DNA of 26,646 bases from a virus, in the IMG/VR virus record IMGVR_UViG_3300036781_000675, positions 1 through 26,646 of that record, one strand, 5' to 3'. The first letter of the stretch is position 1, and each line of letters starts with the position of its first letter. Position numbers and translations under genes: made by a program. A model generated the notes under the pieces. It was not told where the DNA came from, did not search any database, and was given only the letters and a program-made list of their open reading frames with translations. Below are positions 1-26,646 of this stretch, one piece after another.

Positions 1-476
1 TGCTCGATCAGCATCTCGCGTCGGAAGAAAGTACGCAGGTCCGCCTCGCTTGCGCCGGGCAACGCGGCGAGAAACTCTGCGCGGGAGTCGTAGAGGTCAC
101 CTTGGCCGCCGAAACTGATGGCGACGCCGTCCGCCGCCGCGGCATGAATCTGCACCACGGCTTCGAGCCACAGCAACCGCCTCTCGGCACCGAGCGCACG
201 GAACACCCCCGACATGGCCGCGGCGATCCATGCCCGATGCAGCAGCGTGCGCTCCGACATGCGCGGTCGGGGACGACCTTCCTTTGGCGCCGCGTCAGGC
301 GTTTCCACCAGATCGAGCAACTTCGACACCCATTGCGGTGAGTAGCCATATTGTTTGCCGATCGCTACCGGCTTCATGCCGGCCTCCGACATCGCGAGCA
401 TTTCCCTCGCACGGGCAAGCGACGCCGCGGACGGTCCGCTCGGGCGGCCACGCTTTGGGGTGGTCGGCGAAGTCAT
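1..476 (-). CDS. Helix-turn-helix-like hypothetical protein (3' end outside window)
   Basis: An open minus-strand frame starts at ATG 476 and runs off the left edge, giving 158 complete codons with no stop. The N-terminus is MTSPTTPKRGRPSGPSAA, basic and disordered like an AT-hook-type tail. A helical stretch with AIGKQYGYSPQWVSKLLDL (about residues 38-56) reads like a helix-turn-helix of the resolvase/ParB/terminase-small-subunit type. The remainder is Ala/Leu-rich helix with LLWLEAVVQIHAAAADGV. No family is recognised with certainty. A small terminase subunit, a KorB/ParB-like factor or a plain regulator are all possible. A weak promoter lies just upstream at 495-524. That this reading is a gene rests on its open frame and sensible composition; the alternative minus-strand frame over 8-349 is an arginine/cysteine-rich shadow. 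Confidence 0.65.
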   Translation of the reverse strand, partial: MTSPTTPKRGRPSGPSAASLARAREMLAMSEAGMKPVAIGKQYGYSPQWVSKLLDLVETPDAAPKEGRPRPRMSERTLLHRAWIAAAMSGVFRALGAERRLLWLEAVVQIHAAAADGVAISFGGQGDLYDSRAEFLAALPGASEADLRTFFRREMLIE

Positions 477-494
477 TTCTGACTTAACGAATGT

Positions 495-524
495 ATTATG
501 AAGCGAAAATTTGGCGGACGGCAA
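495..524 (-). promoter_or_regulatory. Possible sigma70-type promoter for the leftward gene at 476
   Basis: On the minus strand TTGCCG (524-519) is followed after 18 bases by CATAAT (500-495), which matches five of six bases of the -10 consensus. The predicted transcript would start about 12 bases before ATG 476. No clear Shine-Dalgarno sequence is present in that short leader. This is a pattern match only. Confidence 0.35.
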
Positions 525-632
525 CTTATCGAGGCACTACGGCATTTGCGTCGCACTATCAGTTTATCCCGGGGGGGATGGACAATTTCCTCAGGACGGG
601 CGATTATTCGCTTATACAATGTTTTTCTCCTT

Positions 633-670
633 GCCTCAGGCCGATCCAACTCGGTCTGAGGCTTCTTTTT
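633..670 (+). terminator. Rho-independent terminator-like hairpin
   Basis: A 12-base arm (633-644) pairs with 651-662 with a single G:U wobble around a 6-base loop, and is followed by TTCTTTTT (663-670). No rightward gene ends upstream of it in the window. It may insulate the control region or end a short transcript; a TATACAAT box sits just before it at about 613-620. Confidence 0.6.
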
Positions 671-690
671 GAGGTATGTTTTTTGATTGC

Positions 691-719
691 AACAACAAAA
701 AACACGCTTCGCGCGTGTT
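691..719 (-). terminator. Rho-independent terminator for the leftward gene 909-1235
   Basis: Arms 701-707 and 713-719 (7 bases, perfect) enclose a 5-base loop. Read leftward, the stem is followed by a T-rich tract (TTTTGTTGTT, 700-691). It lies about 190 bases past the stop of the minus-strand gene at 909, so it is a plausible end for that transcript. Confidence 0.5.
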
Positions 720-908
720 CGGAGGCGGCGCGCGCGACTGCGGGCGAAGCGTCACGGCCGCCACAACCTGGATGACGATGTGCCCGGAGCGATCACGTCC
801 GCCACCGTGCTTTAAGCGCCGAACTCACCTTCATGAACCGCCGCTCCCATTCGTCAGCCAGCCCTTGGTGACGACGCCAGCGCCAGCGGCAGAACAGCGA
901 CCAAAGCG

Positions 909-1235
909 TCATGAATCGCCGGCCTCCATGCGACGCAACCGTTCTCGCGACGCTGCCGAGCGGGCCGCGTGATACTCGGCATCGGTCTCGAGATGCTTCA
1001 GGAAGGCCGCGCGGATCCGGGCCAGTTCGTCGTCGAGAACGACGACCGGTTCGCCGTACAGCAGCGCCTTGGCGCGCCGGAGCCGGATGCCGAACTCCTT
1101 CGCGGCCAGGCACAACGCATGTTCCGTCGTGTGCCCACGGTTGCGGATCGACAGGACCGCTTCGTCAAACAGCTTTGACGCCTGGCGGGTCTTGTCGTCG
1201 TCGGAATTGTGAGACCAAGTCACCGCCGTCTCCAT
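909..1235 (-). CDS. Small hypothetical phage protein
   Basis: 108 residues, mostly helical and charged. The segment HALCLAAKEFGIRLRRAKAL (about residues 39-58) suggests a helix-turn-helix-like fold, and the C-terminus (about 68-104) is rich in Arg, Glu and Ala and may be coiled. ATG 1235 was chosen because AAGGA lies about 10 bases upstream. The overlapping ATG at 1242 opens a different, less plausible frame. The gene lies downstream of the Cro-like gene on the same strand and may be co-transcribed with it. A perfect 9-base inverted repeat overlaps its ribosome binding region. No family recognised. Confidence 0.6.
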   Translation of the reverse strand: METAVTWSHNSDDDKTRQASKLFDEAVLSIRNRGHTTEHALCLAAKEFGIRLRRAKALLYGEPVVVLDDELARIRAAFLKHLETDAEYHAARSAASRERLRRMEAGDS

Positions 1236-1261
1236 CGGTCATGTTCCTTTCGGACCGATGG
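1232..1261. promoter_or_regulatory. Inverted repeat spanning a ribosome binding site
   Basis: CCATCGGTC (1232-1240) and GACCGATGG (1253-1261) are perfect 9-base inverted arms with a 12-base spacer. The spacer contains the Shine-Dalgarno AAGGA of the leftward gene at 1235, and the left arm overlaps its start codon. It could be a translational hairpin or an operator. Confidence 0.45.
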
Positions 1262-1346
1262 TGATGGAGGTGACGCGGCGACAGTTTGTGAGTGCGGACG
1301 GAAGAAGGCCCCGCAGTGGATGGCGGGTCGAACCAATGTGCGGATA

Positions 1347-1364
1347 CCCGGGTTGCGCCCCGGG
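1347..1364 (-). other. GC hairpin just after the cro-like stop codon
   Basis: Two CCCGGG copies (1347-1352 and 1359-1364) can pair across a 6-base loop. They lie within a few bases downstream of the leftward stop codon at 1367-1369. No T-run follows, so it may stabilise or attenuate the transcript rather than end it. Confidence 0.3.
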
Positions 1365-1366
1365 CA

Positions 1367-1651
1367 TCACGCGATCCCGCTGTGCGGCCCTTGCGCGCCG
1401 CCAGCAGTTGAACGATTGCCCCTCCTAGGGTCGACTTTGGGTGCCGCAGTGATCCCCATGTGCTGGTCGACAAAATCCTCCGGGGTCACTTGGCCCTTGG
1501 TGGCTTCGCGGATGCGATGAAGAATTTCTGGCGATGGAAATCGGCGGCCATGCCGATAATTGTGAATGGCCTGTTTAGTTAGGAAGCCAACAACCTCGGC
1601 GAACTGCCTTGAGGTCAAACCGCGTGCGCGAAGGTAGGGGTCTAGCTGCAT
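1367..1651 (-). CDS. Cro-like helix-turn-helix regulator
   Basis: 94 residues. The N-terminal 60 residues (MQLDPYLRARGLTSRQFAEV, then helices ending near TPEDF) fit a Cro/cI-type helix-turn-helix: SRQFAEVVGFLTKQAIHNY is the likely turn-recognition pair. It is divergent from the repressor-like gene at 1738, the classic arrangement of a lambdoid immunity switch. The C-terminal third is basic and probably disordered. The start at ATG 1651 lies only about 8 bases from a good -10 box, so the mRNA may be leaderless, and no Shine-Dalgarno is seen. It probably represses the divergent promoter and favours lytic growth, by analogy with Cro; this role is inferred from position. Confidence 0.75.
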   Translation of the reverse strand: MQLDPYLRARGLTSRQFAEVVGFLTKQAIHNYRHGRRFPSPEILHRIREATKGQVTPEDFVDQHMGITAAPKVDPRRGNRSTAGGAQGPHSGIA

Positions 1652-1737
1652 GATAGAAAAGTAAACATTATGTGGATCGTCTAGTCAATAGATCAGTGAC
1701 CGACAGCGGTAATCAGATCGTTTACTGCTTGCCGTCG
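1652..1737. promoter_or_regulatory. Divergent operator/promoter region of the immunity switch
   Basis: This 86-base gap separates the Cro-like and repressor-like genes and is richer in A+T than its surroundings. It contains GTAAAC (1661-1666) and the inverse GTTTAC (about 1719-1724), and imperfect inverted arms around GATCAGTGACC and GGTAATCAGATC. These are candidate operator half-sites. The exact sites cannot be assigned by eye. Confidence 0.4.
1660..1688 (-). promoter_or_regulatory. Promoter for the cro-like gene
   Basis: Minus strand TTGACT (1688-1683), a 17-base spacer, then TTTACT (1665-1660). The -35 matches five of six consensus bases. The expected transcription start falls at or within a few bases of ATG 1651, implying a leaderless transcript. 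It sits in the AT-rich gap between the two divergent regulators. Confidence 0.55.
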
Positions 1738-2127
1738 ATGAATCAAGGACCCTACCCGAACCATCTGGCTGAGTACATGCTTTCAAGCGGCATTCGGGAT
1801 CCAGACTTGGCAAACAAGGTTGGGGTCTCGAAGCAGCAGATTTTCAATCTGCGACGATGGCACCGTAAGCTGACCGTCGAATGGGCCAAGCGGCTCGCAC
1901 CGCATCTTAAGGTATCATGGGAGCGGCTGATCACGGGGGCTCCGGCGCAGGCTACCGATCAGGAGCGCGAGGAGCTGCTGGCTTTTTTTGAGACCATGGA
2001 CGAGGCTCAGCGCAAAGCGCTTCTCGCCATGGCCCGCGTCGTAACGCGCAGAGAGACAGTTGAACTTGCGCCCTCTGATTCGCCCACCAAGCCGGGCGGA
2101 TGCGTAATGCCGCTGCGAAGGATGTAG
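1738..2127 (+). CDS. Short XRE-family repressor (CI-like, no peptidase domain)
   Basis: 129 residues from ATG 1738. The helix-turn-helix is DLANKVGVSKQQIFNLRRW (about residues 23-41). It is followed by a wing-like WAKRLAPHLKVSWERLI. The helix QEREELLAFFETMDEAQRKA (about 73-92) resembles the C-terminal oligomerisation helix of short alphaproteobacterial prophage repressors. There is no S24 peptidase domain, so RecA-stimulated self-cleavage is not expected and induction must work otherwise. A GTG at 1672 would add 22 residues but covers the operator region, so ATG 1738 is preferred although no Shine-Dalgarno is obvious. The stop is three bases before the next gene, so the two are probably co-transcribed. 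Confidence 0.75.
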   Translation: MNQGPYPNHLAEYMLSSGIRDPDLANKVGVSKQQIFNLRRWHRKLTVEWAKRLAPHLKVSWERLITGAPAQATDQEREELLAFFETMDEAQRKALLAMARVVTRRETVELAPSDSPTKPGGCVMPLRRM

Positions 2128-2130
2128 ACA

Positions 2131-2580
2131 ATGAGTTCGCTGCTGCTGCCTGTCGCAATCGTTGTGGCGGCCATAGCGGCGGTGGTGCCGCATCAGGCGG
2201 CTTATTCTCAGGGGATCTGCCTGGAGGGCTCCAGGCTCCTGGATAGGGAGGTGGCTATTTCGGTCGACCGCGAGACCTCGGACGAAGCCAGATATGAAAA
2301 CGACTATATGGAGTCGATGCTCAAGAAACCGGGGGTGGAGCGCCGGCGGATGACAGCGGTGTGGCCGGCATTGCGGGACAACATGTACAACCGTCCTGGT
2401 GCGAAATTTCCATTTGTCCCGCAATCGGTCGCCGACGAAGTGAAAAAGGTCTGCAAGCCGGGCACAAAGGTGCAAATCAAGGAATTGCGATACAGCTCCG
2501 GCATAGCCGCCGAAATTTGCGACCTCGGAAAGTCCGTCATCGTGTTTGGATCTTCAGTTATCTGCGCCGTCCGCGACTGA
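2131..2580 (+). CDS. Exported small protein co-transcribed with the repressor
   Basis: 149 residues. Residues 1-27 are hydrophobic (MSSLLLPVAIVVAAIAAVV at the start) and end in AYSQG, consistent with a signal peptide, although the usual basic n-region is missing. Four cysteines follow, at about 30, 108, 130 and 145, suggesting two disulfides in the periplasm. Translation start ATG 2131 has AAGGA 8 bases upstream, and the gap to the repressor stop is only three bases. No family is recognised. Position beside a lysogeny repressor suggests expression from the silent prophage, as for lysogenic-conversion or superinfection-exclusion genes; that is inference. Confidence 0.7.
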   Translation: MSSLLLPVAIVVAAIAAVVPHQAAYSQGICLEGSRLLDREVAISVDRETSDEARYENDYMESMLKKPGVERRRMTAVWPALRDNMYNRPGAKFPFVPQSVADEVKKVCKPGTKVQIKELRYSSGIAAEICDLGKSVIVFGSSVICAVRD

Positions 2581-2667
2581 CGCGTCGGCCTCGCTGATCA
2601 TCTCGCGACTGATCCTATAGTTTCATTCCGTGCCAAACGCTATTGCGGGTGCGCGATCGCAAAGCGT

Positions 2668-2684
2668 GATATGGTCATCATATC
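2668..2684. promoter_or_regulatory. Perfect palindrome upstream of alpA
   Basis: GATATG and CATATC are perfect 6-base arms separated by GTCAT. The site lies about 13 bases upstream of the -35 box of the alpA promoter, a typical operator position. Confidence 0.4.
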
Positions 2685-2696
2685 GTTGACGACGAG

Positions 2697-2725
2697 TTGA
2701 CCAAGGTCCACGTTTTGATTACCAT
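2697..2725 (+). promoter_or_regulatory. Promoter for alpA
   Basis: TTGACC (2697-2702), 17-base spacer, TACCAT (2720-2725). The -35 matches five of six consensus bases and the -10 four of six. Transcription would start about 40 bases before ATG 2771. Confidence 0.5.
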
Positions 2726-2770
2726 AAAAAGGATCAAGCTGGTGAGGCTCAACCGGCGAAGGAATTGGTC

Positions 2771-3067
2771 ATGTCTGAACCTGGCGAACCGCCATCGCAC
2801 TGGCCGGCCCTTCTCGACGTCACCTCGGTCACACGCGAGACGGGGTTTAGCAAGACGAAGATCTACCGGATGATGGCCGAGCAGCCGCCCCAATTTCCGC
2901 GTGCATGCAAAGCCGGTGGATCCACCGTGTGGCACGCTGCGGAGGTCTGGCAGTGGATCGCCAACCGGCCCCGAGTCAGCGTGCGCACGCAGAGGCCAGC
3001 CGCTCCCACGCCGCCGCAAACACCCCATCAGCCAGCACGGCAACGAGGCTCTGTGCAGGTGGGTTAG
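2771..3067 (+). CDS. AlpA-family transcriptional regulator / excisionase-like protein
   Basis: 98 residues. The pattern LLDVTSVTRETGFSKTKIYR, then FPRACKAGGSTVWHAAEVWQ and WIANR (about residues 15-67), is the AlpA/MerR-like winged-helix signature. Members activate the integrase of P4-like elements or act as recombination directionality factors. Start ATG 2771 is favoured over TTG 2765 because AAGGA is about 7 bases upstream of the ATG. The C-terminus (about 68-98) is Pro/Gln/Arg-rich and probably disordered. It converges on the integrase with a 34-base gap, so it most likely controls excision or integrase activity. Confidence 0.85.
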   Translation: MSEPGEPPSHWPALLDVTSVTRETGFSKTKIYRMMAEQPPQFPRACKAGGSTVWHAAEVWQWIANRPRVSVRTQRPAAPTPPQTPHQPARQRGSVQVG

Positions 3068-3101
3068 TCGTTCAGGTGGCGAAATCACGAAGCTGAACCA
3101 G

Positions 3102-4298
3102 CTACCGCCGCGGCAGGCCCATCAGCCGCTCGAGCGGCATGGCCCCGTGCAGCAGCAGATCCGCCCACACCTGGGCCAGTTCCCGACGTCTCTCCATGTG
3201 CAGAGCCCGGTTGTAGGCAGATTCAACCGTATCCTTCGGTGAGTGTGCCAGCATGAGATCGATCACCGCGCGATCAGCGCGGTGACGTTCATTCATGATC
3301 GTCGAAAACGCCGAGCGAAAGCCATGCGGCACGTGCTGCCCTTGATATCCGGCCTGGTTCAACAGATGGCCGATCACGTTCTCCGACATGGGCCGGTGCG
3401 CATGGCGGACCGAGGGAAACAACAGTCGCCCGCGGCCGGCCAAGGTTAGCGCGCACTGCACGGTCTCAACCGCCTGGCGCGACAATGGAACCTGGTGTTC
3501 GCGGCCCATTTTGGTGCGCTCGGCCGGGATGCGCCACAGCGGCTCGGCACCGTCCAGCCGCTCGAATTCTGACCGGTCAGCGCCGCGCAGCTCGCCGCCG
3601 CGGACGGCGGTCAATGCGATCAGCCTCAGGCCAAGACGCGTCGTCGGCTGCGCCGGGACAGCATCGGCCGCGGCGAGTACCGCCCTTATCCCTGCGACGT
3701 CGATGATGGCAGCCTGCTTGCTCCTGACCGCCCGCTTTAGCGCGGGCTTCACGATCGCGGCCGGGTCCGTCTCGCACAGTCCCGACGCGATGGCGTGGAC
3801 AAACACCGCCGATACACGCTGGCGCACGCGGTGCGCCGTCTCGATCGCGCCGCGGCGCTCGATCTGACGCAGGACGTGCAGTACTTCCGGCGCGGTGATG
3901 GTCGCGATCGCCACACCGCCGAGCGTCGGAAAAATGTCTCGCTCGAGGGTGTGTATCACGTCGCGGGCGTGGATCGGTTTCCACCGCGCCTGGTGCTGCT
4001 CTTGCCAGGCGCGGGCGACGTCTTCGAAGGTGACCGCCGTCGGCTTGCGGACGAGTGCGGGGTTACGTCCCGCCTGCTTGGCCTCCCTGGCGCGATCGCG
4101 CGCCGCGCGTGCCTCGGCCAGACCGACCTCGGGATAATGCCCGACCGTCAGCGTCTGCTCTTTGCCGTCCAGGTCGTAGCGGACACGCCAGATTCTGGTG
4201 CCTGCCGGCGTGACATAGAGGTAGAGCCCATGGCTGTCGGTCAGCTTGTAGGGGCGATCCTGGCCCTTGGCTCGTCGGACTGTGGGCTCTGACAGCAA
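3102..4298 (-). CDS. int: P4-type tyrosine integrase
   Basis: 398 residues, normal for the family. The N-terminal DUF4102-type arm-binding domain (about 1-90) contains YKLTDSHGLYLYVTPAGTRI. A core-binding SAM-like domain covers about 88-175. The catalytic domain shows Arg233 in TAVRGGELRGA, Lys263 in RTKMGREHQ, the HGFR box with His325 and Arg328, His352 in LAHS, and the nucleophile Tyr362 in AYNRA. All six expected residues are present, so it should be active. The start appears to be TTG 4298: no in-frame ATG exists before an upstream stop, the N-terminus matches the family, and AAAAAAGGGA lies upstream. A perfect 10-base inverted repeat abuts the start. It carries out site-specific integration and, with AlpA, excision. 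Confidence 0.95.
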   Translation of the reverse strand: MLSEPTVRRAKGQDRPYKLTDSHGLYLYVTPAGTRIWRVRYDLDGKEQTLTVGHYPEVGLAEARAARDRAREAKQAGRNPALVRKPTAVTFEDVARAWQEQHQARWKPIHARDVIHTLERDIFPTLGGVAIATITAPEVLHVLRQIERRGAIETAHRVRQRVSAVFVHAIASGLCETDPAAIVKPALKRAVRSKQAAIIDVAGIRAVLAAADAVPAQPTTRLGLRLIALTAVRGGELRGADRSEFERLDGAEPLWRIPAERTKMGREHQVPLSRQAVETVQCALTLAGRGRLLFPSVRHAHRPMSENVIGHLLNQAGYQGQHVPHGFRSAFSTIMNERHRADRAVIDLMLAHSPKDTVESAYNRALHMERRRELAQVWADLLLHGAMPLERLMGLPRR

Positions 4299-4339
4299 AC
4301 CGGGTATATCCCTTTTTTATGTGCCCGGTTATACCCGGT
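4299..4339. promoter_or_regulatory. Inverted repeat immediately upstream of int
   Basis: ACCGGGTATA (4299-4308) and TATACCCGGT (4330-4339) are perfect 10-base arms with a 21-base spacer containing the T-rich Shine-Dalgarno complement and another CCCGGTT. The repeat begins next to the TTG start of the integrase. It could be a translational hairpin, an operator for autoregulation, or an arm-type binding site. Confidence 0.55.
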
Positions 4340-4642
4340 GCTCCATGCGACGAAACGGAACCGTTTAGAACGGATTGGGACGTCAAACCCGCAGAATGTC
4401 AAGAGTTACCGGTCTATTTGGGACGGTTTGGAACTGCATGGGACGGGCAGGTGACGGAGGCACCGTCCGCAGCCACTAATCGTCTAATGACTTGAATAGA
4501 CTGATATATTGTTCCGGACTATTTCGAATGTGCCCCTCTGCATACCCGCTTTTCTGCGGTCCAAAGCGCTCTCGAAACAAGCCCTTGCCGGTGCTGGCGG
4601 CATGGCGGACAGTTCGGGTTTCAGGGAACCGACGGGCGCAGA
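4340..4642. other. Intergenic region between int and the HNH gene, with short repeats
   Basis: No gene is seen. GGGACG occurs three times in the same orientation (about 4377-4382, 4412-4417 and 4440-4445), twice preceded by TTGG-like bases, and AACGG-AA-CCGTT forms a small palindrome near 4355-4366. GTCTA and TAGAC flank 4482-4500. Such a cluster beside a P4-type integrase is where attP and integrase arm sites are expected, but no tRNA-like sequence or core site could be identified. Confidence 0.4.
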
Positions 4643-5119
4643 ATGCCGATCCGCGCAGAGTTGCAGAAGCTATACCCGCCGGACTGGCCACAGATCAGCA
4701 ACCACATCCGGTTCGTGCGCGCGGGTGGGCGCTGCGAACAGTGCGGCCGCCCGCACGGCGAATTCATCATCTGCTATCCGGACGGGCGGTGGAGAAAAAT
4801 TCGCGGGCGCCAGTGGTACGACGCTTGCGGCGCACCACTGGCGGGATCTCCGGATCCAGGGGCGTTCGAGGACGAAGGCATGACATGGGTGGTCCTGGCC
4901 TGTGCGCATCTCGACCATGATCCGACGAACAACGACCCTGCCGACGACTATGCCAACCTGCAGGCGTTATGCCAGCGCTGCCACATGAACCACGATCGCG
5001 AGCACCATCGCCGGCAGATCTATTTCAGCCACCGCGCGCGCCTCGCGATCGGCGATTTCTTTTACGGCCTCTATGAGGAGCTGCGCCATGTCTCCTCTCC
5101 CTATCCGTGGAATCGCTGA
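4643..5119 (+). CDS. HNH endonuclease-type zinc protein
   Basis: 158 residues. A zinc pair CEQCGRPHGE (Cys31, Cys34) is followed by the HNH core LACAHLDHDPTNN (His89, Asp91, His92), Asn105 in NLQALCQRCH, and Cys110, Cys113 with His114 and His117. This is the beta-beta-alpha-metal fold in which the first His of the core and the Asn support DNA cleavage. The region 44-80 is an insertion carrying an extra Cys62. It sits between the integrase and the partition locus, and could be a homing-like nuclease or a DNA-processing enzyme of the element. ATG 4643 is the start given by the frame; the GC-rich upstream shows no strong Shine-Dalgarno. Confidence 0.8.
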   Translation: MPIRAELQKLYPPDWPQISNHIRFVRAGGRCEQCGRPHGEFIICYPDGRWRKIRGRQWYDACGAPLAGSPDPGAFEDEGMTWVVLACAHLDHDPTNNDPADDYANLQALCQRCHMNHDREHHRRQIYFSHRARLAIGDFFYGLYEELRHVSSPYPWNR

Positions 5120-5133
5120 CCGCCTGTCCGTCT

Positions 5134-5245
5134 GTCGCCATGGTGGATTGGCTTCTGACCGTCATGGCTTCATGTCTTCATGGAGACATGTCGCCATGGT
5201 GGATTGGCTTCTGACCGTCATGGCTTCATGTCTTCCTGGAGACAT
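5134..5245. repeat. 56-bp tandem direct repeat upstream of parA (candidate parS/operator)
   Basis: Copy one is 5134-5189 and copy two 5190-5245; they differ at one base. Each copy begins GTCGCCATGGTGG and ends with a short hairpin, CATGTCT and AGACATG around a 6-base loop (the last G of each is supplied by the following base). The pair begins 14 bases after the stop of the HNH gene and ends 35 bases before parA ATG. Type Ib partition loci commonly carry centromere or operator repeats in exactly this position. Confidence 0.75.
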
Positions 5246-5280
5246 GCTATCAAGGCGGAACCACCTTGGGGGCTCAGCCG

Positions 5281-5973
5281 ATGATCACGTGGGCGCTGAT
5301 CGCGCAAAAAGGCGGCGCGGGGAAAACCACCCTTGCGCTGCACCTTGCCTATGAGGCCGCCAGCGCGGGCAAGCGCACGCTGCTGATCGATCTGGATCAA
5401 CAGGCCTCGGCCGCGCACTGGGCGGACCGGCGCGCCGCCGACGTGGCGGTGGACTTCGGCGTTGCCGCGGGGAACTCGGGGAACATACGCGCGACAATCG
5501 CCGGCGCACGCGCGGAGGGGATCGAGATGTGCATCATTGATACCGCGCCGAACGCGGATATGGCCGGGCTCGCCGCGGCGAAGGTCGCGGACCTCGTCCT
5601 GATACCCTGCCGACCATACAGCCTCGACATCGACGCCGTCGGCGCCACCGTCGATGTCTGCCGGCTGGCGAGGCGGCCCTATCTCGTCGTGTTGAACGCC
5701 ACGCCGATCCGCTCGCGCGTGGTGGCGGAAACGCGCGAGGTCATGGAAGGTTGGGGTGCCCCGGTCTGTCCAATGGTGATCAGCGAGCGCGTGGCACTGA
5801 AGCACTGCATGACGGACGGCCGCGTGGTGCAGGAATATGAACCCCACGGCGCCGCCGCCGCTGAGATCGCCACGTTGTATCGCTACCTGACAGGGGGCAA
5901 TGCTCTCTCCTTGACCGGGCCCCGTTCGTCCCGGCAGGCCGGCGAACTGCTTTGCCCAGCCGGAGGCGTCTGA
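5281..5973 (+). CDS. parA: ParA-family partition ATPase (type Ib)
   Basis: 230 residues. The deviant Walker A motif is KGGAGKTT at residues 10-17, LLIDLDQQASA supplies the second nucleotide-binding motif near 36-46, and CIIDTAPNADMAG (about 83-95) is the Walker B region. There is no N-terminal helix-turn-helix extension, which classifies it as the short type Ib group. Such proteins form ATP-dependent gradients on the nucleoid and move a centromere-ParB complex. ATG 5281 is preferred to TTG 5266. The stop is one base before the parB-like gene, so the two form an operon, and a 56-bp tandem repeat lies directly upstream. Its presence suggests a plasmid-like phase of the element. Confidence 0.9.
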   Translation: MITWALIAQKGGAGKTTLALHLAYEAASAGKRTLLIDLDQQASAAHWADRRAADVAVDFGVAAGNSGNIRATIAGARAEGIEMCIIDTAPNADMAGLAAAKVADLVLIPCRPYSLDIDAVGATVDVCRLARRPYLVVLNATPIRSRVVAETREVMEGWGAPVCPMVISERVALKHCMTDGRVVQEYEPHGAAAAEIATLYRYLTGGNALSLTGPRSSRQAGELLCPAGGV

Positions 5974-5974
5974 A

Positions 5975-6256
5975 ATGGCTCGCAGACCTAGTCCCGCTCC
6001 TCTCACCAGCGTCAAACTCGGTGGCCGCGAGCAAAAAGTGGTGCCGCCGGCGCCGCCGGAGCGGCGGGAGCCCGCCCCCCGGAACCCGTCGCGCCAGGGC
6101 AAGCGCGCGATCTCGATCTGGATCAGCCCAGAGGCGTTTCAGCAACTCGGCTTCCTCGCCGTCGAAACCGGCCGCGACAAGCAGGCGCTGATGGAAGAAG
6201 CGCTCGATCACCTGTTCGCTGCCTTCGGCAAGCAACGGATCGCCGCGTCCCGCTAA
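5975..6256 (+). CDS. Ribbon-helix-helix ParB-like centromere binding protein
   Basis: 93 residues. Residues 1-40 are Pro/Arg-rich and disordered. Residues 42-85, beginning KRAISIWISPEAFQQLGFLA, show the beta strand followed by two helices of the ribbon-helix-helix fold; QALMEEALDHLFAAFGK is the second helix. Small RHH proteins partner type Ib ParA ATPases, bind repeats upstream of parA and repress the operon. The gene starts one base after the parA stop. An antitoxin of similar fold is the main alternative, but no toxin follows. Confidence 0.8.
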   Translation: MARRPSPAPLTSVKLGGREQKVVPPAPPERREPAPRNPSRQGKRAISIWISPEAFQQLGFLAVETGRDKQALMEEALDHLFAAFGKQRIAASR

Positions 6257-6284
6257 AGCCGCGTCACCATTGGGGCATCAAGAC

Positions 6285-6749
6285 ATGAGCATCTGGTGCT
6301 ATGCAGACATGGCCGACGCCACCGAACTGACGGTGGTGTCGATGGGCAGCGGGCAGGTGACGACTGGCCCACGCGCGGGCGTCGGCGCGGAGCAGATCCA
6401 GCAGGCCAAGCGCGCGCTCGGCGGCGGCGGCGGCCTGGGGCAGGGGTGGTCGGTGCGCCGCCGCTCCGCGCCCCTGGGCTGCTGGCTGTTCGAACTGGAC
6501 TGGGAGCGACTGGCGTTCTGCCGCTGCTTCCTGTGCGCCGATGCGGTGCTCGCCGAGGTTCTGTGGGAAGCCGCCGAGCAGGCCCAGCTGCAACCCCCAC
6601 TGCTGCGCGCGCCCCGCCCCGACCAGGTACCGTGGCTCGCCATCGCCGCACTGCCCGGCGCGCGCACGCTGGTAAAGGCCAAGCCGGCGCTGCTGCAGCA
6701 AATGGGGCCGCGCCAGTGCCAGGTCGCCTGGGCGCTGTTGACGCCATGA
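6285..6749 (+). CDS. Hypothetical protein of the accessory cluster
   Basis: 154 residues from ATG 6285, with GGGG about 9 bases upstream. The sequence opens MSIWCYADMADATELTVVS, contains a glycine tract (about 48-57), and has a Trp/Cys-rich centre (GCWLFELDWERLAFCRCFLC). No family is recognised. It ends in an ATGA overlap with the next gene, so the two are translationally coupled. It follows the partition operon by 29 bases and may be read from the same transcript. Confidence 0.6.
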   Translation: MSIWCYADMADATELTVVSMGSGQVTTGPRAGVGAEQIQQAKRALGGGGGLGQGWSVRRRSAPLGCWLFELDWERLAFCRCFLCADAVLAEVLWEAAEQAQLQPPLLRAPRPDQVPWLAIAALPGARTLVKAKPALLQQMGPRQCQVAWALLTP

Positions 6750-7219
6750 CGACGCGCTATCTCTACCACGGCTACCAGCTGCGCGCGCTCGACCCGGCCA
6801 AGCGCGGCCAGGCGACGTTCACGCTGGATCCACCGGCGCGGACCTGCCGGGCGTGCGGCTGCACCGACGAGGACTGCGCCGGGTGTATCAGCCGCACCGG
6901 CACGCCGTGCCATTGGGTCGCGGCCGACCTGTGCAGCGCCTGTGTGCCGGGAGAGTCGGCCGAGACGGGACAGGGGGCGCTGATGGAGCTGCCGGAAAGC
7001 GCGCTGCGCCGGCCGGAGGTGCGCGGACACGCGGCACTGCCCGGGACCGGACCCGCGGGCGAAACCTGCGGATCCTGCCACCATTGTGTTCGCCGCGGCG
7101 GGCGGCGGACGTTTCCGAAATGCCTGTTGGCCCGCGGCCGCTGGACAGGCGGGAAAGGCAGCGACATCCGGCGCAAGGATCCCGCCTGCGCCAAATGGGA
7201 GGCGATCTCCACCACCTGA
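6746..7219 (+). CDS. Cysteine-rich zinc-binding-type phage protein
   Basis: 157 residues from ATG 6746, overlapping the previous stop (ATGA). Two cysteine clusters are visible: CRACGCTDEDCAGCI with CHWVAADLCSAC (about residues 34-66) and CGSCHHCVRRGGRRTFPKCL (about 108-127), with a last Cys near the end. The pattern suggests two structural zinc sites. The middle is a Gly/Pro-rich linker. No precise family is assigned; small proteins of this kind are common among early genes of alphaproteobacterial phages. The in-frame upstream extension to 6296 is an antiparallel-type shadow of the preceding gene and was rejected. Confidence 0.7.
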   Translation: MTTRYLYHGYQLRALDPAKRGQATFTLDPPARTCRACGCTDEDCAGCISRTGTPCHWVAADLCSACVPGESAETGQGALMELPESALRRPEVRGHAALPGTGPAGETCGSCHHCVRRGGRRTFPKCLLARGRWTGGKGSDIRRKDPACAKWEAISTT

Positions 7220-7237
7220 GTTCGAAGGATCGTGCCG

Positions 7238-7684
7238 ATGTCAAAGGGGCCATCAATTACCGAAACCGACGCCGATCTTGAGGCCGCGCTGTCGGCCGGG
7301 GCGCTGCAGGCGCGCATCGTCAAGCTGGAGGAAGCCCTGAATGCGGTGACCCAATGGTCGCTGGACAAGGGGATCGATCTGACCAGCGCGGGCTTCGAGA
7401 ATTGGTGCGATCTCCTCCCGCACTGTTCGTACTCCGAGGCCGAGATGACGCTGCTGCGCATCAGCCCGCCGCGCCACGTCAAAGGCTATCGGCTGTCGCC
7501 CGCGGTCGGATTGCAACTGCGTGGCACGCTCGACCTCTGCGCCGGCGTGATCCAGGTGCTGAGCCTGTCGTTTCATCCGCAACGCGGGGAGAACCCGCTG
7601 CGGCGCGATATCGAGCGCGCCAAGCGGCTGGTGAGCCAAGCGTTCCAGTGCCTGCGCTCGGCAGAGGCCGCGCTCGATGACTGA
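7238..7684 (+). CDS. Hypothetical helical protein
   Basis: 148 residues from ATG 7238, with GAAGGA 8 bases upstream. Residues 12-40 form a probable coiled helix (ADLEAALSAGALQARIVKLE), the middle contains WCDLLPHCSYSEAEMTLL, and the C-terminus is amphipathic helix. No family recognised. It overlaps the next small gene by 8 bases, which suggests coupled expression. Confidence 0.6.
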   Translation: MSKGPSITETDADLEAALSAGALQARIVKLEEALNAVTQWSLDKGIDLTSAGFENWCDLLPHCSYSEAEMTLLRISPPRHVKGYRLSPAVGLQLRGTLDLCAGVIQVLSLSFHPQRGENPLRRDIERAKRLVSQAFQCLRSAEAALDD

Positions 7685-7841
7685 GGACCGCCCGGCCGCG
7701 CCGTCGGCGTTTGTCTGCCCGCTCTGCGAGCGCCGCTCCTATCACCCCAAGGATATCGAGCACCGGTTCTGCGCGGCGTGCGGGTTCGTCGACGACGTGC
7801 TGCTGGCCCGCGGCCTCAGTACCACCACGCCCGGTAGCTGA
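7677..7841 (+). CDS. Tiny zinc-ribbon protein
   Basis: 54 residues starting at ATG 7677 inside the end of the preceding gene. The core CPLCERRSYHPKDIEHRFC and the following AACGFVDD give a C-x2-C...C-x2-C zinc ribbon typical of small phage and bacterial proteins with the SYHPxDI signature. The tail is short and disordered. It ends inside the 3' end of the opposite-strand gene at 7816, overlapping by 26 bases. Function unknown; zinc ribbons of this size often contact nucleic acid or a larger partner. Confidence 0.7.
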   Translation: MTEDRPAAPSAFVCPLCERRSYHPKDIEHRFCAACGFVDDVLLARGLSTTTPGS

Positions 7842-8142
7842 GCGTGCCGGCCTCGATCATCGCCTCGCGCTGCTCGTTGTGGCAGTAGAGCGTGTTGCTG
7901 GCGCGGTGCAGGATCGGGTCGGCGTATTCGATCCTGGTGACGGTGACGAACGGCTCGATCGGCAGCCAGCGCGCCAGCCAGCGGATCAGCGGATGCGCCG
8001 GCATCCGGCGTGGGCGGCGCAGCTTCGGCCAGTGCTCGGACGACACGACGCGCACGCCGTCGGGGCGCACCCACGCCTGGATCACCAGACGACATCGCGG
8101 CAAGCGGACCGGCGCCGCGACCATCGCGGCCACATTATCCAT
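7816..8142 (-). CDS. Hypothetical protein, minus-strand pair
   Basis: 108 residues with a credible composition: a basic centre (HWPKLRRPRRMPAHPLIRWL) and a C-terminal segment FVTVTRIEYADPILHRASNT followed by LYCHNEQREAMIEAGTLSY. Its start lies inside the 3' end of the minus-strand gene 8135-8644, an 8-base overlap, so the pair is coupled. It is convergent with the zinc-ribbon gene. No family recognised. Confidence 0.55.
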   Translation of the reverse strand: MDNVAAMVAAPVRLPRCRLVIQAWVRPDGVRVVSSEHWPKLRRPRRMPAHPLIRWLARWLPIEPFVTVTRIEYADPILHRASNTLYCHNEQREAMIEAGTLSYRAWWY

Positions 8143-8644
8143 CGACAGGCTCGGGTGCGGGCAGCGCCAGCGCGTTGCGCTCGGCCTGCCAGCGCGGAGC
8201 GAACAACGACCAGGTGGCGTCGGCGCACCTTAGCCCGTTGACGAGCAGATGCGGGTTCCAGACCGGAACCAGCGGGTTCCAGCGCATGATCGCCTGCAGC
8301 GCCTGGACCTGGGTGGCCCAGCTTTCGAGCGCCAGCTCGCCTTCGCCGACCAGGCCGGCGACCTCGCCCTCATAGGCCTCGCGCGTCATGCCGGCCGGCG
8401 GCGTGACGACCAGGGCGGCGATGGCGCGCGCGGTGCGCAGACGGCGGACGAAGAAGGCCTCGCGCAGCCACAGTGCGTAGGCGCCCCAGCCGTCGACGAT
8501 GGTGACGAAAACCGCGAAGCGGCCCTCGGGACCCTCCTCGACGTGGCTCTGGCCCGGCCAGGGGACGCCATCGCGCGGGCGCAGATCGCCGGGGCTGGCG
8601 TTGCGCAGGGGACGCTCCGATCGCCACGGGGTCACCGGGTCCAT
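8135..8644 (-). CDS. Hypothetical protein, minus-strand pair
   Basis: 169 residues from ATG 8644, with GGAG about 10 bases upstream. The middle (FAVFVTIVDGWGAYALWLRE, about residues 43-62) and AIAALVVTPPAGMTREAYEG look like a globular alpha/beta fold. Trp-rich stretches (MRWNPLVPVWNPHLLVNG) follow. No family recognised. It is divergent from the gene at 8712, with 67 bases between, so a bidirectional promoter is likely in that gap. Confidence 0.6.
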   Translation of the reverse strand: MDPVTPWRSERPLRNASPGDLRPRDGVPWPGQSHVEEGPEGRFAVFVTIVDGWGAYALWLREAFFVRRLRTARAIAALVVTPPAGMTREAYEGEVAGLVGEGELALESWATQVQALQAIMRWNPLVPVWNPHLLVNGLRCADATWSLFAPRWQAERNALALPAPEPVDG

Positions 8645-8711
8645 GCAAGCGATTCTCCCTTATCGCAGCCTCGGGTGCTACTGTGTTCTTGCCCTACTGG
8701 AAGATTTGACC

Positions 8712-9188
8712 ATGGACAATTCAGACCCGCCGTCTGATCCGGCGGCGAATTTGGCGTGCGATGGCCCCGAGGTCACGGCGGCGGGGACGATCACCGCGGC
8801 CGCTGAAATCCGCGGCAGGGCGATCGAGCCGGCCGGCGGCGAGGTCAGGGTGATCAGCGGCGGCTGGACCGACGTGAGCTGGGCCGGGGAGGATCTCGCC
8901 GTCTGCCTTCGCCCTTACCCGGTGGTGCGGCAATGGCTGCCGCCGCGCCTGCACGAAGCCGACCAGCCCGGCGTGCTGCTGACCGAGGCCGCCGTCCTGG
9001 CATCCTTGCAGCGGACCACGCAGCAGTGGGTGGACTGCCTGTGCCGGGACTTCGCCGCCAAGCCTGATGAGACCGGGTTCGGCGAGCTGGCGGGCGACCC
9101 GCCGCCCGCGGCCGCGATCGAGCCGGCCGCGAAACCGGCCCTGCCGCTGACCGCGCTCAGGGGTAGCGACGGGATCTGGCGCGGCTAG
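8712..9188 (+). CDS. Hypothetical acidic protein
   Basis: 158 residues from ATG 8712, with GGAAG 8 bases upstream. The first 50 residues are low-complexity and acidic; VRVISGGWTDVSWAGEDLAV is a plausible beta segment; then helices with PPRLHEADQPGVLLTEAAVL. The C-terminus is Ala/Pro-rich. No family recognised. The longer frame from 8499 overlaps the divergent promoter region and the opposite gene, so it was not used. Confidence 0.55.
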   Translation: MDNSDPPSDPAANLACDGPEVTAAGTITAAAEIRGRAIEPAGGEVRVISGGWTDVSWAGEDLAVCLRPYPVVRQWLPPRLHEADQPGVLLTEAAVLASLQRTTQQWVDCLCRDFAAKPDETGFGELAGDPPPAAAIEPAAKPALPLTALRGSDGIWRG

Positions 9189-9242
9189 CGCCGGGCCCAC
9201 CGCAGCGAAGGGGCCACGCCCACGATCGTCAATCACCTTGAG

Positions 9243-9383
9243 ATGTTGGCCATGCTGGCCGTCCAGCTGTTCCTGATCATCGGGCTGTGCCAGTCCGAGA
9301 CGCTGGCCCAGGGCCTGACCTGGCTCGGCTTCAGTCTCGCGGTGCCGGCGCTGGGGTTTGTTGCCTGGGGGTGGCTGCGCTGA
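9243..9383 (+). CDS. Small two-segment membrane protein
   Basis: 46 residues, two hydrophobic segments: LAMLAVQLFLIIGLC and LTWLGFSLAVPALGFVAWGW, separated by QSETLAQG. The stop at 9381-9383 is followed by a GC-rich hairpin. The gene lies 54 bases after the preceding gene on the same strand. Small phage membrane proteins of this shape include holins, antiholins and exclusion proteins; nothing in the sequence discriminates between them. Confidence 0.45.
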   Translation: MLAMLAVQLFLIIGLCQSETLAQGLTWLGFSLAVPALGFVAWGWLR

Positions 9384-9396
9384 GCCCCGAAAAGCA

Positions 9397-9426
9397 ACAA
9401 GGCCACCAGGTCAGAGGCGGCCTTGT
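9397..9426. terminator. Hairpin after the small membrane protein gene
   Basis: An 11-base arm (9397-9407) pairs with 9416-9426 with one mismatch or wobble around an 8-base loop. On the plus strand no T-run follows; on the minus strand it is followed by GCTTTT. It probably ends the rightward accessory cluster or works in both directions. Confidence 0.4.
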
Positions 9427-9624
9427 CAGCATTCGTTGAGAAACGCCACCTCGATCGGCGACCCCCTTGGCGCCGTGGGCGGGAGGCTATGGCCGCTGCT
9501 GCGAGTCGCGCAAGTGGACCCCCTCGGGCGGGCCGGCGAGCCGGTCAGTGATCACACCGTCGCGATCAATGACGCTACCGCAATGTATTTCCGACCCCGG
9601 CCGCCCGACTTGTCATAATCTATA

Positions 9625-9891
9625 TTATGCGGCGTCACCATTAATCGCAATGATCCGTTCTCTCTTTGGCCACAAAATCCAGGATGCCGGCCGATTGCAG
9701 AAAACGGTATAATTACACAACAACAGGCTGATTTTGTCTCCACCAAACGCAACGATCCGTGATTTGGCGGTCGTTGCGGATTGCGCGGAAAGATGTGATC
9801 TGCGACCCCGGAGCGCCCGCAGCAGCACCGCGGCGAGGGTCAGCAGACCCACACCCCACAGCACTATCACTCCGGCAAGCTCGTGTTTCAC
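9625..9891 (-). CDS. Possible small membrane protein (weak)
   Basis: From GTG 9891 the frame gives 88 residues: KHELAGVIVLWGVGLLTLAA is a good membrane segment followed by a basic stretch RALRGRRSH. The C-terminal half has unusual composition and could be read-through of non-coding DNA. No Shine-Dalgarno is clear. The frame is open up to 9975, but the extra residues look random. Confidence 0.25.
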   Translation of the reverse strand: MKHELAGVIVLWGVGLLTLAAVLLRALRGRRSHLSAQSATTAKSRIVAFGGDKISLLLCNYTVFCNRPASWILWPKRERIIAINGDAA

Positions 9892-9981
9892 TCGGCGCTC
9901 ATCAGCAGGCCAAGTACGCAGTGTTAGCATTGCGCAGTACGATTTGGCAAAACAGCGCCTCGCCACAGAGGACACCCGCTC

Positions 9982-10896
9982 TTGGACCAGGTCGCAAAAG
10001 GCACCCGGCTATGGTGCGAAGAATGGCCCGCCGGCTTCGGCCGCTTCGTCGCCCGCGAAGTCACCGCCCGCGAGGACTCCCACCTGTTCCAGGGGGTGCC
10101 CTATATCAGCGTCGAGGACGCCGAGGGCAACATCCAGTTCCACCCGCTCAGGATGTTCCGACCCGTCCTCGACGTGGGCGAGGGGCCGCCGGCGCGCTAT
10201 TTCCGCCTGGACGACCAGATGCAGGAGGTCCCCTGCACCGAGGCGGAATGGGAAGCCTTCCGCAGCGCCACCGTGGTGCAGGAACAGTCCTATCTGCGTC
10301 CGTTCCGCGTGGTGACCAACTTCCTCGGGCGCAGCACCACCAACGAGGATCCGCCGCTGCTGTGGGAGACCATCATCCACCAGGGCTCGGTCACCGCCTA
10401 TATCAAGCACTGCGCTGGCTTCGAGGCGGCGGCCCTGCAGCACCGCGAGGCGGTCCGCGTCGCGGCCGAGGAACGCGAAAAACTCAACCTCGTCATCGTC
10501 GATGGCCCGGTGCGCGAGGCGATTGGGCGCGTTCGCATGCGCGCCACCCTGCAGCCGGTCGATGTGGTGGCGCGCGACAACCCGATGGCGACACCGCAGG
10601 CGCGCCGCCAGCACCGCGACCAGATGCGCCTGCAATCGGTGCTGCTGGCCACCCAGGGCCGCCCGCTGCTGGCCGAGTACTGCCATGAAAACGAGCTTGG
10701 CCGCTGGCGGCGCCATCTCGCGGTGAGCACGAAGTTCCTGGAACAGGAGGCCAGCCCCGCCGAACTGCAGCTGCTGCTCGAGCTGTTCAGCTTCCAGCAT
10801 GGCCTCGACGACGGCGGCTTGACGGTGGATCTCGCGATCGATCGCGAAGGCAATCGCCGCGTTACCGACCTGTTCGAGGTGATGGCCGGGCGCTAA
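9982..10896 (+). CDS. Hypothetical 304-residue phage protein
   Basis: The start is TTG 9982, supported by AGAGGA nine bases upstream and the lack of any in-frame ATG before a stop at 9925. Residues 20-62 (GRFVAREVTAREDSHLFQGV, PYISVEDAEGNIQFHPLRM) look like a small beta domain. The rest is mostly helix, with charged stretches near 150-170 and 200-220. No known domain is recognised. It is the last rightward gene before the leftward late operon, ending about 40 bases before a strong hairpin. Confidence 0.75.
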   Translation: MDQVAKGTRLWCEEWPAGFGRFVAREVTAREDSHLFQGVPYISVEDAEGNIQFHPLRMFRPVLDVGEGPPARYFRLDDQMQEVPCTEAEWEAFRSATVVQEQSYLRPFRVVTNFLGRSTTNEDPPLLWETIIHQGSVTAYIKHCAGFEAAALQHREAVRVAAEEREKLNLVIVDGPVREAIGRVRMRATLQPVDVVARDNPMATPQARRQHRDQMRLQSVLLATQGRPLLAEYCHENELGRWRRHLAVSTKFLEQEASPAELQLLLELFSFQHGLDDGGLTVDLAIDREGNRRVTDLFEVMAGR

Positions 10897-10935
10897 CCGG
10901 TGGGACTAAATCCAATTGGAAGGCCAATAGCCAAA

Positions 10936-10957
10936 GGGGCCCGCACAGGCGGGCCCC
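10936..10957. terminator. Strong hairpin between convergent gene blocks
   Basis: GGGGCCCGC (10936-10944), loop ACAG, GCGGGCCCC (10949-10957): nine perfect GC-rich pairs. On the minus strand TTTGG follows; on the plus strand CCTAACTG. It sits between the stop of the rightward gene (10896) and the end of the leftward operon (10999), where a bidirectional terminator is expected. Confidence 0.65.
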
Positions 10958-10998
10958 CCTAACTGTCTTGCAAAAGGAAACGAGGTTGCACCGGCCGA

Positions 10999-11349
10999 TC
11001 AGATGCAGCGCGCAGCATCGTCGATGCCGGCCCGTCTGGCAACCCTTCGGCCAGCCCCGGCCAGCGCCGGCGAGCGCGCGGCCAGCGTTTCGGCCAGGCC
11101 GCGCAGGCTGATGGCGTGTTTCTCATCGAACCGGCGATGCCCGAGCCGGTGCTGCTCGGGATGATGCAGCACCCCGCACAGCGGCACCGTCCACTCATCA
11201 CCGGGCTTGAGGCCCATGCCGCCGCCGCTGGCCTGGCGCACATGCGCCGCCTCCGCCCGTCCCGAGCAGCCGGCGATCGCGCAGGGCAGCGAGCGGATCC
11301 AGGCCAGGTGCGCGGGGCTGCGAAGCCCCGCGCGCTTGACGCATCTCAC
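10999..11349 (-). CDS. DUF968/HNH-like putative nuclease
   Basis: 116 residues. The N-terminal part RSLPCAIAGCSGRAEAAHVR (about 19-38) has the Cys pair and an AH motif; GLKPGDEWTVPLCGVLHHPE (about 46-65) and QHRLGHRRFDEKH supply further Cys and His. This is the layout of small phage HNH/DUF968-type nucleases. GTG 11349 overlaps the stop of the preceding gene (GTGA), so it is translationally coupled. As the last gene of the late operon it could act in DNA packaging or recombination, as HNH proteins do in other phages, but those are normally near the terminase, so this is uncertain. Confidence 0.65.
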   Translation of the reverse strand: MRCVKRAGLRSPAHLAWIRSLPCAIAGCSGRAEAAHVRQASGGGMGLKPGDEWTVPLCGVLHHPEQHRLGHRRFDEKHAISLRGLAETLAARSPALAGAGRRVARRAGIDDAARCI

Positions 11350-11996
11350 TTCGGCACGGTGACCGCGACCAGCGGCGCCCCCGCCGGCACCAGCGGCGGC
11401 GATACCGCCACGCCGGCGTCCCCGCCGGCCTGTTTGGCGGCCTGGGCGCAGATCGCATCGACCTCGGCCTTGGCCATCCCGGTGGCCAGCACCGCGATCG
11501 GTCCGCCGGCGCCGGCCGAGCCCTCGGCATCGAGCAGGCCGGCGACCATCTCGCCACCGCCATTGAGGTGGACGTAGCAGAACAGCTGGCCCTCCGGGGT
11601 CGAGGCCGCGGCGAGCAGCTTGGCCTGGTCGGCCGCGGTGCAGGCCGATAGCGACAGCGCGCCGGCGAGCAGCGCGACCAGCGCGGCCGGGGCGGCCGGG
11701 GTCTTCACCACGCCCTCGATCGGCGCCTTGGTGATGTAGCGCATGGCGTAGCCGGCCAGCAGCACGCCGCCGGCCGAGGCCACATCGACCGTGGTCGGAT
11801 CGAGGTTGAGACCGAATTTCGCGGCCAGCCAGACGATGACACCGGCAGCCAGCACGCCCACCGGCGAACGGCTGAGCAGCAGCACCTTGGGCGTCAGCGC
11901 CGCGGCCAGCGCTGGATCGGCGATGGCGGCCTTGGCCACCAGGTCGGCGGCGGATTGAGCATCAGCGATCAGCAGATCGCGCGTCGAGGCGGTCAT
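11346..11996 (-). CDS. Holin-like protein with an internal lipoprotein signal
   Basis: 216 residues from ATG 11996 (GGAG 8 bases upstream; ATGA overlap with the lysozyme-like gene). After a helical N-terminus (about 1-40) come two membrane segments, SPVGVLAAGVIVWLAAKFGL and AGGVLLAGYAMRYIT, like phage holins. A second unit then begins at an in-frame GTG (11711): VVKTPAAPAALVALLAGALS followed by LSAC, a textbook lipoprotein signal with lipobox cysteine at about residue 119. The mature part (about 119-216) is Ala/Gly-rich and ends in a beta-like tail. Genes 3' of an endolysin usually include holin and spanins. It could be one fused protein or two products from two starts. Confidence 0.7.
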   Translation of the reverse strand: MTASTRDLLIADAQSAADLVAKAAIADPALAAALTPKVLLLSRSPVGVLAAGVIVWLAAKFGLNLDPTTVDVASAGGVLLAGYAMRYITKAPIEGVVKTPAAPAALVALLAGALSLSACTAADQAKLLAAASTPEGQLFCYVHLNGGGEMVAGLLDAEGSAGAGGPIAVLATGMAKAEVDAICAQAAKQAGGDAGVAVSPPLVPAGAPLVAVTVPK

Positions 11997-12475
11997 GAAA
12001 AACACTCCGTCGGTTTGTTGAGGAAGATGTCGCGCTGGGCTGCGCGACGCAGAAACAGCTCGCCCAGGACTTCGCCGTCATCGTCCTGCACGAACGACAT
12101 GAAGGCGGCGGCAGCGGCCGCGATGGCGCCGCGGCAGAGCAGCTCCAGCAGCAGCGAGAGGTGAAAAGCGGGGGCGCCGATGTCGTAGACCAGCGCCATC
12201 AGCGCCGCGGTCTGGTGATCCGCGAGCGGCCCCGGCACCACCGTCAGCACCCGCTCGCCGATCGCCAGCAGGGTGCGCTTGAGCAGCGCGTCAGCCGCGC
12301 GCGGACTGATCGGGGCGCTGTCGGCGCACACCGGGCCGCCATCGGGCAGCACGCGTGAATCCCAGCCGATCGCCCAGTAGCCTTCGGTGGCGCGGTACGG
12401 TGCCAGCAGGCACGGGTGGTAGCGGCCCACCAGCGCGGTGGCGCGGTGCAGCACGGTGTCGCTGACGCTCGGCAT
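11993..12475 (-). CDS. GH24 (T4-lysozyme-type) endolysin-like protein with altered active site
   Basis: 160 residues from ATG 12475 (GAGG 5 bases upstream). The C-terminal two thirds match the family layout: ISPRAADALLKRTLLAIGER, then LADHQTAALMALVYDIGAPA, FHLSLLLELLCRG, and the conserved LFLRRAAQRDIF near the end. The N-terminal active-site region differs: where the family has FEG, AYxD and TIGYG, this protein reads YHP, PYRA and AIGWD, so Glu, Asp and Thr of the triad all appear missing. It may be a non-enzymatic or differently acting relative, or the true start may lie elsewhere. It is surrounded by small membrane genes, consistent with a lysis cassette. Confidence 0.75.
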   Translation of the reverse strand: MPSVSDTVLHRATALVGRYHPCLLAPYRATEGYWAIGWDSRVLPDGGPVCADSAPISPRAADALLKRTLLAIGERVLTVVPGPLADHQTAALMALVYDIGAPAFHLSLLLELLCRGAIAAAAAAFMSFVQDDDGEVLGELFLRRAAQRDIFLNKPTECFS

Positions 12476-12584
12476 CGGATCCTCGGCTTGGTCGAGGACC
12501 GGTGCTCAGCGGCGGCGGTCGCGCGGGCAATGCCAGAGCGTTATGATCGCGCGCCTGCTGGCATGATGACAGGACAGCAGGCTG

Positions 12585-12785
12585 CTATGACGCCGCCGGC
12601 GTGTCGCGCGCGGCAAGCCTGGCCTCGGCGGCGCGCAGCTTGATCTCGTCGTTGGTGACGGTGGCCCGCAGCGTGCCGATGGTGGCCTTCTGGCTCCATC
12701 GGATGATGCCCTCGCGCAGCACCAGCACCATTGCCAACGCCGCCACGGCGACGCCGCAGAAGGCCAGCGCGAGATAGTTCATCAT
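12585..12785 (-). CDS. Small membrane-anchored coiled protein (i-spanin-like)
   Basis: 66 residues from ATG 12785. One N-terminal membrane segment, YLALAFCGVAVAALAMVLVL, is followed by a basic patch and a helix TNDEIKLRAAEARLAAR with heptad spacing. This N-terminal anchor plus coiled tail is the shape of short inner-membrane spanins and of phage Rz-like proteins. It lies directly downstream of the fibre gene (11-base gap) and upstream of the lysozyme-like gene. The larger overlapping frame to 13082 is a shadow of the fibre gene. Confidence 0.55.
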   Translation of the reverse strand: MMNYLALAFCGVAVAALAMVLVLREGIIRWSQKATIGTLRATVTNDEIKLRAAEARLAARDTPAAS

Positions 12786-12796
12786 GCGCGCGGCTC

Positions 12797-14743
12797 CTAC
12801 TTCAGGGCGTAGATGAGCGGGCGCATCTCGGCGGCGGCGCGTTCGGCGATCACGATGTGACCGTAGACCGACGGATGCGTGCCGTCCCCGCCGGTGGTCA
12901 GATCGGAGTTGCCGGTGCCGTTGGTCGCCCCGGTGTTGCCGGTGCCGAACTGCCAGGGTTTCGGCGTCGGGGTGCTCACCGGGACGAAATAGTTGTTGGC
13001 GTTGCCGATCGCCGTCACGCCGGCCTGCATCGCCTGCTCGAGCGCGATGGTCGGCGCATCCGGACCGCGCCGGCCGGACCACGGCCCCAGGATGAAGACC
13101 GGCCCGAGGTTCGGGTAGATGTTGCGCACGCTGAGCAGATACAGCGTCATCTCAGCCACCACGGCGGCATTGTTGGTCGCGGCGGCCTCGATCAGGGTGA
13201 CGTCGTTGTAGCCCGAGGCAACCACCAGCGCGGACGGGTTGGCGTCCAGCCAGCCGCCGTTCTCCAGCCGGAAGCGCAGCGTCGAACGGGCGCCGGCGGC
13301 GCTGTTCAGCCAGCCGGTCGAGGCCACCGCGAGCTGGCGCGGCAGGCGCCAGCCGAGCCGGCGCGCCAACTGTTGGGTCCAGTCGCCGTCGGGATCCACC
13401 GGGCTCTGGTTGAAGTCGCTCTCGCTGAATGAGTCGCCGTCGAACACGATCTGCGGGTCGGAGGCGAAGGCCGGCGCGTAGACGCTGTCGAGCGGGCCGG
13501 TATTGACGCAGCGGAAGCCGCTGGCGCCGGCCGAGCAGATTTCGATCAGCCGCGGCTTGCGCACGCCGGCGAAATCGACCCGCACCGCGCCATTGGCCCC
13601 GGGCACCAGGCCGCCCGCGGGGGTGGCGTATTTGCCGTCGACCAGCACGTGGACGTTGGTGGCGGGGGTGCCGGCCGGCGTCATGCGCGCCTCGAATACC
13701 GGGGCGTCGGTCATGAAGTAGGTGCGCCAGGTCAGGCTCTGGAAGTACTGCAGGCTGGACGGCGCGGGAAACCAGGTGTTGAGCGGGCCGGCGTTGGGAA
13801 ACAGCGACGAGGCCGGGAAGAAAGCGGTGCTGGCGAGCCCCGCGGCGGTCGGGTTGGAGGCCGGCCCGCCGGCGGTGACGAACGCCTCCGGATGCGGCGT
13901 GACCCCGGCGGAGGCGAAATACTGGGTGACCTGGGTGAGCGAGGCATCGAGTGAGACGCCCAGCACCCAGCTCACCGTCACCCCGGCCGCGGCGGCGTTG
14001 ATCACCGGGTTGTTGCTCTCGGCGGCCCGCGCGAGAGCCTTCAGCGTGCTGTTGAGCAGGTTGCCGGCCAAGCCCGTGGTCGCGGCGGTCCAGTCTGTGA
14101 TGTCGGTGTGCGCCAAGGTCACCGCGCCTGCTTTTCCGGCCACGCTGGCCACCGGGACGGTGGCGGCCAGGGTGCCGTTGCTCAGCACCAGGTTGGCGCC
14201 GACCGCCAATTCGCCGGGCGTCGCGGCCACCGTGCCGCTGTTGCCGAACAAGGTGCCGGCGCCGACCGTGGGCAGCGCGTCGGCGACCCCGAGGGTGCCA
14301 TTGTTGAACGCCAGGGTGGCATCGAGCGGCACCGCCACCGGCGCGGCCGTGGCGGTGCCGGGATTGGCCAGCAGGGTGTGCGCGGCGAGCGCGGCGATCG
14401 ACACCGTGCCGTCGTTGCTGAGTGCGAGGTCGGTGCCGACGGCCTTGACCGGCGAGGTGGCCGACAGCGTGCCGTTGGTGAAGGCGAGGTTGGCGCCCAG
14501 CGTGATCGGCGCCGGTGCGGCTTCGGTGGTGCCGGCGTTGCCCATCAGGGTGCCGGCGGGGATCGCGGCCGCGGCCAGGGTGCCGGCGTTGATCACGAAA
14601 TCCGCCGTCGCGGCGCGCACCGGCAGCGTCACACGGACCGTCTTGGTGGTGCCGTCAGCCTGCACCTGGTCCGCCCAGATGGCTTCCTCCTCGAATTGAG
14701 CGAGCGGCAGCGTGGCAGGCGGCAAAGACCTGGCGTTGGGCAT
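12797..14743 (-). CDS. Tail fibre with C-terminal SGNH hydrolase domain
   Basis: 648 residues from ATG 14743, with GAGG 7 bases upstream. Residues about 50-210 hold degenerate repeats of the form GTLxGNxGTxxAxP and NGTLxAT, likely a beta-rich fibre shaft. The C-terminal half (about 425-648) is an SGNH/GDSL hydrolase: VFDGDSFSES gives the nucleophile Ser438, SGYNDVT has Asn513, and GDGTHPSVYGH gives Asp620 and His623. Such domains on phage tails typically deacetylate surface polysaccharides. The gene follows the fibre-adaptor-like gene, as expected for a receptor-binding protein. Intact catalytic residues suggest an active enzyme. Confidence 0.85.
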   Translation of the reverse strand: MPNARSLPPATLPLAQFEEEAIWADQVQADGTTKTVRVTLPVRAATADFVINAGTLAAAAIPAGTLMGNAGTTEAAPAPITLGANLAFTNGTLSATSPVKAVGTDLALSNDGTVSIAALAAHTLLANPGTATAAPVAVPLDATLAFNNGTLGVADALPTVGAGTLFGNSGTVAATPGELAVGANLVLSNGTLAATVPVASVAGKAGAVTLAHTDITDWTAATTGLAGNLLNSTLKALARAAESNNPVINAAAAGVTVSWVLGVSLDASLTQVTQYFASAGVTPHPEAFVTAGGPASNPTAAGLASTAFFPASSLFPNAGPLNTWFPAPSSLQYFQSLTWRTYFMTDAPVFEARMTPAGTPATNVHVLVDGKYATPAGGLVPGANGAVRVDFAGVRKPRLIEICSAGASGFRCVNTGPLDSVYAPAFASDPQIVFDGDSFSESDFNQSPVDPDGDWTQQLARRLGWRLPRQLAVASTGWLNSAAGARSTLRFRLENGGWLDANPSALVVASGYNDVTLIEAAATNNAAVVAEMTLYLLSVRNIYPNLGPVFILGPWSGRRGPDAPTIALEQAMQAGVTAIGNANNYFVPVSTPTPKPWQFGTGNTGATNGTGNSDLTTGGDGTHPSVYGHIVIAERAAAEMRPLIYALK

Positions 14744-14810
14744 TTCGGAACCTCGACGGGAAAAACGATGTGCCCGTCTGGTCAGGGGCGATGGTCGCCG
14801 GGAAAAGCCT

Positions 14811-15164
14811 TTAGCGGGCGGCCATCCCGGCGCCGATCCGCCCGGCGGCATCGGCGATCGGATCGCGCACCGCGATCAGCGCCACGAACACGTCGGTGCG
14901 GCTGGCCGCCGTCCACGGTTGCAGCACCACCTCATAGACCGTGTCGTGGACCCCGCCGCCGAGCCACAGCACGACATGGGGCGTGGGCGAGATGTCGGGC
15001 GGCTGCAGCACCGTCAGACCGGCTGGGGCGACGCTGACCACATCGACGCGCAGCAGCGGATCGCCCGGCGCCTGGGCCAGCCAGCTGGTCAGGTCGAGGG
15101 CATAATCGAGTGCGGCGGCCGGCGCCTTGGCGGGCCACTGAACGATATTGCAGTCCTGGCTCAT
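14811..15164 (-). CDS. Phage fibre-tail adaptor-like protein
   Basis: 117 residues. The opening NIVQWPAKAPAAALDYALDL, then TSWLAQAPGDPL and SVAPAGLTV, recall small phage proteins that join the tail tip to fibres: a short beta-sandwich with the DYxxDxxxWL pattern. The end (DVFVALIAVRDPIADAAGRI) is less typical. It lies immediately upstream of the SGNH fibre gene, which supports the assignment. An unrelated small structural protein is the alternative. Confidence 0.6.
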   Translation of the reverse strand: MSQDCNIVQWPAKAPAAALDYALDLTSWLAQAPGDPLLRVDVVSVAPAGLTVLQPPDISPTPHVVLWLGGGVHDTVYEVVLQPWTAASRTDVFVALIAVRDPIADAAGRIGAGMAAR

Positions 15165-15173
15165 GGCATCCCT

Positions 15174-15416
15174 CTAAACGGCGGCGAGTCGCGGCGGCGT
15201 GGAGACCGGGGCGGTGCGCCGGCCGGCCGGTGGGCGCACGGTGGGCCGCGCAATCCGGCCGGGATCGCCGCCCATGTCGCTCGCCGGCTCGCCGGCGGCG
15301 GTCAGCATGATCCAGTCGAGCGGGGCGCCCAGCACCACGCCAGGGGCGCTGTCCTGGCTCTGCGCTGCTTCGCCGCCGGCGGTAGCCATGGTCTGCGAGG
15401 CCGGGGTTACGAGCAT
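15174..15416 (-). CDS. Small hypothetical protein
   Basis: 80 residues from ATG 15416, with GGAG 4-5 bases upstream. Mostly Ala/Pro/Gly-rich with LGAPLDWIMLTAAGEPASD in the middle and a basic, proline-rich C-terminus; probably flexible. It overlaps the preceding small membrane gene by 10 bases and ends 9 bases before the fibre-adaptor-like gene. No family recognised. Confidence 0.5.
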   Translation of the reverse strand: MLVTPASQTMATAGGEAAQSQDSAPGVVLGAPLDWIMLTAAGEPASDMGGDPGRIARPTVRPPAGRRTAPVSTPPRLAAV

Positions 15417-15532
15417 GCCGCTCCACCACCCAACAGCACGATGCCGAGCCAGAAGCCGCCGGCGACGCCGATCAGGCCCCAGATCACCGCGCACTTCCAC
15501 GGCGTGACCGGGTTGCAGCCGGTCACGCGCAT
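15407..15532 (-). CDS. 41-residue membrane peptide
   Basis: The frame starts at ATG 15532, overlapping the previous stop by one base (TGATG). After a polar head MRVTGCNPVTPWKC comes one strong membrane segment, AVIWGLIGVAGGFWLGIVLL. The tight overlaps on both sides (one base and ten bases) argue that it is translated. Small single-span phage proteins between tail genes may belong to the lysis system, but no family is recognised. Confidence 0.5.
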   Translation of the reverse strand: MRVTGCNPVTPWKCAVIWGLIGVAGGFWLGIVLLGGGAACS

Positions 15533-15852
15533 CAGTGCAGCGGCAACAGGCTGTGGCCGCTGGCCAACAGGGCTCCGCCAAGCCCGGCCAGCATCCCGCC
15601 GAACAGAGCCCCGCCGGCCCACAGCAGGAGCTTCGAAAAATTGCGTGTCCGAGTGCGCCATTGCCTTACAAACTCCACGTCTTCGCGCAGCGCCTTCAGC
15701 CCCTCCTCCTTGCGAAGGTTGTATCCAAGCAGCAGCGCGAAATCCAAAATGTCATCCGGTATCAGGTCACCCATCTCCGACGCCGGGCGCGATGCCTGAC
15801 TGGCGGAGGCGGGTAGCCGTTTCTCGTGTGAGCTGCTGGTCATTGGCCCCAT
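15532..15852 (-). CDS. Membrane-anchored helical protein (XhlA/holin-accessory-like shape)
   Basis: 106 residues from ATG 15852, or 103 from ATG 15843; neither has a strong Shine-Dalgarno. The centre is helical (ILDFALLLGYNLRKEEGLKA, then VEFVRQWRTRTRNFSK), and the C-terminus is a glycine-rich membrane hairpin, LLLWAGGALFGGMLAGLGGA. A soluble helix followed by a C-terminal membrane segment is the shape of XhlA-like accessory lysis proteins. It is coupled to the 41-residue membrane peptide that follows. Confidence 0.5.
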   Translation of the reverse strand: MGPMTSSSHEKRLPASASQASRPASEMGDLIPDDILDFALLLGYNLRKEEGLKALREDVEFVRQWRTRTRNFSKLLLWAGGALFGGMLAGLGGALLASGHSLLPLH

Positions 15853-15937
15853 CTCAAATCAGGGCATTGGACCCCCTGCTCGCAGCGCACACGCGACGGG
15901 CTCCGTCACACGCGCAATGGTTTTCACCCCGCGCGGA

Positions 15938-16285
15938 TCAGCTGATCGTCACCGGCAGCGTCGGCGGATCCGGCAGCCGGCCGACGGCGTAGTAGGTCAG
16001 CCGCGTGATGTAATCGCGCAGCGCCTTGTAGAGCGCCTGCAGCTGGTCGGAGGTGAAGGTGCGCGGCGTGCCCGACTTGTCCGGATAAGTGAAGGTCTCG
16101 GCGTCGAGCGGCAGGCCGAGGCCATTGCTCGCATCGCTGGCGACCGCGCGGATCTGGTCCAGGGTGACCGGATCGAGCGCATAGGTGGCGCTGATAGCGG
16201 ACAGGCCGGCGAACACGATTTCGCAGCCGGCATCGGTCAGCATCGCCGCGCGCTGGGCGGACGTGGCGCGCAGGTCAAACCGCAT
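15938..16285 (-). CDS. DUF4376-like phage tail-region protein
   Basis: 115 residues from ATG 16285, 11 bases overlapping the preceding gene. The segment LDQIRAVASDASNGLGLPLD, then AETFTYPDKSGTPRTFTSDQ and LQALYKALRDYITRL, resembles the conserved domain of small proteins encoded beside phage tail fibres. They are thought to be structural or chaperone-like, but no function has been assigned here. The assignment rests on sequence style and on position after the tip protein. Confidence 0.55.
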   Translation of the reverse strand: MRFDLRATSAQRAAMLTDAGCEIVFAGLSAISATYALDPVTLDQIRAVASDASNGLGLPLDAETFTYPDKSGTPRTFTSDQLQALYKALRDYITRLTYYAVGRLPDPPTLPVTIS

Positions 16286-16700
16286 CGATGGTAATGCTCC
16301 AGGGCAGCCATGCCGGGTCGGCGGTGACGCTCACCAGCAGAGCGCCCGGATGATCGCAGGTGAGGATGATGCTGCCGCCGGTGACCGGGGTGGGGTCGGC
16401 CGTCAGCGCGCCGGAGATCGACACCACGCACGGATCGGGCAGCGCGGAGATGGTCGCCGCGGCGACACCGTCGGCGGTGATCGTGGTGGCGTCGGCGCTG
16501 GCCGTCATCGCCGCTTTCGCGGTGACCACGCCGGCGGCGACATAGTTCTGCTGGATGTAGGCCAACAGCGCCACCGGGAACTTGTCGATGGCGAGCAGCG
16601 TCTGCCCGCTGTCCACCGGCTGGGAGGCGAGCATGTCGTCGGGGCAGGTGCCGAGCCCGACGATGGCGCCGCTCGCATCGTATTTGACGAAGGCGCTCAT
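16275..16700 (-). CDS. Small tail-region protein with Ig-like C-terminus
   Basis: 141 residues from ATG 16700, which overlaps the stop of the I-J gene (ATGA). Residues 1-55 include SAFVKYDASGAIVGLGTCPD and a helix; residues 60-141 are a Thr/Ala/Val-rich beta segment (VVSISGALTADPTPVTGGSI) like an Ig-like or big-domain fold found in phage decoration and fibre proteins. No exact family recognised. Coupled translation with the tip protein suggests a tail-tip or fibre role. Confidence 0.55.
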   Translation of the reverse strand: MSAFVKYDASGAIVGLGTCPDDMLASQPVDSGQTLLAIDKFPVALLAYIQQNYVAAGVVTAKAAMTASADATTITADGVAAATISALPDPCVVSISGALTADPTPVTGGSIILTCDHPGALLVSVTADPAWLPWSITIDAV

Positions 16701-19700
16701 CGTTTCACCACCAGCGCACCGAGCATGGCGAATGCAAAGTCGATGGGGCCATTGTTCGACAGCGCCAGCGTGTAGCTGCCGGGATCGAGGTTGAGGACAT
16801 AAAAGCCGGTTGGCACGCCGACCTGCGAGGCGCCGTCGCCGACCACGGCCACCGAGTAGAACAGGCTGCCGTTGAGCAGCAGGGTCGCCGACTGGGTGGT
16901 CCAATTCGATGCGGTGATGGCGGTGAACCAGAGCAGGATCGGCGATCCGTCGGTGGCAATCGTCATCGAGACCGTGGTCGCGAGAGTGGCGACACTGGCA
17001 TAGAGGTTGGTCACCGCCTGGCTGGCGATGTTGATTGTTCCCACAGCGAGATGAGCGATGTTCGCCGTGTCCACGACGAGGCTGCCGATCTGCGCCGAGT
17101 TGGTCAGCTGGAAGTCGGAGGCGAGCAGGTTGGTGTGGATCGAGCCGGCAGCTATTTCCGTAGCCGAAACGGCCCCGGCCGAAATGGTTCCCGCCGTCAC
17201 GGCGTTCGCAGCGATGGTTCCGGCCGTCACCGCGTTGGCCGCGAGCTTCCCCGCGGTCACACTGCCCGCCGAAAGTTCCGTCGCCGTAATTGCCCCGGCG
17301 GCGATCTGCGAGGAGGTTATCGAGTCCGCAACGATCGCGCTGGCGTCCAGCGTTCCGGTCTTCACCATCGAGCCGGAAATCGTCGTCACCCCGCCGGGCA
17401 CCCAGGCCTGCGGCTGGGTGGCGTTGGCCACCGAGGCGCCGATCGCGGTCTGGGTGAAGAACAGGTAGGGCGGCGTTGTCTGTGCGGCGATGTCCGAGCC
17501 GCCATCATTGAAGCCGGCCGCCAACAGGCGCACGCGGCCACAGTTCGCCGGCGAGATCCCATGCACCCAGCTGAGGGCGTAGTTCGCCAGGTCGTTGCCG
17601 AAGGCACCCGGCACGGTGACCCGGTTGCCGGTGATCGAGCTGATGAAGGTGCCGGCGGCGGTGTAGAAATCGATTTGCACGCGCGCGCAGCAGCGATGGG
17701 TCAGCAGATGCGCCTGCGCCTCGATCGGGGTGCTGGCCGGAAACGGCACACCGATCAGGCTGCCGGTGTCGGCGGCATTCGGGTCCCAGTAGGCCAGCAG
17801 AAACTGCGAGCTGTCGGTAGCCAGATTGGCCGCCGCCTGGATGTATCCCGAGCCGTAGCCGGCGATGCGGTAATCCGGATCGTAGGCGGTGCCCTTGACG
17901 GTGCCGAAGCCGGCCATCGCGACCGAGGCGGCGATGTTCCAGCCGGCCGCGGATTGCTCCAGGCAGGCGTTCCAGACCACGTTGCTGGCGCTGCCGACGG
18001 AGAGTTTTTCGGTGGTCACAGCGCCGGCGGCGAGGGTGCCGGCGGTCACCGCGGCGGTGGCAATTTTCGGGGTGGTGATTCCGCCATCCGATATCTGGGT
18101 GGTGGTGATCTGGCCGGTGATTTTGGTCGCCGCCAGGGCTGCGATCTGGGCATCGGTCAGCTGGCCGGTGATTTTGGTCGCCGCCAGGGCCGCGATCTGG
18201 GCATCGGTCAGCTGGCCGGTCAGGTCGACCGCGCTGACCACGGCGTTGTAGTCATGATTGGCGCCGAAAACGCCGGTGCCGGTGGCGACGCGGCGGTACA
18301 GTTTGCTGTCGGTCTCGCTGACCACGTTGCCGCCGATCGGCACCGGGTTGCCGTCGAGGTCGGTGATCACATTGAGCGTGGCCACGATCGCCACCGGCGC
18401 CACCGACTGGGCGAATTTCGCGGTGTTGACGATGGCGTCGGCGAGATCGTCGGTGAGCAGCAGCGTCGTCGTGGCCGAGGCCGGCCCGGCGAAGGTGCCA
18501 AGCACCAGCGGCGCGCCGAGCGCGATCGCGCGCACCCAGTAATACCAGGTGGTGTCGGGCAGCAGCACGGAATGCTCGTTATCGACGTAGGACAGGCCAC
18601 CGGCGACGCTGAGCAGGGCGGCGCCCGATCCCGGGCCGGCCGACGTCGAATTGCGCCAGATCTCGTACTGGATGATGTCGCGCCGCGTGGTGTCGGCGAG
18701 CCAGGAGACCTGCACGCTGCGGGTGGCGCCGACCGCGGTCAGGCCGGTGGGCGCGGCTGGCGGATCGACCTTGCCGTCAACCGTGATCGGGGCGGTGATC
18801 AGCGCCCATTCCGAGGTCAGGCCGCCGGCGCCGACCGAGCGCACGCCGAAGGTGTACTCGTCCCCGGCCGGCAGGTTGTCGATGATGAAGGTCACCGCCC
18901 AGGGGACCGAATAGATCTGGTAGAAGTTGTCGGAGCTGGCGACGACCTGGAAACTGGCGATGCGCGGATCCACCGGCGCGGACCAGGACACGGTGACGCG
19001 GATGGTCTGCGACACGCCGACGCCGGTCATGTTGTCGATCGCGGCGACATTGGTGGGCGCCGGCAGCGGGGCGGTCAGCAGCGCCGGCAGCAGCGAATAG
19101 TTCGGGACGTCGAAGGCGATGTTGTCTTCGATGAAATCGAACTTGCCCGCCTCATAATTGACCGCGGTGACGGTGAGCTGGGCCTTGTCGGTCTCGGCGA
19201 TGCCCAGGATGGAGAACTCGCGTGGCGACACGACATTGTCGGTCATGATCCACTCGGCGTTGGGCAGCGGGGTCTGCGCCATGTCGCGCCCGAGCGTGAC
19301 GATGGTGTAGGTGCCGTCGCCCGAGGTGGCGAAGCCGGTGATCGGGATCAGATCGTCCACCGTGCCGTCGGGCATCACCACCGACAGCGACTGCGAGGTC
19401 GAGCCGTCGGAAATCACTAGCAGAGCGTCTAGCCAGGCCACCGACAGCGAGCCGCTCGGGCGCAACCGCCCGGCCATGCGCACGCCGATATAGGCCGGGT
19501 CGGAGACCTTCACGACGTCGCCGGGGCGGGCGTCGATGTGGTAGGCGCCGCCCTTCCAGGTCGCCGTCTCGGTCTGGCGCGTCTCGGTGTAGAGCGCCCA
19601 TTTGCCGAGCCGGTGGGCGAGCGAGCGGGTGATGCACCCGAACGCCATCAGATCGGTGGAGACCACCCCGCGCTTGGCGATATCGAACGGATCGCTGACC

Positions 19701-21853
19701 GGTTCGACCGCCGGCAGGAACTGGTTGGAGCTGTCGAGATACTGGACGTTGACCAGGTTGTGGCGGGTCTTGAGGCTGGTCGACTGATAGTCGAAGGTGC
19801 CGTCGAGGACGTTGGTCTGGTTGATCAGTTTGGACGGCGTGCGCGGCATGTCCGCGACCACCATCACCTGGCCGTTGCCCCAGTAGGTCTGGCCGCGGAA
19901 CGCCGCGCAGAACAGTTGCAGCTGGCGGTAGGCGTCATCCTGGCTGGCGACGATGCAGTTGACCGCATAGCGCCGTTCGGTGCCGCCGAAGCCATCTGGC
20001 ACGACACCGTCGCAGTACTGCCCGATCTGGTAGAGATCGGCCTTGGTGGTCTGCAGGTAGGTGTCGGGGATGCCGCAGCCGTAGCGGCTGTTGCTGAGCA
20101 GATCGAGGATCTGCCAGGCCGGGTTGGACACCGGGCGCTGGATCGTGCTGGTCAGATCCCAGGTGCCGCCGAAGGTGCCGGTGCCGCTCGAGGAATAGCC
20201 GCCGGTCACCGGGTCGTAATTGGCCGGCACCGCGACGGTGCGCCCGTAGATCTCGACCTGGCGCGTCGGCAGCGAGCTGCCGAACAGCGAGGCGTCGAAG
20301 GTGTAGGCGATGTAGGCGGTGTTGGGGTAGCTCAGCTTGTGATCGTCGATGACGTCGAGGCGCTCGAAGATCGTGTCGGACTGGATGTTGACGACGTCGG
20401 TGCTGTCGCCGGTGATGCGGGTGACGCGGATGTCCCAGGTGTCGGCGCCGTCGCCGGCGCGCGGCAGATCGAAGCGGGTGGACTTTTCGTAGCTCGAGGA
20501 CGCCTTCGCCTTGGCGAGGATGATGTGCTCGACCAGCTGGTAGTCGCCGACGAAGCCGGGGCCGCTGGCGCGCACCTCGATGTCGTAGGCAAGTTCGTCG
20601 AGCGCGTTGACGTCGCCGTTGTAATGGTTGATCGACAACAACGCCGGCATCAGCATGGTCACCCGCGCGGCGGTGGCCGAGCTGCCGGTGATCGTCTGCA
20701 CCACCGGGTTGGCCTGCTTGACCTGGCGCTGGACCGGGACGCTGTCTTCGGAGGCCGGGAACCCCGAGACCGGATCCTGGTCGGGGTAGCCGTAGCGGAC
20801 CTCCCAGCTCACCCCGCGGAAATTGTAGGCGCCAGAGGCGGCCTGCAGCGGGGTGCCATTGAAGAAGATGCTCTTGGCGCCGTCGACCAGGCCGCCGATC
20901 GGCCCCTCGCCCAGCACGTCGATGATCCGCACCACGGCGTTGGAGTGCAGCGTATCGGGCTGCACGAAGCCGCCGCTGCCGCCGCCCTTGCCGCCGCCGC
21001 CTGAACCGGTGCCGAACACGGCGGTGGCCTGGGTGCCGGCGATCGGCGCGATGAGCCCGGTGGACCCGGCCATCTGGGTGGTGCCGCCGGCCAGCGTGGT
21101 GCCACCCACCGGCGGCACCGGGAAGGTCTCGCCGGGCGGCGGAAACCCTTGATACGGATTGTTTGGGTCGATGTATTCCGGCGGGTGGAAATCCTCCGCC
21201 GAGTAGCCGATCGAGGCGACGATCGAGCCGACCCGCATGCGCCCATAGACGATCGGCACCGGGGTGCCCTGCTGCGAGGTGTTGGACAGGCCGCCCAGCA
21301 GGAACGATGAGATGGTGCCGTTCTGGCGCGGCTGCGGGCTGATCGCCTGCAGGATCCCGCCCAGGATCATCGCGCCGCCGGCCAAGGCCACGCTGCCGAT
21401 AGTGACGCCGCCGAACAGCGCGGTGCCGAAGCCGTAGGCCGCCGCGGTGCCGGCGGTGGTGCCGGCGGCGGCCGACAGGCCGAGATAGCCGGCGACCTCG
21501 GGCTGCATCAGCACGATCGAGGCAGCGACCAGCAGCACGCCGACGATGATCTTGCCGCCGCCGCCCTTGCTGCCCTTGGCGCACGGGATGAGATGCAATT
21601 CCCCGCTCGGCGGCAGGCGCAATGACAGGCCGTGCGCCGGCAGGTCGACGCCGTTGCCCAGGGTGCCGCGACGGACGTGATACTGGCCCTTGCGCAGTTC
21701 GTCCTCGAAGCCCGGGACCATCTTGCACAGCGCGTAGGTCGCCGCCGCCGGCGTGCTGACACCGAGGCGGAATTCCACCCCGAACTTCTTGCGCAGCCGC
21801 CCGTGCAGGACGATGCGCGCGGTCCCGGCGACGACGTCGATGTTATGCGCCAT
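16697..21853 (-). CDS. J: Fused tail tip proteins I and J (host specificity protein)
   Basis: 1718 residues. Residues 1-215 match lambda tail protein I: GTARIVLHGRLRKKFGVEFR, a glycine-rich membrane-like hairpin (about 101-170) and GTPVPIVYGRMRVGSIVAS. A Gly/Pro linker (about 225-295) with GSGGGGKGGGSGG leads to the J body, with VLGEGPIGGLVDGAKSIFFN, IGQYCDGVVPDGFGGTE and DLMAFGCITRSLAHRLGKWA. Two fibronectin-III-like domains lie near 925-1130, a 17-residue tandem repeat at 1215-1248, a carbohydrate-module-like stretch (NACLEQSAAGWNIAAS) near 1290-1490 and decapeptide AVTAGTI-type repeats near 1505-1575. It should form the tail tip and contact the host receptor. It overlaps K by 11 bases. Confidence 0.93.
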   Translation of the reverse strand: MAHNIDVVAGTARIVLHGRLRKKFGVEFRLGVSTPAAATYALCKMVPGFEDELRKGQYHVRRGTLGNGVDLPAHGLSLRLPPSGELHLIPCAKGSKGGGGKIIVGVLLVAASIVLMQPEVAGYLGLSAAAGTTAGTAAAYGFGTALFGGVTIGSVALAGGAMILGGILQAISPQPRQNGTISSFLLGGLSNTSQQGTPVPIVYGRMRVGSIVASIGYSAEDFHPPEYIDPNNPYQGFPPPGETFPVPPVGGTTLAGGTTQMAGSTGLIAPIAGTQATAVFGTGSGGGGKGGGSGGFVQPDTLHSNAVVRIIDVLGEGPIGGLVDGAKSIFFNGTPLQAASGAYNFRGVSWEVRYGYPDQDPVSGFPASEDSVPVQRQVKQANPVVQTITGSSATAARVTMLMPALLSINHYNGDVNALDELAYDIEVRASGPGFVGDYQLVEHIILAKAKASSSYEKSTRFDLPRAGDGADTWDIRVTRITGDSTDVVNIQSDTIFERLDVIDDHKLSYPNTAYIAYTFDASLFGSSLPTRQVEIYGRTVAVPANYDPVTGGYSSSGTGTFGGTWDLTSTIQRPVSNPAWQILDLLSNSRYGCGIPDTYLQTTKADLYQIGQYCDGVVPDGFGGTERRYAVNCIVASQDDAYRQLQLFCAAFRGQTYWGNGQVMVVADMPRTPSKLINQTNVLDGTFDYQSTSLKTRHNLVNVQYLDSSNQFLPAVEPVSDPFDIAKRGVVSTDLMAFGCITRSLAHRLGKWALYTETRQTETATWKGGAYHIDARPGDVVKVSDPAYIGVRMAGRLRPSGSLSVAWLDALLVISDGSTSQSLSVVMPDGTVDDLIPITGFATSGDGTYTIVTLGRDMAQTPLPNAEWIMTDNVVSPREFSILGIAETDKAQLTVTAVNYEAGKFDFIEDNIAFDVPNYSLLPALLTAPLPAPTNVAAIDNMTGVGVSQTIRVTVSWSAPVDPRIASFQVVASSDNFYQIYSVPWAVTFIIDNLPAGDEYTFGVRSVGAGGLTSEWALITAPITVDGKVDPPAAPTGLTAVGATRSVQVSWLADTTRRDIIQYEIWRNSTSAGPGSGAALLSVAGGLSYVDNEHSVLLPDTTWYYWVRAIALGAPLVLGTFAGPASATTTLLLTDDLADAIVNTAKFAQSVAPVAIVATLNVITDLDGNPVPIGGNVVSETDSKLYRRVATGTGVFGANHDYNAVVSAVDLTGQLTDAQIAALAATKITGQLTDAQIAALAATKITGQITTTQISDGGITTPKIATAAVTAGTLAAGAVTTEKLSVGSASNVVWNACLEQSAAGWNIAASVAMAGFGTVKGTAYDPDYRIAGYGSGYIQAAANLATDSSQFLLAYWDPNAADTGSLIGVPFPASTPIEAQAHLLTHRCCARVQIDFYTAAGTFISSITGNRVTVPGAFGNDLANYALSWVHGISPANCGRVRLLAAGFNDGGSDIAAQTTPPYLFFTQTAIGASVANATQPQAWVPGGVTTISGSMVKTGTLDASAIVADSITSSQIAAGAITATELSAGSVTAGKLAANAVTAGTIAANAVTAGTISAGAVSATEIAAGSIHTNLLASDFQLTNSAQIGSLVVDTANIAHLAVGTINIASQAVTNLYASVATLATTVSMTIATDGSPILLWFTAITASNWTTQSATLLLNGSLFYSVAVVGDGASQVGVPTGFYVLNLDPGSYTLALSNNGPIDFAFAMLGALVVKR
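18110..18211. repeat. 51-bp tandem repeat inside gene J
   Basis: Two adjacent copies (18110-18160 and 18161-18211) differ at one base and a third starts with CTGGCCGGT. Each encodes the 17-residue unit LTDAQIAALAATKITGQ. Near identity at the DNA level indicates recent duplication by slippage within a fibre-like segment. Confidence 0.8.
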
Positions 21854-22616
21854 GGCCGTGTTTCGTTGCGGCTGCTAAAACACGGTCGTGGCGGAACCAG
21901 TCGGTGATGTGGTCGCGCCAGCGCAGGATCGGATCGGTCTTGCTCAGCCGGTTCTGGAAGTGGTGCAGGATCAGCCCGCCGCCGACATAGACCGCGGCGT
22001 GGTTGGGCTCGGCGGGCGAGCGCAGACGCAGCAGCGCGACGTCGCCGATCTGCGGCTCGACACTGAGCGGGATCAGCACGCGCGCGAAGCCAGCCTCATG
22101 CATCGAGCGGCGGTAGAAATCGACGCCCGCCTTCCAGAAGCCGTCCTCGCGGGGAAACTCCGGCAGGCGGATGTCGCGATGGATGCGATACCAGTCGCGC
22201 ACGATCGCCGCGCAATCGCCGCGCCCGTCGGTGCCCGATGGGCCATAGCGGAAATCCCGCCCCTCGAGCGGCGGCGGCTCGATCGACTCGCCCCAGAAAT
22301 ACGGATCCAGCGCGGCGTTGGCGGTCGCTGCGACGATGCCCCAGGGGATGTCCATAGCCATCTGCTGGGCGATGTCGTGCGGCGACGGTGCCAGCGGTCC
22401 GTCGGGATGAGAGTGGATCAGCGCCAGCAACCGCCCCGCGGTGTAGACGGGCGCCATCTCCTCGCTGCAGTCGAAATGCTTTTCCGGCTCACCGGCGACG
22501 TTGCGGAACGCGATGTAGCCGTCCTCGGTGACGCCGCCGCAGCTTTCGTGCGGGTAGGCGGCCATGGCGTGTTGACGTGCGGCCAGGGTGACGTCGGGGC
22601 AGAGGAAGCGCAGCAT
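21843..22616 (-). CDS. Tail assembly protein K (JAMM peptidase + NlpC/P60)
   Basis: 257 residues from ATG 22616, overlapping the previous stop (TGATG). The N-terminal Mov34/JAMM domain has Glu24 in YPHESCGG and HSHPDGPLAPSPHD, giving His68, His70, Ser78 and Asp81 in exact spacing. The C-terminal NlpC/P60 domain has the nucleophile Cys135 in GRGDCAAIVRDWY and His206 in EPNHAAVYVGGG. Both sets of residues are present. In lambda, K acts at the tail tip and is needed for assembly; the two peptidase domains probably process the tip or cell wall. Position between L and I-J fits the lambda order. Confidence 0.93.
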   Translation of the reverse strand: MLRFLCPDVTLAARQHAMAAYPHESCGGVTEDGYIAFRNVAGEPEKHFDCSEEMAPVYTAGRLLALIHSHPDGPLAPSPHDIAQQMAMDIPWGIVAATANAALDPYFWGESIEPPPLEGRDFRYGPSGTDGRGDCAAIVRDWYRIHRDIRLPEFPREDGFWKAGVDFYRRSMHEAGFARVLIPLSVEPQIGDVALLRLRSPAEPNHAAVYVGGGLILHHFQNRLSKTDPILRWRDHITDWFRHDRVLAAATKHGHGA

Positions 22617-23614
22617 CAGAAGCCGCCGCCGACGATCGAGATGCCGGGGAAGGCCGAGAACGGCAGCACCGCATCGCTGCCGAAGCGCACCGTGCAGCCG
22701 CTCTGGCGCAGGCTGCAGACGTCGTCGGCCGGGATCACCGTCAGCGCGTTGGTGTTGTCGTACATCGGCGTGTCGGTGTACGGGCAGGTGCCGTAGACGA
22801 AGCGCGTGCCGAGGGTCGCGTCGGTGACCCACTGGCGATAGGTCAGGTTGCAGGTGTCGCGCAGCATGATGCGCCCGGGCAGCTTCTTGCCCTGCTGGTC
22901 CAGCGTGGCGGCCAGTTCGAATTCGACGAAATTCTTGTTGTGGGCGGATTTTCGGTCGACCACGAAAACGTCTGGCTCGCAGAACGAGGTCGGATCGGCG
23001 TTATCGCCGTCGTCGAGAAATTCGCGCAGCGTGCGCAGCCGGGTGATGGTGGCGCCGGCGAGGTCGCCGCCATAGGTGATCGCCAGCGCGCCGGCGAGCC
23101 CGCCGACGTTGGAGATCGACAGCTTCGGGCGCGGCAAGGTCCCCTGCCCCGACCACTCGAAGCCCGACACCATGATCGGCATCGGGGTGTAGGTATTGCC
23201 GCGGAAGGTCAGCGGATTGGTGCCGAACACGGTGTAGGCCATGCCGGCGGTGGGCACCGAGGGCAGCGCCAGGGCGAGGGTCAGCTTCGTGACCCCGCCG
23301 ACGACGGCGAAGCTGGCGACAAAGGTCGGTGGCGTGATGGTCTCGTCGTCGAGTTCGACGACCACCTGGTAGGGCCGCCCGTCCATCAGCGGGAGCTGCT
23401 TTTCGAGCGTCAGCACGGTGGTGCTCTGCGCCACCGCGGGGATGGTGCCCTGGGCGCGGACCTCGACGATGCCCGAGGTCCAGCGGTAGACCGTGCCGCC
23501 CGACAACTGGGTGCCGTGCAACAGAAACAGCGGCGAGGTGTCGAGTTCGTAAAGCTCGACGTAGCCGTCCATGGCGAGCTGCTGGAGCGCGCGATTCATC
23601 GTGGCGGTGGTCAT
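22616..23614 (-). CDS. Minor tail protein L with an inserted domain
   Basis: 332 residues from ATG 23614 (a GTG at 23623 is possible). It shares with lambda L the N-terminal helix and the stretch FRGNTYTPMPIMVSGFEWSG, PRPKLSISNVGGL, and the C-terminal cysteines: Cys255 in RDTCNLTYRQW, Cys277 in GTCPYTD, Cys300 and Cys307 in DVCSLRQSGCTVRFG. In lambda L four such cysteines bind a 4Fe-4S cluster. It is about 100 residues longer than lambda L; the extra part is a beta-rich insertion near 45-130. A noncoding gap lies upstream. Confidence 0.9.
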   Translation of the reverse strand: MTTATMNRALQQLAMDGYVELYELDTSPLFLLHGTQLSGGTVYRWTSGIVEVRAQGTIPAVAQSTTVLTLEKQLPLMDGRPYQVVVELDDETITPPTFVASFAVVGGVTKLTLALALPSVPTAGMAYTVFGTNPLTFRGNTYTPMPIMVSGFEWSGQGTLPRPKLSISNVGGLAGALAITYGGDLAGATITRLRTLREFLDDGDNADPTSFCEPDVFVVDRKSAHNKNFVEFELAATLDQQGKKLPGRIMLRDTCNLTYRQWVTDATLGTRFVYGTCPYTDTPMYDNTNALTVIPADDVCSLRQSGCTVRFGSDAVLPFSAFPGISIVGGGF

Positions 23615-24153
23615 GAGCCGCACGCGCCGGGGCCGCGGTCACAGGCTCAATCATTTCGAGCGGCACGACTGTTCCGAGGGAAGAACTGTGGCCCAGGTTC
23701 ATGCCTGGACTTTGGCGATGCCTACCAACCGGACGGGCGGACAAGTGGGGGACCGGGGGGACCGTTTCGGGCCGTCGCGCGAGATTTGGCACGGTACGGC
23801 TGGTGCAGTGGGGTGGGGACTCTACCGATCGCGCAGGCGCGCGCGTGCCAACGCCCCGGACTAGTCCTTTTAGCCGATGGCTAGCGCACCGGAGGGATTA
23901 TTGCCGCAAAATCAGGCACGCTTCACGTAGCGCATGGCCGATTCTGCGTGCTTTGTACGCCAGATAGGTCACATTTCGGGCCGATGCGTGGGCGCAATGG
24001 GCGCTTAGGGCGGATTTTCGGGGGTTGGGGGCGCGGGAAAAGATCCATGCGTCTTCCATGCGGGATTCATGCAGAAGCGTCCCGCCTCTGTTCCCAATCG
24101 ATGGTCGAGCGTTAACCGGAACCAACCCGCAACCCATGATTCAGCCGCGACTC

Positions 24154-24178
24154 GGGGGTTCCGATTCGCGGAACCCCC
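24154..24178 (-). terminator. Strong hairpin after the DUF6527-like gene
   Basis: GGGGGTTCCG (24154-24163) pairs perfectly with CGGAACCCCC (24169-24178) around ATTCG. It lies 56 bases past the leftward stop at 24234. No T-run follows on the minus strand, so it may be a partial terminator or an RNA-processing or stability element. Confidence 0.45.
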
Positions 24179-24191
24179 CGATTCGCGGGCG

Positions 24192-24211
24192 ATGACAGCA
24201 CATGACAGCAC
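24192..24211. repeat. 10-base tandem repeat
   Basis: ATGACAGCAC occurs twice in direct succession (24192-24201 and 24202-24211), just past the DUF6527-like gene. Too short to assign a function. Confidence 0.6.
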
Positions 24212-24233
24212 TTCCCGCGAGCAAAAGCAGGGG

Positions 24234-24548
24234 CTACGGCAGGTCCGGCAGCGCGATGTGCAGGCCCTTCAGCTGGTGCGTGCTGTCGTGCAGGTATTCG
24301 ATTCCGCCGCTGCGCAGCCAGTAATGGCAGCGCTCCTGCGGCAGATGGACCCCCTCGTCCTCGTAGGCCTCGGTGGTGATGACCATCGACGGCCCGAAGG
24401 TCGGCCGCTCCAAATCGCCGTTGAACGTCCACAGCGCCCCGCCGGCGGCTGGCTTGTTGGTATAGAAAACGTGCATGCTCTCGCAGCCCGGGCACCAGTG
24501 CGCGTAGCCGTCCTCGGTGCTGCGCAGCTTCGCGCTGACCTTTGCCAT
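24234..24548 (-). CDS. DUF6527-like small protein (often misnamed ammonia monooxygenase)
   Basis: 104 residues from ATG 24548, with GAGGAA upstream. HWCPGCESMHVFYTNKP, WTFNGDLERPTFGPSMVIT and CHYWLRSGGIEYLHDSTHQL, ending LPDLP, are the signature of the phage/prophage DUF6527-type family. The Cys pair and the CHYW motif suggest a zinc site. Its cellular role is unknown. It sits between M and L, where lambda has no gene, so it looks like an added cassette (moron) in the tail operon. Confidence 0.8.
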   Translation of the reverse strand: MAKVSAKLRSTEDGYAHWCPGCESMHVFYTNKPAAGGALWTFNGDLERPTFGPSMVITTEAYEDEGVHLPQERCHYWLRSGGIEYLHDSTHQLKGLHIALPDLP

Positions 24549-24558
24549 TTGCGGTTCC

Positions 24559-24912
24559 TCAAGAGTCGTAGATGAACCGCTCCTCAAGCTCGACGGTCAG
24601 CGTTTCAAACTTGGCGTCGGGGTGGGATCTCGAAATCGACGTCCACACCCAGCCGCGTGGCACGGTCTCATTGGGCAGCGTGTACCAGAACGGCACGCCG
24701 ACATGGGCCTCCAGGAACGCCACGATGGTGGCGCGCTCGGTTTTCAGGATCGGATCCCACGCCAGGGTTTGGGTGCGATCCAGCGGATTGACGCCGTCGG
24801 GCCCCTGCTGCTTCCAGCCGTCGCCGAACTTGCTGGTCAGCAGCCGTGGCTTGACGCTGCCGGAGGTGCCCGCGCTCGAGGGCTGCCGCGGCGGTGTGAG
24901 AGTGTCTGTCAT
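24559..24912 (-). CDS. Minor tail protein M
   Basis: 117 residues from ATG 24912, overlapping the tape measure stop (ATGA); an ATG six bases upstream is an alternative. The motifs KPRLLTSKFGDGWKQQGPDG, LAWDPILKTERATIVAFLEA and PFWYTLPNE, WTSISRSHPDAKFETLTVEL identify the lambda gpM family, a small tail-tip component placed between the tape measure and L. Length and position are as expected. Confidence 0.88.
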   Translation of the reverse strand: MTDTLTPPRQPSSAGTSGSVKPRLLTSKFGDGWKQQGPDGVNPLDRTQTLAWDPILKTERATIVAFLEAHVGVPFWYTLPNETVPRGWVWTSISRSHPDAKFETLTVELEERFIYDS

Positions 24913-26646
24913 GACCATGCCTTGCCGGAACTGGAGAGGTCGCCGCCGTCACGGCGCTGGTTGTTGAGCACCGTGCGCACCGCCTGTTCGTGCATCGACT
25001 GGATCTGCTGCTGCAGTGCCTTGGCCGCCGCCGCATCCAAGCTGCCGCCCTTGCCGCCACCGCCGCCCTGGATGGTCACCGGGGCATGCACCATGATGGT
25101 CGGCCCACCGCCGCCGCCGCTGGCGGCGACGCCGAGGTTGCCGTTGGGGAGCCGCTTCAGCGGCATGACGGCCTCGTTGTCCTGCTCGCCCGCGGTGACC
25201 ATCCCGCCGTTGGCCATGAACGTCATCGGGCTGGTCAGCACGCCGCCTTGCGCGAAGTAGGTCCCGCGCATCGGCGTTGGGTTGGTCATCACCGTGCCCT
25301 GGGCCGCCGCGGCCAGGACGAAGTTGCCGCCGGCCGAGGCGCCGGCGCCGGCCGCCCCCCCGGCGCCGCTGCTGAAGAGGTTGGACAAAAAGCCCCCGAC
25401 CCCGCTCAGCGAGCTGCTGGCAACGTTGTCGAGCGCCTTCTCCAGGGGTTTGGTGACGAAGCTGTGCAGCAGCATCTGCTCGGCCGTCATCGCCACGTCG
25501 TGCAGCACCGTCTTGAACCGGTCGCCGTAGACCGCGGCGTGCTCGAAGGTCGACATGATCTGGTCGCCGGCCTGCGCCATGGCGTTGCGCACGTCGGCCG
25601 TGCTCTGCGCCAGCTGCTTGGTCTTCTCGTTGGCGGCCGCGATCGTATTCAGCTGGTCGGCCGTGAAGGGCGCCTTGGTGGCGGGATTGATGGCGCCTGG
25701 GTTGTCGCGCAGCGTGATGCCGGTCTGGACCTGCGCCCGGCCCATCGCCAGATCCTGGTCGGAGGCGAAGATCCCGGCGTCGATGTCGCTCTGCAGGAAC
25801 CGGTTGCTGTCATCCTGGCGGCTGTTGGACTGCTGGATCCGCGAGCCGGTGGTGACGCGGTTGTTGGCCTCGCCCTGGGCGTTGGCGTCGGTCAGCTGAC
25901 CGATCTTGCCGTCGGCGTCGATCTGGCGCGCATACGCCGGATTGCTGACCTTCAGACGCTGCAGCTGGTCGATCTGCTGGTTGTTGGCGAGTTGGCGCTG
26001 GAACGCCTCGCCCGCGGCCGCGCCGTGCGTGTAGGCGTCGGCCAGGCCGGCGGTGGCCTCAGTGGTCTGCGCCAGGCTGGCACGCTGCTCGGTGAATTTG
26101 CTGTTCAGCTCATCGATGACGGCGCTCAGCCGGCGGCCGGCATTTTCCGCGGCGTTGTCCTCCGGACCGACCACGGCGGCGCTCGCCGCGTCGGCGCCGA
26201 AGCTGCCGGTGCCGGCCGCGATCGCGCCGCGCCGGGCGAAGCTCTGGCGGTGGCGATAGTCGCTTTCGTAGTCGGCGTCGCTGTTGGCCGTCTGCAGCCC
26301 GATCTCATACTGCCGCGTCGCCTGCTGCACCCCCGTGGTGACCGATCCCGGCAGGCGCGGGTCGAGCGGGCCGCCGGGAACCACACCTGATGCCGGCGCG
26401 GGTTCGGGGCTGGCGAGTCCCGGGTGGTCGATCATGGAGCCGTCGGGGTTGACCACGCCGGTGGGATTGATCAGCGAGGGCTGCTGGCGCTTCAGGACAG
26501 GCCGCGCGGGCTCGACCGCCGGGCTGTTCGGCGCCGGCGCGGGTTCGACCGCCAGGCCGTTCGGCGCCGGAGCGGGTTCGGGGCTGGCAAGTCCCGGGTG
26601 GCCGATCATGGAGCCGTCGGGGTTGACCACGCCGGTGGGATTGATC
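24909..26646 (-). CDS. Tail tape measure protein, C-terminal part (5' end outside window)
   Basis: The frame is open to the right edge, so only the last 579 codons are seen. The C-terminal region has lambda-type tape measure features: a coiled helical body rich in Gln/Ala, MAQAGDQIMSTFEHAAVYGD, LHSFVTKPLEKALDNVA, glycine-rich GGAAGAGASAGGNF, and NGGMVTAGEQDNEAVMPLKR. The protein sets tail length and ends in a domain that interacts with the tip. The first visible section is Pro/Ala-rich, with a 58-residue repeat whose units share INPTGVVNPDGSMI. It is coupled to M. Confidence 0.9.
   Translation of the reverse strand, partial: INPTGVVNPDGSMIGHPGLASPEPAPAPNGLAVEPAPAPNSPAVEPARPVLKRQQPSLINPTGVVNPDGSMIDHPGLASPEPAPASGVVPGGPLDPRLPGSVTTGVQQATRQYEIGLQTANSDADYESDYRHRQSFARRGAIAAGTGSFGADAASAAVVGPEDNAAENAGRRLSAVIDELNSKFTEQRASLAQTTEATAGLADAYTHGAAAGEAFQRQLANNQQIDQLQRLKVSNPAYARQIDADGKIGQLTDANAQGEANNRVTTGSRIQQSNSRQDDSNRFLQSDIDAGIFASDQDLAMGRAQVQTGITLRDNPGAINPATKAPFTADQLNTIAAANEKTKQLAQSTADVRNAMAQAGDQIMSTFEHAAVYGDRFKTVLHDVAMTAEQMLLHSFVTKPLEKALDNVASSSLSGVGGFLSNLFSSGAGGAAGAGASAGGNFVLAAAAQGTVMTNPTPMRGTYFAQGGVLTSPMTFMANGGMVTAGEQDNEAVMPLKRLPNGNLGVAASGGGGGPTIMVHAPVTIQGGGGGKGGSLDAAAAKALQQQIQSMHEQAVRTVLNNQRRDGGDLSSSGKAWS
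26393..26646. repeat. 174-bp repeat period in the tape measure gene
   Basis: The segment 26393-26472 recurs at 26567-26646 with only a few base changes, giving a period of 174 bases (58 residues). The unit contains GLASPEPAPA and INPTGVVNPDG; between copies are shorter APAPN-xAVEPA repeats. More copies may lie outside the window. Confidence 0.75.

Follow-up and report, generated by a model that had tools for sequence, protein, structure and literature searches.

The locus described here raises the question of whether a single reading frame of a phage can encode two lysis proteins, a holin-like membrane protein from its first start codon and a lipoprotein from an internal in-frame start. The window, meaning the whole 26,646-base stretch of DNA that was analysed, is a virus record of IMG/VR type from a phage with a tyrosine integrase and lambda-like tail genes, having its late operon on the minus strand. 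At the 3' end of this operon, an SGNH-hydrolase-like gene is followed by one for a 66-aa membrane protein, then by a lysozyme-like gene and the target ORF, with a DUF968/HNH-like gene last. The host is probably an alphaproteobacterium, because the relatives of the HNH gene on named plasmids belong chiefly to Methylobacterium, Azospirillum, Sphingomonas and acetic acid bacteria, together with some Streptomyces. The record also contains a ParA-like ATPase (5266-5973, plus strand) in addition to the integrase (3102-4298, minus strand), possibly reflecting the partition function of a plasmid-like prophage. On the minus strand, a single 1718-aa ORF (16697-21853) matches both the phrog_32 tail assembly family (residues 11-221) and phrog_31, the tail tip protein J; these are usually separate genes, and the ORF is an apparent I/J fusion. 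Among the tail genes (15407-15852, minus strand), there are two small single-span membrane-protein ORFs of 106 aa and 41 aa (ATG 15532), which are further holin candidates, having a positive coding score for the 41-aa version only.

The target ORF, reported at 11346-11996 by the first-pass annotation, is real and was corrected here to the minus strand (Table 1). Its ATG overlaps the stop codon of the lysozyme-like gene as ATGA (11996-11993). Codon statistics derived from the remaining late genes favoured the same frame from 11996 to approximately 11360 and disfavoured the other two, and the first half of the ORF is coding. This one-frame signal therefore excludes a frameshift within the ORF, except in the last ~10 codons before 11708, a stretch too short to be judged by codon statistics on its own. 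Inside the ORF, GTG 11708 overlaps an other-frame TGA (11707-11705) as GTGA (11705-11708, minus strand), in a style like that of the ATGA at its beginning. The structure model of the ORF from its single sequence was of low confidence (mean pLDDT 46), too uncertain for fold searches.

Table 1. Target ORF, its parts and its neighbours, with positions in the window.
Feature	Position	Strand	Basis or remark
Full ORF, 216 aa: holin-like N-terminal half and putative lipoprotein C-terminal half	11346..11996	-	ATG 11996 to stop 11346; single-frame coding signal
First membrane segment, approximately residues 38-62	11811..11885	-	Hydropathy 1.84; helix 45-61 in low-confidence model
Claimed second membrane segment, approximately residues 71-89, weak	11730..11786	-	Below hydropathy cut-off 1.3; helix 75-89 in low-confidence model
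GAGG, Shine-Dalgarno-like	11714..11717	-	5 nt before GTG 11708
Two in-frame GTG codons, 11711 and 11708	11706..11711	-	11708 the better candidate start
Lipoprotein signal peptide MKTPAAPAALVALLAGALSLSA	11643..11708	-	Pattern test
Putative mature lipoprotein, 98 aa, Cys119 first, Thr at +2, Cys142 and Cys183, Pro-containing tail	11349..11642	-	Translation
Lysozyme-like (GH24) gene, 160 aa, without canonical catalytic residues	11993..12475	-	PF00959 E=4.8e-16; alignments
66-aa protein, N-terminal membrane segment, possible i-spanin partner	12585..12785	-	Hydropathy 2.81; coding score

Two membrane segments of holin style had been claimed for the N-terminal half. The first of these is clear; however, the second falls under the hydropathy cut-off used for membrane segments and is helical only in the low-confidence model. 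The sole holin profile matched by the whole protein was phrog_9752 (E=0.028), and when the N-terminal half was searched alone, this match was lost and no holin profile was left. Searches of the protein against Pfam and NCBIfam gave no holin-family match, and a search of the phrog_9752 holin family itself gave weak matches only. The assignment of the first half as a holin is weak, having as its main support position and size, that is, a small protein with at least one transmembrane segment (one clear and one weak) in the lysis block, adjoining the lysozyme-like gene.

The lipobox LSAC noted earlier, with its cysteine at residue 119 and far from the N-terminus, is borne out in the 216-aa translation. 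From GTG 11708, the target reads MKTPAAPAALVALLAGALSLSAC followed by TAADQ, which is a complete lipoprotein signal. Counted from this codon, it has Lys at position 2 (K2), an h-region without charge and the lipobox cysteine at position 23 (Cys23, equal to Cys119 of the full ORF), as in the lipobox signal of an o-spanin, provided that the start there is used. According to the rule derived from E. coli, the lack of Asp at +2 leads to outer-membrane sorting; the target has Thr at this position, and this residue together with the two further cysteines would fit an o-spanin-like outer-membrane lipoprotein.

The chance level of such a feature was evaluated by scanning for lipoprotein signals, defined by a PROSITE-style rule, that begin at an in-frame start inside an ORF and have a Shine-Dalgarno sequence (SD). 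Of 5000 codon-shuffled copies of the target, 0.18% contained the combination, as did 0.02% of random ORFs built with the codon usage of this phage; these percentages overstate the surprise somewhat because the earlier reader had chosen the feature out of many. Without the SD requirement, the lipoprotein signal was found in 3.0% of the codon shuffles and 0.9% of the random ORFs. The scan was passed by 3 of the 2555 ORFs of related loci, two of which (L003 and L091) look like ordinary Rz1-type o-spanins in a frame that, by chance, stays open upstream, the upstream part being non-hydrophobic. In the 26.6-kb window, the target site is the only signal of this lipoprotein pattern in any frame, on either strand and from any start. 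The internal lipoprotein signal with SD in the target ORF is beyond chance.

Regarding the start codon, GTG 11711 with a nearby GAGG had been suggested by the first-pass annotation. Both elements are present; however, 11711 lies only 2 nt from the GAGG, which is too close, and 11708 is the better start because of its spacing of 5 nt. The anti-SD duplex energy was -6.4 kcal/mol for GTG 11708, compared with -5.9 kcal/mol for the lysozyme-like gene and -6.9 kcal/mol for the target's own ATG, and 11%-19% of internal in-frame start codons match the pairing of 11708 about equally. A simplified, RBS-calculator-style initiation estimate, which differs from the published calculator, gave 17.4 for GTG 11708, 18.0 for the lysozyme-like gene and 19.3 for the 66-aa gene. 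On the same simplified scale, internal in-frame starts have a median of 21.7 and a 25th percentile of 17.0, so that GTG 11708 is no outlier and does not rise clearly above the background of its own gene. ATG 11744 of the same ORF has a better estimate (13.0), yet without a recognisable SD. Taken from these sequence features, initiation at GTG 11708 would be plausible.

The full ORF and its halves were searched in phages, plasmids, IMG/VR viral contigs, GTDB contigs and approximately 500 sampled alphaproteobacterial genomes, and no confirmed homologue was found. A tblastn search of 50,697 phage and 72,556 plasmid records detected no relative of the target and gave one hit at E=2; it was more sensitive than the scans of IMG/VR and GTDB, which were pattern-seeded and would miss distant relatives. 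The weak matches inspected were unrelated genes or off-frame sequence. Searches seeded with the neighbouring lysozyme-like, SGNH-like, tail L, 304-aa and HNH proteins found no relative carrying the target, and the relatives of tail protein J (80 viral and 12 genomic, best identity 40%) contained it in none. A DNA-level search of the lysis region gave no match. The sequence arrangement of this single orphan gene is real and unusual, with an adequate candidate for a second start.

In the adjoining lysozyme-like protein, the positions of T4 Glu11, Asp20 and Thr26 correspond to His20, Ala29 and Ala35, whereas close relatives keep the catalytic Glu, Asp and Thr. A weak second match in NCBIfam was to SpmX, a lysozyme-family localisation factor, and the single-sequence structure was of low confidence (mean pLDDT 43), likewise too uncertain for fold searches. 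Either the protein has other catalytic residues, or it is inactive as an endolysin, or the phage is decaying. The missing canonical residues make the lysis-cassette context weaker, and an inactive protein or a decaying phage would weaken the case for a lysis role of the target. Upstream of the lysozyme-like gene, the 66-aa protein is coding by codon statistics and has a charged remainder after its N-terminal membrane segment; no relatives of it were found. It could possibly be an i-spanin or a pinholin, and it would be the natural partner candidate if the lipoprotein is free. The combined periplasmic length of the lipoprotein and the 66-aa protein is ~140 residues, within the range of 62-300 reported in a spanin survey (PMC6139136).

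The explanation that is tentatively favoured here is that of an orphan membrane-protein/lipoprotein gene with two lysis-block products in one frame, in which the lipoprotein is made through the in-frame internal start and has a spanin role. Translation from ATG 11996 would produce the holin-like membrane protein, and a second initiation at GTG 11708, with its GAGG, would produce a 120-aa prelipoprotein. The prelipoprotein would be exported, lipidated at Cys23 and presumably targeted to the outer membrane. There it may serve as the outer member of a spanin pair, with the 66-aa membrane protein as a possible partner. In favour of two products are the coding frame shared by the two halves, a lipoprotein signal that is complete, has an SD and is the only one of its pattern in the window, and the place of the target directly after the lysozyme-like gene. 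The spanin role is suggested by this position, the outer-membrane-type +2 residue, the cysteines and the status of sole lipoprotein candidate of its pattern in the window. On the other side, in the collections searched no homologue showed the start or the fusion to be conserved, and no holin profile was significant. The broader claim, that one frame in a Gram-negative phage encodes a membrane-permeabilising protein as well as its outer-membrane lipoprotein, through either an internal start or a lipoprotein signal peptidase cut, is possible and rather doubtful.

The same sequence could also correspond to a single membrane protein, in which the "signal peptide" would be a further transmembrane helix, the lipobox would be fortuitous and the C-terminal 98 residues would be tethered in the periplasm. 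The charged residues R86, K90 and K98 ahead of the last hydrophobic stretch would give an N-in/C-out orientation without a second start, and the unexceptional initiation estimate at GTG 11708 and the lipoprotein-type signals in ~3% of the codon shuffles when the SD is not required are in line with this explanation. However, a strict lipobox, an uncharged h-region, a well-spaced SD and an outer-membrane-type +2 residue coincide here, in a pattern unique in the window, and a 98-aa periplasmic tail behind the last helix would be unusual for a holin; a single membrane protein is considered unlikely. Alternatively, one precursor could be modified by Lgt and then cut by signal peptidase II at Cys119, so that a single translation product supplies both an inner-membrane protein and a lipoprotein. 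The first-pass annotation had held that an internal lipobox cannot be processed, which is not secure; in principle, a correctly facing tethered signal helix could meet Lgt/LspA. The topology predicted from the charges puts the lipobox at the periplasmic face, like that of a normal signal peptide, and the intact lipobox would be explained without a strong internal start. However, the signal helix would stay on the first half and no bacterial precedent was found in a limited literature search, and such a cleavage is regarded as quite improbable.

Considerations of another kind apply to a one-base indel, either an assembly error or a real mutation, which in the last few codons before 11708 would join two ordinary genes, the first of them ending at the other-frame TGA. 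The exact overlap of this TGA with GTG 11708 is what such a junction would look like, the junction before the target ORF being likewise a 4-nt overlap. The TGA frame is open for 63 codons upstream and would yield a basic tail, RRRSRAW, and the coding plot has no resolution over the last ~10 codons. Yet an A following GTG is common by chance, the longest homopolymer nearby is GGG, and the coding score of the fused frame is high up to the junction, whereas that of the TGA frame is strongly negative over 11740-11698; an indel is judged improbable.

Unusual gene overlaps are a familiar trait of spanin genes, and gene callers often overlook o-spanins. If two products are made from the target, by an internal start or by cleavage, the attack on the inner and outer membranes would be encoded by one gene, an arrangement that the embedded, overlapped, separated and unimolecular spanin architectures do not cover. 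An in-frame lipoprotein would also couple the amounts of the two lysis proteins. Because the in-frame lipoprotein never forms its own ORF, it would escape standard annotation inside the membrane-protein gene, and arrangements of this type could account for some seemingly spanin-less phages. If the precursor is cleaved instead, lipoprotein signal peptidase would be able to use a signal located inside a multi-span protein.

Among known systems, the two-component spanins (lambda Rz/Rz1, P2 LysB/LysC and T4 PseT.3/PseT.2) resemble the target in their place in the lysis block, the small outer-membrane-type lipoprotein, the extra cysteines and the nearby candidate for a partner with an N-terminal single span, without sequence similarity between them and the target. 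Published spanin architectures are embedded (in the +1 or -1 frame), overlapped, separated or unimolecular, and do not include in-frame nesting in a membrane-protein gene (PMC6139136). The o-spanin genes described so far either are separate from the i-spanin gene or lie out of frame with it, embedded or overlapping (PMC6139136), whereas the putative lipoprotein of the target is in frame inside a holin-like gene. The unimolecular spanin T1 gp11 also has a lipobox and a membrane segment in one polypeptide; however, its order is the opposite, with the lipobox first and the transmembrane segment last, and neither it nor the other published u-spanins have Cys in the periplasmic part (PMC6139136). 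A unimolecular spanin is ruled out for the target by the segment order and by the presence of Cys142 and Cys183; its C-terminal stretch (residues 196-214) is hydrophobic but contains several prolines. Like the dual-start holins, the target would encode a membrane protein and contain at least two starts in the same frame, although the lambda S105/S107 products, holin and antiholin, differ by two residues and the second start of the target would be nearly 100 codons in. For phage endolysins, in-frame internal starts with a common stop codon are established, and the two-polypeptide endolysins (CTP1L, Ms6 LysA and others) share with the target the lysis-block location, the internal start (a candidate in the target) and the common stop codon (PMC9430671; PMC6116005). 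The short product of these endolysins is the wall-binding part of the same enzyme, whereas that of the target would be another protein class in another compartment. In this comparison, in-frame nesting of a spanin would stand outside the published architectures, and the genetic device it would use, the in-frame internal start, is one already known from endolysins.
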